The notes below the pieces were generated by a model. The model saw only the letters and a list, made by a program, of their open reading frames with translations, made no database searches and was not told the DNA's origin. From an uncultured Dehalococcoidia bacterium (GTDB lineage: Bacteria > Chloroflexota > Dehalococcoidia > Lucifugimonadales > GCA-2712585): DNA of 64,000 bases. The stretch covers positions 1,859,141 to 1,923,140 of the forward strand of contig OX638324.1 in the NCBI GenBank assembly GCA_951812825.1, in the 5' to 3' direction. The position numbers were made by a program, and so were the translations under genes. Shown here in pieces: positions 1 through 64,000 of the stretch. Within the stretch, counting starts at the first letter, position 1; every line of letters starts with the position of its first letter.

Positions 1-42
1 AACTTATTTATACCTCTAATTGGTGGTGGTGCATATGAGGGT

Positions 43-357
43 CTAGCGCCCGTAAGCCTCCACCCCTCTCAACCTCTCCGCCAGCCGGTCCTCCGCCACC
101 TCCAGGTCGTACTGGCTCTGGAGGCCCATCCAGAAGGTGGGGGAATTTCCGAAGTAGCGGGCCAATAGCAGGGCGGTTTCGGCGGTGATGGACCGCTGGC
201 CGTGAACGATGGAGTGAATCCGTCGGGCGTCGACGCCGATGGCTTTGGCCAGCCGGTATTGGGTGATCTTCATGGGTTGGAGGAAATCCTCGTTGAGGAT
301 TTCTCCAGGGTGGATGGGAGGAAGTCTTTCGGGCTCGTGGGTAGCCTCGACGGTCAT
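43..357 (-). CDS. higA: HigA-type antitoxin, XRE-family helix-turn-helix protein
   Basis: Antitoxin and probable autorepressor of the HigBA module. The protein is about 104 aa. It opens with the IHPGEIL motif typical of HigA (VapI) antitoxins, followed by an XRE helix-turn-helix around residues 30-65 (ITQYRLAKAIGV, then RIHSIVHGQRSIT) and the usual YFGNSPTFWMGLQSQYDL segment. I chose the ATG at 357 because AGAGGT lies just upstream of it. A GTG at 363 would add two residues. It lies 9 bases downstream of the toxin gene, in the usual toxin-first HigBA order, so the two are probably co-transcribed from the promoter at 661-689. HigA proteins neutralise HigB by direct binding and repress the operon. 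The family call is secure and the activity is inferred. Confidence 0.93.
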   Translation of the reverse strand: MTVEATHEPERLPPIHPGEILNEDFLQPMKITQYRLAKAIGVDARRIHSIVHGQRSITAETALLLARYFGNSPTFWMGLQSQYDLEVAEDRLAERLRGVEAYGR

Positions 358-372
358 GGTCACCTCTGATGC

Positions 373-654
373 TTAGTGGTAATCGACTATCTCCACCTGG
401 TAGGCGTCGCCATTGTCCCAGAAGAAGCAGATTCGCCACTGGTCGTTGATACGAATGCTGTGCCGACCGGTCCGGTCCCCAGAGAGGGATTCAAGACGGT
501 TCCCCGGAGGCACTCTCAGGTCGTTCAGGTCGATGGCGTTGTTGATTATCATCAATTTTCGTTGTGCCCTACGCTGAATGTCCGCCGGAAACCTGGCTAC
601 TCTTCGTCGCTCTGCGACTTCCTGGGTATCGTGGTTGCGGTAGCCTCGTATCAC
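373..654 (-). CDS. higB: HigB-type toxin, RelE/ParE superfamily mRNA interferase
   Basis: A 93-aa HigB-like toxin. Family members cleave mRNA in the ribosomal A site. Recognisable parts are the middle segment RLESLSGDRTGRHSIRINDQWRICF and the C-terminal motif Y-x-V-E-I-V-D-Y-H, both typical of HigB/RelE folds. The only start giving the family's normal length is the GTG at 654. The predicted promoter (661-689) has its -10 hexamer only about 7 nt upstream, so the transcript may be leaderless or nearly so. The stop codon is followed 9 nt later by higA. No inactivating lesion is visible. Confidence 0.92.
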   Translation of the reverse strand: MIRGYRNHDTQEVAERRRVARFPADIQRRAQRKLMIINNAIDLNDLRVPPGNRLESLSGDRTGRHSIRINDQWRICFFWDNGDAYQVEIVDYH

Positions 655-660
655 TTAGGA

Positions 661-689
661 ATGATAGTACAGCACACTAATAGTGTCAA
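661..689 (-). promoter_or_regulatory. higBA promoter with embedded palindromic operator
   Basis: On the minus strand a perfect -35 TTGACA (684-689) is separated by 17 nt from a -10 TATCAT (661-666, five of six). A perfect 13-bp inverted repeat, ACACTA-n-TAGTGT (674-686), overlaps the end of the -35 and the spacer. That is where an autoregulatory HigA or HigBA complex would bind. The predicted start site falls at or next to the GTG of higB. Seen directly; the regulatory role is inferred. Confidence 0.7.
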
Positions 690-701
690 GCACAATGCCC
701 C

Positions 702-2291
702 CTACCTTCTCGGGTCTATGGTCTCCAGGGGGTAGCGGACGGCCCAGCCGTCGATGCCGCCGGAGAGGGTGGACGCGGTGATGCCCCAGGCGTTCAGCTC
801 CTGGGCCGCGTGGATGCTGCTGGATTCCCGGTGCCAGCTGCAGTAGGCTACCACCAGTCCTTCGATGCTAATTTGGGAATTCGCCCACTGGTCGATCTTG
901 TCCGGCTCCACGCGGACGCTTCCCGGTATCCGGCCCTCGGCCCTTTCGTAGGTGGCGCGAGACCGCACGTCCAGAATCATGGGCGGCTGAGGACTCATTA
1001 TCAGCTGGTAGAGCTGCTCCGGCGTAATCAGCATCACGCTGGGGCCTTGGTGAACTATCAGGCTGTCCGCCGTGGCCGTCCGTTCCTCCACGAGATGTTG
1101 CTCCTTGGCCCGCCTCCTGTACCAGGTGCTGATGGGAGTGGCGCTGGCGCCGTGGATGCCCGTGGAAACCAGCACAACTATGCCCACGGTGGCCAGCAGT
1201 AGCTCCGCTCCCGGCACGTTGGCCTGTACCGCCAGAAGGGCCAGCAGCAGCGAGTTGAGACCCCGGGGTCCAAACCAGGCGATGAGGGTTTTGGCCTCGA
1301 AGCTCATGCGGGAGCGGGCCAGCACAAGGCTGAGAACCAGGGGGCGGATGGCGAAGATGACGATGCCGGCGAGGACCAGTGAGAGAACCACGTTGGTCCC
1401 CTGCATCATGGTGGAGAGGGTGGCGCCGAAGAGAACGAAGGCGAACAGCATGAACATTTCCGAGGTCACCTCGCCGTACTGGGTGAAGGAGTTGACCAGG
1501 CGGCGGTTGGTGACGGAGACGGCGAGGCCGGCGGCGAAGGCGGCGAGGAAACCGTCGCCCCCCACGGAGGTGGCGGCGGTATAGGCAAGAAGGACGATGC
1601 CGATGCCGGAGAGGGCTTGATGCTCCGTGCGGATGTTGAGGCGGGCGTCAATCCGCTTGATGAGGATGGCCCCCATGGCGCCGATGAGGGCGCCGATGGC
1701 GGGGCCCATGATGAGGAGCTGCACGAGAAAGGCGGACCACTGGCCCGCGTCGCGGCCCTGGGGCTCGCCGACGGCGATGAGTATCAGGATGATGGGCAGG
1801 ACAATCAGGTCGTTGGTGCCCGCCTCGATCTTAAGTATCTGCTTGATGGAGCGGGGAATTCGCCGGTCTCGCATCAACTCGCGGAGGACGACGGGATCGG
1901 TGGAGGCGAGGATGGCGCCGCCGAGGAAGGCCAGAATCCAGCCGAAGCCTATCATGAGGGCAAGGGGGACGGCGCCAAGGGCGATGATAATGGCGGTGCC
2001 GGGGCCGAGGATGAGAGCGGGAATGAGCCAGCGCCGTCCCAGCTCGTCTATTTGTAGGTTGATAGCGTCGAGGAAGAGGACCAGGCAGAGGGTAAAGGTG
2101 GCGACTACTTCCAGGATGGGGCTGTGGGCGTCAACGTCTATGAAGCCGAGGAAGTTTCCGCCCAGGAGGATGCCGAGGCCCATGAAGAGGATGGGGAAGG
2201 AAAGGGGGGTGCGGGCCACTATGCCGGAGGCCAGGGCGGGCACCAGCAGAATGATGGCGATAATGTCGAAGATTGCCAGAAAATCCGGCAC
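702..2291 (-). CDS. NhaP-type cation:proton antiporter fused to a C-terminal rhodanese domain
   Basis: A 529-aa polytopic membrane protein. Residues ~1-395 form a CPA1/NhaP-like antiporter with about 12 hydrophobic segments. They include the ASTDPV segment and the acidic EAGTND segment where NhaP proteins normally carry DPV and ESLLND ion-binding residues. A hydrophilic linker (~390-420) leads to a cytoplasmic rhodanese domain (~425-529) with ILDVRSRATYERAEGRIPGS and the active-site loop around Cys484 (AYCSWHRESSS). The reaction expected from family knowledge is Na+ or K+/H+ exchange. The rhodanese part could act in sulfur transfer or redox sensing and keeps its cysteine. The ATG at 2291 precedes a hydrophobic first helix. 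It is monocistronic as far as can be seen. Confidence 0.88.
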   Translation of the reverse strand: MPDFLAIFDIIAIILLVPALASGIVARTPLSFPILFMGLGILLGGNFLGFIDVDAHSPILEVVATFTLCLVLFLDAINLQIDELGRRWLIPALILGPGTAIIIALGAVPLALMIGFGWILAFLGGAILASTDPVVLRELMRDRRIPRSIKQILKIEAGTNDLIVLPIILILIAVGEPQGRDAGQWSAFLVQLLIMGPAIGALIGAMGAILIKRIDARLNIRTEHQALSGIGIVLLAYTAATSVGGDGFLAAFAAGLAVSVTNRRLVNSFTQYGEVTSEMFMLFAFVLFGATLSTMMQGTNVVLSLVLAGIVIFAIRPLVLSLVLARSRMSFEAKTLIAWFGPRGLNSLLLALLAVQANVPGAELLLATVGIVVLVSTGIHGASATPISTWYRRRAKEQHLVEERTATADSLIVHQGPSVMLITPEQLYQLIMSPQPPMILDVRSRATYERAEGRIPGSVRVEPDKIDQWANSQISIEGLVVAYCSWHRESSSIHAAQELNAWGITASTLSGGIDGWAVRYPLETIDPRR

Positions 2292-2516
2292 TAATTCGGC
2301 TCCTCAGTTTGGGGTTGGTCGTGTCCGTTTCCGCGTCGCAACCGGGGCGGCTCTCACACTTTCAAGCGGGGCATTGCTTGTGGGGGAAGGCCTCTTATTT
2401 TCGTTTAGGAGCCTTTCGAGTTTCAAGGCGTAGACCGTGCATGGAGTCTCGTTTTTCGTCGGAGTAAATCGGGCCGAAGTATGGCGAGTGGGGCTTTTGT
2501 GGGCGGATCTCAGAGG

Positions 2517-2932
2517 CTAGGGGCGATTCCACAGGCGACAGGCGGTCAGCCCGGTCACGACGACGAAGAGGGGGTTGATGAAGGACCAGATAATCAGGTT
2601 GATCTGGCTCCCTTTCCCGGCGGAAGCGATATATTCGTCACCCCAGTTCCAGAAGAACCAGAGGGCGAGGAACACGCTAACTATCAGGCCGGCGCAGGTC
2701 TCCAGATATCTGCGGGAAAGGCGGGTGTCGTCTTCCCTGTCCAGCTGCACCTTGTCGTGGAATCGCACAACCAGGGTGATGATGATGGATGCGGCCATAA
2801 ACCAGTTCACCACCTGCCAGATGTCGCCAACGTCCACGACGTTGCGGTAGAAGGGCGATATGACATCTGGGCGACGACAACGGCGGCGACGGCCAAGAGG
2901 TAGATGGCGGCGGCCCGTTTCAAGAGTTCCAT
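2517..2932 (-). pseudogene. small multi-pass membrane protein gene, apparently frameshifted
   Basis: An ATG at 2932 with a good Shine-Dalgarno (AAGGA) starts MELLKRAAAIYLLAVAAVVV, a typical first membrane helix, but this frame stops after about 41 codons. A second frame, overlapping from about 2870 downward, continues with the YRNVVDVGDIWQVVNWFMAA segment and three more hydrophobic segments to the stop at 2517. Joining the two with a single-base shift near 2865-2875 gives one coherent protein of about 138 aa with four membrane helices. So either a real indel or a sequencing/assembly error has split the gene. I do not recognise the family. The 225 bases up to the antiporter start (2292-2516) hold nothing I could identify. 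Confidence 0.55.
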
Positions 2933-3105
2933 GGTTTTCCTTCTGAGACGGTGGCGGTTTCGATGTTCCCATCCGCCCGCCTAAGAATAGTATAAGGCAG
3001 TGGCGGGCGATGGCAAAGTTGGCGAATGTTGCGCCTATTATGGGAAGTAATCAGGGGGGCGCGTCTGATAGAGTGGTGCAGAAATTCGACAGGGGAGGAA
3101 CCGTC

Positions 3106-3930
3106 ATGTTGGCAAGGATGCGAGGTTGGCTTGGAAGGCTGATTTTGGCGGCCGCGCTGTTGAGCGTGTTGGCGGGAATGATTGCGGCCTGCGGTGGCGG
3201 GAGCGACGAGGAGGAAGGGACGTCAACTCCCCCGCCGACGGTTGTGCCCACGGCGGCGCCTTCCACCCCGGCTCCCCCGCCGACGGCGGCCCCTATGCCG
3301 CCTTCCACCCCGGCTCCCCCGCCGACGGCGGCCCCTACGCCGCGTCCCACCCCTGAACCAACACCGGCGCCAACGCCCGCGCCGACACCTCGGCCCACCA
3401 CACCGGCGCCAACACCCCCGCCGACACCGGAGCCGACGGCTACTCTGGCTCCAACGCCTTCGCCCGACCCAACGTCGTTCAAGTTGGACGTGGGCGTCAC
3501 CTGGCAGGACGTGTTCGACATTGTGACTTCTACGGAGCAGGCTTGCGTCACAGCCGAAATTGATGGCGGGGACTTGCAGGCCATGTTGGGATGGACCGTC
3601 GTGAAAGAATCCGACGTGGTGGAGGCGTCCGAGTTGCGGTTCCTGCTCTGCCTGGAGCCGCATAGGGCCAGGGACATCTACTCGTCGGCAATCATCCTCA
3701 GCATGGGGGACGCCCTGGACGAGGAGGGACAGGGATGTGTTCGGGACCTGACGGCGACTATAGACGTGCCAGCGCTGCTGGAGGCTTTTCTGGAAATAGA
3801 AACGTCTGGCACCATGCCCGGATTGCCGTCGCCGGTGGCGTTGGAGTTCACGCTTGGGATGGCGGAATGCGTAGGGTTCGGACTGGACTTGCTGGGCGGG
3901 GACGATTCCGGTTCTAAGGATTCTGAGTAG
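3106..3930 (+). CDS. secreted lipoprotein with long Pro/Thr-rich linker
   Basis: A 274-aa protein starting at the ATG preceded by AGGGGAGGA. The N-terminus ([12 protein letters not shown], a hydrophobic stretch, then AGMIAAC) is a lipoprotein signal peptide with lipidation predicted on the cysteine after IAA. Next come a short acidic stretch and about 75 residues of Pro/Thr/Ala repeats ([10 protein letters not shown] and variants), then a folded C-terminal region of about 150 residues with four or five cysteines ([32 protein letters not shown]). The linker probably lifts the domain off the membrane. No domain family is recognised. Its base periodicity gives long shadow ORFs on the other strand, which are not genes. 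A hairpin follows at 3946. Confidence 0.8.
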
Positions 3931-3945
3931 AGGTTGCGGAAGGAA

Positions 3946-3965
3946 GGGCGCCTATTAGGGCGCCC
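3946..3965 (+). terminator. GC-rich hairpin after the lipoprotein gene
   Basis: GGGCGCC, a 6-nt loop, then GGCGCCC, starting 16 bases after the lipoprotein stop. There is no clear T-tract on the plus strand, so termination is only a suggestion. The same stem recurs at 5175-5191 and 22582-22611. The next bases (about 3979-4010) resemble a dispersed intergenic repeat (cccttcgacaaggctcag). Confidence 0.45.
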
Positions 3966-4055
3966 CGCGGGAGACGTTCACCCTTCGACAAGGCTCAGTA
4001 TGAGCGGATGGGGGGAGCTTTGCCCCTTCCATCCACGTCCCACCGTGGTGGATCC

Positions 4056-4223
4056 CTACTTCTTGGCGCGGACTATCCACAGTATGTTGGCGACGGCTAT
4101 GCCAGCGGCGATCAGCCAGAGGAGGGTGCCGAGGGCGGGGTTGAACGCCAGGCCGACTCCCAGGCCGAAGTAGAAAACTACGAAGGCGAGGATGAAGAGC
4201 AGGACGTGGGCGCCAAGTTTCAC
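4056..4223 (-). CDS. small two-helix membrane protein
   Basis: A 55-aa ORF with a GTG start and AGAGG a few bases upstream. It encodes two hydrophobic helices, HVLLFILAFVVFYFGLGVGL and GTLLWLIAAGIAVANILWIV, ending in the basic tail RAKK. The positive-inside pattern and codon periodicity support a real gene even though it is very short. Its function is unknown and the family is not recognised. It is convergent with the lipoprotein gene. Confidence 0.6.
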   Translation of the reverse strand: MKLGAHVLLFILAFVVFYFGLGVGLAFNPALGTLLWLIAAGIAVANILWIVRAKK

Positions 4224-4298
4224 TTATTTGGACCTCTTTATCCGTCTAAACGATCGGGCAACCTAAATCCAGCTTGCAACTGATATCTTTACGACGTA

Positions 4299-5018
4299 CT
4301 AGGCTACCTTGCGCGTCCAGAATGCACAGTGCTTGAGGCCGTTGTTGTTGACATAATACATCAATCCCCCGAGGGATTTACGGTCTGTGGCAGGCACCAG
4401 TTCCATGCCGTGGGCCCGGAGCGCTCCTACAACCCTCCGCTCGTCGAAAAGTCGGAAGGACCTGACGTCGTTGTAGTCCGGGTCATGTATCGTGACCGTG
4501 CCGCTGCCACATTTGAAGACCATCTGGAGTACGCCTCCCGGCTTGGTGATCCTGCACAGCTCGGGAAGGGTAGTCGCATAGACGTGGTCTTCACTCAGGT
4601 GTTGGATAACCGCGTTGCACATGACAAAGTCGAAGGTGGCCGTCCGGAAGGCCATTCGTCGCGACAGATCGCCCACTCTTACGCGACCTTGAAGGAAGGG
4701 ATGCAGCCGGAGCGCCGCCTCCACGTTGTCCTTAACGGCGTCGATGCCGACGACGTCCATGTCTCGACCCACCAGATCAGCCACGTCGACGGCGCCCGCG
4801 CCGCATCCGGCGTCCAGGCCCTTTGGGCCGGGGGCCAGCCTTACCAGGGCATTTATCAGGGAGTGATTGCCCTTCAGCTGTGAATGAGACGAACTGGCCC
4901 AGATGCGCTGTACCCGTGCAATCTGGTTGAATGCGTACCGATCAGCGTGCCTCTTGTAGAATGCTCCATAGTCATCGGTTGACCGCAGCATGCGGCCGGA
5001 ATCGGTTGTGGTGTCCAT
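4299..5018 (-). CDS. class I SAM-dependent methyltransferase
   Basis: 239 aa. Motif I is GLDAGCGAGAVDVADL (~residues 70-85), with the acidic end of strand 2 at DVVGIDA, motif IV around FDFVMCNAVIQHLSED and the post-motif LPELCRITKPGGVLQMVF. This is the Methyltransf_11-like layout. The substrate cannot be told from sequence: the ~45-residue N-terminus (YGAFYKRHADRYAFNQ) and C-terminal part lack features I can tie to a specific substrate. It stands alone, with 500 bases of non-coding sequence upstream. The ATG at 5018 was chosen because the longest homology-like region starts shortly after it. Confidence 0.85.
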   Translation of the reverse strand: MDTTTDSGRMLRSTDDYGAFYKRHADRYAFNQIARVQRIWASSSHSQLKGNHSLINALVRLAPGPKGLDAGCGAGAVDVADLVGRDMDVVGIDAVKDNVEAALRLHPFLQGRVRVGDLSRRMAFRTATFDFVMCNAVIQHLSEDHVYATTLPELCRITKPGGVLQMVFKCGSGTVTIHDPDYNDVRSFRLFDERRVVGALRAHGMELVPATDRKSLGGLMYYVNNNGLKHCAFWTRKVA

Positions 5019-5519
5019 ATGCTACCTCCAGCGTCAATAGTGACTCCTCGGGCAGCCAAACAGAAGCGCAGACGGCAGAATAGCTCGAGACTCTTCGGCA
5101 ATCGTTCGAGCGAGCATCATCTGAGACAGACGCCCTTGAACAGTGTGAAGATGTAACTCCGGAGGCTAAGCGGAGGGCGCCAATGGCGCCCGAACCGCGG
5201 CTCCTTTACGAGAAGCGGATTCTAGATCCGCCGGGAATACCAGACATGCAACCCGGGGCTGCCCGTTGATACCCCGCCCACCTGCTGGGCAACCACCCCT
5301 CCAACCAATTTGCCTTCCGTGGAAGGCGGGCCGGGTGTCGCGGTTGCGCCCTTACAGCATGTCCGAGAAGTATGTTATTGCAACGATAATTGTCATAAGA
5401 GCTTCATTTTGTCAAGTTCGGGTTGGCCGGCCCCGTGCTATCGGTTGCTTTCAACAGGGCAACGAACCGGAACAAAAAGAAGTCGGTTCCCCTGATGGCG
5501 TAGGCAGAACCGTTGAAGG
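5019..5519. other. non-coding interval with one GC-rich hairpin
   Basis: No convincing gene lies in these 500 bases; the short open frames lack coding character. A hairpin GGGCGCC-AAT-GGCGCCC occupies 5175-5191, and an AT-richer patch near 5375-5420 could hold a promoter. Nothing else was recognised. Confidence 0.5.
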
Positions 5520-6998
5520 TCAGGATGCCAGGGAAAGAGCAGGCTTTCGGGAATAACTAAGATGCCTGACTTCTCCACCGGAACCGCGACCGTAGTTTCT
5601 CCACTTGGGGAAGTTGAAGTCGGAGGTGACGGAGCGGGGCTGCATGAGCACCGCCCGCAGGAAGGCCTGCAGGTCCGGCACGTTGTAGATGTTCAGGCCG
5701 AAGCCCCAGTCGTCCAGCAGGTCGAGGACACGTTGCATGGTAGGGGTGTCCCACTTAATTGACAGCCGGTTGATGCCCCAGGAGGCGAACTCGTCCAGCA
5801 GGGTCTTGGCCCGCTCGGGCAGGGTATTCATGAGGGGCACCATGAAGTTTATGGGGCACTGGAGGGTGGCGGTGGGGAAGGCCAGGGACAGCCGGCGGAA
5901 GCCCTCCGGGTGCAGAGTCTCTATCTTGCCGTTGAACCAGAGGCGGGAGTGCTCGATGCCGGTGGATTCGATGGCGAAGATGACCCGGTCGATGGCGGCG
6001 TTTTCCTTGAGGTCTATCTTGAGGGATTTGCCGGCGTTCTTCAGCTTGCCGAGAACGTCATCGAAGAGGAGCAGGTCCTGGACGCTACAGGGCGATTCGT
6101 CGAAGTCGTCGTGATGGAGGACCAGCTGGTCGGTCTTGGGGTGGATGCGGACGTCCATTTCGCCCCACTGGACGTTGGACCGCATGAATTCGTAGAGGTT
6201 GTCCTCTTCGTTGATGCCGTGCCACACGAACTGGACGTGGCGGGGCAGGGAGGACTGAACGGCGAGTTCCGTCAGGTCGAAGACGTTGCCGGAGATGGAC
6301 GCCTGGGGGAGCCGCTGCCGCTGGGAGAGGAAGATGGTGTCGGCGTGGAGGAGCATCACGTCGTCGGCCGTGGGCATCTCCGAGATGGCCTGCAGGTTCT
6401 CCGGCTCGTTGTCAATCATGGCGAAGACGCGATAGCCCAGGTTGCGGAAATAGTTCACCCCGTCCACCTTCACCTGGGGGACGCTGCGGTCCGGGAGGCC
6501 TTGGTTCATGAAGAGCAGGTGGTCCGAGAGTTCCAGCTTGTATTCTTCCCCCAGGAAGTTCAGGGAGCGCAGGGTGTCCTGGCGCACGGTCTCGTTGCGG
6601 CCGGTGTTGAGACCTACGTAGGTGTTGGGCTGCAACTGGAACCATCGCATGACTTCCATGACGCCGTGGTAGGGTCGGTGGGACTCCAGGATGGCCTTGG
6701 AAGACCAGCGGGTACTTCTGTACCAGAGTCCGACCTGTTCCCGCACCGAGGCGGGCAGGTCCAGGCTGTCGAGCAGGTCCTCGGCCCGGTCCTCGTGCAT
6801 GGTGACGTGGGATATGGCCAGGTCGTCGAAGTAGGAGGTACCGTGAATCTGGTCGTAGGAGTTGAGGGCGTGGAGGACCATGTAGCGGGTGTCAACGATG
6901 GTGCCGTCGATGTCGAAGAGGACGATGAGCTTGTCGTCCGGGTAGAGGTGGCGCATCTTCTGATAGTGGTAGGAGAGTTTGTTCATCCAACGATTCAT
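5520..6998 (-). CDS. HAD-family phosphatase fused to a FAM151/GDPD-like barrel domain
   Basis: 492 aa in two parts. Residues ~20-240 are a HAD hydrolase: motif I DIDGT (Asp29, Asp31), then TGRNETVRQDTL as a likely motif II/III region and AMIDNEPENLQAI as motif IV. Residues ~265-490 look like the FAM151 (DUF2181) relative of glycerophosphodiester phosphodiesterases: VWHGINEEDNLYEF, then WGEMDVRIHP, LVLHHDDF, KSLKIDLKEN, LWFNGKIE and FPTATLQ follow that family's strand order. The pairing suggests successive steps on a phosphorylated, perhaps phosphodiester, metabolite. Neither substrate can be named. The HAD half is certain. The barrel assignment is moderately sure. Confidence 0.75.
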   Translation of the reverse strand: MNRWMNKLSYHYQKMRHLYPDDKLIVLFDIDGTIVDTRYMVLHALNSYDQIHGTSYFDDLAISHVTMHEDRAEDLLDSLDLPASVREQVGLWYRSTRWSSKAILESHRPYHGVMEVMRWFQLQPNTYVGLNTGRNETVRQDTLRSLNFLGEEYKLELSDHLLFMNQGLPDRSVPQVKVDGVNYFRNLGYRVFAMIDNEPENLQAISEMPTADDVMLLHADTIFLSQRQRLPQASISGNVFDLTELAVQSSLPRHVQFVWHGINEEDNLYEFMRSNVQWGEMDVRIHPKTDQLVLHHDDFDESPCSVQDLLLFDDVLGKLKNAGKSLKIDLKENAAIDRVIFAIESTGIEHSRLWFNGKIETLHPEGFRRLSLAFPTATLQCPINFMVPLMNTLPERAKTLLDEFASWGINRLSIKWDTPTMQRVLDLLDDWGFGLNIYNVPDLQAFLRAVLMQPRSVTSDFNFPKWRNYGRGSGGEVRHLSYSRKPALSLAS

Positions 6999-7159
6999 AT
7001 TTTTCTTTTATCCATTCTCTTTTCTATTTGATTTGATGTTAGCAGTGCGGCAGGCGTCATAGGTTAAGGTTAGGTTAAGGGTTGAGGCCGTGAGCCCCGC
7101 TTCTCCCTCCTTACGCAGGAGCGGGTCGCGAACCGCCCGCATGGGGGTGAAACGGTGGG

Positions 7160-7654
7160 TCAGTCGAGGCCCAGGTCCTCGCGGACGTGGCGCAGGTGCC
7201 CAAGGTGGTCCCGCCAGTGGCTCAGGAAAAGGCCCTCCAGCAGGTTCTGGGCGGTGCGGTCTTCCCGGTGGTTGCGCAGGGGAAACCAGCAGGAGGCGGT
7301 CTTGCCGGCGATGTCTTCGTCGGTGGCGTCGGCCAGGACGGAATCCAGGGTGTCGAAGTATTCGGTCAGGGCGGTGCGGATCTGGTCCATGTCCATGGCC
7401 TGGCGTTCGTCGTTCAGATGGGTCTCGTCGGCGATGATGGCTATCTCCGTCCGTGAGCCGTCAAGGATGCCCGCGACGGTGTTGGGGATGCCGCCCTCCG
7501 GGTCTTCCAGGATGTGCCAGAGGACTTCGCGGGGCGACCATTCGTCGTCGTCCTGCTTCCAGTCCAGGCAGTAGTCCATGCCCTCCAGGATGGTGTCGAG
7601 CTCCTGTTGAAGCTCCTTGGCGGAGTCGAGGATTGATTGCTTAAGGGTGGTCAT
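7160..7654 (-). CDS. DinB/YfiT-like four-helix protein
   Basis: 164 aa with the DinB-superfamily pattern: an N-terminal helix, WSPREVLWHILEDPEGG (first metal-ligand-type His in WHI), and the C-terminal LFLSHWRDHLGHLRHVREDL (H-x3-H type). Members are metal-binding and often act as thiol-dependent transferases, but the reaction here is unknown. It starts 16 bases after galU on the same strand, so the two are probably co-transcribed. A palindromic repeat (7121-7140) follows it. Confidence 0.82.
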   Translation of the reverse strand: MTTLKQSILDSAKELQQELDTILEGMDYCLDWKQDDDEWSPREVLWHILEDPEGGIPNTVAGILDGSRTEIAIIADETHLNDERQAMDMDQIRTALTEYFDTLDSVLADATDEDIAGKTASCWFPLRNHREDRTAQNLLEGLFLSHWRDHLGHLRHVREDLGLD

Positions 7655-7670
7655 TGTTCTCCTCCAGAGT

Positions 7671-8549
7671 TCAGGGATGGGCGTGGACTTGTATCGATTG
7701 CAGGACTTCGTCCCGGTATTCAGAGAGGGACCGGGCGCGGGCCAGGGAGGCTTTCAGCAGGCCCAGGGGGGTGCCGCCGTCGTGGCGCTCGCCCTTCAGC
7801 ACATAGGCAAACAGGGGGTTAGATTCCAGCAGAAGGGCCAGGCCGTCCGTTAGCTGAATCTCGCCCTTGGCGCCGGGCTTCGTCCGTTTCAGTGCGTCGA
7901 AGACGGCTGATGGAAGTATATACCGGCCCACGATGGCCAGGTTGGAGGGTGCATCTTCCGGCGGCGGTTTCTCCACCAGCCCGAGAATGCGCGACTCTCC
8001 GTCTGAGAGGTATTCCGGATCGACGACGCCGTAGCTGCTAACCCGCTCCGGCGGGACCTGCTCCACGGCGATGACGCCGCCGCCCCTTCGACGGTATACC
8101 TCCAGCATCTGGGCCAGCGCGGGGGTCTCATGAAAGACAACATCGTCGGGGAGAATAACGGCGAAGGGTTCGTCGCCCACCACGTCGCGGGCGGTGAGGA
8201 CGGCGTGGCCCAGGCCCAGGGGCTGTTCCTGTCGCACACTGCTTACCCGTGCGAGTCTGCCCAGCCGTTTCACCTGGTCCAGCAGTTCAGGCGGGACCTT
8301 GTCCTTCAGGGATTGTTCCAGCTGCGGATTGGACTGGAAGTACTGCTCAAGGGATTCCTTGTCCTCGGAGGTGACGAGGATTATCTCCTCGATGCCTGAG
8401 TCTACCGCTTCCTCCACGGCGTATTGGATGAGGGGCTTGTCGAAGAGGGGCAGCAACTCCTTGGGTACGGCCTTGGTGAGGGGGAGGAGGCGGGTGCCCA
8501 GGCCGGCGGCGGGAATGACGGCCTTTCTGATGGCTGGAAAATCTGGCAT
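7671..8549 (-). CDS. galU: UTP-glucose-1-phosphate uridylyltransferase
   Basis: Makes UDP-glucose from UTP and glucose-1-phosphate for glycan synthesis in the cytoplasm. The ATG at 8549 starts MPDFPAIRKAVIPAAGLGTRLLPLT, with the nucleotide-binding GxGTRLLPLTKAVPKELLP motif at once. Further GalU signatures are DKPLIQYAVEEAVDSGIEEIILVT, VILPDDV and GLVEKPPPEDAPSNLAIVGRYIL. The length (292 aa) matches the family. The open frame runs 44 codons further upstream, but that part has no GalU similarity and reads through intergenic sequence. DinB-family gene downstream. Confidence 0.95.
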   Translation of the reverse strand: MPDFPAIRKAVIPAAGLGTRLLPLTKAVPKELLPLFDKPLIQYAVEEAVDSGIEEIILVTSEDKESLEQYFQSNPQLEQSLKDKVPPELLDQVKRLGRLARVSSVRQEQPLGLGHAVLTARDVVGDEPFAVILPDDVVFHETPALAQMLEVYRRRGGGVIAVEQVPPERVSSYGVVDPEYLSDGESRILGLVEKPPPEDAPSNLAIVGRYILPSAVFDALKRTKPGAKGEIQLTDGLALLLESNPLFAYVLKGERHDGGTPLGLLKASLARARSLSEYRDEVLQSIQVHAHP

Positions 8550-9104
8550 ATGTGCAATTCTAACATCACCCCCACCCTGAAACAACGAAAGGGGCACCTC
8601 GCTATTTACGAAAGTGACACTTTTCGGTTGCCGACACATTCCCCATCCTGCTATCCTCCCTACATGAACGAAAAACCCCACACCGGCGCATCCTCCTCCT
8701 CAAACCGGACACGCCGGGCAAACATGATACATGCGCTCAGTCCATCTTCCCAAAACGCCCAAAACGAGAAAACGAGTCCAAAATCGGCGATTTCACGCCT
8801 GCATCTCCCGAAAACGTCCCATACTCGTTTTCAAAATCGAGTTGCCTCCCAAAGCTGTCCGGTTTGAAACGAGTCACTCGTTTCCCACTCGTTCCTAATA
8901 CGCCGTATCACAAAAGTGGCCGCACTCCTCCCGTCCGGACACCCCCGGGAAATCGTCGGGCGTTTGACACCCGACGCCGGGCAAGCCTAACATTAACTCA
9001 GGCTGTGCTAGGCGGGGAGCTAGCGGTGCCCTGGACCCGCAATCCGCTATAGCGGGGTTGAATTCCTTCCCGAGGCTAGATCAATGTACCTCTATTCTCT
9101 GAAA
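8550..9104. other. non-coding interval between galU and the SRP RNA gene
   Basis: No supported gene. Around 8760-8890 the sequence is rich in ACGAG/CTCGTTTT words. On the minus strand it carries GCAGGCGTG (8794-8802), a degenerate match to the repeat family at 30682-30795 and 61351-61464. The promoter of the SRP RNA must lie near 9050-9100 but I see no strong match. Confidence 0.45.
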
Positions 9105-9214
9105 GGGTGCTGAGGGCTGGGTCCCACGCGGCGAAGTCCTGTGAATCCCGCCAGGTCCGGAAGGAAGCAACGGTAAGCAGCCAACTTCGGGCGCCGTGGG
9201 GCAGCCTGGCCTGA
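9105..9214 (+). ncRNA. ffs: signal recognition particle RNA, small bacterial type
   Basis: Contains the near-invariant domain IV core CAGGTCCGGAAGGAAGCA (about 9152-9169) that binds Ffh. Flanking arms GGGCTGGGTCCCACG...GGC on the 5' side and GCCGTGGGGCAGCC on the 3' side pair into the long hairpin. The length of about 100 nt fits the 4.5S-like form without an Alu domain. The ends are set by the pairing arms and may be off by some bases. ksgA begins about 30 bases downstream. Confidence 0.93.
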
Positions 9215-9243
9215 GCCTGATCAGCCGGATACGTTCATTGATT

Positions 9244-10092
9244 GTGTCGAAGGAAGGTGCACGGCCTTTAACTCCAACTTCTCGCAGGCACAGGGGCTCC
9301 CGAAAGGCCCTTGGCCAGCATTTTCTTACGGACCGCCGCGTTCTCTCACGCATCCTGGAAGCGGCCGATGTTTCGCCGGAGGACACGGTGGTGGAGGTGG
9401 GCCCGGGCAGGGGGTTCCTCACGCGGGAGCTTGTGAAGCTTGCCCGCCGTGTGGTGGCGGTGGAGATTGACGAGACCCTTGCCGGTGGCCTGGCAACGAA
9501 GCTGGACAATCCGCCAAACCTTGAAGTGTTGATGGCGGACGCCCGCACGGCGGACCTGGATTTCGAAGGCCCGTACAAGGTGGTGGCCAACCTTCCCTAC
9601 TATGCGGCGAACCCTATAGTACGGCGGTTCCTGGAGATGGAGCGTCAGCCCGCTCGGCTGGTGGTGATGGTGCAGAAGGAGGTGGCCCTTTCGATGGCAG
9701 CGTCGCCGGGACGGATGACGGTGCTTTCGGTGGCGGTGCAGTTCTACGGCTCGCCGCGGCTGGTGTGCAGCGTGCCGCCAAGGGCTTTCCGGCCCGCGCC
9801 GAAGGTGCACTCGGCGGTGGTGAGCATCGACGTGAAGCCGGAGGCGCGGAAGCGGGTGGACGACGAGTCCCGGTTCTTCCAACTGGTGCGGGCGGGTTTT
9901 GCCGCGCCCCGGAAGCAGCTGCGGAACTCCCTTACCCAGGGGTTGAGGGTCGATGGGGCGGAAGCGTCAGCGTTGCTGGCAAGCGCAGACATCGATGCCC
10001 GACGCAGGCCGGGGACGCTGACGGTGGAGGAGTGGATTTCGCTATACAAGCACATGCCGGAGGTGGCGGAAGAAGAGGACGGCGGGAGTTGA
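9244..10092 (+). CDS. rsmA: 16S rRNA (adenine(1518)-N6/adenine(1519)-N6)-dimethyltransferase
   Basis: KsgA/RsmA dimethylates two adjacent adenines in helix 45 of 16S rRNA during 30S maturation. Signatures: KALGQHFLTDRRVLSRIL, motif I VVEVGPGRGFLTREL, acidic VVAVEIDETLAGGL, DARTADLDF, catalytic motif IV NLPYYAANPIVRRFL, and the C-terminal PPRAFRPAPKVHSAVV and RAGFAAPRKQLRNSL. The open frame begins at 9196 inside the SRP RNA. I prefer the GTG at 9244, which clears the RNA and gives the normal ~280 aa. The start remains uncertain, since a TTG at 9238 is possible. It overlaps ispE by four bases. Confidence 0.94.
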   Translation: MSKEGARPLTPTSRRHRGSRKALGQHFLTDRRVLSRILEAADVSPEDTVVEVGPGRGFLTRELVKLARRVVAVEIDETLAGGLATKLDNPPNLEVLMADARTADLDFEGPYKVVANLPYYAANPIVRRFLEMERQPARLVVMVQKEVALSMAASPGRMTVLSVAVQFYGSPRLVCSVPPRAFRPAPKVHSAVVSIDVKPEARKRVDDESRFFQLVRAGFAAPRKQLRNSLTQGLRVDGAEASALLASADIDARRRPGTLTVEEWISLYKHMPEVAEEEDGGS

Positions 10093-11009
10093 CGTCGGCA
10101 ACGGCGGCGAGAGGAAGGCAGGTCTCGGAGGGCGTCACGGCGCTGGCCTACGCCAAGGTTAACCTGACGCTGGAGGTGCTGGGTCGTCGTGACGACGGAT
10201 ATCACGAGGTGGTCACGGCGCTGCAGACGGTGAGCCTGCATGACCGGTTGACCTTCGTTGCGGATGCAGAGATTTCGGTGGAGTGTTCCGTTCCGAGTTT
10301 GTCCAGCCCCGACAATCTGGCCTGGAGGGCTGCGCAGGCGCTCAAGGAGGCGACGGGATATGCAGGTGGAGCGCTAATAAGCATCGAGAAGGGTATACCG
10401 GAGGCGATGGGGTTGGGTGGGGGCAGCAGCGACGCGGCAGCTGCGTTGGTTGCCTTGAATCGCCTGTGGGAGTTGGGCCTGTCCGTAACGGAACTGGAAG
10501 AGGTGGGCCGGGGCCTGGGGGCTGACGTTCCTTTCCTGGTCGGCGGAGGAACCGCACTGGGTGTCGGCAGAGGCGACCGGCTGACGAGGCTCCGACCCCT
10601 TCCCCCACAGTGGTTGGTGATTGTGTGTCCTATGTTGAGGGTGGAGGAAAAGACCCGCCGGATGTATGGCCTGTTGGACAGGGAGTCCTACACTGATGGG
10701 AAGGTGACGCGGGTCTTAGTCGACGCCGTGGAGCGGGCTGAATTCTCTCATCAGATGCTCTACAACGTATTCGAGTCGGTAGCCTTCGACGTCTTCCCCG
10801 GCCTGGACCGGGTGATGCGGGACGTGGAGGACGCGGGAGTTCGCCACGTGAGCCTTTCGGGGAGCGGTCCGGCCCTGTATGCGCTCGTGGGCGATGAAGG
10901 AGAGGGGCGGCACATCAGAGACAGGCTGGCGCGTCTCGGCCATCGGGCATACCTGGCGGAGACGAGGGATTCCTCGCCTCACTTGACGCTGGGCATTGAA
11001 GAAAACTAG
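10089..11009 (+). CDS. ispE: 4-diphosphocytidyl-2-C-methyl-D-erythritol kinase
   Basis: GHMP-family kinase phosphorylating CDP-methylerythritol in the MEP (non-mevalonate) isoprenoid pathway. Seen: AYAKVNLTLEVLGRRDDGYHEV at the N-terminus, the ATP-binding GHMP loop IPEAMGLGGGSSDAAAAL, and LSGSGPALYALV in the C-terminal domain. No ATG exists near the expected start. The TTG at 10089 overlaps the ksgA stop (TTGA), gives 306 aa and implies translational coupling. The frame remains open far upstream inside ksgA, which is a shadow. The start is the uncertain point; the product is not. Confidence 0.93.
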   Translation: MTSATAARGRQVSEGVTALAYAKVNLTLEVLGRRDDGYHEVVTALQTVSLHDRLTFVADAEISVECSVPSLSSPDNLAWRAAQALKEATGYAGGALISIEKGIPEAMGLGGGSSDAAAALVALNRLWELGLSVTELEEVGRGLGADVPFLVGGGTALGVGRGDRLTRLRPLPPQWLVIVCPMLRVEEKTRRMYGLLDRESYTDGKVTRVLVDAVERAEFSHQMLYNVFESVAFDVFPGLDRVMRDVEDAGVRHVSLSGSGPALYALVGDEGEGRHIRDRLARLGHRAYLAETRDSSPHLTLGIEEN

Positions 11010-11053
11010 ACTATCTGCGGTCTTTTCAGGTTTGACCAGAGGGGAACTCAACA

Positions 11054-11980
11054 ATGATAGGCATCTTGAACGCCATCCGGATAGACATGGATCCGGATAT
11101 GATTACCTTGGGGTCCTTCGTGCTCACGTGGCACGGGTTCTTCACCTTTGTGGGTGTTGTGATTGCGGTGGCCCTGGTGGCCTACTGGGCCAATAAGGAG
11201 AAGATTCCGCCGGACACCATTCTTTCGGTATCGGTGTGGGCCATCCTGGGCGGCATTATCGGTGCGCGGCTGGTGCACGTGGTGGACTTCTGGACGCGGG
11301 TGTACCAGAACGACCCTCTCAGCGTCTTCTACATCTGGGAAGGGGGCATCGCCATCTACGGCGCAGTGCTGGGAGGCTTCGCCGGGGGCGCCATCTACGC
11401 GCTGGTGCGGAACCGGGACGGGCTTATCAACTTCTGGAACAGGTTCCTCTTCTTCCTTGGGCGCATCGAAAGGATGCCCATGCCCTCCGTGGGCAAGCTG
11501 GCGGACCTTACGGCTCCCGCTCTTGTTCTCACGATGGCCATCGGGCGCATTGGCGACATCATCAACGGGGAGCACATCGCCCGTGTCACCAGCATGCCCT
11601 GGGGCTTCGTCTACACCCACGATAAGACCCAGGCGCTGTACCGCAACATCGCGGAGGGCCGGTCGTCGTTGACGCCCTCCCATCCCGCGGTGGTGTACGA
11701 GATGATATGGGACGTGGCGATTCTGGGATTTCTCTGGTTCGTCCTGCGCAACAAGCTGCGGCCCGACGGGATGGTTTTCGTGGCCTTCCTGGCGCTCTAC
11801 TCGCTGGGGCGGTTCTTCATCAGCTTCATCCGGCAGGACCAGGTGTGGATAGTCGGGCTGGACATGGCGCAGATAATCTCGCTGATTGTGATGGCGATTA
11901 CGGTAACGGTGCTGATATCGAAGGCCCAGGTTATCCGGCCGGGTCAGCGGCGGCGCATCCGAGAAGAGTCTCAGGAGTAG
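11054..11980 (+). CDS. lgt: prolipoprotein diacylglyceryl transferase
   Basis: Transfers diacylglycerol from phosphatidylglycerol to the lipobox cysteine of prolipoproteins, the first step of lipoprotein maturation, in the cytoplasmic membrane. 308 aa with about seven helices. Signatures include GGIIGARLVHVVDFW, WEGGIAIYGAVLGGF (the conserved GG-x-x-x-YG region), GRIGDIINGEHIAR (Lgt signature Arg/Gly/Asn) and SHPAVVYEM. The ATG at 11054 follows GAGGGGAACTC. It fits a genome rich in lipoproteins (several in this window), 44 bases after ispE. Confidence 0.96.
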   Translation: MIGILNAIRIDMDPDMITLGSFVLTWHGFFTFVGVVIAVALVAYWANKEKIPPDTILSVSVWAILGGIIGARLVHVVDFWTRVYQNDPLSVFYIWEGGIAIYGAVLGGFAGGAIYALVRNRDGLINFWNRFLFFLGRIERMPMPSVGKLADLTAPALVLTMAIGRIGDIINGEHIARVTSMPWGFVYTHDKTQALYRNIAEGRSSLTPSHPAVVYEMIWDVAILGFLWFVLRNKLRPDGMVFVAFLALYSLGRFFISFIRQDQVWIVGLDMAQIISLIVMAITVTVLISKAQVIRPGQRRRIREESQE

Positions 11981-12000
11981 AGAGAGCGTCGGCCTCAACC

Positions 12001-13668
12001 CTACTTGGAAGGCCGAAAATCCTCCACCCTGAGTTCAATGACGCGCTGCCCTCTCCAGGAGTTGATGGAGAGGGAGTAGGCCAGGTCCATCAAGCCGTTT
12101 TCGGGTAGTTGGCGCACTCCCTGACGAAAGGCGAAGGCGGTCCAGGAAGCGCGTCCGTCCCATAGCTTGAGGCGCAGGTGTTGCCCCTCCCCGCCGACCC
12201 GTTTGGCTTCCTGAAGCTTCATATGCGGGGCGAGAAATACGGGCTTGGGATTGCCGTAGCCGAAGGGTTCCAGGGCAGCAAGGCTCTTGTAGGTCTCGCC
12301 CATGAGGTCCATGGGGCGCGCTTCGGCGTCGATCTGAAGGGTGGGAGCGGGCAAGCGGTCGCCGAGGGTCTTTCGGGCGATGGAGGTCAGCTTAGCTCGA
12401 AGTTCCTCAAGGTTGGCGCGGCTCATGACGAAACCGGCGGCCATGGAGTGCCCGCCGAATCGCTGGAACAGGGGCCGACACTGTTCGAAGGCGGCGATGA
12501 CGTTGAAAGCGGGGACGCTGCGGGCGCTGGCGCGGACAAGACCGCCGTCGAGGGACATGACAACGGCGGGCTTGTGGAAGGCTTCCACCATGCGACTGGC
12601 AACGAGGCCGGAGATTCCGGGGTCGAAGTCTTCGTGGGCAAGGAGGATTATCGGTTCGGCGGGGTCGGCCATTTCCAGAGCCTTTTCACAGGCGGCTTCC
12701 GTGTTGCGCTGGCGCTCCCGATTGAAGTCTTCCAGGGTTTCCGCCAAGGCGTTGGCTTCGCCGGCGGTGTCGCAGGTCAGGAGACGGTAGCTGGAGATGG
12801 CGTGCTGCAAACGTCCGGCGGCGTTGAGGCGGGGCGCAATGATGAAGGAGATGGCGCCGCTGTCGATGTCGCGGGGAGAGAGCTTGGCCTGACGGTAGAG
12901 GGCGTTCAGGCCGGCGTTGCCAGTGTGTTGGAGTTGCTGGAGTCCGGCAGTGACGATGGCCCGGTTTTCACCCTGGAGGGGGCCGAGGTCGGCAACGGTG
13001 CCGATGGCGGCGAGGGCGAGCAGGTTGCGGGGCCAGGCTTTGTTCAGGTGCCGGTAGAGGCCTTGAATCAGCTTGATAGCTAAGCCGGCTCCCGTGAGTT
13101 CCGTGAAGGGGTAGTCGGAGCCGGGCACTTTAGGGTCGATTGTCGCCAGCGCGGGAGGCAGGGTGACTGAAGGGGTGTGGTGGTCGGTGATGATGACGTC
13201 AAGGCCCAGGTCGGCGGCAAATTCGACCTCCTGGTGGGAGGTGACGCCGCAATCGACGGTGACGATTAGGGAGACGCCGGAGTGTCTGAGGGCCTGGACG
13301 GCTTCGACGTTCAGGCCGTGACCTTCAGTGATGCGGTGGGGAATGTAGGGGGTTACGTGGCCGCCCAGCGCGCCGAGACCCTGGGCAAGAATTGCGGTGG
13401 CGGTGACGCCGTCGGCGTCGAAGTCGCCGAACACGCCGATGGTCTCGCCAGAGCCGATGGCTTGGGCCAGCCGCTCCACGGCAGCGGCCATTTGAGGGAG
13501 CAGGCTGGGGTTGTGGAAGGGTTCCGGGGGGCCTTCCAGGAAGGCGCGGGCTTCCTCGGGCGTGGCGATGCCGCGGTTGTAGAGGACCTGGGCCGCCACC
13601 TTTGGCAGTTCGACGCTGCGGGCAAATTCGGGAGGCGCGGGCGTTTGGAGGCGCCAGGACTTAGTCAT
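12001..13668 (-). CDS. recJ: single-stranded-DNA-specific 5'-3' exonuclease RecJ
   Basis: DHH-family nuclease of recombination and repair. The ATG at 13668 (MTKSWRLQ) gives 555 aa, near the E. coli length. Motifs: GDFDADGVTATAIL (motif I), VDCGVTSHQEVEFA (II), the DHH motif ITDHHTP (III), TGAGLAIKL, GTVADLGPLQGENR and, in the DHHA1 part, RFGGHSMAAGF. All metal-binding Asp/His residues appear intact. The frame extends 24 codons further upstream without family similarity. It lies downstream of fabF on the same strand with about 100 bases between. Confidence 0.95.
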   Translation of the reverse strand: MTKSWRLQTPAPPEFARSVELPKVAAQVLYNRGIATPEEARAFLEGPPEPFHNPSLLPQMAAAVERLAQAIGSGETIGVFGDFDADGVTATAILAQGLGALGGHVTPYIPHRITEGHGLNVEAVQALRHSGVSLIVTVDCGVTSHQEVEFAADLGLDVIITDHHTPSVTLPPALATIDPKVPGSDYPFTELTGAGLAIKLIQGLYRHLNKAWPRNLLALAAIGTVADLGPLQGENRAIVTAGLQQLQHTGNAGLNALYRQAKLSPRDIDSGAISFIIAPRLNAAGRLQHAISSYRLLTCDTAGEANALAETLEDFNRERQRNTEAACEKALEMADPAEPIILLAHEDFDPGISGLVASRMVEAFHKPAVVMSLDGGLVRASARSVPAFNVIAAFEQCRPLFQRFGGHSMAAGFVMSRANLEELRAKLTSIARKTLGDRLPAPTLQIDAEARPMDLMGETYKSLAALEPFGYGNPKPVFLAPHMKLQEAKRVGGEGQHLRLKLWDGRASWTAFAFRQGVRQLPENGLMDLAYSLSINSWRGQRVIELRVEDFRPSK

Positions 13669-13770
13669 AGCGTGAGCCGGGTCTGGGTGGAACGAATGTC
13701 GGGCGGCTGCCCTGCCGGACGTTCGGACGTATGATTGCATCCGTGCTTGGGTCGAAGGCGCGTAGGATGG

Positions 13771-15027
13771 CTAGAGATTTTCGGCTTGGGTGAAGACGAG
13801 GACGGAGTTGTGGCCGCCGAAGCCGAAGGAGTTGCTGATTAGTGCCCTGATGGACCTGGGCCGGGCAGCGTCCGGGGTGTAGTCCAGGTCGCAGTCGACG
13901 TCGGGATTTTCGAGGTTGATGGTGGGTGGCACCACGCCTTCCTGCATGGCCATGACGCAGATGCCCGCTTCGACGGCGCCGCCGGCTCCCAGGAGGTGTC
14001 CGGTCATGGACTTGGTGGAGCTGACGGAGGCGCGGTAGGCGTCTTCGCCAAGGGCGAGCTTGATGGCGATGGTCTCCTGCCTGTCGTTGAGAGGGGTGGA
14101 GGTGCCGTGGGCGTTGACGTAGTCCACCTCGGAGGGTTCCACCTCGGCCTGGCGGAGGGCCTGCTTGACGGCGCTGGCGGCGCTTTCGCCGGTCTCGGAG
14201 GGTTCGGTGACGTGGAAGGCATCGGAAGTGGAGGCGTAGCCTGCCAGCTCTGCCAGGGGCTTAACGCCGCGTCTGAGGACGCTTTCGTGGCTTTCGAGAA
14301 CTAGGATGGCTGCGCCTTCGCCGATTACGAAGCCGTCCCGTTCGGCGTCGAAGGGGCGGCTGGCCTTCTGGGGTTCGTCGTTGCGGCGGGAGAGGGCGCG
14401 CATGTTGCCGAAGCCGGCCACGGCAATGGGGCAGATGGGGGCTTCGCTGCCGCCGGCGAGCACCACGTCCATTTCGCCGCGGGCTACGAGCCCGGCAGCG
14501 GCTCCGATGGCGTCGGCGCCGCTGGAGCAGGAGGAGACGGTGCAGAAGTTGGGACCGAGGGCGCCTGTCATCATGGAGAGATGGGCGGCGGCCATGTCGC
14601 CAAGCATCATGGGGATTAGGAAGGGAGAAACCCGGCGGGGGCCGCGGTTGGAGAGAACCTCCTGCTGGCTGGAGAGGGTGAGAATTCCGCCGATGCCGCT
14701 GCCCACGAGGGCGGACATGCGGTATCTATCCACGTGGTTGTTGTTGTGAAGGTTGGCTTGGGCGAGGGCTTCTCGGGCGGCGGCGGCGGCGAACTGGGTG
14801 AACCGGTCCGTGCGCCGGGCCTGCTTTCTGTCCATGTGCGCCTCGGGGTCGAAGCCCTTGACTTCGGCGGCGATCTGGGTGCTGAAGCCTTCGGTGTCGA
14901 AGGCGGAAATGCGGGCGACGCCGGATACTCCTGACTTGATGCCATCCCAGGAAGAAGGCGCGTCCAAGCCCTGGGGGCTGATGATCCCCAAGCCGGTCAC
15001 GAAAACGCGGTTTCGCTCACTATCCAT
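13771..15027 (-). CDS. fabF: beta-ketoacyl-ACP synthase II
   Basis: Condenses malonyl-ACP with acyl-ACP in type II fatty acid elongation. 418 aa, full length. Catalytic Cys167 in FCTVSSCSSGADAIG. First catalytic His in VNAHGTSTPLNDRQE. Second His in KSMTGHLLGAGGAVEAG. The C-terminal GFGGHNSVLVF is also typical. The N-terminal VFVTGLGIISPQG confirms the start. There is no acpP or fabG beside it, so this is not the usual fab cluster. It lies between the radical SAM gene and recJ, all on the same strand. Confidence 0.95.
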   Translation of the reverse strand: MDSERNRVFVTGLGIISPQGLDAPSSWDGIKSGVSGVARISAFDTEGFSTQIAAEVKGFDPEAHMDRKQARRTDRFTQFAAAAAREALAQANLHNNNHVDRYRMSALVGSGIGGILTLSSQQEVLSNRGPRRVSPFLIPMMLGDMAAAHLSMMTGALGPNFCTVSSCSSGADAIGAAAGLVARGEMDVVLAGGSEAPICPIAVAGFGNMRALSRRNDEPQKASRPFDAERDGFVIGEGAAILVLESHESVLRRGVKPLAELAGYASTSDAFHVTEPSETGESAASAVKQALRQAEVEPSEVDYVNAHGTSTPLNDRQETIAIKLALGEDAYRASVSSTKSMTGHLLGAGGAVEAGICVMAMQEGVVPPTINLENPDVDCDLDYTPDAARPRSIRALISNSFGFGGHNSVLVFTQAENL

Positions 15028-15121
15028 CTAAAGCAACACTAATAATGCGAAATATGTGGGTCTAGATTGTAGGAAGAGCGCCAAGCCTGGCGGGATTGGC
15101 CGCAGCGGGTAACGTTGTGGG

Positions 15122-16744
15122 CTACTCCTGGCGGGCAGGCTTGGGCCGGGACATCTTGAGGGAGCCGCTGGTGAGAATGCGGTTCTTGGAGGAGTCGAGA
15201 CGGTCCTTGATGGCCTCGCCAATCTCGTTGACGCGGGTGGAGATAGATCCCTTGAGTTCCTTGCTGGTGGCGGCCAGTTCCCTCCGCCGGTAGGTGATGA
15301 TGCCGGAGAGCTCCTCGCCCTTGGCGGCGAGGCGGATGCGATAGCGCTCGATGAGTCGGAAGAGGCGGGCGTAGAGGTTGTCCACGGGGTTCAGCTTGGA
15401 GTGGAACTTGTTAAAGATTCGGCGGGACTCTTCCATGCCCCAACGGGGGTCCTGGTGCACGAACTGGCGGCCCGTGTAGAGGTGGTAGGGGCGCATCTGC
15501 CCCTCGCCGAGAACTTCGCCGTTGGCGTCCAGGGGGACCAGGTCGGTCCAGTTGGAAGTGGCGGGCAGGGGCGTTAGCAGATTGGCCGTCTGATACCTGC
15601 TTATCTGGGTTACCCAGTCGGCCATCTCCATGATGCCTTCCTCGGTGTCGTAGGGGAGGCCGATGATGGTCATGGCGACGATGCTGAAGCCCATATCGTT
15701 CAGGTTGATGAGGTCCTTGTAGACCTGGCCGGGGTCCTGGCGCTTGTTGACAAGTTCCAGGTTCTTGGCGTCGGAGGACTCTACGCCGACGTAGAGCATC
15801 TCCATGCCGATTTCCTGCAGGGCGTGGGAGAGTTCCGGGTCCTGGCCAATTTCGGCGCGGGTCTGGCAGATGATGTACATGTCGTCGGAGTGGCCCTTCC
15901 AGCCCTTGATGCGCTCCAGCCGCTCGTTGCGGTACTTGACGGCGCGGAGGGGCGGTGGGTGGAGGTCGTCGGAGAGGAAGACGCTGAATCGTCCTTCCCT
16001 GTTGGTGTGGATAAGGCCGTCGGAGGCCATTTCGCGCAGCTGGGCCAGCCGCTTCAGTTCTACGTCTCTCTTGACCATGCGGTAGCCGAGGAACTGCTGG
16101 ATGACCTGGCAGTAGGTGCAGCTTTCCGTGCAGCCGCGCACGGTTTCCATGACGCCGCCGGCCATGGGTTTGGAGGGAGTGAGGTCACGGATGGAGTAGA
16201 AGTCCGGGAGTTCTACCAGATCGGGCGGGATGACGCCAACGCGGCGGGTCTGGGTGGTGTTGCCTTCGACCTGGTAGGTGACGCCGGGGATCTTGGCGAG
16301 GCACTTGTCGCGCTCGTCGCCTTTGAAGGTAAGCAGCACGTCGAGGAGCTGGCCTATGATGTCCTCGCCTTCGCGCTGGACGATAACGTCGAACTTGCCT
16401 TCGCGGAAGGCCTCGTCGGGGAGCGGGCCCATGTGGGGGCCGCCACCGACGGTGATGAGGTCGGGGTGGAATTCCTTGGCCATGCGGCCGATTTCGTAGG
16501 CGCGGGGGACCTCGTTGATGAGGGCGGACATAAGGAGAACATCGACCCCCTCGAGGTCCTTATCGGGGTCTATCTTGCCGCTGCGGTCTTCGAACCAGAT
16601 TTCCCGGTCGTAGAAGTAGGGCCCGTCCCACTGGGCGAGGGCGCCTGAGAGGAAGAGCATTCCCTGCCTGGGGATGGCAACGAATTCGAAGTTACCGCCC
16701 GGAGACCTGGGTTGCACCAAGACAACTCGTTTAATTCGAGACAC
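15122..16744 (-). CDS. B12-binding-domain radical SAM protein
   Basis: 540 aa. Residues ~1-140 form a Rossmann-like B12-binding-type domain (DVLLMSALINEVPRAYEIG, LITVGGGPHMGPLPDEA) without the DxHxxG His. The radical SAM core follows, with Cys205, Cys209 and Cys212 (GCTESCTYC), a DLHPPPLRAVKYRNERLERIK stretch and MLYVGVESSD in the barrel. The C-terminus (~430-540) is helical and charged. Such proteins perform methylations or rearrangements on lipids, tetrapyrroles or natural products. This one has no clear neighbour that reveals a substrate. A perfect -10 hexamer lies upstream at 16836-16841. Confidence 0.87.
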   Translation of the reverse strand: MSRIKRVVLVQPRSPGGNFEFVAIPRQGMLFLSGALAQWDGPYFYDREIWFEDRSGKIDPDKDLEGVDVLLMSALINEVPRAYEIGRMAKEFHPDLITVGGGPHMGPLPDEAFREGKFDVIVQREGEDIIGQLLDVLLTFKGDERDKCLAKIPGVTYQVEGNTTQTRRVGVIPPDLVELPDFYSIRDLTPSKPMAGGVMETVRGCTESCTYCQVIQQFLGYRMVKRDVELKRLAQLREMASDGLIHTNREGRFSVFLSDDLHPPPLRAVKYRNERLERIKGWKGHSDDMYIICQTRAEIGQDPELSHALQEIGMEMLYVGVESSDAKNLELVNKRQDPGQVYKDLINLNDMGFSIVAMTIIGLPYDTEEGIMEMADWVTQISRYQTANLLTPLPATSNWTDLVPLDANGEVLGEGQMRPYHLYTGRQFVHQDPRWGMEESRRIFNKFHSKLNPVDNLYARLFRLIERYRIRLAAKGEELSGIITYRRRELAATSKELKGSISTRVNEIGEAIKDRLDSSKNRILTSGSLKMSRPKPARQE

Positions 16745-16835
16745 TGGAGAAACCTCCGGTTATCCTTTGTAGATTGTCAGAGAAGGGGTGAATTGCCCCC
16801 AGCTATGATTTTCTCTTCGCCTAATAGACTGGCGT

Positions 16836-16841
16836 ATTATA
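16836..16841 (-). promoter_or_regulatory. candidate -10 box for the radical SAM gene
   Basis: A perfect TATAAT on the minus strand about 92 bases upstream of the ATG at 16744, directly preceded by TG. No convincing -35 at 16-18 bases, so it could work as an extended -10-like promoter. The rest of 16745-17044 holds an 8-bp inverted repeat (GCCGCGCA and TGCGCGGC, about 16895-16933) and nothing else I recognise. Confidence 0.4.
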
Positions 16842-17044
16842 CAGATAAGGATGATTCAATGAAATAGGGGATCTTACAGCAAACTGCTGGGAGCGCCGCG
16901 CATCCGACATTTCCGGCGAGGTGCGCGGCTGAAGTGTTGATAGATTGTTCAGATGGCATACGATATCATATTTTGGGTCAGGTTTCCACAAGTGGGGGGT
17001 GACGGGATTGTTTGTGTTTCTGACGTAGGTTGTGACACGCTCAC

Positions 17045-17073
17045 TTTACCCAAGAATACATAAGTGCTATTAT
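17045..17073 (+). promoter_or_regulatory. candidate promoter of mtaB
   Basis: TTTACC (17045-17050), a 17-nt spacer, then TATTAT (17068-17073). The predicted transcription start lies about 10-15 bases before the mtaB start, giving a very short leader. Seen directly; activity is inferred. Confidence 0.45.
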
Positions 17074-17093
17074 ATGCCGACTAATTCCTTTGA

Positions 17094-18401
17094 TTGCAGG
17101 CGGAGAGTTTGACCGTTAATTCCAATAAGGGCGCCGTGGCGATTGAAACCCACGGCTGCAAGCTGAACCAGGCGGACAGCCAGGCATTGGCGCGCCGGTT
17201 TGTTTCGGCGGGCTACAGAGTGGTATCGCTTTCGGATGGGCCGGACGTGTACGTGCTGAACTCCTGCACGGTTACCCACGTGGCCGACGCGAAGGCCCGG
17301 CAGGCCCTGCGGGCTGCCCGTCGAAGGAATCCGGCCATGACGGTGGTGGCCACGGGGTGTTACGCCCAGAGGATGCCCGACCAGCTCAGGAGCATCGCCG
17401 GGGTGGATCTGGTGTTAGGCAACTTCGAAAAGTCGCGAATTGTGGCGGAGGTGCAGCGGGTACGAACAGTCGAGACGGTGTCGTGCGGGGAGGGTTCGGA
17501 GGACATCGTCGCGCAGGAGAGTTTGGGCCGGACCCGCGCGATGGTGAAGATTCAGGAGGGGTGCAACCAGGTCTGCGCCTATTGCATCGTGCCCAAGGTG
17601 AGGGGTAGGGAGCGGAGCATTCCGCTGGAGGAGCTGGTCGAGACGGTGAGACGGCGGGTGCGAGAAGGGTTCAGGGAAGTGGCGCTTACGGGCACGCAGT
17701 TGGGTTCCTACGGATTCGATCTTCCCGATTCGGACGGTCTAAAGGGCCTGGTCGCGAAAATTTTGGCGGAAACGAATGTGGAACGGCTCCGGGTATCCTC
17801 TCTACAGCCGCAGGAAATTACGGCAGGGCTGCTGGAGTTGTGGCGTGAACCGAGGCTCTGTCCGCATTTTCACATGCCGATGCAGAGTGGGAGCGACGGG
17901 GTGCTGGGCCGGATGCGGCGGAGATATACGGCAGAGGAATACCAGCGGACGGTTGCGGACATTTACGAGGCCCTCCCGCACGCCTCCGTTACGGCGGACG
18001 TGATTGTCGGGTTTCCGGGGGAGACGGAAGAAGACCACCAGCGGAGCCTGAAATTATGCGAGTCGTTGGACCTGGCGGGGATGCACGTGTTTCCCTATTC
18101 GGTGAGACCGGGTACCAGCGCGGCGTATATGACCTCCTTGATTCCGCCCCAGGTGAAGCAGAGGCGTAAGGGGGAGATGCTGGAGTTGGCGAAGGGCAAG
18201 GCGAGAGGCTTCCGGCGCAGGGCGTTGGGGGATGTGCGGCCCGTGTTGTGGGAGCGGGTGGTAAAGCCCGGGGCGCTGGTTGGGTTGACGGACAATTACT
18301 TGCGGGTGGAAGCGGCGCTGGATGACTTGATGGTGAACGAGATTAGCAGGGTGCGCCTGACCGGGGTCAAAGGGGAGGTGGTAATAGGGGAGGCGGTTTG
18401 A
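17094..18401 (+). CDS. mtaB: tRNA (N6-threonylcarbamoyladenosine(37)-C2)-methylthiotransferase
   Basis: Methylthiotransferase that converts t6A37 to ms2t6A37 in ANN-decoding tRNAs. It has the three-domain layout. The N-terminal UPF0004 domain carries three cysteines (ETHGCKLNQAD, LNSCTVTHVADAKARQA, VATGCYAQR). The radical SAM domain has GCNQVCAYCIVPKVRGRERS. A C-terminal TRAM-like domain ends the protein. ETHGCKLNQAD and the VTHVADAKAR segment favour MtaB over MiaB or RimO. There is no ATG at the start. The TTG at 17094 gives 435 aa, and a TTG at 17109 or a GTG at 17136 are alternatives. Confidence 0.93.
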   Translation: MQAESLTVNSNKGAVAIETHGCKLNQADSQALARRFVSAGYRVVSLSDGPDVYVLNSCTVTHVADAKARQALRAARRRNPAMTVVATGCYAQRMPDQLRSIAGVDLVLGNFEKSRIVAEVQRVRTVETVSCGEGSEDIVAQESLGRTRAMVKIQEGCNQVCAYCIVPKVRGRERSIPLEELVETVRRRVREGFREVALTGTQLGSYGFDLPDSDGLKGLVAKILAETNVERLRVSSLQPQEITAGLLELWREPRLCPHFHMPMQSGSDGVLGRMRRRYTAEEYQRTVADIYEALPHASVTADVIVGFPGETEEDHQRSLKLCESLDLAGMHVFPYSVRPGTSAAYMTSLIPPQVKQRRKGEMLELAKGKARGFRRRALGDVRPVLWERVVKPGALVGLTDNYLRVEAALDDLMVNEISRVRLTGVKGEVVIGEAV

Positions 18402-18452
18402 GCGAGACGTCATCCGGCCCGCCATAGACGTCGAAGAATCTAGTGGCAAGGG

Positions 18453-18489
18453 AAAAAATGTGGGCTCGGCGCACTTGGACGCCGAGCCC
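18453..18489 (-). terminator. rho-independent terminator of the MBL-fold gene
   Basis: A perfect 10-bp stem GGGCTCGGCG / CGCCGAGCCC (18462-18471 and 18480-18489) with an 8-nt loop. On the minus strand it is followed by six T residues (18453-18458). It lies 36 bases after the stop of the hydrolase gene and also faces the end of mtaB. Confidence 0.8.
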
Positions 18490-18524
18490 GCACTTGTAAT
18501 TCAGCTGAGAATTGAGGCGATGGA

Positions 18525-19355
18525 CTACAATTCTATGGGCCTGAGGAAGGTCTTGCCGTTGTAGTTTTCCAGGTAGCCGGCCTTCCGGTCCGTGCCGTGA
18601 GAGAAGATTATGAGCCAGCCTTCTTTTTCGGCGCGTCCCAGCATCTCCCGCTTCTGCTCCAGGGTTTCCTCCGGGTACTGATCGAAGGAGGGGATGGAGG
18701 GCAGGTCCAGGTGGTGGGCCGTGGGGACCAGGTCCCCGAGGAAAGCGACGCGCTCACCGCCGTGGTTGAGGGTGACAATCTGATGTCCGCGGGCGGGGCC
18801 GTTGGTTTCGGTTACGTTCAGGCCCGGAAGGATTTCGGTGTCGCCGTCCATGAGCTCCAGCTGCGCCCATTCAGCGATGGGCCTGAAGTTGTTCTCGAAG
18901 TAGACGCTGCTGAATCTCTCGCTGGGGCTGATAGCTTCTTCCCAGCAGGTGCGTTGGACAAAGTGGGTAGCCTTGGGGAAGGTGGGAATGAGGTCTCCGG
19001 TACGGTCGAGCTTGGTGCATCCGCCACTGTGGTCGAAATGAAGATTGGTGAGTATTACAATGTCCACCTGGTTGGGGGCTACTCCCATGCTCTTGAGACT
19101 CTTGGTGAGCTTGCTGGGGCCTAGTCCGTACTGTCCTCGCAACCCGTCCATCTCCTTGGATCCCACACCGGTGTCTACGACGATGTTCTTGCCCGCCAGT
19201 TGAATGAGCAGGCAGTTGAGGTTGAGGGTCATTCGGTTTTTTCGGTCGATTGTAATGCGGTTCTCCCAAATAGTTTTAGGAAGATGACCAAACATACAGC
19301 CGCCGTCCCGCTTTATGGTTCCATCGGTAAGCAGTTTTATGGATGTTGTCATCAT
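18525..19355 (-). CDS. metallo-beta-lactamase-fold hydrolase, lactonase-like
   Basis: 276 aa. The motif is LTNLHFDHSGG: His106, Asp108 and His109 are present, but the first His of the usual HxHxDH is Asn104. Other MBL elements are VVDTGVGSKEMDG, ETNGPARGHQIVTLNHGGERVAFLGDLVPTAHHL (third His and bridging Asp) and IIFSHGTDRKAGYL. The overall layout resembles AHL-lactonase-type quorum-quenching enzymes, but the substrate is unknown. The Asn change may leave a mono-metal site. A short ORF with a strong Shine-Dalgarno sits 40 bases upstream. Confidence 0.85.
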   Translation of the reverse strand: MMTTSIKLLTDGTIKRDGGCMFGHLPKTIWENRITIDRKNRMTLNLNCLLIQLAGKNIVVDTGVGSKEMDGLRGQYGLGPSKLTKSLKSMGVAPNQVDIVILTNLHFDHSGGCTKLDRTGDLIPTFPKATHFVQRTCWEEAISPSERFSSVYFENNFRPIAEWAQLELMDGDTEILPGLNVTETNGPARGHQIVTLNHGGERVAFLGDLVPTAHHLDLPSIPSFDQYPEETLEQKREMLGRAEKEGWLIIFSHGTDRKAGYLENYNGKTFLRPIEL

Positions 19356-19395
19356 GGCTGATTGTGTTGACTCCTGTATCAGATGGCTTAATTAT

Positions 19396-19461
19396 CTAAG
19401 CCGAAAAATTCAAAAGGGTTCCAGCTGACGCCTTAATTCCCCAGTCTTCGTCTAAACTCAT
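19396..19461 (-). CDS. possible 21-aa peptide upstream of the MBL-fold gene
   Basis: ATG preceded by a very strong Shine-Dalgarno (AGGAGGTGAGG). It encodes MSLDEDWGIKASAGTLLNFS plus a final Ala, then TAG. It lies 40 bases upstream of the hydrolase start on the same strand. It could be a leader peptide, a small secreted or signalling peptide, or a chance ORF. The ribosome site is far better than average for this window, which is the main argument for translation. The rest of 19462-19674 shows no gene. Confidence 0.35.
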   Translation of the reverse strand: MSLDEDWGIKASAGTLLNFSA

Positions 19462-19674
19462 CCTCACCTCCTGAAGCGAAATTCCAGCGTCGTGGGTTAG
19501 AGGAGGTTGCTAAGGGCAGAGGCCCGCAACGGAAGGAGTCCCACTCATTGGTTGGTACCTGCGTTGGCAGCTTTGCCGTGTGGTCTGTACGGAGAATGTT
19601 TCCGCTGGTAAACTACCGACAGGAAGTAACATAATCGCAATTGGTTGTTTTGTCAAGTAAAAATCAAGAAAAAT

Positions 19675-19704
19675 TTGAATTTAGTTTGAAATATTGTCTA
19701 TATT
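19675..19704 (+). promoter_or_regulatory. candidate promoter of the VOC gene
   Basis: In an AT-rich stretch, TTGAAT (19675-19680), an 18-nt spacer and TATATT (19699-19704) precede the ATG at 19720 by 15 bases. Moderately good match; seen directly. Confidence 0.45.
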
Positions 19705-19719
19705 GTGAGGGGTTATGCA

Positions 19720-20109
19720 ATGAAGATTAGCGGTTTCGACCATTTGGTCCTCAGAGTTGACGACATAGACTCCGCCTTGTCCTTCTATTCGGACGTGTTG
19801 GGGATGGAGCCGCTCCGGGTTGATGAATTCCGTCGAGGGGAGGTCCCGTTCCCTTCGGTGCGGATTTCGGCAGACTCATTGATAGATCTTGTACCTAAAG
19901 CCCGAATGCCGGGATCCAATAACGTGGACCACTACTGCCTGGTGGTGGAGGGGGACCTGGAGGAGTTGGCGGCTGAGCTTGAGGCCCGCGGAGTGGAGAT
20001 GGCGGGGGAATCGGGTCGGAGGTGGGGCGCGCACGGCTATGGAGATTCCATTTACGTGCTGGATCCGGAAGGCAATACGATAGAGTTGAAGAGCTACGCC
20101 CGGGGGTGA
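19720..20109 (+). CDS. VOC (glyoxalase/bleomycin-resistance) superfamily protein
   Basis: 129 aa, one VOC module pair. FDHLVLRVDDIDSALSFYSDVLGM gives the first metal-ligand-type His (FDHL). NVDHYCLVVEGDLEELAAEL gives the second half's His. The C-terminal GDSIYVLDPEGNTIELKSY carries the metal-ligand Glu. The fold and ligands suggest a divalent-metal enzyme (isomerase, dioxygenase or lyase), but no specific substrate can be inferred. The start is the ATG with GAGGGG upstream; an in-frame codon at 19705 would overlap the promoter. Confidence 0.88.
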   Translation: MKISGFDHLVLRVDDIDSALSFYSDVLGMEPLRVDEFRRGEVPFPSVRISADSLIDLVPKARMPGSNNVDHYCLVVEGDLEELAAELEARGVEMAGESGRRWGAHGYGDSIYVLDPEGNTIELKSYARG

Positions 20110-20133
20110 GGTTGAAGGCTGGTTTGGGGAGGG

Positions 20134-21180
20134 CTAACGCAGGTTGGGGGCTACCTTTTCCGCGAACAGGTTGATTGAGTTTTCTATGCGATCGCGGGGG
20201 ATGATCCCGCCGAAGGTAACTTCGGCGATGACGGAGTTGAGGCCGAACTCTTCCTGAAGCTGGAGCAGCCGGTCGGTAACGAACTCGGGAGTGCCGTAGA
20301 CAGTATCGGTCTCCAGAATTTCCTCGTAGGAGATACGCTTCATTCGTTCGCCGCGGTCAACTCGCTCCCTGTTTTCTTCATCGGAGAGACCTGGAACCGG
20401 AAAGTTCAGAGTGGCCACCGTGTTCTTGAAGAAGTTCAAAGTGCTGTCCCGGGGTTCAGACTGGGCCTTTTCCATGGTGTCGGCCACGTAGACGGGGATG
20501 CGGAGGGCCACGTCCGGCTTGCCCGACTGGCCTGCTTCCTGCCACTCTCGGCGGTAGATGTCCACCCGCTCCTGAACGAGGTCTGACCGGCCCCTGACGC
20601 CGATGAAGATGGGCATGCCCATTTTGGCGGAAATGGAGAAGGTTACGGCGGAGGTGGCGGCGTTGCGGATGGGCGGGTGGGGGTCCTGGAGGGGCTTAGG
20701 GATGACGCAAACGTTGTCGTAGTGAAAGAAATCGCCCTTGTAGGAGAAGGATTCCTGGGTCCATGCCCTGCGGATGACTTCCAGGGTTTCGTAGAAGCGA
20801 GCGCGACTTTCGGCGTAGGGGATGTTGTAGCCCACGTAACCTGTGGGGGAGCCGCTCCTGCCGATGCCGAACTCGAACCGGCCGTTGGAGAGGTGGTCCA
20901 GGGTGGCGACCTCCTCGGCTAGCCGGATGGGGTTGCCCAGGGGCAGGACTTCCACGGCGGTGCCGACGCGGACACGTTGGGTGCGGTTGGCGACGGCGTT
21001 GGCTATCATGAGGGGGGAGGAGAGGACTGACCTGCCCGGAGAGAAGTGGTGCTCCGCCAGCCAGATGCTGTCCAAGCCGAGCCTGTCGGCCATTTCTATC
21101 TGGCTGAAGGCTTCTTCAAAGGCCTCGGCGTGGGTGGCGTCGGGCCGGAGGTAGAATTCGAAGAAGAGACCCAGTTCCAC
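20134..21180 (-). CDS. LLM-class flavin-dependent oxidoreductase
   Basis: 348 aa, bacterial-luciferase-like TIM barrel using FMN or F420. Seen: MELGLFFEFYLRP at strand 1, LGLDSIWLAEHHFSPG (the conserved E-H-H), RVRVGTAVEVLPLGNPIRLAEEVATLDHLSNGRFEFGIGRSG, IPVYVADTMEKA and a C-terminal GTPEFVTDRL helix. The GTG start at 21180 is preceded by GGAGGAAG. Its substrate is unknown. LLM enzymes are abundant in SAR202-like Chloroflexota, where they are linked to oxidation of recalcitrant organics. It is convergent with the VOC gene and divergent from the acyl-CoA dehydrogenase. Confidence 0.92.
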   Translation of the reverse strand: MELGLFFEFYLRPDATHAEAFEEAFSQIEMADRLGLDSIWLAEHHFSPGRSVLSSPLMIANAVANRTQRVRVGTAVEVLPLGNPIRLAEEVATLDHLSNGRFEFGIGRSGSPTGYVGYNIPYAESRARFYETLEVIRRAWTQESFSYKGDFFHYDNVCVIPKPLQDPHPPIRNAATSAVTFSISAKMGMPIFIGVRGRSDLVQERVDIYRREWQEAGQSGKPDVALRIPVYVADTMEKAQSEPRDSTLNFFKNTVATLNFPVPGLSDEENRERVDRGERMKRISYEEILETDTVYGTPEFVTDRLLQLQEEFGLNSVIAEVTFGGIIPRDRIENSINLFAEKVAPNLR

Positions 21181-21315
21181 CGACTTCCTCCAATGGGCGG
21201 TTTGGTCAACGTACTTGGGGATTCTACCACTGCGGGGCGATTGTAACCAGCTTCAGCAGTCGGGGCTGGAGGAGCCATCGTTGAGGCCCTATACTTTGCG
21301 GTGGAGGTAGAGACG

Positions 21316-22497
21316 ATGCAAATTGCCCTTTCTGACGAACAGCGTTTGGTGGTGGCGACGGCGAAGCGGGTGGCTTCTGAGCACCTGGAGCCGAGGGCGG
21401 CCCATTACGACGAGACGGCCACTCATCCGGTGGAGAGCTGGAAAGCCCTGTGGGAAAACGGACTGTTGGGAATGGCGGTGCCGCGGGCCTACGGGGGGTT
21501 GGGCCTGGAGATGCTCTCCTACGTGATGGTGGTGGAGGCGTTGGCCCAGGGCTGCACCAATACGGCGATGACGGTGCACATGCACTCGGTGGTGCAGCGG
21601 TATATCGACGCGCTTGCTACGCCGGAGGTGAAGGCGTGGCTGTACCCGGAGGTGGTGGAGGAGGGGAGGATGTTCGGCAGCTGGGGCAGCGAACCCGGAC
21701 GGCGAGGGGGTTCCGGGGTGGTGCAGACGGTTCTCTCGCGGGATGGGGACGGGTTTGTCATCAATGGGCAGAAGCACTTCTGCACGATGGCGGGCGGGGC
21801 CTATAGGTACATGGTGCATTGCAGCATGGAGGGGATGGAGGGGCCCGGGAGTGTGACAATGGCGATGGTTCCCCGTGACGCTAAGGGGCTGAAGATTATG
21901 GGGGAGTGGAATACCCTGGGGATGAGGGGGACGGTGAGTCCGAGTGTGTCTTTCGATGGGTGTCGGGTGCAGGCCAAGGCGGTGATGGGACGTCCGGGTC
22001 TGTCGGAGCGGGTGGGGGTGGGTCAGGGTTTCGGGCTGGGGTACGCCGCGGTGTATCTGGGGGCCGCTGAGAGGGCGCTGGAGTTCTTTGTAGAGCACAG
22101 CAAGACGAGCCGGTACGCGCCGGACCCAGAGATGCTGTCCCACAGTCTGGTGGTGCAGCGGGGTGTGGCGGAGATGACGCTGGCGTTGGAGGGGGCGCGT
22201 GGGGTGTTGTATGACAGCGCCAGCCGGTGGGAGGAGGACGCGGACCCGATCCGGCGGGCGATTCTGGCGGCGCGGTCCAAGTATCTGGCGACGCAGGCGG
22301 CGTTGATGGTGACTTCGAAGGCGCTGCAGCTGGCGGGCGGCCGGGTGGCGCACCGGCGCTATCCGCTGGAGCGGATTTATCGGGACGTGCGGACGTGCAC
22401 GCTGATGCCGCCCAACGCGGAGCGGAGCCTGGAGATTGTGGGCCGGTCGGAGCTTGGGCTGACGGACGATTTGCTGGTGTTGCGGCACTCTTCTTAG
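21316..22497 (+). CDS. acyl-CoA dehydrogenase family protein
   Basis: 393 aa flavoprotein expected to oxidise an acyl-CoA at C2-C3 using FAD. Recognisable: the N-terminal helical domain (LSDEQRLVVATAKRVASEHLEP, ENGLLGMAVPRAYGGLGL), the beta domain (GQKHFCTMAGGAYRYMV, TLGMRGTVSPSVSFDGCRV) and the C-terminal helical domain ending YPLERIYRDVRTCTLMPPNAER. The substrate is not determined. The ATG at 21316 lies 8-9 bases after GGAGGT, so the upstream GTG at 21301 is not preferred. A perfect 30-bp palindrome follows downstream. Confidence 0.9.
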   Translation: MQIALSDEQRLVVATAKRVASEHLEPRAAHYDETATHPVESWKALWENGLLGMAVPRAYGGLGLEMLSYVMVVEALAQGCTNTAMTVHMHSVVQRYIDALATPEVKAWLYPEVVEEGRMFGSWGSEPGRRGGSGVVQTVLSRDGDGFVINGQKHFCTMAGGAYRYMVHCSMEGMEGPGSVTMAMVPRDAKGLKIMGEWNTLGMRGTVSPSVSFDGCRVQAKAVMGRPGLSERVGVGQGFGLGYAAVYLGAAERALEFFVEHSKTSRYAPDPEMLSHSLVVQRGVAEMTLALEGARGVLYDSASRWEEDADPIRRAILAARSKYLATQAALMVTSKALQLAGGRVAHRRYPLERIYRDVRTCTLMPPNAERSLEIVGRSELGLTDDLLVLRHSS

Positions 22498-22527
22498 GGG
22501 TGTATCGGAGCCATTGCGTGAGGGATC

Positions 22528-22553
22528 GGGCGGTTCACGAACCGTCCCTACGG
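22528..22553. repeat. intergenic palindromic repeat (GGGCGG...CCCTACGG type)
   Basis: Inverted repeat GGGCGGTTC-ACG-AACCGTCCC followed by TACGG. Related copies are seen at 28892-28912, 28941-28966 and about 52036-52060, always between genes. REP-like, function unknown. Confidence 0.5.
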
Positions 22554-22581
22554 TTTGTTGGGGAGGGTGCGGTGCTAATGA

Positions 22582-22611
22582 AGAAGGGCGCCCCAATTGG
22601 GGCGCCCTTCT
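22582..22611. terminator. perfect 30-bp palindrome between convergent genes
   Basis: AGAAGGGCGCCCC-AATT-GGGGCGCCCTTCT, fully symmetric. It lies between the end of the acyl-CoA dehydrogenase gene (22497) and the end of the ABC substrate-binding gene (22646, opposite strand). It has no long T-tract, but its position suggests a bidirectional terminator. Confidence 0.6.
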
Positions 22612-22645
22612 GGTTGTCCGTATTCAGTTGTTGGTTGGGCTTAGC

Positions 22646-24211
22646 CTACTGTTCAGGCCAGCCTTGAGGGATGTTGTCGGAAGCCAGGGCCGCCTGGATT
22701 GATGCTTGGGCTTCGTCTGTGACCCAAGTGCTCCAGACATCCTCGTTGCCCTTGAGCCACCAGAGGGCGGCGTCGTTATTGGTCGCGTCGGGGTTATCAT
22801 TCGCCCATGCGGCGACGGCCTTGTACCGTTCGATGTTGAAGGTCCAGTTACGGAGCATCGATACAACGTCGGGGGCGCGCTGTAGGACGTCCGGACCAAC
22901 GGCGATCAGAATGGTCGCATCTTCATAGGCGCACGCCTTGGTGGTAAACCAGCATTGGTCAGTGTAGGCAGGCTCTTCAAGCCGAACCAGGTCCAGAATA
23001 AGGGCAGGCGCGTTGGTGCCCCACTGGTAGCCGAGCCAGGGTTCCTGGCGCTCGTAGGCGCCATAGAGGTCTGCGTTGAGAGCTGAGCCGTCGCCCGGTC
23101 TAAGGATGTCCACGTAGTCGTCCAGTCCGTAACCAGAGACCTGGGCGGTGTTGACTCCATCGCAGGCCCAACCCAGAACGCAAGACACCAAGACGGCCTT
23201 GCCTCCAGACCCAGTCCTCTCGAAGAGCGTCTTGTACTGGTCGTCCTTAAGGTCATCCACGCTATCCAGTTCAGGATACTCCTCCTGCAGGTAGGCCGGG
23301 ATAACGAAGGCGGACTGCCAGTCCTTGCCGAGGCTCTCGCCGATTGCGACGACCTGACCCATGGACTGGGCTTCGGCCCAGGCTTCGTCCTGGTTGGGCA
23401 GCCAAATCTCCATAGTTACGTGGGTGTCGCCGGCACGAAGGCCATTGAACAGTGGAAGTGTGGAGCCGAATACCACGTCAGTGGGGTATCCGTAACCAAA
23501 CTCAGTTATGTACTGGGCAATGCGGTTCTGTACCTGGGCGCTGGTCCAGTCCAGGTCAGAGAAGATTATAGTTTCCCTCGTCGTCATCATTGCGTCTCGC
23601 TCTTGCAGGGCCTGAGCCACAATGGCAGCGACTTGCTCTTCAGTAAGCGCGTCCTGAGCGCCTTCCATCAATATGGACCTAACGTCAGCTGCCGACAGGG
23701 TGCCTTCTGCAGCCTGCATGACGGCAGAGGAAACGGCTTTGTCAACGTCCTCGCTGGTGAGCATACCGGCTTGGGCCGCCGTAACTGCTTGAGTAATCGC
23801 GGTCTGGACATCTGTGCCGGTTACGGCGTTTTCGGTAGCAGCAGCCACGGCGCCTTCGACCATAGCCTGGATCTCTTCCGGGGAAGCGCCCTGGGCGGCG
23901 GCGGCGGCAACAGCGCCTTCAACCATGCCCTGGATTTCCTCGGGGGATACGCCTTCCATAGAGGCGGCTAGACCAGACATGGCGTTTTCCACCATGGCGC
24001 CGATCTCCTCCATGGAGACCTGGGGTTGTGCCGGCTGCTGAGATTTGGCGACCTCTTCGGAAACGATCTGCCGCAGCTCTTCGGCGCTAACGCCGCTCTG
24101 AGCAGGCTCCGGCGCATCGTCGTCGCCGCCACAGGCGCCTACGACGATGGCGAACATTGCCGTCATTACGCCAATTATAATGAGATACCTTGTAAACCTT
24201 GTAGCTAACAT
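22646..24211 (-). CDS. glycine betaine/choline-type ABC transporter substrate-binding lipoprotein
   Basis: 521 aa. The ATG at 24211 (AGGAGG upstream) starts a lipoprotein signal peptide ending IVVGAC. Residues ~25-195 are an unusual Ala/Glu-rich helical stalk of imperfect repeats (SPEEIQ-x-MVEGAVAAA, then similar units). The OpuAC-type periplasmic-binding domain follows (~200-521): IIFSDLDWTSAQVQNRIAQYI, TLPLFNGLRAGDTHVTMEIW, GSGGKAVLVSC and LIAVGPDVLQRAPDVVSMLRNW. Several tryptophans could form the quaternary-amine cage. It is the last gene of the ATPase-permease-binding protein operon and should feed substrate to the permease at 24283-25323. Confidence 0.9.
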   Translation of the reverse strand: MLATRFTRYLIIIGVMTAMFAIVVGACGGDDDAPEPAQSGVSAEELRQIVSEEVAKSQQPAQPQVSMEEIGAMVENAMSGLAASMEGVSPEEIQGMVEGAVAAAAAQGASPEEIQAMVEGAVAAATENAVTGTDVQTAITQAVTAAQAGMLTSEDVDKAVSSAVMQAAEGTLSAADVRSILMEGAQDALTEEQVAAIVAQALQERDAMMTTRETIIFSDLDWTSAQVQNRIAQYITEFGYGYPTDVVFGSTLPLFNGLRAGDTHVTMEIWLPNQDEAWAEAQSMGQVVAIGESLGKDWQSAFVIPAYLQEEYPELDSVDDLKDDQYKTLFERTGSGGKAVLVSCVLGWACDGVNTAQVSGYGLDDYVDILRPGDGSALNADLYGAYERQEPWLGYQWGTNAPALILDLVRLEEPAYTDQCWFTTKACAYEDATILIAVGPDVLQRAPDVVSMLRNWTFNIERYKAVAAWANDNPDATNNDAALWWLKGNEDVWSTWVTDEAQASIQAALASDNIPQGWPEQ

Positions 24212-24282
24212 GAATCCTCCTTCTGTTTTTGGGTTGTCAAACCACTCTGAGCTATTCTTGAAGTTCAATAGTTTGTACGTTG

Positions 24283-25323
24283 TCAACCAACGCTCAGCGT
24301 TCTCTGCTGTCTTTGGGCAAAAGCCTGTGTCATCCGGTCTATTATTATTGCCAGGAATACAATGGCGAAGCCCGCTATGAACCCGTTGCCGGGCTCGTTC
24401 TTCTGCAAGGCGCGAAGTACATCTATGCCGAGTCCACCGGCGGCGACCATACTGGCTATGGTGACCATGGCCAGGGCCATCATGGTGGTCTGGTTGATGC
24501 CGGCCATTATGGTGGGCAGGGCCATCGGAATCTGCACCTTGGTCAAGAGTTGCAACGGTGTTGAGCCAAAGGATCGCGCCGCCTCCACGGTCTCTTGGGA
24601 GACTTGCCTGATTCCCAAGTTGGTCAAGCGAATTACGGGAGGGGATGCGTAGATGAGGGTGGCAAAGATTCCAGCGGGTTTGCCCAATCCAAAGAAAAGG
24701 ATGCCTGGAAGAAGATAGACGAAGCTGGGCATGGTCTGCATACCGTCAAGAATGGGCCGCATCAGATTATCGGCTGTCCGGCTGCGGGCCATCAGTACTC
24801 CAAGCGGGAGCCCGATAACTACGGCGATGGCGACAGCCACAACCATGAGGGCTATGGTGTCAATGGTGTTTGGCCAGAGGCCCATGAAGCCCATGTATAG
24901 AAGAGCCCCAACGGTGAACGACAAAAGGCTCCATCGGCCAACGGAGTAGGCGAACAGGCCCAAGGCAGCCACCATGACCGGCCAAGGGACCCACTTGATT
25001 ACTTTCTCAATGGTATCGAGTGAGTGGATAATGGCGGTGCTCAGGCTGTCAAAAAGCCAACTTGCTTCAACCGTCAACCAGTCCACGGCGTCGTCAATGG
25101 CGTTGCCCGTGACCTGGCGCACCGTTCTCTTCAACTCTACCGGGGAATCGCCAGAGCTTTGAACGGTGGAGACCGTGGTTGGGAATTGCATTTCGGGCCC
25201 CCAAATTATGAGGGATACCAAGAGAATGGCGAGGACGGCGCCGGCGCCGATGAACCACTTCTTGAATCGACTTACAAATTGTGTGGCGACCTTAAGGGGG
25301 CCAGGCGATTCTCCGGATTGCAT
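24283..25323 (-). CDS. glycine betaine/proline-type ABC transporter permease
   Basis: 346 aa ProW/OpuAB-like permease. A hydrophilic N-terminus and first helix (KWFIGAGAVLAILLVSLIIW) are followed by an extracytoplasmic stretch and about six helices. The BPD_transp_1 EAA loop reads ETVEAARSFGSTPLQLLTKVQIPMALPTIMAG, and PSFVYLLPGILFFGLGKPAGIFATLIYA is highly typical of ProW. I take the ATG at 25323, which leaves 19 bases after the ATPase stop; the frame continues 22 codons upstream inside that gene. It forms the channel with the ATPase at 25343-26548. Confidence 0.92.
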   Translation of the reverse strand: MQSGESPGPLKVATQFVSRFKKWFIGAGAVLAILLVSLIIWGPEMQFPTTVSTVQSSGDSPVELKRTVRQVTGNAIDDAVDWLTVEASWLFDSLSTAIIHSLDTIEKVIKWVPWPVMVAALGLFAYSVGRWSLLSFTVGALLYMGFMGLWPNTIDTIALMVVAVAIAVVIGLPLGVLMARSRTADNLMRPILDGMQTMPSFVYLLPGILFFGLGKPAGIFATLIYASPPVIRLTNLGIRQVSQETVEAARSFGSTPLQLLTKVQIPMALPTIMAGINQTTMMALAMVTIASMVAAGGLGIDVLRALQKNEPGNGFIAGFAIVFLAIIIDRMTQAFAQRQQRTLSVG

Positions 25324-25342
25324 GGAATTCAATCTAGCCAAA

Positions 25343-26548
25343 TTAGCCCTCCTCCTCCGGAGTGTCGGACATGCCGGCGAGAAGCGCACCGCGGTGCACT
25401 TCGCCGACGAGCCGTCCGTTGGGGCCGACGACGGCGATGGGGTGGTGGGTCTGAGCGGCGAGGGGGATGATATCTTCTATGTAGTCGTCCGGGTCTGTGG
25501 TCATAACCTCGTCCAACTCCACGCCTTCCAGGCGCTCAACCTTCTGTCGGGCCAGAGAGGCGGCGCGGTCTTCGGTGAGAATGCCCTCGACGCCCCGGTC
25601 CCTGTTCAGGAGGAAAAGGTGGTCCATGTCGTTGGTGCGCATGAGATGGAGGGCGGCGCGGGGGCCCTGCCACTGATAAGCGACGGCGTCGGGCTGCTGC
25701 ATGACGGCGTTGACCTGGATGACCTTGGCCCTTGAAACGTCCTGGACGAACTCGGCGACGTAGTCGTCGGCGGGGAGTGTGACGATCTCTTCCGGCGTAC
25801 CGTTCTGGACTATCTCGCCGTCGCGCATGATGGCGATGCGATCGCCGACTTTGAGGGCTTCGTTGAGATCGTGGGTGATGAAGACGATGGTCTTGTTGAG
25901 CTGGGATTCCAGAGTGATTAGCTCGTCCTGCATTTCACGGCGGATGAGGGGGTCGAGGCCGCTGAAGGGTTCGTCCATGAGGAGGACTTCGGGGTCGACG
26001 GCGAGGGCTCTGGCCAAGCCGATCCGCTGCTGCATTCCGCCGCTCATCTCCCTGGGCAAGTAGTTCTCCCAACCTTTGAGTCCTACGGTTTCGATGACAT
26101 TTGAGGCAACTTCATACCGTTCTTCCTTCTCCATGCCCCGAATCTCCAGCCCGTAGGCTACGTTGTCGATGACGTGGCGATGGGGCAGGAGGCCGTAGTG
26201 CTGGAAGACCATGGCAATCTTCTGGCGGCGGAAGTCGATTAGCTCATCTTGGGAGTAGTCCAGGACGTTTTCGCCGTCGAAGTAGACTTGGCCGCTGGTG
26301 GGACGGATGAGGCGGGTAAGGCAGCGAACGAGGGTGGACTTGCCGCTGCCGGAGAGGCCCATGACGACGAAGACCTGGCCTTCTTGAACCTGCAGGTTGA
26401 CGTCTCGCAGGGCTACAACGCAGCCGGTGGCTTCCTGAATTTCGCTTCGGCTCTTGTCCTGCCACTCGGGCTGGAGGGTGCGACGGGGGTTATTGCCAAA
26501 AACGTGCCAGAGTTCTTTGACGTTTATCTTTACGTTATTGCTTTGCAT
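25343..26548 (-). CDS. glycine betaine/proline-type ABC transporter ATP-binding protein with CBS domains
   Basis: 401 aa ProV/OpuAA-like ATPase. Walker [12 protein letters not shown]-loop [17 protein letters not shown] signature [15 protein letters not shown], Walker [17 protein letters not shown] and H-loop [11 protein letters not shown]. The last ~120 residues (from about 280) form a pair of CBS-like modules ([39 protein letters not shown]), which in OpuA sense ionic strength. First gene of the operon. A strong promoter sits about 175 bases upstream, leaving a long untranslated leader. Confidence 0.94.
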
Positions 26549-26723
26549 GCGTTATCGGGGATTCGGGGGGCGTCAATGCGCTGGGCTTGAGTCCGCCAGC
26601 AGTGAGAAGGGAGAACCGATGCGCAACCCAGTCGGGCTGACGATGGATGAGAGTTCGGTGGGGAAGACCTAATGGAATAGGTCTCTGGGCCTGACGTTCA
26701 GCGTTTCCTGCATTATTTCCCCT

Positions 26724-26752
26724 TTTATAACAGCGTTGATGGTAGCAGTCAA
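26724..26752 (-). promoter_or_regulatory. promoter of the betaine-type ABC importer operon
   Basis: TTGACT (26747-26752), a 17-nt spacer and TATAAA (26724-26729) on the minus strand. The predicted start lies near 26717, about 170 bases before the ATPase ATG. The leader contains a perfect 7-bp hairpin AGACCTA/TAGGTCT near 26665-26685. The remaining 26753-26977 shows no gene. Confidence 0.6.
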
Positions 26753-26977
26753 CCCAAAAAGCGTGAAAGGAAACAAGCGTACTTAACATAAACGGCATTT
26801 TTTGGAGGAATTTGGGGCCAAAAGGGGTTTGGTACGGTGGTTGGGAGAGTTGGTTGGGGTGGGAAGGAACGGCGAGATTGGGGGATGGTTCGGGAGCAAA
26901 GGGGTTAAGGCGTTTCCTATGCTAGAATTAGATGGGGTAGTGCCCGAATTTGCAGCGTTAGAAAGAGGAATTCACTA

Positions 26978-27661
26978 ATGAAAAGCACGATAGAGTTCAG
27001 TCCTGCTTATACTATGCTCACGCTCCAGCTGGAGCCTGGCGAGAGGGTGAAGGCGGAGCCTGGAGCGATGGTTGCGCAGCAGGGAGTTGAGATGGAGACG
27101 GGGATGGGCAGCGGAGGGCTGTTTGGCGGCCTTAAGAGGATGTTAGGCGGGGAGTCTTTCTTCGTCAACACTTTCACCGCAGGAGCGACGGGGGGATGGG
27201 TGAGCATTTCGCCGCCGATTCCGGGGGATATTCACTCGATGCCGTTGAATCCCGGGGAGAACCTGTTTCTGCAGGGAAGTTCGTTTCTGGCGTGTACGGA
27301 GAATGTGGAGACGGACACGCAGTTTCAGGGGTTGAAGGGGGTGTTCAGCGGAGAGAGTCTGTTTTTTCTGCGGGCGTTTGCCCATGGAGCGGGAGGGACG
27401 GTTTTCTTTGATTCCTACGGGGCTATCAAGAAGCTGAACGTTGACATTGGCGAGGAGCTGGTGGTGGATACGGGTCACGTGGTGGCGTTTACGGACGGGG
27501 TGGAGTATAGCATCGGCAAGGTGGGGGGAATCCGGTCGCTGATAGCGGGCGGCGAAGGGTTGGTGATGAAGTTCAGTGGTCAGGGACAGGTTTGGGTGCA
27601 GAGCAGGAATATGCTTGGTCTGGCGGAGAGGCTGATACCGTTTATGCCGAAGAAGGGGTAG
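26978..27661 (+). CDS. AIM24/TIGR00266 family protein
   Basis: 227 aa, made almost entirely of beta-strands, with the family pattern: an N-terminal LTLQLEPGERVKAEPGAMVAQ, the Gly-rich GLFGGLKRMLGGESFFVN, then ENLFLQGSSFLACTENVE, FQGLKGVFSGESLFFLRA, ELVVDTGHVVAFTDGVEYSI and the closing GQVWVQSRNM. The biochemical function of this trypsin-inhibitor-like AIM24 family in bacteria is not established. GAGGAATTCACTA precedes the ATG. It appears monocistronic. Confidence 0.93.
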   Translation: MKSTIEFSPAYTMLTLQLEPGERVKAEPGAMVAQQGVEMETGMGSGGLFGGLKRMLGGESFFVNTFTAGATGGWVSISPPIPGDIHSMPLNPGENLFLQGSSFLACTENVETDTQFQGLKGVFSGESLFFLRAFAHGAGGTVFFDSYGAIKKLNVDIGEELVVDTGHVVAFTDGVEYSIGKVGGIRSLIAGGEGLVMKFSGQGQVWVQSRNMLGLAERLIPFMPKKG

Positions 27662-27691
27662 GGGGCTAGGGGTTAGCTGAGTTGAGATGTC

Positions 27692-28471
27692 TTACTGTGC
27701 ACTGGACATCGGGTACTTGAGCTTGTAGTTGGCAATAAGGTCGTCTTCAAAGTTGTGAAGGATTGTGCCAAAGCCTTCTAGAATAATCTCTGCTGCATCG
27801 GCAAAGTAGGCATACTTGCCGGACTTAAACTGACTTCCTAGTTGTGGATACAACAACGCTTCAAGTGCAATCCGAGGAGTTTGACCAATGACAACAGCAG
27901 GTTCCCAACTGTGTTCCGCAGTAACTTTTCCTGCCCAATTCTGCTTTCTCGCATGTACATAACTGTTCCTGATTTCATTTAGGAAATCAGGCGTTTCTTG
28001 GTTTATGGCCTGCCTGTAACGCACAGCCAATTGCTCAATTGACCTTCGGTTACTCAGATAGACTTCCGCAGATTTTCTGATTACATCGTGCGCACGTTCG
28101 AATAGGACCTTTACGTGGATGGGAAACGAGCGAAAATGGTATAAGAACAACCGTCCTGCAATTTCATTCGGTGCATGTTTGATTTGACTCCCCGTCAAAC
28201 TGGTTGCTATCACTCGAATGATGTCTGCCTGCATGGTCATTTCATAACAAGATTCCAATAGCTTGTGCCATTTTGTGGTAAGCGGCTTTCTTGGAGTTTC
28301 TTTGACTTCAAATGTAGGTATCGCTTCTGGACTGAGAACAATCAAGTGACTTTTGGATTCATCCTCTTTAACTAGGTCTTCGACCTTGCGGACGTACTCA
28401 GGGTCTCGCTGGATTAGGGCTTCTTTTGCGTCTGCCCATCGGTTGTTTACGAAATCATCTATGGTAGGCAT
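27692..28471 (-). CDS. HEPN-like protein of unknown function beside tRNA genes
   Basis: 259 aa, mostly helical, in sequence clearly richer in A/T than its neighbours. Near the C-terminal half lies EIRNSYVHARKQ (Arg168-Asn169-x3-His173), which matches the R-polar-x3-H catalytic motif of HEPN ribonucleases. Further upstream are basic helical stretches (RRSIEQLAVRYRQAI). HEPN proteins are frequent toxins or phage-defence effectors. No partner antitoxin or nucleotidyltransferase is visible next to it. The base composition and the position 87 bases from tRNA-Arg suggest acquired DNA. The HEPN label rests on one motif and is tentative. Confidence 0.55.
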   Translation of the reverse strand: MPTIDDFVNNRWADAKEALIQRDPEYVRKVEDLVKEDESKSHLIVLSPEAIPTFEVKETPRKPLTTKWHKLLESCYEMTMQADIIRVIATSLTGSQIKHAPNEIAGRLFLYHFRSFPIHVKVLFERAHDVIRKSAEVYLSNRRSIEQLAVRYRQAINQETPDFLNEIRNSYVHARKQNWAGKVTAEHSWEPAVVIGQTPRIALEALLYPQLGSQFKSGKYAYFADAAEIILEGFGTILHNFEDDLIANYKLKYPMSSAQ

Positions 28472-28558
28472 TGGGGTATCTTTTTGTGTCTCGAAGGATG
28501 TTTAGATAAGTACAATTGCATAATGGGCGGGCGGCAACGTAGAGAGGAGGGGTAGGGG

Positions 28559-28634
28559 TGGCACGCCTGACAGGATTCGAACCTGCAACCCCTGGGTCCG
28601 AAGCCCAGTGCTCTATCCGTTGAGCTACAGGCGC
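28559..28634 (-). tRNA. tRNA-Arg (anticodon TCG)
   Basis: The minus strand folds into a complete cloverleaf: acceptor GCGCCTG/CAGGCGT, D-arm GCTC...GAGC, anticodon arm CTGGG-CTTCGGA-CCCAG (anticodon TCG, reading CGA), T-arm GCAGG-TTCGAAT-CCTGT, discriminator G and an encoded CCA. 76 nt with CCA. A shadow ORF across it (APVAQRIEHWASDPGVAGSN) is the classic translation of a tRNA gene. Confidence 0.96.
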
Positions 28635-28662
28635 GCGGCGGATGGTGGTCGTCGATGCATAG

Positions 28663-28740
28663 TGGGGTGAGCGATGGGATTCGAACCCACGATCTCCTGG
28701 GCCACAGCCAGGCGCCTTAGACCACTTGGCTACGCTCACC
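28663..28740 (-). tRNA. tRNA-His (anticodon GTG)
   Basis: Acceptor GTGAGCG/CGCTCAC with the extra 5' G (position 28740) paired to C73, the His identity element. D-arm GCC...GGC. Anticodon arm CCTGG-CTGTGGC-CCAGG (anticodon GTG). T-arm GTGGG-TTCGAAT-CCCAT. CCA is encoded. Lies 28 bases upstream of tRNA-Arg on the same strand. Confidence 0.96.
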
Positions 28741-29093
28741 GCGTTGGGTTACCTGTGTGGCAGTAGAGAATTATAAGGCCTTTTTGAGTTTTTCGCCAAG
28801 GTTGGGGTAGATTCTTCGTCGCTTCGTTCCTCAGAATGACATTTGGATGGGGGCTCAGGGCGACGAAAGGGTCTCTCATATGGGGAGGTAAGTTCGCGAA
28901 TCGGTCCTACGGGATGCCTGTTGGTTTGCCAGGGAATGCAGGGCGGGTTTGAAACCCGCCCCTACGGAAGAGGGGGATGGATTCCCGTCTGCACGGGAAT
29001 GACGAGGGAGGCGGGCGACCGCGAGGGTCGGCCCTGTGGGCATGAAGGGGATGGATTCCGGCTGGGGGGCCGGAATGAGGTGTGTGGTGGGGG
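28741..29093. repeat. cluster of dispersed palindromic repeats, no gene
   Basis: This gap holds several REP-like units. GTTCGCGAATCGGTCCTACGG at about 28892-28912 and GGGCGGGTTTGAAACCCGCCC-CTACG at 28941-28966 are one type. GGATTCCCGT-CTGC-ACGGGAATGACG (28979-29004) and GGATTCCGGC...GCCGGAATGA (29053-29078) are another. A short TTCGTCGCTTCGTTCCTCAGAATGAC element lies near 28813. No coding region was seen. Confidence 0.6.
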
Positions 29094-30599
29094 TTAGGAT
29101 TCTCCGGCGAGGGCGAGGTTGACGAGGGTGCGGACGGGGACGCCGGTGGCGCCTTTGACAAGGAAGCCTTTTTCTGCGGTGCTGCCGGCGGTGCCGGCGA
29201 TGTCCAGGTGGGCCCAGGGGATGCCTTCGGCGAATTCAGAGAGGAACTTGGCGGCGGTGATGGAGCCGGCGCCCCGGTCGGCGCCCACGTTCATCATATC
29301 GGCGAAGGTGCTCTCCAAAGTGTCGCGGTATTCGTCGAACATGGGGAGCTGCCAGAAGCGTTCGCCGGTATCCTCGCTGGCGTTTATGAGCTGGTCGATG
29401 AATTCCTGGTCGTTGCCCATGACGCCGGTGCATATCTTGCCGAGGGATACGACGATGGCGCCGGTGAGGGTGGCGATGTCGACCATGCGGTTGACGCCGA
29501 GTTCCCTGGCGTAGGCCATGGCATCGCAAAGAACGAGGCGGCCTTCAGCGTCGGTGTTGATGACTTCGACGGTCTTGCCGTTCATGGTCTGGACGATGTC
29601 GCCGGGGCGCTGGGCATCGCCGCCTGGCATGTTTTCGGTGGCGGGAACGATGCCGGTGACGTTGACCCTGGGTCGGATGCGACCGATGGCCTGCATGGCG
29701 CCGATGACGGAGGCACCGCCGGACATGTCGCCCTTCATGCGTTCCATGCCGGCGGCGGGCTTGATGGAGATGCCGCCGGTATCGAAGGTGATGCCCTTGC
29801 CGATGATGCCGAGGTTATCTGCGGGGTTGTCGGGGTTGCCGCGATACTTGAGGACGATGAGCTTGGGGGGCTGGTGGCTGCCGCGGGCGACGCCGACGAG
29901 GGCGCCCATGCCCTTCTCTTCCATGTCTTCGCGGTCGAGGATTTCAATTTCGAGGCCTTCGGCGTCGGCGACGCGTCGGGCGACTTCGGACATCTGGGTG
30001 GGGGTCATGACGTTGGCGGGTTCGTTGGCCATGTCGCGGGCGAGGCAGGAGGCTTCGGCGGTGATGGTCCCCAGGCGGAGACCCTTCTGAAGCTCTGCGA
30101 CTTTCGCCTCTTCCTGCTCAACGACTGTGAGGTCTGCCAGTTCTGCATCGTCGCCGTTGGAGGAGAAGTAGTGCTTAAAGCGGTAGAGGCCCAGGATGGA
30201 GCCTTCCGCCATGGCCTGGGCGACGGACTGGGGTTGGAGGCCGCCGATGCCGGCGCCGTGGGCGATGGTGCAGGCGCTGGAGATGTTGCGGCTGCGGAGG
30301 AATCGGCAGGCGTCGCCCATGACGTTGCGGACAGTGTTGGCGGAGAAGTTTTTCTGCTTGCCAAGGCCGGCTACGAGGACGCGGCCGGCGCCGATTCTGC
30401 CGAAGGTGTGGATGAGGGTCATCTCACCGGCTTTGCCGCGGATCTCGCCTTCGTCAATGAGCTGGGTGATGGCGCCTCCGAGGGCCTGGTCGACGGCGCC
30501 GGTGGCTCCGGCGGGGCTCTTGACGCCTTCGAAGATGTTGACTATGAGTGCGGGGGTGCTGACCTTGGTGACGTCTTCTTGCAGAACCTTGATGTTCAT
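29094..30599 (-). CDS. pepA: leucyl aminopeptidase (M17, PepA-type)
   Basis: 501 aa. Two-zinc cytosolic aminopeptidase releasing N-terminal residues, normally a hexamer. Signatures in order: an N-terminal macro-like domain, ARDMANEPANVMTPTQMSEVA, IGKGITFDTGGISIKPAAGMERMKGDMSGGASVIGAM (metal-binding Lys/Asp region), and the diagnostic NTDAEGRLVL with the catalytic Arg. The C-terminal GAGSITAAKFLSEFAEGIPWAHLDIAGTA is also typical. Complete, with the ATG at 30599 after AGGAGAACGC. A member of the TCAGGCGTG repeat family lies just upstream. Confidence 0.96.
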   Translation of the reverse strand: MNIKVLQEDVTKVSTPALIVNIFEGVKSPAGATGAVDQALGGAITQLIDEGEIRGKAGEMTLIHTFGRIGAGRVLVAGLGKQKNFSANTVRNVMGDACRFLRSRNISSACTIAHGAGIGGLQPQSVAQAMAEGSILGLYRFKHYFSSNGDDAELADLTVVEQEEAKVAELQKGLRLGTITAEASCLARDMANEPANVMTPTQMSEVARRVADAEGLEIEILDREDMEEKGMGALVGVARGSHQPPKLIVLKYRGNPDNPADNLGIIGKGITFDTGGISIKPAAGMERMKGDMSGGASVIGAMQAIGRIRPRVNVTGIVPATENMPGGDAQRPGDIVQTMNGKTVEVINTDAEGRLVLCDAMAYARELGVNRMVDIATLTGAIVVSLGKICTGVMGNDQEFIDQLINASEDTGERFWQLPMFDEYRDTLESTFADMMNVGADRGAGSITAAKFLSEFAEGIPWAHLDIAGTAGSTAEKGFLVKGATGVPVRTLVNLALAGES

Positions 30600-30681
30600 T
30601 GCGTTCTCCTGAGGGTTTGTGGGGTAATGATAGTGGATTGGATGGAGATTATCCAGAAGTGGGACTTGGGTCAGGGGGTGG

Positions 30682-30795
30682 ATTCGTTTTCGAGGTCTCA
30701 GGCGTGAAAAATATTCGATTTGATTTTCGACTGGGTATCAATTCGTGCCTGAAATTATTCGTTTCAGGCGTGGGGAGTCGTTTTAAAAAAAGTTG
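30682..30795 (+). repeat. TCAGGCGTG intergenic repeat, copy 1
   Basis: Contains TCAGGCGTG at 30698-30706, its inverted counterpart CGTGCCTGA at 30744-30752 and TCAGGCGTG again at 30764-30772, flanked by ATTCGTTTT-type words. The same order and the same 20-base spacing between the second and third words recur at 61351-61464. The gap 30600-31098 also has a GGATTCC...GGAATG palindrome at 30996-31020 and no gene. Confidence 0.6.
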
Positions 30796-31098
30796 GGCGA
30801 ACGAGTCGGGTTTTGGGGGTCTGGATTACGGCCCACGACTGCACGGGGGCAGGCTTTTTGCCAGAATGACGGGATGGGGGTAGCGTGTATTTGCGCGGTG
30901 CTTTGTTAATGTGCATGGATGTTCTGAGGGGATAGTAGCAGGGTAGGAGGGTTTACGGCAATGGGCAAGATGGCAAAGGGGGAAGGGAGGGGACTGGATT
31001 CCGGCTCGGGGGCCGGAATGAGGGTTACGCAAAGATCTCCTTTGGCGAGGACACGAGAGCGTGGGTTACGAGAGAGAAGGGGATGGGTTTAGCGGGGG

Positions 31099-31968
31099 CT
31101 AGTCGTTGGTGTAGTAGGCGATGCCGATAAGGCCGGGGCCGGTGTGGGCGCCCATGACGGGGGTGAACTCGCTGATGAAGATCTCGCGGCAGTTGATGGA
31201 CCGGAGGGCCTGTTTCTGGAGGAGGTGGGCTCTTTCGAGGGCGTTGGCGTGCATGATGTTGACGTGGGAGGGACTTCCGGCGGTGCGTTGGGAAACGATG
31301 GCAAGCAACCGTTCCATGGCCTTGGGGCTGCTGCGGGGTCTGGCAATGAGGGTGGCTTCGCCCTGGCTCAGTTCGACGAGGGGTTTGAAGCCGAGCAGGG
31401 TTCCGGCCCAGGCCTTGGCCTTGGTTATCTTGCCGCTCCTGCCCAGATACTTGAGGGTGTCCAGATAGGCCAGGAGGTGTAGGCGGGGCACGAGTTTTTC
31501 GATGCGAGCGACGGTTTCGGGGAGGCTCAGCCCATCCTTGGATGCCCGGTGGGCCTCCAGGGCGACGAAGCCCTGGGAACCGGCAACGGCGCGGCTGTCC
31601 AAGACGTGAATGTTCAGGTCCGGGCGCTCTTCCAGGGCGAGGCGGGCGGCGATCCTGGCGGAGTCGTAGGTGACGGGGCTGAAGCGGGGGGAGAGGGTGA
31701 TGCAGAGGATGCTTTGGGACATCTGGGCCGCGCTTCGGAAGGCTTCGAGGAAGGCCTGGGGGTTGGGGCCCGAGGTGGTGATGACGGAGCCGTTACGAGA
31801 CTGCATGAGGTAGAAGTCGGAAGTGTTCAGGTCAATGCCGTCGCGGTACACCTGGCCGTCGGCGATGAGCTGGTGGGGAACGACGATAACGCCGGTTTCC
31901 TGCAGCAGACGGGGGGGCAGACAGCAGCTGCTGTCTACCACGATGGCTAGCTTGGAAGGGTGAACCAA
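31099..31968 (-). CDS. DegV family fatty-acid-binding protein
   Basis: 289 aa. DegV/FakB-like proteins bind a fatty acid and present it to a FakA-type kinase. Typical features: the N-terminal AIVVDSSCCLPP, then VIVVPHQLIADGQVYRDGIDL, VITTSGPNPQAFLEAFRSA, ILCITLSPRFSPVTYDSARIAA, HVLDSRAVAGSQGF, LDTLKYLGRSGKITKAKAWAGTLLGFKPLV and the C-terminal VMGAHTGPGLIGIAYY. The start appears to be a TTG at 31968 that overlaps the end of the upstream membrane-protein gene by 22 bases, so the two are probably translated from one message. No fakA is visible in the window. Confidence 0.92.
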   Translation of the reverse strand: MVHPSKLAIVVDSSCCLPPRLLQETGVIVVPHQLIADGQVYRDGIDLNTSDFYLMQSRNGSVITTSGPNPQAFLEAFRSAAQMSQSILCITLSPRFSPVTYDSARIAARLALEERPDLNIHVLDSRAVAGSQGFVALEAHRASKDGLSLPETVARIEKLVPRLHLLAYLDTLKYLGRSGKITKAKAWAGTLLGFKPLVELSQGEATLIARPRSSPKAMERLLAIVSQRTAGSPSHVNIMHANALERAHLLQKQALRSINCREIFISEFTPVMGAHTGPGLIGIAYYTND

Positions 31969-32966
31969 TGGGTCACCACTTGTCGATCACGGCGGACGCC
32001 TCGACGCGAGGAGTTGCGCAGGGCCAGAAGGGCATCCAGGATGGCGGGGCTGAAGAGGAAGGCGACGGAAGACAGGATGACGAGTATGACGGCCAGAATG
32101 CCGAAGGTCAGGGGGATGGCAACAACGGTGTAGACGACCATCAGGGCTGTGGAGAGGGTGAGGAGGGATATCTGCACGAGCCGACGGCCCACTTTGAAGA
32201 AGATGACGGTGGTAACGGCGAGGGCGAGGAACACGACGACGCGGTCGATGTCCGTTTCCTGAATCTTGGAGGAGCCGGACCAGAGGAAGCCCTGCCAGTT
32301 CAGGAATAGGATCCAGGAGGTGAGGAAGGGGAATGGAAGGGCGGTGAAGGAGGCCAGGAGCCAGTCGCGCTTGACGAGGCGCATGATTACGCCGGCCAGT
32401 ATCCAGAGGCTGATGGGCACGTAGATGATGAGGGCCAGCAGGAGGGGGATGCCGAAGGGGAGGCTGCCCCTGGTCAGGAGGGTGTAACCGGCGTAGCCGA
32501 GGGCCATGAAGGCCATTATCCAGGAGATGGTGGGGGCGGCGAGGCAGTAGCCGAGCCAGGAATAGGTCCACTTGGCACCGCTGTTCTTCCATCCCCGGTA
32601 GGCGATGAAGGTGAAGAGGGCCATGGCGACCATGAGGACGAGGATTTCCGTCCAGAGGTGGAGGGCGAATAGGGCGGCCAAGAGTAGATGAGGCAGGGTG
32701 GCGAGGAGGATGTCCCGCCAGGACCCGCGGCTGTGGACGGCATAGAGGTCACCGGCCACGGCTCCCGGTCGTCCCATGTGCTGGGAGGCCCTTCTCCGCG
32801 CTTCTGGGGGGGGCAGACCGGCCTTTTCCATTTCGGCGGTGCGCTCTTCCAGGTGGCCTTCCATCTCGCGAAGGATGTCGTCCTTATCGCTGGGGGCGAG
32901 ATGGAGGCGCCTGGCCAAGTTTGAGAGGTATGAGCCTCTCCGGCGTGAATTTTTCCTGGGCTGCAT
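31947..32966 (-). CDS. membrane protein with N-terminal permease-prefix/DUF1700-like domain
   Basis: 339 aa. Residues ~12-75 (LARRLHLAPSDKDDILREMEGHLEERTAEM...RASQHMGRPGAVAGDL) match the short helical module that precedes many PadR-controlled permeases. About nine hydrophobic segments follow to residue ~315 and the tail is basic. There are no transport motifs. It starts 6 bases after the PadR-type regulator stops, the typical PadR/target arrangement, so it is probably regulated by it. It overlaps degV. The function is not known. Confidence 0.8.
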   Translation of the reverse strand: MQPRKNSRRRGSYLSNLARRLHLAPSDKDDILREMEGHLEERTAEMEKAGLPPPEARRRASQHMGRPGAVAGDLYAVHSRGSWRDILLATLPHLLLAALFALHLWTEILVLMVAMALFTFIAYRGWKNSGAKWTYSWLGYCLAAPTISWIMAFMALGYAGYTLLTRGSLPFGIPLLLALIIYVPISLWILAGVIMRLVKRDWLLASFTALPFPFLTSWILFLNWQGFLWSGSSKIQETDIDRVVVFLALAVTTVIFFKVGRRLVQISLLTLSTALMVVYTVVAIPLTFGILAVILVILSSVAFLFSPAILDALLALRNSSRRGVRRDRQVVTHWFTLPS

Positions 32967-32972
32967 GAAGGT

Positions 32973-33305
32973 TCAGGTTCCCCAGGCGGGCATGAACCGA
33001 TTGATAGCACGGGAGAAGCGGCGCCACTCTTCCATACGCTCTTCCAGGACCTGTTGGCCCTTGACGGTGATGGAGTAGTAGCGTCGAGGGGTGCCAGTGG
33101 AGCCGATGCCCCACTGACCTTCGATGAGGCCGGCGGCGGCCATGCGGTGGAGGGCGGGATAGAGGGTTCCCTCCTTGAACTGGAAGTAGCCCAGGCTGCG
33201 CTGTTCGATTTCCTTGACGATGCGGTAGCCGTGCATGGGCTCTTTGGTCAGGAGGGAGAGGAGGAGGGTTTCCGTGTTGCCCTTGAGGAGCTCTTTCTGA
33301 TACAT
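32973..33305 (-). CDS. PadR-family transcriptional regulator
   Basis: 110 aa from the ATG at 33305. Winged helix with KGNTETLLLSLLTKEPMHGYRIVKEIEQRS, FKEGTLYPALHRMAAAGLIEGQW and the wing RRYYSITVKGQQVLEERMEEW, all diagnostic of PadR. Followed by a short C-terminal helix. Such proteins repress an adjacent membrane-protein gene and respond to small ligands. It is the first gene of the group padR-membrane protein-degV. The frame continues 10 codons upstream, without support. Confidence 0.93.
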   Translation of the reverse strand: MYQKELLKGNTETLLLSLLTKEPMHGYRIVKEIEQRSLGYFQFKEGTLYPALHRMAAAGLIEGQWGIGSTGTPRRYYSITVKGQQVLEERMEEWRRFSRAINRFMPAWGT

Positions 33306-33376
33306 GGCAAATCCCAGAGTTGATGGTGAGGGCATTGTAGACAGGGTAGGGGGAGGCAGTCAAGGTTGAGGGTGGG

Positions 33377-36300
33377 CTAGGGGACGATTACGCCGTCCTC
33401 GTTGGCGTAGACCCAGTAGGCCGAGCCTACGGAAACATGGTCGTTAGAGTTCTTTGAGGCGGAGAGCCGAGTCAACTTTTGTTCTGTAGAATCGTAGCCG
33501 AAAGCAACAGCGGATTGAATGTTGGCGAAGTATTTGGCGGCGCTGACGGCGGTTCCGGCGGCCCGCTGTTGGGTGTCCGTTACCGGGACAAGGTTCCAAC
33601 CCTTGTGCACGTGGATGTTCGGAGGGAATATGACTAATTCGTCGCCCCGTAGAAGCATAACTTCCAAGTTAACGAGGCCTTCGGAGGCAACCCAATAGCC
33701 GTGGTCTGCGACGATGGTCGTGAGGTCGCCAGTGAAGGGACCGCCTTCACGACGGGTGGCGGTCAACCACTGTTTAGTCGAGTTGTCGTAGGTGAACACG
33801 GTGGCTATTTCCGGGTCACCGCCAAATACATCGTCAATGCTGGCCTCCACGGGGTCGGCGGGCAGGGATACGAGGTTGAGGCCGGGATTGATGGGCAGCT
33901 TGAAGGGCTGCCGTTGAATTACGGTGAAGTTCAGAGTGTGGGACCACCAGTTACCGGCGGTGTCCCTGGCTTCCAATTCCAGCCGGTGGTCGCCGAAATC
34001 CAGACCACCGGGATAGTAGATGAATACCAGGTTGTCCCTGGTATCTACCATGTCCGTTACATCTCTGCCGTCGAAGATGGCACTGGTCAGCGTAACTGTC
34101 TTGTGGGTATCGAAGCTCAGATCTACAAGGGACGGGTCAGCGGTTGCTTTTCTGGTCTTTGGGGGCGGAGGACTTTCGTTGTCGGCCCTTTCGGTGAGGC
34201 CGTATTCCGCTGCTTCCCGGTTGAAGGCAATCCTGATGAAGGTGTTGGGGTTATCGGTTTCGGTTTTGTCTTCCGGCGAGAAAGTGGGAGGGTGAAGATT
34301 GGCGTCCACCTCGAATAGGACGGCCTCAGGGTCCTTGAGGGAGGCGGCGCTGAAGTCGATCTCGTCCAAACCTACGACGGACTGGATTCGTCCTCCAGAA
34401 TCTATGGCGGATACGCGGACAGCGTAGAGGCCGTTCTTGGGAGGGGCCGTGGTGTAGACCCACCGGTTGGGTTCGCCCGAGGCGATTGCTTCTCCCTGGT
34501 TATGGCGGACGAGGGAATAGTCATCGCCGACTTTGTTGATGGTCACAATGGGGCTGCTCAAGAGACGTTCGTCGGAAGCGACGGTGATGGTGATGGCCCT
34601 TCTGGTTACGGGGCGGGAACCGCCTGCGCCGGCGCCGGTTACTTTGACGGTGAGCTTGGCGGGGATGCTGTCTTTGGCGGTGACTGAACCGGCTTCGACG
34701 GGGTTGCCGGCCCTGTCTGAAACGGCACTTTCGGCCACTGAGATTGTAGGGGTGGCGCCGGAGGCAAGTTCGTCCACGGTCAGGTACACGGTGGAGCCAT
34801 TGCAGGTGACGTTGTTGGGGACTGCGTCATCTATCATGAAGCCTTCGGCGGAGATGGTGGAGCAGTCCACGTCCTCATCGAAAACGGCGGCGATGCTGGT
34901 TCGAAGGGCATCCGGGCCTTCCATTTCAACGTCGTCTTCGTCTAACCAGGAGCCGGTTACGGCTCTTTCGAGGGAGGGATCTGCGGTATCGACACCGATG
35001 ACATGGGGATCGCAGCCTTCTTCGAAGTCTATGGTCTTTTCCAGGGCGGCAATCAGGGCGTTCGCTTGGAGTTGAGTGCGTTCGGTATCGAATTTGAAGA
35101 TGTGGAAGTCCGTGGCGGGGATGGTGCAATTAGAATCGCCATCGGAATCACTGACGCGGACGTTGCCAGCAAGGTCCGATGCGAGGGCCCACCAGCGTAT
35201 TTCGTACTGTGAATCGTCGGTCAGCTGCCGGGTGTCCAGCTTGTTGGTATCGTTTCTGCCTTCGTCGATAGTCACGCTGACAGCGTATCCGTTGGCGATG
35301 GAGGTGAGGTTAAGTTCGTCACGTTCGAAGACTACGGCGTCTGCGGCACGTTGGGAGTCGAGGTCGTAGAGGCCGGCGAGAATGTAGATGCTGTCAATGT
35401 CATCGGCATCTTTGGTCACGCCGAAATAGACATCGGTAGCCCAGAAGGAAACGGCGGGTTCGTCCTCCCTTCCGGCGGTATCGGTGGGAGGTGAGAAGTT
35501 GGTCAGGAAAGGAGCATGGACGTGCATGGGCAGGGCTGCAAACCGTTTGGCGGTGGGTGATTCGTCCTGGTAGATGACTTCAATGGAATCACCTTCCTTG
35601 GAGACGGGCATTCTGATGGCATCTGTCTGCTCCGCCTTGCAGTCAGCGTGGCCGGCTTCGCAGATGAGGATGGTTGCGACGAAGATGCCGGAGGAAGCGT
35701 GGGTTTCCTCCAGGGCTACGTTGATGCCTCTGGGGGCGGCGTAAGTGCTAACCGTGACGACGCCGGCGCCTTGGGGTGCGGAATTCTCTGCCAGGGGCGT
35801 GGGGTTGGGGTGGGCGCTGTTGGGGCTGCCCCAGTAGTCGTACTCCACTATGACGTTGGAGTCCTGGTTGCCGGGGCCTACGCCAACTACAGCGGCGGGT
35901 CGAAAACCAAGTTCACCCGGCTCGCCGATGCTTGTGCCGTTGAAGACGCTGAAGGACACGGTGGCCGGGGGTTGTCCGTCGGTCCCGGCGGGTGTAAAGA
36001 AGGCGTCAATTCGGAGGTCTCCCTCTTCGGCGTTGGCGGGGGTCTCGTTATAGGCCCTCACGTTGGCTTTGAGCAATTGTTCGACTAATGTCGTATCCTG
36101 GCGCTCTTTAATACCGGGGAATCGGGCCTGCAACACGTCAATCCAGCCGTAGCCTGTAGGAAGGAGGGAGTGGCCCCCCGGGACGGGGATGTTGGAGCCG
36201 TTCATTAAGGAGGGATAGGCGGCCGTTCCCTGTCGGACTCTGCCGGATTGTGGTGAAGCCGAACCGGCACCGAGGGTGGTCTTGGTCTTGATCCAGTATT

Positions 36301-36910
36301 CCAGCCTGACGGTGTTGGGGGGTACACGGAGAATGCCGTTGTTGCTGTCGTACGAGATTCTTTCCGTGCCTGTGGCGGTGCTGTTGCCTTCGTCGTCCAG
36401 GGCGCGAATGTCCTTGAGGTCGGTCCTGCCGTCGTCGTTCATGTCCTGGAGGTCGAACCAGGTCTCGCCATCCCGGGGTTGAACGTGGCCTGAAGAAAGG
36501 CGGTTGGAGTCAAGGACGTCTGCGTTGTCGCCCTCTCGCTTGATGACGACGTCGAGGTCTTTGTCGGTGATGCGGAGTTGGATTCCGACGGTGGCCGCTG
36601 GTCCGTTGAGGCTGACGTAGGAGATGGAGGTGACGCCTGTGGAGTCGAGGAATTCGATGGTTCCAGCGATGGCATTGGCCGGGGCGGCTGAGGTGGGAAA
36701 GGTGGTTAGGAGACCCAGCAGTGAGGCCAGGAGAATGGGAGAAGGGAGTGGGATTGCCTCTAGCCGCACTTGGCCATTGTTGAGCGGTGTCCGCGGAGGT
36801 TCGATCGAGGGCCAAACGTCGCGGCTTTGGTCGATACCGGATAAGGAAAGTTTAACTCGTACGAGGAACGTATTTCCATAGTGCAATTGTACGAATCCAG
36901 AAACATCCAC
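33377..36910 (-). CDS. very large secreted multi-domain beta-sandwich protein
   Basis: Up to 1177 aa. The signal peptide (IPLPSPILLASLLGLLTTFPTSAAPANA) begins only ~50 residues in, so a GTG at 36769 is a likely true start (about 1130 aa). A calcium-loop-like DMNDDGRTDLKD sits at 156-167 (numbered from 36910). Next come repeated Ig/cadherin-like stretches with bacterial Ig motifs (AVFDEDVDCSTISAEGF, AVSDRAGNPVEAGS, LELEARDTAGNWW). Two C-terminal modules of the type GLNLVSLP...YWVAS and GWNLVPV...YWVYANEDG close the protein. Probably surface or extracellular, structural or adhesive; no catalytic motif was seen. No sortase signal or C-terminal membrane anchor was seen. Confidence 0.78.
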   Translation of the reverse strand: MDVSGFVQLHYGNTFLVRVKLSLSGIDQSRDVWPSIEPPRTPLNNGQVRLEAIPLPSPILLASLLGLLTTFPTSAAPANAIAGTIEFLDSTGVTSISYVSLNGPAATVGIQLRITDKDLDVVIKREGDNADVLDSNRLSSGHVQPRDGETWFDLQDMNDDGRTDLKDIRALDDEGNSTATGTERISYDSNNGILRVPPNTVRLEYWIKTKTTLGAGSASPQSGRVRQGTAAYPSLMNGSNIPVPGGHSLLPTGYGWIDVLQARFPGIKERQDTTLVEQLLKANVRAYNETPANAEEGDLRIDAFFTPAGTDGQPPATVSFSVFNGTSIGEPGELGFRPAAVVGVGPGNQDSNVIVEYDYWGSPNSAHPNPTPLAENSAPQGAGVVTVSTYAAPRGINVALEETHASSGIFVATILICEAGHADCKAEQTDAIRMPVSKEGDSIEVIYQDESPTAKRFAALPMHVHAPFLTNFSPPTDTAGREDEPAVSFWATDVYFGVTKDADDIDSIYILAGLYDLDSQRAADAVVFERDELNLTSIANGYAVSVTIDEGRNDTNKLDTRQLTDDSQYEIRWWALASDLAGNVRVSDSDGDSNCTIPATDFHIFKFDTERTQLQANALIAALEKTIDFEEGCDPHVIGVDTADPSLERAVTGSWLDEDDVEMEGPDALRTSIAAVFDEDVDCSTISAEGFMIDDAVPNNVTCNGSTVYLTVDELASGATPTISVAESAVSDRAGNPVEAGSVTAKDSIPAKLTVKVTGAGAGGSRPVTRRAITITVASDERLLSSPIVTINKVGDDYSLVRHNQGEAIASGEPNRWVYTTAPPKNGLYAVRVSAIDSGGRIQSVVGLDEIDFSAASLKDPEAVLFEVDANLHPPTFSPEDKTETDNPNTFIRIAFNREAAEYGLTERADNESPPPPKTRKATADPSLVDLSFDTHKTVTLTSAIFDGRDVTDMVDTRDNLVFIYYPGGLDFGDHRLELEARDTAGNWWSHTLNFTVIQRQPFKLPINPGLNLVSLPADPVEASIDDVFGGDPEIATVFTYDNSTKQWLTATRREGGPFTGDLTTIVADHGYWVASEGLVNLEVMLLRGDELVIFPPNIHVHKGWNLVPVTDTQQRAAGTAVSAAKYFANIQSAVAFGYDSTEQKLTRLSASKNSNDHVSVGSAYWVYANEDGVIVP

Positions 36911-37014
36911 AAGATAATACGAAGCAAGGGGCCTAATTGCAAGAATGGCGATGGGGCCAGGGGTGGGGTGAACGGAGTTCGGAGAGTGCGAGAGGCGGAA
37001 AAGTGGATGGTCTT

Positions 37015-37275
37015 CTAGCTGTTGCTGTGGAGAATGCTGGAGGCTACGAAGAGGAAGATTATGAGCAACATGGGGGAGAAGTCGAACATGCCAACGCGGG
37101 GGATTACGTTTCTTATTGGGGCAAGGATGGGTTCGGTTACGCTGAAGAGCATGCTGGCGATGGGGTTGGTGGGGGCCATAATCTGGGCGGCAACCAGCCA
37201 GGAGATGATGACGCGACCGAAAATGAGGAAGCCGAAAGCGTCCAACAGGAACGCAAGGATTTCTAAGGTGGACAC
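37015..37275 (-). CDS. YggT family membrane protein
   Basis: 86 aa with two hydrophobic helices separated by the conserved loop NPIASMLFSVTEPILAPIRNVIPRVGMFDFSPML, the signature of YggT/CcdA-like small proteins (NP...L...TEP.L.PIR...P..G..D.SP). In other bacteria the family is linked to cell shape, division or osmotic tolerance and often sits beside proC, as here (3 bases downstream of its stop). The role is inferred only. Confidence 0.93.
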   Translation of the reverse strand: MSTLEILAFLLDAFGFLIFGRVIISWLVAAQIMAPTNPIASMLFSVTEPILAPIRNVIPRVGMFDFSPMLLIIFLFVASSILHSNS

Positions 37276-37278
37276 TGG

Positions 37279-38082
37279 CTACTCCTCTGACAATTCGATG
37301 GACCTGCGGTAGGCGGCAACGACGGCTTTCATAACCGTTGCACGGAAGGATTCCTCCTCCAGGGCCATTAGGGCAGCGGCGGTGGTGCCGCCAGGGGAGG
37401 TGACCATGTTCTTGAGCTCCGCCGGGTGGGTCCCCGTCTCCTGGACAAGCCGAGCGCTGCCGAGGACTGTCTGGAGGGCCAGCCGGCTGGCCATGGGGCG
37501 GGGCATTCCAAGGTGGACGCCAGCGTCTATGAGGGACTCTATGAACAGGAATACGTAGGCGGGGCCGCTGGCGCTGAGGGCGGTGGCCATGTCTATGTAG
37601 GACTCGCGGTCCACGTGTATCTGATCGCCCAGGGTGGCGAGGATAGCCTCGGCCTGGGAGGCGGTGTCTTCCGAGACGGACGGGGCGCAGAGCCAGAGGG
37701 TCATTCCCTCACCGATTTGGGCTGGAGTGTTGGGCATGACGCGAATGGCGGCGGCGTGGTCGAGTTCGCCGGTTAGGGTGGACATGGAAAGGCCGGCGAT
37801 GATGGAGAGGACGGTTTGGTTGGGAGAGAGAAGGTTTCGGAGCTCGGGCGCCACGTCCTGGAAGTTCTGGGGTTTGACGGCCAAAACCAGGAGTTCGCCT
37901 TTTGAGGCGGCGACTTCGTTGCGGGGGGAAGCGTAGATGCGATAGGCGTCGGAGAGGTAGCGGCAACGCTCCTCCGAGATTTCGCCCACGTAGACATCTT
38001 CCGGCTTGGCCAGGGATTGAGAAAGAACGCCGCGAATCATGGCTTCGGCCATGGCGCCGCCGCCGATGAAGGATAGGTTCAT
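37279..38082 (-). CDS. proC: pyrroline-5-carboxylate reductase
   Basis: 267 aa. Last step of proline synthesis, using NAD(P)H. The N-terminal Rossmann motif is FIGGGAMAEAMIRG. Next come LLVLAVKPQNFQDV, IAGLSMSTLTG, RVMPNTPAQIGEGMT, and the C-terminal family signature SGPAYVFLFIESLIDAGVHLGMPRPMASRLALQTVLGSARL...MVTSPGGTTAAAL. Complete length. Co-transcribed with the downstream yggT-type gene. Confidence 0.96.
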   Translation of the reverse strand: MNLSFIGGGAMAEAMIRGVLSQSLAKPEDVYVGEISEERCRYLSDAYRIYASPRNEVAASKGELLVLAVKPQNFQDVAPELRNLLSPNQTVLSIIAGLSMSTLTGELDHAAAIRVMPNTPAQIGEGMTLWLCAPSVSEDTASQAEAILATLGDQIHVDRESYIDMATALSASGPAYVFLFIESLIDAGVHLGMPRPMASRLALQTVLGSARLVQETGTHPAELKNMVTSPGGTTAAALMALEEESFRATVMKAVVAAYRRSIELSEE

Positions 38083-38176
38083 GACACCGCTCAGCTAGAG
38101 TTGCCGACTATTATAGCACTGTGGGCGGCGTATCCCTATGCGGTGGGATAACCCTGATGAGGATTGGATCTAATCT

Positions 38177-38644
38177 TTAGGGTCGAGGTCTTCTAGCCGG
38201 GGGCAATGATGAGGCCTTCTTGCTCCGCTCCGCTCGGCGGGCATTGGTGCCGTAGACGAATGCGCCAACCAGTCCAGCCAAGGCGGACATTGCAATGATG
38301 AGGCCAGCCACGTTCTTATCGTGATATATGAGGAATATTGCCCCGCCCAAAGCGGTCAAAGTGATGATGAACGCAAAAGCTAGCCCAACCCAACTCCTGC
38401 GAGAATCACTGCCGATTACGGTAGTCTCGAGTGTCATGCGATGGTCAGCTTGCTTTTCGGCGATGCTAAGGATCCGGTCAGCAGATCCAGGAAGCAGCGC
38501 CTCGTATTGCGCTAGAGCTTCTGGGGGAGGAATGGGTCCTTGCCAGGATTTGACCTCTAGAGATTCTGATGAAACAACAGGAGCCTTGTTACCGGCAGGC
38601 TCCTATTCCGTGTGAATCTGTGGGTTCTTTTCAGGTTTAGGCAT
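38177..38644 (-). pseudogene. DUF2335-type membrane protein with an in-frame TAG
   Basis: From the ATG at 38644 the frame reads MPKPEKNPQIHTE, then TAG (38603-38605), then continues without another stop for 141 codons. The continuation includes GPIPPPEALAQYEALLPGSA, RILSIAEKQADHR and two membrane helices (VGLAFAFIITLTALGGAIFL and AGLIIAMSALAGLVGAFVYG). The P-P-P-E...YE...PG.A.RI...AE.Q..HR pattern is that of DUF2335 membrane proteins, so the post-stop part is conserved and the TAG looks like a single nonsense change near the start. An 86-aa product from the internal ATG at 38437 is possible but would lack the DUF2335 head. Function unknown. Confidence 0.6.
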
Positions 38645-38674
38645 GGATGGGACTGTACACCACTTGACAGTCGG

Positions 38675-38884
38675 CTAAGCCTCTGATTGAGATTCATACG
38701 CGTCAATGGCACAGTCAATATCCTGGCCGACCATGGACCAATCCAACGAAATTGCGATGGCGTCTGCTTCCTGCGCACTGGGAGAAGAGTTGTATTCATT
38801 CAGGGTGTCGCCCACGTCCATAATCCGAGCAACACCTTCCAGGAATGATGGTCGGGCAAAAAGGAAATCAGTACAAGTTTCCAT
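38675..38884 (-). CDS. small acidic protein paired with the DUF2335 gene
   Basis: 69 aa from the ATG at 38884 (METCTDFLFARPSFLEG). Acidic, with a conserved-looking LNEYNSSPSAQEADAIAIS and a C-terminal DWSMVGQDIDCAI helix. It ends 30 bases before the DUF2335 start on the same strand, so the two probably form one transcription unit. I do not know a characterised homologue. Composition and good reading-frame character support a real gene. Confidence 0.6.
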   Translation of the reverse strand: METCTDFLFARPSFLEGVARIMDVGDTLNEYNSSPSAQEADAIAISLDWSMVGQDIDCAIDAYESQSEA

Positions 38885-38988
38885 TGGCAATCTTCTCCGG
38901 CGGGTGGTGCTTTTAAGTATAGACTTCAGTCAGCAAGATTGTAAATGACTTCCTGAGGAGTCGTATAGTAGCGCCAATTCGCGGGTTG

Positions 38989-40014
38989 TTAGTCCCTGGA
39001 GGCCAGGCCCTGGCCGGTGCTGAGGAGGGATGCCAAGCGGATGGTCTCCACCATGCTGGTGTGGTCTGCTATGCCCTTGCCGGCGATGTCGAAGGCGGTG
39101 CCGTGGTCGACGGAGGCGCGGACGAAGGGCAAGCCGAGGTTGACGCTGACGCTCTGTTCGAAGCCGTGGACCTTGATGGGGATGTGGCCCTGGTCGTGGT
39201 ACATGGCGAGGACGACGTCGTAGACCCCTTGGATGGCCTGGTGGAAGACTATATCGGCGGGAATGGGGCCCTGGGCCAGAATGCCTTGCCCCCGGGCGTC
39301 TCGCACTGCGGGGGCGATGGCGGATGCTTCTTCGTCGCCCAGAAGGCCGCCGTCGCTGGCGTGGGGATTGAGGGCCGCGGCGGCGATCCGGGGTGTGGGG
39401 AATCCCCACTTGCGGAACGTGTCGTGGGTCAGTTCCAGCATTTCGAGGACTCTTTCGTGGGTAACATAATCGCAGGCCACGCGGAGGGAGCGGTGGGTGG
39501 TGAGATGGACGACCCGCAGGCTGCCGGAGATGAGCATGGTGGCGACTCTGGTCACACCGGTGATTTCCTGAAGTAGCTCCATGTGGCCGATGGCCTTGTA
39601 ACCGGCGAGGCTGGCGGCTTCCTTGTTTACAGGGGCGGTGGCGAGGGCCTTTACGCTTCCATCCAAGGCCAGGTGGGCTGCGGCGGTGACCCACTCCATG
39701 GCGGCGCGACCGCAGGGAGGAGAGATTTGGCCGACGGTGATTTCGTCGTGGTCCAGGTTCTGAGGATCGATGATGTTGACTAGCGATGGATCGTCATCCG
39801 CCTGTTCCGACGCTCCGATGGGGTGGGTGTGGAGAGGGGCGCCGGTCAGGGCGAGGGCGTCTTCCAGCGCTGGCAGGCTGCCAACGACTATGGGGCGGCA
39901 GAGGGCGTGGACTTCGGGTTCGGCCAGCGCCTTGACGATGACCTCCGGGCCGATGCCGCAGGGGTCTCCCATGGTGATGGCAATGACGGGCCTATCCCGT
40001 TCGACTATTGACAC
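38989..40014 (-). CDS. pdxA: 4-hydroxythreonine-4-phosphate dehydrogenase
   Basis: 341 aa, NAD-dependent enzyme of pyridoxal-phosphate synthesis (DXP-dependent route). Motifs: ITMGDPCGIGPEVIVKAL, ATAPVNKEAASLAGY, GHMELLQEITG, the metal-site H in HLTTHRSLR, ALNPHASDGGLLGDEE (usually NPHAGE), VLAMYHDQGHIPIK and VDHGTAFDIAGKG. PdxA homologues acting on other hydroxy acids (PdxA2 type) cannot be excluded. It starts 12 bases after nrdJ and is probably in the nrd transcript, an unusual place for a vitamin B6 gene. Confidence 0.9.
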   Translation of the reverse strand: MSIVERDRPVIAITMGDPCGIGPEVIVKALAEPEVHALCRPIVVGSLPALEDALALTGAPLHTHPIGASEQADDDPSLVNIIDPQNLDHDEITVGQISPPCGRAAMEWVTAAAHLALDGSVKALATAPVNKEAASLAGYKAIGHMELLQEITGVTRVATMLISGSLRVVHLTTHRSLRVACDYVTHERVLEMLELTHDTFRKWGFPTPRIAAAALNPHASDGGLLGDEEASAIAPAVRDARGQGILAQGPIPADIVFHQAIQGVYDVVLAMYHDQGHIPIKVHGFEQSVSVNLGLPFVRASVDHGTAFDIAGKGIADHTSMVETIRLASLLSTGQGLASRD

Positions 40015-40026
40015 CTCAGTTCGGCG

Positions 40027-42264
40027 TTATTCGCACCGGTTCCAGCCGCAGGACATGCAGGCCTGGCAGCCCTCCTGGAAGATTGTCAAGCCGTTGCACT
40101 CCGGGCACCTAGAACCAGTGTCATGGAGGTGGGCGCCGTTGCCGTTGGCCGCCCTGGGTTGGGAGATTTCGGCGGTTTCCATCTGGAGCTGGGTGGCGTA
40201 AGACTGACGCCCCTGGCCGCGGACGGACCCTGGGATATGACGTTCCAAAGCCAGAGCGACGGCGTCGGCGGGGGAACCGACCAGGATACCCTGGTCCCAA
40301 GCGGGTACGCAGGTTATACCCCTGAGCTGGCCCACTATCTCCATGGGGTCTATGCCTGAGCGGAGGGCGAGGGATATGAGGCGGGAAATGGCCTCCATGC
40401 CGGCTGACTCGCAGCCGCCTGCTTTGCCGAGGGTGGAGGAGAAGACTTCAAAGGGCCTGAGTTCCTCGTCGAAGTTGACGGTGACGTACATGTTGCCGTG
40501 ACCGGTGCGCACCCGCTCCGTCATGCCCTGCATCCGGGTGGGACGCGGCCGCGTAGTCAGGGTGGGGAAGGCATGCGTTGCCGCAGCCTCTTTGTCCTTG
40601 GCCGACTGGACTTCGAGGACCTGGGTGGGCTTGGAGCCGTCCCGGTAGATGGTGATGCCGATACAGTTGGAGCCGTAGGCCATGCGGTAGGCTTGCTGGA
40701 CGTCTTCCATCTTGGCATCGTTTGCCATGTTGATGGTCTTGCTGACGGCCAGGTCGGTGTGCTTCTGGTAGACGGCCTGCATGTTGACGTGGGCCTTGTA
40801 GTCGATTTCCAGGGAGGTCTTGAAGAGTTCTTTGACGTGGGGAGGCACGGCGTCGGAGTTCTGGACGGAGCCAGTGCGGGCCACTTCGTCCATAAGCTCC
40901 TCGCTGTAGTAGCCGCCGGCCTTGGCCATTTCGACGAAGTAGGGGTTGACCTCTCGCAGCTGCTTGCCATCCAGCACGTTCTTGACGAAAGCGACGGCGA
41001 AGATGGGCTCGATGCCGCTGGATGCGCCGGCGATGACGCTTATGGTGCCAGTGGGAGCGATGCAGGTGCGGGTGGAGTTGCGGATGGGCATGTCCTCCCG
41101 GCAGGCGGGGTACGCGCCCCGCTCCCGGGCGAGTTCTATGGAGGTCTCGCGGGCAACGTGATTGATGGTGCCCATGACTTGGTCGGCGACGTCCAAGGCT
41201 TCAGGAGACTCGTAGGGGATGCCCATCTTGATGAGGGCGTCGTGCCAACCCATGACGCCCAAGCCTATCTTGCGGGTCTTCTCGACGGCGTCCTTCACTT
41301 CCTGGATGGGAAAGTGGTTTACGGTAACGACGTTGTCCAGGAAGCGGGTGGCGGTGCGGGTGGTTTCCGCCAAACCGTTGTAGTCGAAAACGCCGTCATT
41401 TACGAAGCTGGCCAGATTCAAGGAGCCCAGGTTGCAGGCTTCGAAGCCCAGGAGGGGCACTTCTCCGCAGGGGTTGGTGCTGTCGAGGCTGCCGAGGTGG
41501 GGAGTGGGATTGTTGCGGTTGGCCTCGTCTATGAAATAGAGGCCGGGATCGCCGGTCTTCCAGGCGGAGTCTATGATTTCATCCCAGATCTTGCGGGCGG
41601 GAACGGTACGGACGACTTCGCGGCTGCCGGGATCGATGAGGTCCCAGTCCATGTCGCGATCCACGGCCTGCATGAAGTCATCGGTAATGGCGACGGAAAC
41701 GTTGAAGTTCTGGGCGTCCTTGTTGGTGTCCTTCATGTGGATAAAGTCGAAGATTTCCGGATGGCTGACGTGGAGGATGCCCATGTTTGCGCCGTGGCGC
41801 TTGCCGCCCTGGGTAATCATGTCGCTTAGGGCGCTGAGCATCTTCAGGACGGCGACGGCGCCACAGGCCTTGCCGTGGGTGGTGGAAATCCGGCTGCCCC
41901 GGGAGCGGAGCTTGGAGAAAGAATATCCGATGCCGCCGCCGAACTTCTGGATCATGGCGGAGGTGGAAGCCGCCTTCATGATGCTTTCCATGGTGTCTTC
42001 CACGGGGATGACGAAGCAGGCGGATAGGGTGCCCTGGCCGGTACCGGCGTTGAAGAGGGTTGGGGAGTTGGGCATGAACCGGCAGGTGGCCATAAGGTCG
42101 TAGAATTCCTGGGCCCAGTAGTCTCGGCCGTGGGGGCTGGGGTCTTCCGGCTTTGCAATGGCACGGGCTACGCGCCAGAAGAGGTCTTCCGGCGTTTCAT
42201 CCCCCAGCAGGTAGCGGGTCTTGAGGACGATTTTGGCGTTCTGCGTTAGCTGTAGAGTAGTCAT
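40027..42264 (-). CDS. nrdJ: adenosylcobalamin-dependent (class II) ribonucleotide reductase
   Basis: 745 aa. Reduces ribonucleotides to deoxyribonucleotides, using a radical made from adenosylcobalamin, so it works with or without oxygen. Seen: an N-terminal LLGDETPEDLFWRVARAIA, FMPNSPTLFNAGTGQGTLSACFV, FGGGIGYSFSKLRSRG, NPCGEVPLLGFEACNLGSLNLA (active-site Cys/Glu region), PTGTISVIAGASSGIEPIFAV and a C-terminal zinc-ribbon-like tail CPECNG...CQACMSCGW. No class I nrdAB or class III nrdD was seen in this window. No intein. Controlled by the NrdR boxes upstream of nrdR. Confidence 0.96.
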   Translation of the reverse strand: MTTLQLTQNAKIVLKTRYLLGDETPEDLFWRVARAIAKPEDPSPHGRDYWAQEFYDLMATCRFMPNSPTLFNAGTGQGTLSACFVIPVEDTMESIMKAASTSAMIQKFGGGIGYSFSKLRSRGSRISTTHGKACGAVAVLKMLSALSDMITQGGKRHGANMGILHVSHPEIFDFIHMKDTNKDAQNFNVSVAITDDFMQAVDRDMDWDLIDPGSREVVRTVPARKIWDEIIDSAWKTGDPGLYFIDEANRNNPTPHLGSLDSTNPCGEVPLLGFEACNLGSLNLASFVNDGVFDYNGLAETTRTATRFLDNVVTVNHFPIQEVKDAVEKTRKIGLGVMGWHDALIKMGIPYESPEALDVADQVMGTINHVARETSIELARERGAYPACREDMPIRNSTRTCIAPTGTISVIAGASSGIEPIFAVAFVKNVLDGKQLREVNPYFVEMAKAGGYYSEELMDEVARTGSVQNSDAVPPHVKELFKTSLEIDYKAHVNMQAVYQKHTDLAVSKTINMANDAKMEDVQQAYRMAYGSNCIGITIYRDGSKPTQVLEVQSAKDKEAAATHAFPTLTTRPRPTRMQGMTERVRTGHGNMYVTVNFDEELRPFEVFSSTLGKAGGCESAGMEAISRLISLALRSGIDPMEIVGQLRGITCVPAWDQGILVGSPADAVALALERHIPGSVRGQGRQSYATQLQMETAEISQPRAANGNGAHLHDTGSRCPECNGLTIFQEGCQACMSCGWNRCE

Positions 42265-42331
42265 AGCATCCTTTCTGAAGATTAGGAATAGGAATAGTGC
42301 TCAGGAATGGACTTGCAGGATTCCAAACGTG

Positions 42332-42589
42332 CTAGTTGACGTAGATGGTACTGGTTATGCCGTTGGCCAAGTGGTCCCTGCCGCCGGTCAGGCGATAGAC
42401 GTACTGGGACTTGCGAATGCGACGGCTGAGCATGCGATGACGCCACATCAGCTCCAGGGAGCGGGTGGCCTGGGAGTAGCTTATTTTGAGTACTTTTGCC
42501 AGTTGGCTGCGAGTGATGCCTTCTTCCGGGACAACCAGGGGGATGATTGCGTCTATGGCGGATGCCTGTATGTTGCTTCCTTTTTTCAA
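42332..42589 (-). CDS. small winged-helix DNA-binding protein in the nrd operon
   Basis: 85 aa, basic. Predicted HTH: GITRSQLAKVLKISYSQATRSLELMWRHRML followed by a wing-like SRRIRKSQYVYRLTG. MarR/ArsR-like size, but no cysteine or ligand site is obvious. It is placed 23 bases after nrdR and 67 bases before nrdJ on the same strand, so it may be a second regulator of deoxyribonucleotide synthesis or of the downstream part of the operon. I do not recognise the family. Confidence 0.7.
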   Translation of the reverse strand: MKKGSNIQASAIDAIIPLVVPEEGITRSQLAKVLKISYSQATRSLELMWRHRMLSRRIRKSQYVYRLTGGRDHLANGITSTIYVN

Positions 42590-42612
42590 GTAACTACACC
42601 TATGAAAAATTG

Positions 42613-43176
42613 CTAAGTTTTCCCGTTGTTTGCGCCCTTGGAGCGGCTGCGGGGCCTTCCTCTGGCTCGCCTGGCCTTGGCGGGCGCTGGGTCGATGAGG
42701 GTAAGCTGAATAGAGTCCTGGGGTTGACCTTCCCGCTTCCTAAGGTCTTCGACCACCTGCTCGAAACTCTCCAAGTCTTGGAAGTCCCTGTACACGCTTG
42801 TCCAGCGGACGAATGCGATCCAGTCCAGCCTGCGGAGATGCTCCATGACCATCTCGCCGATGGCAACGGTGGGTACTTCCGGGCGTCCAAAGGAGTGAAG
42901 CTGCCTTTCCACGTCCTGCACAATGCGGTCGATTGTACGGGAGGGGATAGGGCGCTTGGCACAGGCGATGAGGATGCTGGAGAGGAGTTTGCTCCTGTCG
43001 AATTCCTGCTTCTGACCATCGCGCTTTATCACATGAAGCTGTGCGGCCTCGATGCGTTCGTAGGTGGTGAAGCGAAGGCCGCAGGCGGCGCATTCCCGTC
43101 GCCTGCGGATGCTGTCTTCCGCCGAGCGGGAATCTGTGACTTTGGAGTCTACGCCGTTGCAGTATGGACATTGCAC
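42613..43176 (-). CDS. nrdR: NrdR transcriptional repressor of ribonucleotide reductase
   Basis: 187 aa from a GTG at 43176. Zinc ribbon MQCPYCNGVDSKVTDSR...ECAACGLRFTTYER (Cys3, Cys6, Cys29, Cys32). An ATP-cone follows (VIKRDGQKQEFDRSKLLSSILIACAKRPI...MEHLRRLDWIAFVRWTSVYRDF). NrdR binds (d)ATP and represses nrd genes. The C-terminus carries a basic 25-residue tail (KARRARGRPRSRSKGANN), longer than usual. First gene of nrdR-wHTH-nrdJ-pdxA. NrdR boxes at 43289-43304 and 43320-43335 suggest autoregulation. Confidence 0.96.
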   Translation of the reverse strand: MQCPYCNGVDSKVTDSRSAEDSIRRRRECAACGLRFTTYERIEAAQLHVIKRDGQKQEFDRSKLLSSILIACAKRPIPSRTIDRIVQDVERQLHSFGRPEVPTVAIGEMVMEHLRRLDWIAFVRWTSVYRDFQDLESFEQVVEDLRKREGQPQDSIQLTLIDPAPAKARRARGRPRSRSKGANNGKT

Positions 43177-43288
43177 TGTGCGGGTCCAGCAGTACGCTCC
43201 TGGATGGATTCAAAGCCGCACTCTCCCCAGCGGTATCGAGTCCGCTCCAGATGCGCAATGGATTAAACGCAGCACGGTGCGGAAGCCA

Positions 43289-43304
43289 TATCTATATAGA
43301 GTAT
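43289..43304 (-). promoter_or_regulatory. NrdR box 2
   Basis: Core CTATATAGAG (43292-43301) matches the NrdR-box core C-w-A-t-A-T-a-T-w-G at nine of ten positions. Its centre is exactly 31 bp from the core of box 1, the spacing typical of paired NrdR boxes (three helical turns). It lies just after the predicted transcription start. Confidence 0.7.
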
Positions 43305-43319
43305 AGAGGCGGTGTGAAC

Positions 43320-43352
43320 ACACAATATATAGTAGATAGGCTGTGTCGTCAA
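43320..43352 (-). promoter_or_regulatory. nrd operon promoter overlapping NrdR box 1
   Basis: TTGACG (43347-43352), 17-nt spacer and TATATT (43324-43329) on the minus strand. NrdR box 1 (ACACAATATATAGTAG, 43320-43335, core fully matching) sits on top of the -10. With box 2 it forms the classic two-box repression site. The leader to nrdR is about 140 nt. The stretch 43353-43600 shows no gene. Confidence 0.75.
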
Positions 43353-43602
43353 CGCCAAGGGTCGATTATACGGACTTCCGGAAATTTTATGAATCCGGAG
43401 GAGGCGTCAACGAGGAATTAGACGCATTCTCCTAATTACAGGGCATGGAAAATTCGATATTCATGCCAGATTACGGAAACCGGCGCCGAAATCGACGAAG
43501 GGTGAGACAGCGGAATTGCGCCAGATTGGTTGAAGAAGGCGGGGGCCGGGACGGGAAGAAATGTTAGAAAGGTGGAGATTAAGGTAATTTTGAGAAAATC
43601 GA

Positions 43603-43630
43603 GAGGCCCCGACGCATGCGTCGGGGCCTC
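43603..43630 (-). terminator. terminator-like palindrome downstream of ftsZ
   Basis: A perfect 28-bp palindrome GAGGCCCCGACGCA/TGCGTCGGGGCCTC about 100 bases after the ftsZ stop. On the minus strand it is followed by TCGATTTTCTC. Likely ends the rsmH-ftsA-ftsZ transcript. Confidence 0.65.
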
Positions 43631-43729
43631 GGTAGATTCCCAGGTGTCGTGGGTCTCCTCTACAATGGGCTAGTAGTCCTTAAACCCTGGGAACATTCCT
43701 CAGAAAGAAAGGAACTAGGGGCGCGCTGC

Positions 43730-44878
43730 CTAGCCAAAGAGCCCACGGGAGCGAGAGACCTGCTCCTTGCGCAGGAAGCTGGGAACGTCCAGGTCGTCGC
43801 CGGTCTGGCTGACGCTCTGGCGGAGAAGGTTCCGAAGTTCCTCCTGGCGCTGGATCATGTTCTCCTCGGGCATGGGGAAGGAAGCGGCCACTAGGGTAAT
43901 CTTCACTTCGTCGGTAAGCTTGGGATCCTTGACGGTACCGAAGATGACGTTGGCTTCTGGGTCGGCCAGTTCTTCGATGACGCTGGAGGCCTGCTGTATC
44001 TCGCGGAGGGAGAGGGAAGGACCGCCGGTCATGACGAAGAGGATTCTCTTGGCACCCTCGATGGCGATGTCTAGCAAGGGGCTCTTGGTGGCCATACGAG
44101 CGGCGTCGAGGGCCCGGTTCTCGCCGGAGCCGGTGCCGATGGCGAGCCAAGCGGGGCCAGCGTTGAGCATGATGGACCGAACGTCTGCGAAGTCGACGTT
44201 AATCTCGCCGGTGACCATGACTACTTCAGCGATGGCCTGGATGCCGTGCTGGAGGACGGAGTCCGCCAAGCGGAGGGCGTCGTCCCAGGAAACGGTCTGG
44301 TTTTCCCGCTGACGCTCCATGTCGAGGAGCTTGTCATTGGGGATGGTTATGACGGTGTCGACGTGGTCCTGCAGGCGAAGAAGGCCTTCGTCGGCGTTCT
44401 TGCGACGGGTCCGCACTTCAAAGGAGAAGGGGCGGGAGACGACGGCGACGGTAAGAGCGCCGGATTCCTTGGCAATCTGGGCTACGACGGGGATGGCGCC
44501 GGTGCCGGTGCCACCGCCCATGCCGCAGGCCAGGAAGACCATGTCTGCGCCCTGGCAAACCTGTTCGAGCTTTTCGCGGCTCTCTTCGGCAGCCTGCCGG
44601 CCGATGTCAGGGTTTCCGCCGGCACCGAGGCCGCGGGTAAGAGATTGACCGATGGCCAATTTGTTGGGCACGTCCAGCAGGGCAAGATGCTGGGCGTCGG
44701 TGTTGATGGCGAAGTATTCCACGCCGGCGACTCTGTCGCTAAACATTCGATTGACGGCGTTGCTGCCGCCGCCGCCAACCCCGATTATGCGGATGACGGG
44801 GTTGCCGTAAGGCTTGCCCTCGGGTAGTGAAAAGACCGCGTCGTGGTCCTCCACTTGATGATCTGTATGGTGATCCAT
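43730..44878 (-). CDS. ftsZ: cell division GTPase FtsZ
   Basis: 382 aa tubulin homologue forming the Z-ring. IRIIGVGGGGSNAVNRM, NTDAQHLALLDVPNKLAIG, tubulin signature GGGTGTGAIPVVAQIAKE, then the T7 loop NVDFADVRSIM. The C-terminal FtsA-binding peptide is DLDVPSFLRK near residues 360-370, with only a short variable linker. The N-terminal ~25 residues are acidic and His-rich. It follows ftsA by 45 bases. Confidence 0.97.
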   Translation of the reverse strand: MDHHTDHQVEDHDAVFSLPEGKPYGNPVIRIIGVGGGGSNAVNRMFSDRVAGVEYFAINTDAQHLALLDVPNKLAIGQSLTRGLGAGGNPDIGRQAAEESREKLEQVCQGADMVFLACGMGGGTGTGAIPVVAQIAKESGALTVAVVSRPFSFEVRTRRKNADEGLLRLQDHVDTVITIPNDKLLDMERQRENQTVSWDDALRLADSVLQHGIQAIAEVVMVTGEINVDFADVRSIMLNAGPAWLAIGTGSGENRALDAARMATKSPLLDIAIEGAKRILFVMTGGPSLSLREIQQASSVIEELADPEANVIFGTVKDPKLTDEVKITLVAASFPMPEENMIQRQEELRNLLRQSVSQTGDDLDVPSFLRKEQVSRSRGLFG

Positions 44879-44923
44879 GACTCCTCCTCTAATAATATTA
44901 TTGGGTTTCCCTTTTGACTTTGG

Positions 44924-46168
44924 CTACTTGACTTTGACGGCCTTCTTGATACGCTGGAAGAAGGCGTTGGACCCACGGGAGGGTCCATATTGATCCCGGC
45001 TCTTGTTGAATACGCCCGAGCGATTCTGATGCTTGATGCCCCAAAGCAGCAGCCCTATGACGGTGGAGAAGGCGTTCTGGTTGTGCTCCGGACTGAAGCC
45101 GCGGATGCCGACGGGAGCGGCGACGCGGACGGGGCAAGCGAGAGTCTCGGTGGCCATTTGCTGGAAGCCGGGAATTCTTGAAGTCCCACCCGTTAGGACG
45201 ACACCTCCGGGCGGGAGGCGGCGCAAGCCTGCCTGCTGGGCCCTAAGCATGATAAGACCCAGGGTCTCCTGTAAGCGATCTATCAGAGGCTTGCACAAGG
45301 TGGACCTGCGGATCAGCCTGCGGGACTGACCCTGGAAGCTGGGCAGCAGCACTTCCTCGCCGGCTTGTTCAATATCCGGGGAAGCGTGTCCCCACTTGTC
45401 CTTGAGATCCTCTGCAAAGTAGTACGGCATTCCCAGAGCAACGGAGAGGTCCCGCGTCAACTGGTTGCCACCAACGGGAATGGAGGTGTCGAACCAGAGG
45501 CTGCCGTCTTTGAAGATGGCGAGGTCGGTTGTGCCGGCGCCGATATCGGCGAGCACGACCCCCATCTCCTTCTCATCCTGGAACAGGGTGGCCTCGGCGG
45601 AGGCCAGGGAAGACAGGACCACGTCTCGAACGGGGACGTTGCAGTCCTCCACGGCGTGGAGGGTCTGTCGGATCGCGTCCCGGTCGGCCATGACGACGTG
45701 GGACTCGACTTCAACCCTGCCGGCGTGGAGGCCGAGAGGGCTCCGGACACCGCGATAGCCATCGACAACGTAGTTGACGGGCATGACGTGGAGGATCTGC
45801 TTGTCTTCCGGAATCTGGGGATAGGAGCTTTGAACGAGTTGCTCAACGTTCTCACCGGTAATGGGGTCTCCGTTGGTGTCGGCGTGGATGACACCGGTGG
45901 TGTTGAAGCAGGCGGTGGAAGCTCCGGCAATGCTGACGTAGGTCCACGGGATGCGGTATCCCATGTACCGCTGCGCCTCATTAAGAGATGCCTGAACGGC
46001 TTCCTGAGCCTCTGCCACGTTGACGATCTGGCCCTTGACCACGCCTTGAGAAGGAACCAAACCAGTGCCCACAATCTTGAGTTCCCCGTCGGGTCCCACC
46101 TGGGCTACCACGGTGGCGACCTTACTGGTGCCAATGTCTAGAGCGGTATAAAAGATATCTTTTGCCAT
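44924..46168 (-). CDS. ftsA: cell division protein FtsA
   Basis: 414 aa actin-like ATPase that tethers FtsZ to the membrane. ATP-binding DIGTSKVATVVAQVG (phosphate 1), VLADIGAGTTDLAIFKDG (phosphate 2), GGVVLTGGTSRIPGF (adenosine motif). SHS2/1C region between (VKGQIVNVAEAQEAVQASLNEAQRYM). The C-terminal amphipathic tail NAFFQRIKKAVKVK should bind the membrane. Start at the ATG at 46168, preceded by AAGGAAGG. 22 bases after rsmH. Confidence 0.95.
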   Translation of the reverse strand: MAKDIFYTALDIGTSKVATVVAQVGPDGELKIVGTGLVPSQGVVKGQIVNVAEAQEAVQASLNEAQRYMGYRIPWTYVSIAGASTACFNTTGVIHADTNGDPITGENVEQLVQSSYPQIPEDKQILHVMPVNYVVDGYRGVRSPLGLHAGRVEVESHVVMADRDAIRQTLHAVEDCNVPVRDVVLSSLASAEATLFQDEKEMGVVLADIGAGTTDLAIFKDGSLWFDTSIPVGGNQLTRDLSVALGMPYYFAEDLKDKWGHASPDIEQAGEEVLLPSFQGQSRRLIRRSTLCKPLIDRLQETLGLIMLRAQQAGLRRLPPGGVVLTGGTSRIPGFQQMATETLACPVRVAAPVGIRGFSPEHNQNAFSTVIGLLLWGIKHQNRSGVFNKSRDQYGPSRGSNAFFQRIKKAVKVK

Positions 46169-46190
46169 GAGCCTTCCTTTCAACCTGTCG

Positions 46191-47138
46191 CTATGTTGAC
46201 CAAGCCTTGATATGTTGTGCAGCTCGCATCCGCGCGCTTCTGCTACGAGGGTTCCGTACTTTTTCTTGAACCGTTGGGGTAATGACTTTCCGATGAATAG
46301 TGCTTAACCGTGCCTGATGGTCGCATATGCACTGGACGAGTTCCGGGGGGCATATGCAGTCTTGGGATTCCGTCCTGAAGGTTTCCTTTACTATGCGGTC
46401 CTCCAGGCTGTGGTAGCTGATGACGACCAGCCTACCTCCGGGCTTGAGGGCGCTTACGGCCTGCTGCAGTCCGGACCTCAGGTTGTTCAACTCGCCATTG
46501 ACGGCGATGCGTAGAGCCTGGAAGGTGCGCGTGGCCGGGTGTATGCCGCCGCGGGAAGGTCCGATCCGGCGAGTGACGACCTGGGCCAGGTGTGCGGCGC
46601 TTTTGAAGGGCCGATTCTCTACCAGTGCCTTTGCGATGGCGCGAGAACGACGCTCCTCTCCATAGGTGCGGAGGAGGCGCACGAGTTCCTGCTCGCTGCT
46701 GCGGTTAATGATGGTTGCCGCCGTTGGCCCGGGTGTGGTTGCGTCGAAGCGCATGTCGAGGGGCTCTTCCCGGCGGAAGCTGAAGCCGCGGCCTGATGCC
46801 TCCAGTTGAAGGGAGGAGAGGCCGAGGTCGAAGATGATTCCGTCCACCGGGCCAAATTGGTGGCGGTGGAGGACCTCGCCCAAATCCGCGTAGCTTCCGT
46901 GGACGAGGGTGAGGGAATCCTGAAACCGGTCGAGCCTGGCCAGGGCGGAATCGAGGGCCGCCGGGTCTGCGTCGATGGCGATCAGGTGACCACCGGGGAG
47001 GCAATCTTGCAAGATCGCTTCTGCGTGACCGCCGCCGCCGACGGTGCAATCGACGTACCGGCCGCCGGGTCGCACTGCCAAAGCATCGATGGCTTCCTTC
47101 AATAGAACCGGTTGGTGGACGAAGGAAACGTCATCCAT
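46191..47138 (-). CDS. rsmH: 16S rRNA (cytosine(1402)-N4)-methyltransferase
   Basis: 315 aa from the ATG at 47138 (MDDVSFVHQPVLLKEAIDAL). Motif I YVDCTVGGGGHAEAIL, IAIDADPAALDSALARL, DLGLSSLQLEASGRGFSFRREEPLDMRFD, RGGIHPATRTFQALRIAVNGEL and VISYHSLEDRIVKETFR are all diagnostic (formerly MraW). The frame extends 68 codons upstream, without family similarity, through non-coding sequence. Usually followed by ftsL and ftsI; here ftsA comes next. Confidence 0.95.
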   Translation of the reverse strand: MDDVSFVHQPVLLKEAIDALAVRPGGRYVDCTVGGGGHAEAILQDCLPGGHLIAIDADPAALDSALARLDRFQDSLTLVHGSYADLGEVLHRHQFGPVDGIIFDLGLSSLQLEASGRGFSFRREEPLDMRFDATTPGPTAATIINRSSEQELVRLLRTYGEERRSRAIAKALVENRPFKSAAHLAQVVTRRIGPSRGGIHPATRTFQALRIAVNGELNNLRSGLQQAVSALKPGGRLVVISYHSLEDRIVKETFRTESQDCICPPELVQCICDHQARLSTIHRKVITPTVQEKVRNPRSRSARMRAAQHIKAWST

Positions 47139-47678
47139 GGGAAGTCTCGACCCTTCTAAGGCGGACCCTGGCAGCGTAGCGGTTCTCACCATGGTAGAGG
47201 TCACCTGGCCTCCTGCCCCTATGATATGTGCCCTCGGACTGCTCACTCCTGAAGTAGAATTCCCAAGAGTGGCGCTGCAGGCCCGGTCTCTTCCAACATT
47301 CAAGGACTTCCTGCAAGGAAATCCCCGAATTTGTGGCGCCATCCTTGTTGAGGACGCAACCGCTTGTCTGAAAGAGACTTTAACTTCGGCCTACACACCC
47401 GCCTTCCCCAAGCAATGTAGGTAAGTTAACATCGACTCGAACAATGCTTCAAGTATTTTTCAGATTATTTTTATGTGAGTTTTATGTTATTTTGAGAATT
47501 TTGCATCGTTTTATCTGGGCCGTCATGTTGCTCGGGTCCTCCGGCGGGGACAATAAATGGTGGGCCAGCTATGGAAATGCCCCTGGTGGAAGACAGCCGC
47601 AGATGGGAAAGGTCCGTCCAATGGAGGGAAATTGTCCCCTTGGTGAAGGGCGTGCTACCATAGGAACCGGAGCGGCTT
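47139..47678. other. divergent intergenic region rsmH-moaB, no gene found
   Basis: 540 bases. Short frames exist but none looks coding, and in particular no mraZ was found in the place it usually occupies. 47440-47520 is distinctly AT-rich. Upstream of moaB, TTGTCC, an 18-nt spacer and TACCAT (about 47632-47661) is a weak promoter match. Confidence 0.45.
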
Positions 47679-48173
47679 ATGTTTAGTTTGGGTATTCTTA
47701 CCATCAGCACCAGCGGCCATCAGGGCAAGAGGGAAGACACCAGCGGAATGGCCATTAGCCGGATACTGGCGCCTCCTATATTTAAGGAAGAGCGGTACGA
47801 GATGATTGCCGACGTGCAGGAGGTCATAGAGGACCGGTTCAGGACGTGGGCAGATGATGAGGGATTGGACCTGATTGTCAGCACGGGAGGGACGGGGCTG
47901 GGGCGCTACGACGTGACGCCGGAAGCTTGCCTGGCGGTGATTGATCGGGAGGTGCCGGGGATGGCCGAGACGATGCGGGCCGAGACGCTGAGCAAGACCC
48001 CGATGGCGATGCTGAGCCGTTCGGTGGTGGGGGCGAGGGGACATACGCTGATAGTTACGCTGCCCGGCAGTCCCAAGGCGGTGGAGGAGTGTTTGGAGGT
48101 GATTCTACCGGTGCTGCCTCACGCCCTGGAGATATTGAAGGACAGGGCTGAAGGTCATCCCACGGGGCACTAA
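47679..48173 (+). CDS. MoaB/Mog-family molybdenum cofactor protein
   Basis: 164 aa. Adenylates molybdopterin or acts in the same step. Signatures GILTISTSGHQGKREDTSG, VSTGGTGLGRYDVTPEA (the TGGTG-x4-D-x-TPE motif) and TLIVTLPGSPKAVEECLEVILPVLPHAL. MoaB and MogA cannot be separated with confidence from the sequence. 15 bases before trmD, probably co-transcribed. Confidence 0.92.
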   Translation: MFSLGILTISTSGHQGKREDTSGMAISRILAPPIFKEERYEMIADVQEVIEDRFRTWADDEGLDLIVSTGGTGLGRYDVTPEACLAVIDREVPGMAETMRAETLSKTPMAMLSRSVVGARGHTLIVTLPGSPKAVEECLEVILPVLPHALEILKDRAEGHPTGH

Positions 48174-48188
48174 CGCGGCTTTTCTTTC

Positions 48189-48941
48189 ATGCAGGTTCAC
48201 ATTCTGACGCTGTTCCCGGAGATGTTTCAGGGGCCTTTTGGCGAGAGCATTGTGAAGCGGGCTGTGGACAAGGGGGCGGTGGATATTCAGCTTCACAACA
48301 TTAGGGACTACACCCACGACCGGCATCGAACGGTGGACGACTACCAGTTTGGGGGGGATTCAGGGATGGTGATGAAGCCGGAGCCGATCTTTGAGGGCGT
48401 GGAGACGATTCTTGCGGGGATTACGCAGCTGGAGATGGCTACGACGCGAGTGATTCTGACTTCGCCGCAGGGGAAGCTGTTGGACCAGAAGATGGTGGAG
48501 GAGTTTGCCCGACAGAGGTACCTGATAATTCTGTGCGGTCATTACGAGGGGGTGGACGAGCGGGTACGGGAGCATCTGATTACGGACGACGTGAGCATAG
48601 GCGACTACGTGCTTACGGGTGGGGAGCTGGCGGCGATGGCGCTGACGGATGCGGTTGTGCGTCTGTTGCCGGGGGTAGTGGGGAAGCCGGAGAGCGTGAC
48701 TCGCGACTCTATAACTTCGGGGCTGCTGCAACATCCGGTGTACACGAGGCCGGCAGAATACCAGGGTTGGGCGGTGCCGGAGACGCTGCTTTCCGGCAAT
48801 CACGGGGAGATAGGGCGATGGCGTCGGGAGCGGGCGTTGGAGCGGACTTTGCGGCAGCGGCCGGACTTGCTGTCGAAGGCGGCGCTTTCTGTGGAGGATG
48901 AGGAGTTTCTGGAGGGATTGGGGTGGAAGAGGGAGGGGTAG
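48189..48941 (+). CDS. trmD: tRNA (guanine(37)-N1)-methyltransferase
   Basis: 250 aa SPOUT-family enzyme that methylates G37 and prevents frameshifting. HILTLFPEMFQGPFGESIVKRA, the knot region VILTSPQGK...LIILCGHYEGVDERVREHL, SIGDYVLTGGELAAMALTDAVVRLLPGVVG and GLLQHPVYTRPAEYQGWAVPETLLSGNH. The last 16 codons plus stop lie inside a 51-bp sequence that is repeated exactly 2654 bp downstream. In most bacteria rplS follows directly; here an insert lies between. Confidence 0.96.
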   Translation: MQVHILTLFPEMFQGPFGESIVKRAVDKGAVDIQLHNIRDYTHDRHRTVDDYQFGGDSGMVMKPEPIFEGVETILAGITQLEMATTRVILTSPQGKLLDQKMVEEFARQRYLIILCGHYEGVDERVREHLITDDVSIGDYVLTGGELAAMALTDAVVRLLPGVVGKPESVTRDSITSGLLQHPVYTRPAEYQGWAVPETLLSGNHGEIGRWRRERALERTLRQRPDLLSKAALSVEDEEFLEGLGWKREG

Positions 48942-48943
48942 GG
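48893..48943 (+). repeat. 51-bp direct repeat, left copy (end of trmD)
   Basis: Perfectly identical to 51547-51597. It covers the codons for trmD's last residues (EDEEFLEGLGWKREG) and the stop. The two copies bracket the 774-aa lipoprotein gene. Bases outside differ at once (48892 T against G; 48944 G against A). Confidence 0.93.
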
Positions 48944-48970
48944 GCGGATCGAGTTGACGGGAAGGGTGAT

Positions 48971-51295
48971 CTAGCCTTCCTGGTCTGTGAAGGGCCCCCC
49001 GTGCAGATGTCTGAATACATCCCTGATATCTTCTACTAGGTGGGGCGGCGTGTGCTCAAGGAAGACGCGGTAGACGTCCCGGTCGTCAGGCTCGTAAATC
49101 CAAGTAGAGCCTGCGCCCATTTGGAGACCTTCATTATAGAATTCAAGATAGAAAGCCCTTAGGGCTGACAGCCATGCATCCGCACCCATGACCTCGTGCA
49201 GGGTCAACAGGAAATGTTCTCCCATGCGGTAGCTGCAGGAGTCCCAAACAGACCCGCCGTCAAGCTCAATCCAGTCCTGTAGACTCTGGAGACCTTGCGC
49301 AGAGCAATAGTCCGGGAAAACAGGGTCTGGGAGATTGCCGTTGTTGGAAGTATAGTGGGCGACGACGTCTGCGCCGCCTTCTCTGAACCATTTCGGTCCT
49401 AGGAAGAAATAGTAGTGGGCCACTTCGTGAAACATGTTCCACTGCGGAACTTCGCCGTCATATTCGTCCAATTGCATGGCGAAACCTAAATGGCGACCAC
49501 GGATTCCAGACTCTGTTACGTAGAGGATCACGTGATTGAGGGGAAAGGGAATCTGCCAAAATTCCTCGGAGCCTCTGACTGCCCTTTCCATTGTTGAAAG
49601 AGTGTTTTCGACATTGAACTCGTGGTGCCCTAAGACCCAGAGTTTGACCGTGCCTGCCAAGGGCAGTTCAATTGTCTTAGTCTCAATGGTGCTGGAGTCA
49701 ATTGGGTGTTCACTGCCGGATCCCGCAACCAGATACACTCGCTCCTTTTGGTCTAAACCGTCGGCGAACCAAGGCTCCGAAAGGAAACGGCTTAGGCTTT
49801 CAGGGACACGAAATAACTCACTTTGGGTCTCCCAATCGTAGACTGAATACTCACGTGACATACGGCTAAGGTTACTAACTAGTATGATGTCAAAGAACTC
49901 AGGGGGATATGGAATCTGATCTAGAATCAGCTTGGCAATTTGAGGATTGGGCGTTTGGTCAGGAAATGCACCTCCCACGCTTAAAAGGGGACTGATGGCA
50001 TAGAGGATTTCAAAGTCCGTCAGGCCGTCAGTAACCCAAGGCGCAGAAGCCAGTTTCGCGGCAAAATCAGGTGCCTTTTCCTCTGTTGGACGCATCAGTC
50101 CGGCAACCCTACTTTCGCCTTTGGTCAATCCGTCTCGGTACCAGCCTGAGGCGGTTATCACTTCGGTTGCCGTAGGCGTGGGAATCAAGCTTTCGGAAAA
50201 TGCGTAGTGGGCGACGATATGCAGGAATTCATCGCTAGCTAGGTAGGCATCGAAATAGTCTGCCGAGGCGGAGATGACCTCGGCGTGTTCTATGGCGCCG
50301 TTGTTGTCGACGTCGTAGCGAGCGGCAAGGCTATCTTCGAAGAAAGAACCAGGTCTTGGTGAGTCTGCGCGGGTGGCAATTCGAAGGGAAGCCGCCTTTG
50401 ATCTCTTTCTGAGGATCCCGAGCTGCTGCAACAGCTTGGCCTCGATGCCATTAACGCCGTCTTGGAACCAGGGCTTGCTCACAATTCCATCGAACAGCCC
50501 ACGTTGCCTTTCCGCCATCGCTGCGAGGGTGACCACGGCATCGACGTCGGTGTCGTCGACAGTCGCGAGGAATGGCATGGAGATTATCTGGGCAGCGGCT
50601 TCCTTCGCGTTTTGGGCCAGCCCCACAAGAGTTTCCACTACCTCTAGCTCGTGCTGATCGAGACCGTCCTCCATCCAGGACTTGTTGGCCAGAGCGGGGG
50701 TGGAGTCTATACCAAGCAAGACTTCAATGTCCACGAGTTGCTGTACGACTTGCCGTTCGGCATCGTCTATGCCGTCGGCGACCCAGGGCAGGGAAGTGAT
50801 GGCGGTCGCCAGTGCGGGCTTGTTTTGTTCCAGCCAGTCGGTGTCAGATAAGCCGCTCCAGACTGCGGCGTAAGCTGGAGGAGTGGTGGTGGGCGTTGAA
50901 GTTGGATCGGGTGTCGGAGCGGGAGCAGGCGTGGGCGTCGGAGCCTGGGTAGGGGTGGGAACGATGGTAGGGCTAGGCGTAGAAACTGCGGTGGGAGTAG
51001 GTGTCAACGTTGGTGTAAACGTGGGGTTTGGGGTAGGAGTAGCTGCGGAGGGTGTCGGAGAAGTGGGAGTAGATGGGGTGGCTGTGGCTGTGGTCGGCGC
51101 TACCGTGGGCGTCGACGGCGCCGTTGTTGCAGCCGGAGATGGGACCAGGGTGGTGGTGGGTGATGGATCGAGTGCGACGGGGTTGGCTGTGGGAGATCGC
51201 TCGCCAGCCGACTGGCAGGCAAGCAGCAACGCTGCCGTGGTGAGGACGAGCATGACGATTGTCGCGATTGTGGGTACGTAGCCTATTCTATGCAT
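48971..51295 (-). CDS. large lipoprotein with HEXXH metallopeptidase-like site and W-x-x-D-G repeats
   Basis: 774 aa. Lipoprotein signal with Cys27 (TTAALLLAC), then a Pro/Thr/Ser linker (~35-140). W/F-x-x-D-G units follow, several continuing as GLxxxE, around residues 171, 207, 276, 385, 420 and 509 (PWVADGIDDAE, SWMEDGLDQHE, PWFQDGVNGIE, GWYRDGLTKGE, PWVTDGLTDFE, PWFADGLDQKE), plus a diverged copy near 242. A canonical EF-hand loop DVDNNGAIEHAE occupies 328-339. The C-terminal domain has HEVAH (His623, Glu624, His627) and WFREGGAD with Glu639 as possible third ligand. This suggests an extracytoplasmic zinc peptidase, but proteolysis is inferred only. The gene is antisense to the trmD/rplS direction and lies within the repeat-bounded insert. 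Confidence 0.8.
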   Translation of the reverse strand: MHRIGYVPTIATIVMLVLTTAALLLACQSAGERSPTANPVALDPSPTTTLVPSPAATTAPSTPTVAPTTATATPSTPTSPTPSAATPTPNPTFTPTLTPTPTAVSTPSPTIVPTPTQAPTPTPAPAPTPDPTSTPTTTPPAYAAVWSGLSDTDWLEQNKPALATAITSLPWVADGIDDAERQVVQQLVDIEVLLGIDSTPALANKSWMEDGLDQHELEVVETLVGLAQNAKEAAAQIISMPFLATVDDTDVDAVVTLAAMAERQRGLFDGIVSKPWFQDGVNGIEAKLLQQLGILRKRSKAASLRIATRADSPRPGSFFEDSLAARYDVDNNGAIEHAEVISASADYFDAYLASDEFLHIVAHYAFSESLIPTPTATEVITASGWYRDGLTKGESRVAGLMRPTEEKAPDFAAKLASAPWVTDGLTDFEILYAISPLLSVGGAFPDQTPNPQIAKLILDQIPYPPEFFDIILVSNLSRMSREYSVYDWETQSELFRVPESLSRFLSEPWFADGLDQKERVYLVAGSGSEHPIDSSTIETKTIELPLAGTVKLWVLGHHEFNVENTLSTMERAVRGSEEFWQIPFPLNHVILYVTESGIRGRHLGFAMQLDEYDGEVPQWNMFHEVAHYYFFLGPKWFREGGADVVAHYTSNNGNLPDPVFPDYCSAQGLQSLQDWIELDGGSVWDSCSYRMGEHFLLTLHEVMGADAWLSALRAFYLEFYNEGLQMGAGSTWIYEPDDRDVYRVFLEHTPPHLVEDIRDVFRHLHGGPFTDQEG

Positions 51296-51546
51296 GGCAT
51301 TTTGCGGTGTTATGAGTCGTAACGGTGAAATTCAGGTCGAAAATGCAGAGATAAGTATACCATTCGCCAATTTATGATTAGTGTTTTTCAACTTGGCCGG
51401 AAGAGGCGCACGGGAGATGGTCTACTGAGAGACGATTGAGGAGGGAGGGGAAGATGGATTCCGACTTTCGTCTGAATGACGGGAGGGGTGAACGATTCCC
51501 GGCCCTGCCCAACCGTAGGCCCTTGCTTTCGTGGGAGCGGCGGGAG

Positions 51547-51597
51547 GGAGGATGAGGAGTTTCTGGAGGGATTGGGGTGGAAGAGGGAGGGGTAGGG
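51547..51597 (+). repeat. 51-bp direct repeat, right copy (76 bp before rplS)
   Basis: Exact copy of the trmD 3' end (48893-48943), non-coding in this position. It marks the right boundary of the 2.65-kb insert. The stretch 51296-51546 just before it holds a GGATTCC...GAATGAC palindrome (51456-51480) and no gene. Confidence 0.93.
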
Positions 51598-51672
51598 AGA
51601 CCATTAGCTTGATTGGGGTGGGTTGGGGGCGGTAGAATATCCTTTTGCAGCGCAATATGGAGAAGAACGGTC

Positions 51673-52017
51673 ATGGCGGTTAGTTCAGTAATCAACGTAC
51701 AGGCGAACCCTAAGATTCAGGAGTTTGGCCCGGGAGATTCAGTGAAGGTCAACTATCGGGTGAGAGAAGGGGAGCGGGAGCGGATTCAGGCCTTCCAGGG
51801 AGTAGTAATCAAGCGGCGGGGGGGAGGCCCCGGCGCAAACTTCACGGTGCGTCGCGTCACTCAGAATATCGGAGTGGAGCGCACTTTTCCTTTCTATTCG
51901 CCCCGGATAGAGTCGGTGGAGGTGGTGAGGCGGGGGAAGGTGCGGCGAGCCCGGCTGTATTACCTGCGTGGCCGCTTTGGACGAGCCGCTCGAATCAAGG
52001 AGCGGGGCCGCTACTAG
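51673..52017 (+). CDS. rplS: 50S ribosomal protein L19
   Basis: 114 aa from the ATG at 51673. [94 protein letters not shown] is L19 throughout. The frame continues upstream with no similarity. Normally next to trmD; its distance from trmD here (2.7 kb) is caused by the insert. Followed by 181 bases with a GC-rich repeat (about 52036-52060) before priA. Confidence 0.97.
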
Positions 52018-52198
52018 ATCCGGGAGGGGTCAGGGCGCCCACAAGGGACGTCCCTACGATAGAAGGGGAGGCGCCGCAGGGGAGGGGAGATGGGTCCCCG
52101 CATTCGCGAGGACACGGGGGGCGAGTGCTCACCAGGGCGGATTCAGAAAGGTCAATTTTCATTGTAGGGGCGCAGCCGCGCTGGATGGGTGGCGTATT

Positions 52199-54694
52199 GT
52201 GAAATACGTAGAGGTTGCCGTCGATGCGCCCCTGGGTGTCAACCGGACCCTGACCTATAGCGTCCCACCTCGTCTGGAGGTTTCTTCCGGACAGCTGGTG
52301 TGGGTCCCGCTTGGGCCTCGGCCGGTGCAGGGGATGGTCTTTGAGACATCGGAGCAGACTTCGCTGGAGACGACGCGTCCGGTTATTTCCACCATTGCGC
52401 CGGGGGCGCTGCTGCCTTCGTGGGGGCTGGAGCTGGCGCGATGGTTGAGCCGGTATTATCTTTCGTCGCTGTTCGAGGCGGCGGCCTTGATGCTTCCTCC
52501 AGGATTCCGAACCCGGGTGCGCGCTCACGTTGGAATTTCCAGGGACGCGCCCTCCGACCTGACGGGTGAGGAAGCGGCAGTTTACGAGATTGTGGCCCAG
52601 GGTGGGCGAAGGGCGGAGAGGGTGGTTGGGAGAGGTCTGGGTCGAAAGGCGGGGGCGTCTCTGGACCGGTTGGTGCGGCGGGGAATCCTGGAGCGGGATT
52701 GGGAGATTGTTCGACCGCGGACGGCGCCCAGGTATGAACGCTATTTGTTGCCTAATGTTGGCGGGCGAGGGTCCAAGAAGGAGGCGCTTGCGCGCCTTAG
52801 GGGCGCGCGTAGACAGGCGGCGTTGCTTGCAGAGTCGTTGAAGCAGCCGCAGGGGATTTCGTACGCCGACGCGATGAAAGGATTTGGTACGTCGGCGGTC
52901 AGGGGGTTGGTTGAGAAGGGGATGGTGGCGCAGGAATGGGTGCGGGGTGATGGTCGGCGAAGAAGTCTGGATTTGCAGTTGGGGCTGGCGCCGACGCTTA
53001 CGTCGGAGCAGAGCAGCGTGGTGGGCTTTGTGCGGAGGCTGTTTGGAAATGAGAGGGCGGCGCCGCGCAGTGTATTGCTTCATGGGGTTACGGGGAGTGG
53101 GAAGACGGAGGTCTACCTGCGGGCGCTGGAGAGGTGCATAAGCATGGGAAGGAGGGGGATTCTGCTGGTGCCGGAGATTTCCATGACGCCGCAGATGGAG
53201 GAGCGGATTAACGAGCGGTTTCCGGGAAGGGTGGCGCTGCTGCATAGCGGTATGAGTTTGCAGGAGCGGTTCGATGGGTGGTGGAGGATACGTGCGGGGG
53301 TCTACGACGTGGTTGTGGGGCCGAGGAGCGCGCTGTTTTCTCCCGTGCCGAATTTGGGGATCATTGTCATAGATGAGGAGCACGAGTGGAACTACAAGGA
53401 GGAAAACTTGGCTCCCCGCTATCACGCCAGAGAGACGGCGCGGAAGATTTCCCAGCTTTCGGGAGCGCCGGTGCTGATGGGAAGCGCAACGCCGGACGTG
53501 GCCACCTACTATCATGCGTTGCGGGGAAGGCGGCACCGGCTGTTCAAGCTGTCCTACCGGATAGGAGCGGCATCGCCTGAGAACGGAGGGTCTTTGGGGG
53601 AGGGCGGGTCGGATCGGAAGGAGGCGGCTCAAAGGGCCTCGCAGTCAGAGGGTGTGCGGACGGGATTGGCGAGGGTAGTTATCGAGGATATGCGGGAGGA
53701 GTTGAAGGAGGGGAACCGCAGTCCCTTCAGTCGTCGGTTGACCCGCTCGCTGGCGGAGTGCGTTGGTCGGGGGGAGCAGGCGATTCTGTTTCTTAACCGG
53801 CGGGGCGCGGCGTCGGTGGTGCAGTGCAGGGATTGTGGAACGGCCCTGGAGTGCCGTCGATGTTCCGTGGCGGTCACCTACCATCGAGGGCGGGGGCTGC
53901 TGTGTCATCTGTGCGGGAGGCGTCGTAGGCCGTCTGCGACATGTGAGGAGTGCGGCGGGAGGACGCTTCGATACCTGGGGGTGGGAACCCAGAGGGTGGT
54001 GGAGGAGTTGGAGCGGGTGTTGCCCGGTGTGGGGGTGGTGCGCTGGGACAGCGATACGGCAGGACGGGGAGGGGAACATGAGGCACTGCTGAAGTCGTTT
54101 GCATCGGGGGAGGCGCAGGTGCTCGTGGGTACGCAGATGGTGGCGAAGGGGCTTCACGTGCCCAACGTAAGCTTGGTGGGGGTGGTGCTGGCAGACGTGG
54201 CACTGCATAGGCCGGACTTCCGGGCGGGGGAGAGGGCGTTTCAGCTGTTGTGCCAGGTGGCGGGAAGGGCTGGCAGAGGAACGACGCCGGGACTGGTGGT
54301 CATCCAGACGTACAACCCGGAGAGCTACGCAATACGTGCAGCGGGACGGCAGGACTTTTCGAGCATGTACAGGAGGGAGATTGCCTATCGTCGGGAATTG
54401 GGGTATCCGCCCTTCAGCAGATTGATCCGGCTGGTGCACCAGAATATAAGGGGGGACGCGTGCGAGGAGGAGGCGAAGAGGATGGCGGAGGTTCTACGGA
54501 GCACGGCTTACGGGCGCGGCCTCGCGGGGGTGGACGTGGTGGGGCCGGCGCCGACGCAGCCTCGGAGAATTCGGGGGCTGTACCGGTGGCATCTTGTTCT
54601 GAGGGGTACAGGGGGTGACCTTCACGACCTGCTGGATGAGGTGGGAATGCCCAGGGGCTGGACGGTGGACGTGGACCCGGTAACGTCTCCGTGA
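52199..54694 (+). CDS. priA: primosomal protein N' (replication restart helicase)
   Basis: 831 aa. Reloads replisomes at stalled forks. The N-terminal 3'-end-binding domain is YVEVAVDAPLGVNRTLTYSVP...QLVWVPLGPRPVQGMVF. Walker A HGVTGSGKTEVYLRAL, Walker B IIVIDEEHEWNYK, then zinc sites CRDCGTALECRRCSVAVTYH...CHLCGRRRRPSATCEECGG. Helicase motifs V-VI: VLVGTQMVAKGLHVPNVSLVGV and QVAGRAGRG. The open frame starts far upstream inside rplS, but similarity begins at the GTG at 52199, which I take as start. Confidence 0.95.
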   Translation: MKYVEVAVDAPLGVNRTLTYSVPPRLEVSSGQLVWVPLGPRPVQGMVFETSEQTSLETTRPVISTIAPGALLPSWGLELARWLSRYYLSSLFEAAALMLPPGFRTRVRAHVGISRDAPSDLTGEEAAVYEIVAQGGRRAERVVGRGLGRKAGASLDRLVRRGILERDWEIVRPRTAPRYERYLLPNVGGRGSKKEALARLRGARRQAALLAESLKQPQGISYADAMKGFGTSAVRGLVEKGMVAQEWVRGDGRRRSLDLQLGLAPTLTSEQSSVVGFVRRLFGNERAAPRSVLLHGVTGSGKTEVYLRALERCISMGRRGILLVPEISMTPQMEERINERFPGRVALLHSGMSLQERFDGWWRIRAGVYDVVVGPRSALFSPVPNLGIIVIDEEHEWNYKEENLAPRYHARETARKISQLSGAPVLMGSATPDVATYYHALRGRRHRLFKLSYRIGAASPENGGSLGEGGSDRKEAAQRASQSEGVRTGLARVVIEDMREELKEGNRSPFSRRLTRSLAECVGRGEQAILFLNRRGAASVVQCRDCGTALECRRCSVAVTYHRGRGLLCHLCGRRRRPSATCEECGGRTLRYLGVGTQRVVEELERVLPGVGVVRWDSDTAGRGGEHEALLKSFASGEAQVLVGTQMVAKGLHVPNVSLVGVVLADVALHRPDFRAGERAFQLLCQVAGRAGRGTTPGLVVIQTYNPESYAIRAAGRQDFSSMYRREIAYRRELGYPPFSRLIRLVHQNIRGDACEEEAKRMAEVLRSTAYGRGLAGVDVVGPAPTQPRRIRGLYRWHLVLRGTGGDLHDLLDEVGMPRGWTVDVDPVTSP

Positions 54695-54802
54695 CGTTTA
54701 GAATGTGGGTTGCGGCTTTACACCCGTTGAGGCGAATGTCTATAATCTTTGAGGCCTTTCAAGGAGGCTGACGGCAACCATTCCTCAGTAGGAGAGTAGA
54801 AC

Positions 54803-55336
54803 GTGGCTGTGAGACCGCTGGTTTCCGCCCAAGACCCGGTGTTGAGTCGGAAGACCATCCGGGTGAAGCGGGTAGATGCGGGGATTCGCAGGCTTGTGAA
54901 GGATATGATAGAGACGATGCATTACGCTCAAGGGGTGGGGCTGGCCGCCAATCAGATTGGCGTACCGCTCCGCATTGCCGTAATCCAGCTTCCCGAGGAC
55001 GAGGAAGCCCTGGTGCTCGTCAACCCTGAGGTTGTGCATCGGGAGGGTTCGAGAGAGCTCACGGAGGGATGCTTGAGCATTCCGGGGTATTCGGGGTGTA
55101 CGCTCAGGTCGGAGAAGGTCCACGTGAAGGCGCAGGGACTGGACGGAAAGACTTTTCGCATCAAGGCGGAGGGTGATCTGATGACGCAAGCGCTGGAGCA
55201 CGAGACGGACCATTTGGACGGCCACCTGTACGTGGAGCGGCTGGTGAGCCAGGACCAGATGTGGAAGCATGACGAGGATGAGGCGGAGGGGGAATTGGAA
55301 GGGGACGCAACGGAGGCTGCTTCATCCAGCAATTAA
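54803..55336 (+). CDS. def: peptide deformylase
   Basis: 177 aa from a GTG. Removes the N-formyl group from nascent proteins. All three motifs: GVGLAANQIG, EGCLSIPGYSG (metal-ligand Cys) and the HExxH-type ALEHETDHLDG. The C-terminal ~25 residues are an acidic extension (EDEAEGELEGDATEAASSSN) not needed for the fold. Metal is Fe(II) in the family. Good Shine-Dalgarno (AGGAGAG) upstream. Confidence 0.96.
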   Translation: MAVRPLVSAQDPVLSRKTIRVKRVDAGIRRLVKDMIETMHYAQGVGLAANQIGVPLRIAVIQLPEDEEALVLVNPEVVHREGSRELTEGCLSIPGYSGCTLRSEKVHVKAQGLDGKTFRIKAEGDLMTQALEHETDHLDGHLYVERLVSQDQMWKHDEDEAEGELEGDATEAASSSN

Positions 55337-55404
55337 CGGTTTCGCCCGGGGCTCACAGGCTTCCAGCTTCAGGAACTAACGCGCCGCTTGCATCCAGCGC
55401 CGCC

Positions 55405-56844
55405 GTGCTGCGGGAGTTTTTTGTCTCTCGCGGGGTGGAGGCGTTCTTAGTGGGGGGCTGTGTACGGGATGCGTTGATGGGGCGGGAGAGCCACGACGTG
55501 GATGCAGCGGTTCAGGGAGACGCCCTGGCCTTGGGCAGGGATCTGGCCCGGCAGCTGGGCGGAAGTTTCGTGCCGCTGGACCCCGTACGGGGGATTGCGC
55601 GGGTGGTCTCCAGGGATGGCGGGCCGACGTTGGACCTGGCCGCGATGGACGGGTCGGTGGAGCAGGACCTGGGGCGCAGGGACTTTACCATCGACGCGAT
55701 GGCACTGCCGATAGGGATGTCGGGTAGGGAGGAATGGACGCAGGCTGTCATCGACCCCTTTGGAGGACGGGAAGATCTGGAGGGTGGGTTGGTGCGGATG
55801 GTGAGCGACGGGGTTTTCCAGGAAGACCCCAGCCGTCTGCTTCGGGGGGTCAGGCTGGCGCGAAGTTTCGGTTTCGACATAGATGGGGATACGGCTGCGA
55901 AGATCAGGGAGCAGGCGCATCTGGTTGATTCGGTAGCCAGCGAGAGGGTGAGGGACGAGTTCCTCACTTTGCTGTCGTTGGAGGGACCGGCGGAGACGCT
56001 GCACTTGCTTGATGATCTAGGGCTGCTGTGCCGGATTGTGCCAGAGCTGGAGCGGGCGAAGGGTGTGACGCAGCCGAAGGAGCACTACTGGGATGTGTTT
56101 GAACATACGGTGCAGGCGGTGGAGGCGGCGCACGACGTGACGGAGCGAGCTTCGTGCGGGAGAGCGTCGCATTTGTCGTCGGTCGTGTGGGACGAGGAGA
56201 TGGAGAGCCACTTTGACGAGGTGGTGAGCGACGGGCACAGCCGGCGCACTTTGCTCAAGCTGGGGGCGCTATTTCACGATATTGCCAAGCCTCAGACGAA
56301 GGCGGTTGACGCTTCGGGCAGGACGCGGTTCCTGGGTCATCCGAAGCAGGGAGCGACGGTGGCGGAAGAGCGGCTGCGAAGTCTTCGCGTCAGCGCCCGG
56401 GGAGTGAGGAGCGTTTCTGCGATGGTGGAGGCGCACTTAAGGCCGACGCAGATGAGCCAGGAATTGGAGAGGCCAAGTCAGCGGGCGATGTACAGGTTCT
56501 TCCGGGACATGGGGGAGTCGGCGTACTCGGTGTTGTATCTGAGTCTGGCGGACTACCTAGCGGCCCGGGGGCCGATGTTGGAATCGGAGGACTGGCTGCG
56601 GCGCGTGGGGCTGGTGAATTACGTGGTGGCGGAATCACGCCGGGAGGCGGCGCCGAGGGGATCGAAGAAGAGGGAGCCGTTGCTGACGGGTCATGATTTG
56701 ATAGAAGTATTCGGCCTTGAGCCGGGGCCCATCTTTCGCCGTCTGCTGGAGGGGCTGGAGGAGGCGCGGGCGGCTTTGGAAGTGAATTCAAGAGAGGAAG
56801 GGCTGGCCTGGGTACAGGCGCGCCTGGAAGACGATACATGGTAG
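55405..56844 (+). CDS. CCA tRNA nucleotidyltransferase/poly(A) polymerase family, with HD domain
   Basis: 479 aa from a GTG. Nucleotidyltransferase head: FLVGGCVRDALMGRESHDVDAAV (metal-binding Asp pair), RDFTIDAMALPI, DPFGGREDLEGGLVRMV, then the RNA-binding neck with EDPSRLLRGVRLARSFGF. An HD domain follows (KLGALFHDIAKPQTK; FEHTVQAVEAA), giving 2'3'-phosphatase-type activity in some members. Both tRNA genes here encode CCA, so repair is the likely role. An A-adding (PcnB-like) activity cannot be excluded. Ends 9 bases before secD. Confidence 0.87.
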   Translation: MLREFFVSRGVEAFLVGGCVRDALMGRESHDVDAAVQGDALALGRDLARQLGGSFVPLDPVRGIARVVSRDGGPTLDLAAMDGSVEQDLGRRDFTIDAMALPIGMSGREEWTQAVIDPFGGREDLEGGLVRMVSDGVFQEDPSRLLRGVRLARSFGFDIDGDTAAKIREQAHLVDSVASERVRDEFLTLLSLEGPAETLHLLDDLGLLCRIVPELERAKGVTQPKEHYWDVFEHTVQAVEAAHDVTERASCGRASHLSSVVWDEEMESHFDEVVSDGHSRRTLLKLGALFHDIAKPQTKAVDASGRTRFLGHPKQGATVAEERLRSLRVSARGVRSVSAMVEAHLRPTQMSQELERPSQRAMYRFFRDMGESAYSVLYLSLADYLAARGPMLESEDWLRRVGLVNYVVAESRREAAPRGSKKREPLLTGHDLIEVFGLEPGPIFRRLLEGLEEARAALEVNSREEGLAWVQARLEDDTW

Positions 56845-56853
56845 TGAACGCTC

Positions 56854-59559
56854 ATGCGTAGAAGTCTGAGAATCTTCCTGATAATTGGGGTCATGTTCAT
56901 CCTGGCCGTGCTGGTGCTATGGAACCAGGACGTGGACCTGCCGGGGGACTCATTTGACAGAGGCGGGACGGGGCCGTTGGGCCTGACGCTGGGCCTGGAC
57001 CTGCGGGGCGGCGCGCACCTGGTCTATCAGGCGGACAGCCCGGTCAATATCAACGCGACGTTCGAACAGCCCGTCTCCGAGTCGGAAGTGAAGGAAGGAC
57101 TGGACGAGTTGGCCCTGGGTTCCGTGGTAATCACGACGTTCCAGCGGGAGGAGTTTTCGCTGGACGTGCCCGGCATCGACGATGAGGGCGTGGCAGGCTT
57201 CATGGAGGAGCTGCAGGTGGAGGTGGGCGCGGCGACAACTTATGAGTCCACCATAGAGGACAGAACGCAGATTCACGTAAGCTTGGTGGCGCTGCCCAGC
57301 CAAGGAGCGCTGGGTGACGCGGTCAGGGGGTTGGGATACGAGGACGTGCTGGTGGCGACGGTGCAGAGCCAGGTATTCATCCTGAGTGAGCTTCCCGACA
57401 TCGATGAGGAAGCGGAAGAGGCCATGCGGGAGGAGCTGGAAGAACTGTTCCCAGTGGATGCTCTTCAGGTGGTGCGGGACGAGGACGGGGTGGTGGAGGC
57501 GGTGTGGGTCTTCTTCCGGCGTCCGCCGGATGAGGGCGAACTGCAGATAGCATTCAACGAAATGGAGTACCCGGACGCGCGGATAGTGAACGTGGACGGG
57601 AAGAATTTCACGGCGACGCTGGACCCACTGGACGAAGAGGCGTTCACCGCGTTGGAGGAGGGGTTGCGGGACGCGGTCATCGGAATCGACCAGATCAACT
57701 CCACAAACATCCAGTCGGCGCTAATCGACTTGACCCTGGCTGCGGGCGTTGAGCAGGCGGTGATGGAAACGGCGATGGTGGACCTGGGCTTCTCGGAGGC
57801 GACGGTCATCGAGTCGCGAGGGCGGGAGCATGGAGTGGCCCTTTCGCAGTTGGACGAGGAGAGGGACCTGACGATTGAAGGGGAGGTGTCGGGACAGGTG
57901 GGAGCCTTGTCGCTCTTCCAGTTGACGCGAGAAGACCCCACCGCAGACCGTATGGAAGGGGTCATCGATACGATTGAGCGTCGGGTGGACGCCTTCGGAA
58001 TAACGGAACCGAACGTGCAGCTCTTTGGCGAGGACAGGGTGCTGGTGCAACTGCCAGGCGTGGAAGACACGAGCATCGACGTGGTGTTCAAGGGGAGGGT
58101 ATCGAGGCCCACGGTAGAGAATGCCATGGGGGAGTTGGGCTTCGAGGACGTGTTGGTGAGCGACGCCGAGATTGCGACGGTTCCCGGGGTGTTCGACATC
58201 CGGATTCAGGGGATCACTGAAGAGGGTAGGGAGGAGATCCGTACCGCGCTTGAAGAGGAGTTGGGGACGCTAGAGTCCTTTGAGTACGACGAAAATCTGC
58301 AGGCGATGCAGGTGGTGTTTGCAGAGAATTTCCAGCCTGCAGAAGTTTCAGAGGTAATTGTGGGACTTGGACACGGGGAGGAAGAGGTGGAGGCGGTGGC
58401 AACGCCCGGAGTAGCCTTCAACGTGAGGGTGCGGACACTGAGCGGCACGGAGCAGGAAGAGGTGGAGCGGAACCTGGCTGCATCGGTGCTGCCGATATAC
58501 ACGTTCTTCGCCACGGGGGGCGTGGAAGAGGCGAAGGCGCTCATTGGCGAGACGGCCCAGCTTGTGTTTGCGGAGCGGACCTGTCTTAACGCGGACTGCT
58601 CGGAATTCGAGGACCAGGAAGCCGTGGGGCGGAGCGGGGAATCCCTGACGGGCGACAACCTAGTACAGGCATTCGGGGGGTCGCATCCGACCACGGGGCT
58701 GCCGATTGTGAACTTCGTGTTCGACGGGGACGGGACGCGCATCTTCCGAGACTTCACTACCCGTATTGCGGGAGGTCAGACGAAGTGCATAGCCCACTTG
58801 CTGGACGGGGAGAGCATCATCTGCCCGGTAGTGCGTCAGCCGATTATCAGCGGGACCGGGTTCATCGAGGGGCCGGACTTTACCTTCGACCGGGTGCGGA
58901 CGCTGTCTATCCAGCTGGAATCGGGTAGCTTGCCAGTATCGCTGGACCTGGTGCGGGAGAGCACGGTGGACTCGTTCCTGGGCGGCGAATCGTTGCAGGC
59001 GAGCCTGAAGGCGGCGCTGGTGGGGTTGGGCCTGATTATATTGTTTATGGTCATCTACTACAGGGCGGCGGGGTTGGTAGCGGCGGCGGCCCTGATTATC
59101 TACTCGGCGCTGGTGCTGGCGGTGTTCAAGATGACGCCGGTGACGCTAACGCTTTCCGGGCTGGCGGCGGTAATCCTTTCCATAGGCATGGCGGTGGACG
59201 CCAACATTCTGATATTCGAGCGGTTGAAAGAGGAGCTGAGGGCAGGCCGGAGCCTGCTATCGTCGATGGAGATAGGGTTCCGACGGGCGTGGCCGGCGAT
59301 TCGTGACAGCAACACGTCGACGTTCATCACCTGCGGGATACTGTTCTTCTTTGGACGGGAGTTGGGGGAACCGAGGATCACGGGTTTCGCCATTACGCTG
59401 GCGATAGGCGTGGCGGTGAGCATGTTCACGGCGCTGATGGTGAGCCGGAACTTCCTGCAGCTTTTGGCCTTCACCGGACTGGGAAATCGGCTTAACCTGT
59501 TCACGCCGGAGGGGATGCGCAGGCGGGACGACGGGTTCGGGGAGGGGGGGCAGTCATGA
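56854..59559 (+). CDS. secD: protein translocase subunit SecD, unusually long
   Basis: 901 aa, against 450-615 in most bacteria. N-terminal helix, LGLTLGLDLRGGAHLVYQ (SecD D2 motif). A very long extracytoplasmic part (~45-700) contains several similar ~90-residue units with LGFEDVLV/LGYEDVLV cores and EREEIRTAL-like helices, interpreted as repeated P1-type domains. GVEDTSIDVVFKGR-like stretch before the P4 region. C-terminal membrane domain (~705-880) with five helices and GMAVDANILIFERLKEELRAG (D5/D6). Acts with SecF to pull substrates using the proton gradient. ATGA overlap with secF shows coupling. Confidence 0.94.
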   Translation: MRRSLRIFLIIGVMFILAVLVLWNQDVDLPGDSFDRGGTGPLGLTLGLDLRGGAHLVYQADSPVNINATFEQPVSESEVKEGLDELALGSVVITTFQREEFSLDVPGIDDEGVAGFMEELQVEVGAATTYESTIEDRTQIHVSLVALPSQGALGDAVRGLGYEDVLVATVQSQVFILSELPDIDEEAEEAMREELEELFPVDALQVVRDEDGVVEAVWVFFRRPPDEGELQIAFNEMEYPDARIVNVDGKNFTATLDPLDEEAFTALEEGLRDAVIGIDQINSTNIQSALIDLTLAAGVEQAVMETAMVDLGFSEATVIESRGREHGVALSQLDEERDLTIEGEVSGQVGALSLFQLTREDPTADRMEGVIDTIERRVDAFGITEPNVQLFGEDRVLVQLPGVEDTSIDVVFKGRVSRPTVENAMGELGFEDVLVSDAEIATVPGVFDIRIQGITEEGREEIRTALEEELGTLESFEYDENLQAMQVVFAENFQPAEVSEVIVGLGHGEEEVEAVATPGVAFNVRVRTLSGTEQEEVERNLAASVLPIYTFFATGGVEEAKALIGETAQLVFAERTCLNADCSEFEDQEAVGRSGESLTGDNLVQAFGGSHPTTGLPIVNFVFDGDGTRIFRDFTTRIAGGQTKCIAHLLDGESIICPVVRQPIISGTGFIEGPDFTFDRVRTLSIQLESGSLPVSLDLVRESTVDSFLGGESLQASLKAALVGLGLIILFMVIYYRAAGLVAAAALIIYSALVLAVFKMTPVTLTLSGLAAVILSIGMAVDANILIFERLKEELRAGRSLLSSMEIGFRRAWPAIRDSNTSTFITCGILFFFGRELGEPRITGFAITLAIGVAVSMFTALMVSRNFLQLLAFTGLGNRLNLFTPEGMRRRDDGFGEGGQS

Positions 59560-60488
59560 ACATAGTCGGCAAGCGCAAGTGGTACTTCCTGATTTCGGCA
59601 TTGATACTGGTGCCTGGGATCATCTCCCTCATCATTCCGCCGGCGGTTCAGCCCGGCATCGACTTTTCGAGCGGTTCCGCCTTTGAGGTGACGTTCCAGC
59701 AGACGGTGGAAGAGGAGCCAGTACGGCTGGCTATGGGAGAAGCCGGGCATGGCGACGCGCGGGTCCAGAAGTTGTCCTCCGATACGATGTTCATACGGAC
59801 TAAGGAGCTGGGGGAAGGGGAGCGAGACCAGATTCAAGCCGTTCTTGCTGATAGTGTTGCGCCGGTGGACTTCATCTCCAAGGTGGAAACGGTATCGCCG
59901 GAGGTGGCGGGGGAGACGGTGCGGAACGCGGTGATTGCGGTGATGGTGGCGGCGTTGGGGATACTGCTGTACATAACGTGGGCCTTCCGGCACATACCCG
60001 GGTCGTTCCGTTACGGGGTGGCGGCGGTGCTGGCCCTGGTGCACGACGTATTGATAATCATCGGGATATTCTCGATCCTGGGGAAGATCATCGGGCTGGA
60101 AGTGAACGTGATGTTCGTGGTGGGGCTGCTGGCGGTGGCGGGGTACAGCGTGAACGACACTATTGTGGTGTTTGACCGGATTCGGGAAAATGTGGCGAGG
60201 GACATCGACCGTCCGCTGGCGGAGTCGGTGAACATCAGCATCATGGAAAGCATGGGGCGGTCATTGGGGACGAGCTTGACGACGACGTTTGCGTTGCTGG
60301 CGCTGATTCTGATTGGGGGGGCGACGCTGCGGGAGTTCCTGCTGGTGCTGCTGATAGGCACGATTGCAGGGACGTACAGCTCGATATTCATAGCGAGCCA
60401 GTTCCTGGTGATGTGGGAGATGGGGGAGATAGGGCAGTTCTTCCGGATGGTGAACCCGATTCGTCGGTTGAGAAGGGCGCGAGCTTAG
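59556..60488 (+). CDS. secF: protein translocase subunit SecF
   Basis: 310 aa. Six membrane helices. N-terminal WYFLISALILVPGIISLII, GIDFSSGSAFEVTF (F1 region), then GILLYITWAFRHIPGSFRYGVAAVLALVHDVLIIIGIFSI, the signature VAGYSVNDTIVVFDRIREN and SLTTTFALLALILIGGATLREFLLVLLIGTIAGTYSSIFIAS. Overlaps secD by four bases (ATGA). End of the moaB-to-secF stretch of plus-strand genes. Confidence 0.96.
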   Translation: MNIVGKRKWYFLISALILVPGIISLIIPPAVQPGIDFSSGSAFEVTFQQTVEEEPVRLAMGEAGHGDARVQKLSSDTMFIRTKELGEGERDQIQAVLADSVAPVDFISKVETVSPEVAGETVRNAVIAVMVAALGILLYITWAFRHIPGSFRYGVAAVLALVHDVLIIIGIFSILGKIIGLEVNVMFVVGLLAVAGYSVNDTIVVFDRIRENVARDIDRPLAESVNISIMESMGRSLGTSLTTTFALLALILIGGATLREFLLVLLIGTIAGTYSSIFIASQFLVMWEMGEIGQFFRMVNPIRRLRRARA

Positions 60489-60558
60489 GGTCACTGCGGC
60501 GGACGTTGGAGACGGGGCCCGGGGGGAGGGGGTTACGGCCTTCGCAGGAACACGAGGG

Positions 60559-61323
60559 TTAGAACCAGGGGCCGCTTCTTTCGTAGCCGCCGGTTATGTG
60601 GAGGGCAGTGCCGGTTACCCATCGAGAGGCGGGGCTGACGAGGTAGAGGACGGCCTGGCCGATGTCTCCGGGTTTGCCGATGCCCAGGGGGTAGGGTCTT
60701 ATCTGGGCGGCGCGCTCTTCGGGCGACCAGCCGAAGTCTCTTGATTCCACGAGGGCGGGCATGATGGCGTTTACGCGCACGCCTTTGGGGGCGGCCTGAG
60801 CGGAGGAGGCGACGGTGAGGCCGATGAGGCCGGCCTTGCTGGCGTTGTAGGCGGGGGAGCCGTTGGGGTCGCCGGCGGCGCGGGCGGCCTGGGAGCTGAT
60901 GTTGACGATACAGCCGCTGCCCACGGCCAGCATGGGCTTGAGGGCGGCGCGGGTGCAGTAGAAGACGCCGCTGAGATTAACGTCGATGGTGCGCTGCCAT
61001 TCTTCATTGGAGAGGCCCCAGATGGTGCCGCGTGGAGCGTCGATGCCGGCGTTGTTGACGAGGACGTCGAGGGTGCCGTATTGGCTGAGGGCCAGCTCTA
61101 CCAGGGCCTCGGCGTCGGAGGGGATGCTGGTGTCCATGAGCATGGAGACGGCGCGTCCGCCGTTCTGCTCGATTTGTCGGAGGGTGTTGGAGGCGTCCTG
61201 AATGTCGCCGATGACGATGTTGGCGCCGGCCTCGCTGAGGACGAGGGCGATGCCCTGTCCGATGCCCTGGGCGGCGCCGGTGACGATGGCGGTCTGGCCG
61301 TCGAGGCGGTGGACTTCATTCAT
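60559..61323 (-). CDS. short-chain dehydrogenase/reductase
   Basis: 254 aa, classical SDR. Cofactor motif TGAAQGIGQGIAL with IVIGDI afterwards (Asp suggests NAD preference), VNNAGIDAPRG, catalytic Ser in NISSQAARAAG, then YNASKAG (Tyr and Lys), and the C-terminal GYERSGPWF. The substrate is unknown; homologues reduce or oxidise 3-hydroxyacyl or sugar alcohol substrates. Convergent with secF. Repeat copy 2 lies just upstream of its start. Confidence 0.93.
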   Translation of the reverse strand: MNEVHRLDGQTAIVTGAAQGIGQGIALVLSEAGANIVIGDIQDASNTLRQIEQNGGRAVSMLMDTSIPSDAEALVELALSQYGTLDVLVNNAGIDAPRGTIWGLSNEEWQRTIDVNLSGVFYCTRAALKPMLAVGSGCIVNISSQAARAAGDPNGSPAYNASKAGLIGLTVASSAQAAPKGVRVNAIMPALVESRDFGWSPEERAAQIRPYPLGIGKPGDIGQAVLYLVSPASRWVTGTALHITGGYERSGPWF

Positions 61324-61350
61324 GTCTTTTTCTCCTTGGGGATGGGTGTA

Positions 61351-61464
61351 TTCGTTTTGAGCGGGTCAGGCGTGGATTTTATTCGTTAGGGAAATCGAAT
61401 TCGTGCCTGAGAGGGTTCGTTTCAGGCGTGGGATTCGTTTCGAAAAATATTGGGTGTACCAAGG
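61351..61464 (+). repeat. TCAGGCGTG intergenic repeat, copy 2
   Basis: TCAGGCGTG at 61366-61374, inverted CGTGCCTGA at 61402-61410 and TCAGGCGTG at 61422-61430. The same word order, and the same 20-bp step between the last two words, as at 30682-30795. Flanking words (ATTCGTTTT, ATTCGTT, GATTCGTTT) are shared too. The gap 61324-61733 also contains a GGATTCTGG...CCGGAATGACG palindrome (61504-61529) and no gene. Confidence 0.6.
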
Positions 61465-61733
61465 GGAGTTGGGGTGCGCGAACATGGGTTGAGCGTTGGC
61501 TCTGGATTCTGGTTTTCACCGGAATGACGGGGAGGGTCCCCGCATTGGCGAGGGCTGGCAGGGATGGGGTTTTTCATGGGGGAAGGTTAGCAGGGGAGGG
61601 GAGTTTGTGGCAACGAAAAGTTGTCACAATGGGGGGGAGTGGAATGACGGGGGGCGGTTATGTTGCTAAGATAGGGGTCTATTCGAGGCTGCCTTTGTTG
61701 GGTGCGGGGCGGCAATTTTGCAAGGGGCGATAG

Positions 61734-63173
61734 ATGAAAAAGTCAGAGATTCCTTTCCTCACGGCCACGGAGCTTTCGGAGATGATCCAGAGCCGGGAAG
61801 TGTCGCCGGTGGAGGTGACGGAGGCGTACCTTGAGCGCATCGAGGCGCTGAATCCGACGCTGAATTCGTACATTACGGTTATGGCGGACGAGGCGATGGA
61901 GGCGGCACAGGCGGCGGAAGTGGCGATTGGGTCGGGCGGATATATGGGGCCGATGCACGGGGTGCCGGTGGCCATTAAGGACCAGTTGTGGACGAAGGGG
62001 GTGCTGACGACGGCGGGGTCTAACGTGCTACGGGACTTTGTGCCGGAAGAAGACGCTGCGGTGGTGTGGAGGCTGAAGGAGGCGGGGGCGGTTATCATCG
62101 GGAAGACGAACCTTACGGAGTTTGCGATTACGACGAACCACTACTATCCCTACGGGATGATGTACAACCCGTGGAGTATGGGACATTTCGCCGGGTCCTC
62201 CAGTGGGGGTTCGGCTTCGGCGACGGCGGCGTTCATGTGCGCAACGTCGCTGGGGGAGGATACGGGAGGATCGGTGCGGGGGCCGGCGGCGGCGTGTGGG
62301 CTGGCGGGATTCCGAAGCACCTACGGGCTGGTGAGCCGGTACGGGCTTCTGGGGGCGTGCTGGTCGAAGGATGTAATCGGCCCGATATCGAGGACGGTGG
62401 CGGACTGCGCGATTACGTTGCAGGCGATAGCGGGGTACGATCCGAAGGACAGGTACACCAGCAGGGAACCGGTGGAGGATTTCACGGCGGCGTTGGAGGG
62501 GGACATTCGGGGTTTGAAGGTGGGCGTGGTGGTGGAGCGGGTGCACACGGATGACGTGATGCCGGAGATTCGGGAGGCGACGCTGAAGGGGATTGAGGTG
62601 CTGCGGGAACTGGGGGCTGAGGTGACGGAGATTTCGCTGCCGCTGATTCCGGAGACGGCGGCGTTCTCGCTGGTGGGGGAACTGGTTGAGGCGGCGTCGA
62701 TTCACCACAAGTGGATACGTGAGCGGCTTGACGACTACCAGAACGAGCTGCGGTTGACGCTGCTGATGGCGAGCCTGATACCGGCGCAGACGTACTACAA
62801 GGCGAACCAGCTTCGGGCTTACTGGCGGGAGGAGATGCTGGCGGCGTTCGATGACGTGGACCTGATGGTGTATCCGACGGCGCCATCAGTGGCTCCGACG
62901 GTGCCGCCACCGTCGGGTCTGGCCAGCCCGGAGGACATGAAGGTGAACTTCTTTGGCCGTCGGAGCTTCACGCATCCGGCGAGCCTGGTGGGGTGTCCGG
63001 CGCTATCGGTGAATTGCGGGTTTACGGAGGCGGGGCTTCCGATGGGGATGCAGATAATTGGGCGTCCCTTCGAGGACGGGATGGTGCTGCGGGCGGGGCA
63101 CCTGTACGAGCAGGCGACGCCGTGGCATAAGATGTCGCCGCCGGGGTTCGGGCCGGGGGAGGGCGAGGACTAG
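61734..63173 (+). CDS. amidase-signature family enzyme
   Basis: 479 aa. The Ser-cisSer-Lys triad is visible: Lys82 (VAIKD), Ser156 in GSSSGGSASATAAF and Ser180 in GEDTGGSVRGPAA. Then a FRSTYGLVSRYGLLGACWSKDVIGPISRTVADCAI stretch typical of the family. The C-terminal FTHPASLVGCPALSVNCGFTEAGLPMGMQIIGRPFED matches GatA-like folds. The substrate (amide, nitrile-derived or aryl amide) cannot be told. It is not GatA by context: gatC and gatB are absent. ATG at 61734, weak ribosome site. Confidence 0.9.
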   Translation: MKKSEIPFLTATELSEMIQSREVSPVEVTEAYLERIEALNPTLNSYITVMADEAMEAAQAAEVAIGSGGYMGPMHGVPVAIKDQLWTKGVLTTAGSNVLRDFVPEEDAAVVWRLKEAGAVIIGKTNLTEFAITTNHYYPYGMMYNPWSMGHFAGSSSGGSASATAAFMCATSLGEDTGGSVRGPAAACGLAGFRSTYGLVSRYGLLGACWSKDVIGPISRTVADCAITLQAIAGYDPKDRYTSREPVEDFTAALEGDIRGLKVGVVVERVHTDDVMPEIREATLKGIEVLRELGAEVTEISLPLIPETAAFSLVGELVEAASIHHKWIRERLDDYQNELRLTLLMASLIPAQTYYKANQLRAYWREEMLAAFDDVDLMVYPTAPSVAPTVPPPSGLASPEDMKVNFFGRRSFTHPASLVGCPALSVNCGFTEAGLPMGMQIIGRPFEDGMVLRAGHLYEQATPWHKMSPPGFGPGEGED

Positions 63174-63273
63174 GGGGAGAGTGGAGTCGAGATTCTTCGA
63201 CTTCGCTTCGCTGCGCTCAGAATGAAATTGGGTGGAGGGGGAAGGGTGAGGAGGAGAGGGGGAGTTTCGGTGC
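63174..63273. repeat. short intergenic repeat between convergent genes
   Basis: Contains GATTCTTCGACTTCGCTTCGCTGCGCTCAGAATGA (about 63190-63224), a type of dispersed intergenic element. Related shorter pieces at 3979-4010 and 28813. No gene. Confidence 0.4.
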
Positions 63274-64000
63274 TTAGGGGTTTATGGGTAGCTGGAAGGG
63301 GATGTTGCAATGTGTTAAGGGTTGGGGCTGGCCGTTGGTGAGGAGGAAGGTGTCTTCGATGCGGACACCTCCAATGCCGGGGACGGAAAGAACGGAGTGG
63401 CCAACGGTGAGGGTCATGCCGTCGACGAGCTTGAAGCTGAAGTCGGCGGGGTGGATGGTGGGACGGGGTTTTTCTTCGAAGTCCAAGCCGATGCTGTGGC
63501 TGATGCCGGGGATGTAGAATTCGCCGTAGCCGGCATCTGTGAAGACCTTGCGGGCTGCTGCGTCGATGTCGCCGTTTCTTGCGCCGGGCCTGACGGCTGC
63601 GATTCCCGCGGATTGGGCGCGGCGGTAAACGTCGAAGAGTTCCTGCTGTTGAGGGGTTGGGGGGCCGACGACGAAGGTGCGGGATAGGTTGGCGCAGTAG
63701 CCCTGGTAGCGTGGGACCACGTCGACAACGACGAGATCGCCTTCTTCGACGAGTTTGTCGGATGCGGTGCCGTGGAGCCAGCCGGAGCGGATGCCGGAGT
63801 TGACGAAGACGGGGGTGGCTACGCCGTGCCCGCCGGCCTTTCGCATGGCGTATTCTATTTCTGCGCCGACTTCGTTTTCGGAGATGCCGGGTCGCAGCCA
63901 AGCGGCGGCGGTGTTCATGCCGACGGCTGCGATGCGGGCGGCTTCCTGGATCAGGCGGACTTCTTCCTCGTCCTTCACCAGACGGAGTTCGTCCATGACG
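63274..64000 (-). CDS. M24-family (Xaa-Pro peptidase/creatinase-like) protein, 5' part beyond the window
   Basis: C-terminal 240+ residues of a pita-bread-fold protein; the frame stays open past base 64000, so the N-terminal domain is missing. Seen: MDELRLVKDEEEVRLIQEAARIA linker, GDLVVVDVVPRYQGYCANLSRTF, GISHSIGLDFEE and VGHSVLSVPGIGGVRIEDTFLL. Compared with metal-dependent members, the second Asp ligand is Asn (CANLSRT), the first Glu is replaced in VGHSVL, and the loop normally reading GHGIG is SHSIG. Two ligands thus appear lost, as in creatinase-type homologues. It may be a metal-independent hydrolase; peptidase activity is doubtful. Confidence 0.85.
   Translation of the reverse strand, partial: VMDELRLVKDEEEVRLIQEAARIAAVGMNTAAAWLRPGISENEVGAEIEYAMRKAGGHGVATPVFVNSGIRSGWLHGTASDKLVEEGDLVVVDVVPRYQGYCANLSRTFVVGPPTPQQQELFDVYRRAQSAGIAAVRPGARNGDIDAAARKVFTDAGYGEFYIPGISHSIGLDFEEKPRPTIHPADFSFKLVDGMTLTVGHSVLSVPGIGGVRIEDTFLLTNGQPQPLTHCNIPFQLPINP

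Follow-up and report, generated by a model that had tools for sequence, protein, structure and literature searches.

The trmD and rplS genes of a SAR202-type Chloroflexota genome, which represents a deep-branching, uncultivated, marine-type lineage, are separated by a segment with a single lipoprotein gene, flanked on both sides by a perfect 51-bp copy of the trmD 3' end. The sequence supports the insertion of a single gene by an event that duplicated a 51-bp target and left both neighboring genes intact. We consider it probable that this was a recent, lineage-specific insertion with a long target duplication, brought about by a non-dedicated mechanism such as the fill-in of a break or a template switch.

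Bacterial genomes commonly acquire genes with no mobility enzyme in sight, but the mechanism can rarely be discerned. A long target duplication is a fingerprint of one such route, seen so far mostly for restriction-modification genes. To find it in a recent, clean case with another kind of cargo and in a different phylum suggests a general route rather than a cargo-driven one. What is new here is the type of cargo and the phylum of the host; the insertion pattern itself is already known.

The window that we analyzed is a stretch of 64,000 nucleotides, corresponding to C1:1859141-1923140 of genome G000 (2.47 Mb, one contig). Coordinates refer to the window unless they are given as genome positions.

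Organization of the trmD-rplS region

The trmD gene (48189-48941, plus strand; PF01746, E = 1.9e-60) is intact, encodes 250 residues, and is 71% identical at the DNA level and 76% identical at the protein level to its counterpart in the same-genus genome G002. Its 3' end forms copy 1 of the repeat (48893-48943, plus strand) and, by sequence, is the end of the functional gene: the C-terminal peptide EDEEFLEGLGWKREG of TrmD and the native tail DIEFLGKLGFKGKENSRG of G002 are homologous, and the former is not foreign. Copy 1 is followed by the unique part of the insert, which comprises 2603 bp (48944-51546) with a GC content of 55.5% versus 59.8% in 460 kb of the genome. This part contains the cargo, a gene for a 774-residue lipoprotein (48971-51295, minus strand), whose stop codon is separated from copy 1 by 27 bp. 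The initial annotation had described this antisense gene as the only one between the repeats, and we find the same.

The ~250 bp upstream of the cargo gene contain two dispersed intergenic repeat elements. The first, of the widespread REP-like GATGGATTCCG...GAATGACGGG type (51435-51491, plus strand), lies on the 5' side of the cargo gene and recurs at eight or more further sites in the genome with 78-85% identity. The second (51503-51537, plus strand) ends 9 bp ahead of copy 2. It is found once more in the genome, near G000:C1:1998944-1998978, and none of the 19 nearest relatives contains its core pattern. The palindrome that had been noted in the segment is probably one of these two elements, and as a special structure it fades on closer inspection, since no inverted repeats emerged from a scan of the region and the folding energy is no more stable than that of shuffled sequences. 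The region has no Rfam match.

Copy 2 of the repeat (51547-51597, plus strand) is a displaced, non-functional trmD end that lies at roughly the ancestral distance from rplS, with 77 bp between its stop codon and the rplS ATG. It is followed by a promoter-like site, TTGATT-18-TAGAAT (51609-51638, plus strand), which is intact after the insertion, and by rplS itself (51673-52017, plus strand; PF01245, E = 6.5e-44), which encodes ribosomal protein L19. A TAGAAT-type box also precedes rplS in G002, G015, and other relatives, as judged by inspection, given that the automatic alignment of the spacers was poor. Because copy 2 adjoins the intact promoter-like site of rplS, both neighbors of the insert were preserved.

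The 51-bp direct repeat

The two copies are identical at 51 of 51 positions and are spaced 2654 bp from start to start, exactly as first reported. The repeat comprises the final 15 codons of trmD, the stop codon, and a few flanking bases. A query search at E ≤ 0.001 located these two copies and no other in the whole genome (one contig, 2,472,204 bp). Under a simple base model, the number of perfect 51-mer pairs expected by chance in 2.47 Mb is ~4e-18, and a chance origin is excluded. A scan for previously unknown repeats covered 460 kb (19% of the genome), while the remaining 81% was covered by query searches alone. In the scanned part, the trmD-end repeat is the sole perfect direct repeat of at least 40 bp with a spacing above 1 kb outside apparent gene duplications. 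The other perfect repeats of at least 24 bp at such spacing belong to an apparent tandem gene duplication (genome positions 991512-996236), to two pairs of 27-29 bp, and to one 28-bp pair at genome position 971178. By these measures, the trmD-end repeat is genuine and out of the ordinary.

Could the repeat be what is left after a larger region around trmD was duplicated in tandem and then decayed or was partly deleted, as the initial annotation had offered among its explanations? The genome does hold a precedent of sorts, in that the apparent tandem duplication at 991512-996236 involves a lipoprotein-type gene. However, the homology ends sharply at 51 bp, the insert contains no other sequence from trmD, rplS, or their neighbors, and the present arrangement would require no fewer than two additional, precise deletions, so that we regard this origin as very improbable. 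Alignment of the sequence outside the repeat revealed no significant similarity on either side, and the repeat is therefore not what remains visible of a more extensive duplication after decay; a longer, decayed trmD duplication that we considered as a candidate was rejected on the same grounds. One weak upstream match outside the repeat coincides with a dispersed repeat element.

The genome is apparently that of an uncultivated lineage and probably derived from a metagenome, which raises the question of an artefact of assembly or of strain mixture. This seems highly doubtful, because the assembly is a single 2.47-Mb contig, the unique 2.6-kb insert has an intact coding sequence with host-like codon usage and host repeats, and a repeat of 51 bp is too short to mislead a long-read assembler.

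The repeat is rich in purines (41 of 51 bases, 80%) and carries one G-quadruplex motif in its 3' part, which makes the trmD end a plausible site for fork stalling or breakage. Motifs of the G-quadruplex type are, however, common on the same strand, with 28 starts across the window.

Empty sites in related genomes

In the same-genus genome G002 (JAPULR010000208), the trmD stop codon and the rplS match are 100 bp apart with no insert, and the gene order rsmH, moaB-like, trmD, rplS, priA, def, pcnB is that of the window. Three genomes of the same family, G005 (SAR202 cluster bacterium AC-409-J13), G003, and G006, have trmD-rplS spacings of 104-138 bp. All four have a single trmD end and lack the 2603-bp insert between the two genes. 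In G004, a different single gene of somewhat fewer than 200 codons lies in a 797-bp trmD-rplS gap without a duplication, and in G001, which belongs to the same genus, other genes follow trmD and rplS is not found within 5.4 kb.

The initial annotation had called for a comparison with related genomes to find an empty site, and gaps of ~100-140 bp in four genomes point to one; the trmD genes of these four share at most 71% DNA identity with ours. For the closest of them, G002, at 71%, the single target copy is deduced from orthology. The opposite outcome, in which all relatives have the same arrangement with diverged repeats, had been named as grounds for dropping the proposal; instead, four relatives are empty. 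Since G002 and the three other family genomes keep trmD and rplS adjacent with one trmD end, the insertion appears to be a derived, lineage-specific state, known from one genome.

The repeat also carries information on the age of the event. With zero differences in 51 bp, of which one copy is non-coding, the divergence accumulated since the event is at most ~5.7% (95%), compared with a trmD DNA divergence of 29% from G002. On this scale, the insertion would be young, or else the repeat copies have been homogenized.

The cargo protein

The cargo begins with a signal peptide with a lipobox (LLAC), followed by a Thr/Pro-rich linker, six WxxDG repeats, an EF-hand-like motif (DVDNNGAIEHAE), and a C-terminal HExxH domain with the motif HEVAHYYFFLGPKWFREGGAD. 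Residues 623-627 of the protein read HEVAH (49415-49429, minus strand) and are followed by WFREGGAD, a zinc-peptidase-like signature. Because HExxH and the W-x2-EGGA-type signature are kept in distant homologs, with 25-35% identity and from other families of the order, this predicted secreted lipoprotein is likely, by motif, a zinc-dependent peptidase. Searches of the cargo against Pfam, NCBIfam, and PDB sequences gave no match above threshold, and a single-sequence structure prediction of the peptidase domain was set aside at a pLDDT of 43.

The genome contains one paralog of the peptidase domain, at C1:27595. The best full-length homolog is 31% identical. Neither of the same-genus genomes, G001 and G002, has an ortholog, and the weak matches found there mostly concern the low-complexity linker. 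No relatives of the cargo were confirmed in viral contigs, and no direct repeats longer than 17 bp were found around its homologs.

Among 282 genes, the codon score of the cargo is the 36th lowest and its GC3 the 27th lowest, i.e. its composition is mildly atypical yet roughly host-like. Together with the REP-like elements of the host, this composition points to a donor from this or a similar lineage, as opposed to a remote source. A same-lineage donor would also suit homologous, Campbell-type integration of a circle that already bore the 51-bp trmD end, for example one excised from a relative or from elsewhere in the genome, and this event would yield exactly the observed product. It requires, however, a donor in which a trmD end lies beside the lipoprotein gene, and none is seen in any relative; we accordingly give this route little weight.

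Search for mobility enzymes and other uses of the site

No integrase, transposase, or other mobility gene was found in or near the insert, in agreement with the initial annotation that no integrase is visible, and the insert has no terminal inverted repeats. The nearest tyrosine recombinase is ~84 kb away and is XerC/D-like in size. Transposition with a long target duplication had been put forward as one possible origin, and elements of the IS1634 family do make very long target duplications. A search for IS1634-family transposases was negative in this genome and positive in 5 of 14 control genomes; without a transposase, terminal inverted repeats, or a member of this family, classical transposition is unsupported.

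The position of the insert raises the further possibility of site-specific integration, in which a small element lacking an integrase of its own, such as a satellite or a cis-mobilizable element, would have entered an attB site in the trmD 3' end with a recombinase supplied in trans. In that case, the 51 bp would represent the att identity block, with copy 1 derived from the element. An integrase-mediated insertion would account for the location at a gene 3' end, for the restoration of that gene, and for the perfect identity over 51 bp, and the host encodes four phage-type integrases. Three of these lie beside tRNA genes (tRNA-Gln, tRNA-Gln, and tRNA-Ala), and such genes are the usual targets of phage-type integrases. 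A gene for tRNA modification, trmE, is a known target of an island (PMC8409611).

Several observations weigh against this explanation. Apart from the missing integrase, the genome has no third copy of the 51-bp sequence or second att-like site, and with 80% purines there is little scope for dyad symmetry of the kind that tyrosine-recombinase core sites have. An active helper is not evident either: three integrase regions contain no direct repeat of at least 15 bp with a spacing above 1.5 kb within the stretches examined, beyond which the elements may extend. Nor was the suggestion that the same repeat flanks might be found with other cargo fruitful, as the 30-bp core of the repeat has no exact match in IMG/VR, and no trmD-end repeat of at least 14 bp was found downstream of ~110 other trmD loci within their flanks (~1.5 kb at 29 of these loci, up to 6-8 kb at the remaining ones). 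Site-specific integration, which was proposed initially, finds no positive evidence in any of these searches, and we consider it rather unlikely.

Proposed mechanism of insertion

The initial proposal that one gene was inserted and the trmD end duplicated is supported by the empty site in relatives and by the position of copy 2 beside the native rplS promoter-like site. Of the three mechanisms offered for it, classical transposition is unsupported, decay after a tandem duplication is improbable, and site-specific integration finds no positive evidence. In the model that we favor, insertion with a long target duplication by host DNA metabolism, 2603 bp of DNA with one complete gene and its own upstream region would have entered the trmD 3' end. 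In the process, 51 bp of the target would have been copied, so that the end of trmD stayed complete (copy 1) and the native region upstream of rplS was retained (copy 2). The duplication could have arisen by repair of a staggered break with fill-in or, alternatively, by a template switch, with the final 51 bp of the G-rich trmD end being copied a second time. Because Ku was not found in the genome, joining would presumably have taken an alternative or replicative route.

The direct repeats should permit a clean reversal, by recombination or slippage, that restores the empty site. Taken further, the insert might be one state of a reversible single-gene element without a recombinase of its own, which enters and leaves the trmD 3' end either in trans or via the repeats. 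We think this improbable; if it were true, populations of the lineage would vary in the presence or absence of a secreted peptidase gene. The trmD-rplS locus offers a place for testing both excision and donor in metagenomes.

Comparison with known systems

The arrangement at trmD-rplS corresponds to an uncommon class that is already on record, the insertion with long target duplication of Nobusato et al. (2000). As portrayed in three later papers (PMC1643837, PMC3031569, PMC3874152), the class consists mainly of restriction-modification genes, was first observed in Helicobacter pylori, and has long duplications of variable size, on the order of 100 bp. Set against these accounts, our case shares a whole gene as the inserted unit, no visible mobility gene, and long target repeats, and 51 bp is of the same order of length as reported. 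Empty trmD-rplS gaps are seen in relatives with no more than 71% trmD DNA identity. It differs from the cases portrayed there in that the cargo is a predicted lipoprotein peptidase instead of a restriction-modification gene and the host a SAR202-type member of the Chloroflexota.

Within the family, the trmD-rplS gap is empty (G002, G003, G005, and G006), occupied by a different gene (G004), or occupied by the lipoprotein gene (G000), a variation among species or genera and not among strains. Minimal mobile elements are spread by homologous recombination within the genes on either side, and a duplicated target is not part of their definition. The presence of differing whole-gene cassettes between two conserved genes may be a likeness to these elements as found in Neisseria (PMC3898611), whereas the target duplication sets our case apart. 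Integrative elements at gene 3' ends, such as SGI1 at trmE (PMC8409611), likewise restore the 3' end and have direct repeats at both ends, but here there is no integrase, other element gene, second site, or other occupant.

Among small variable segments in bacterial species, 10-18% lie between direct repeats, and a deletion from one repeat to the other can empty the locus (PMC2884548); these repeats mostly measure less than 30 bp, unlike the one at trmD. In Arabidopsis, whole genes have been found between direct repeats of target sequence, with integration of a circle as the preferred explanation (PMC2869330).

Occupancy of the trmD-rplS gap in other genomes

In G004, a genome from another genus of the same family, the trmD-rplS gap is also occupied, here by a different single gene that encodes fewer than 200 aa and lies on the same strand as trmD (locus L006, G004:C4:22663-26406). 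No duplication accompanies this gene. That a different gene occupies the gap here suggests that the gap tolerates single-gene insertions. In a sequence from a distant member of the Chloroflexota (JAKQIM010000027.1, locus L151), 2875 bp separate trmD from the match to rplS, and the trmD end is not repeated.

The cargo protein family

The product of the lipoprotein gene between trmD and rplS (window 48971-51295) belongs, together with its homologs at loci L034 and L042-L048, to an unnamed family of secreted proteins that carry WxxDG repeats and, at the C-terminus, an HExxH...WxxEGGA domain. The family is patchily distributed across the order and has no match in Pfam.

Other repeats and probable integrated elements

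Elsewhere in the genome containing the window (G000), direct repeats spaced ~4.4 kb apart (L190, G000:C1:991512-996236) apparently reflect the duplication of a lipoprotein-type gene that includes a Pro/Thr-rich linker, and an array of 42-bp units is expanded in one of the copies. Three phage-type integrase genes, near G000:C1 positions 1633052 (L181), 489788 (L183), and 1130994 (L184), lie immediately downstream of tRNA-Gln, tRNA-Gln, and tRNA-Ala genes, respectively, and these regions are likely integrated elements.

Within the window, a 35-bp palindrome-containing element (CGTGCCTGAAA...TTTCAGGCGTGG) occurs twice (30740-30774 and 61398-61432), with 89% identity between copies 30.7 kb apart, as does a REP-like element (GGATTCCGGCT...CCGGAATGAGG; 29044-29080 and 30987-31023), with 1.9 kb between copies. 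G-quadruplex motif starts are strongly strand-biased across positions 1-64000 (28 on the plus strand vs 1 on the minus strand), in line with the mostly positive GC skew.
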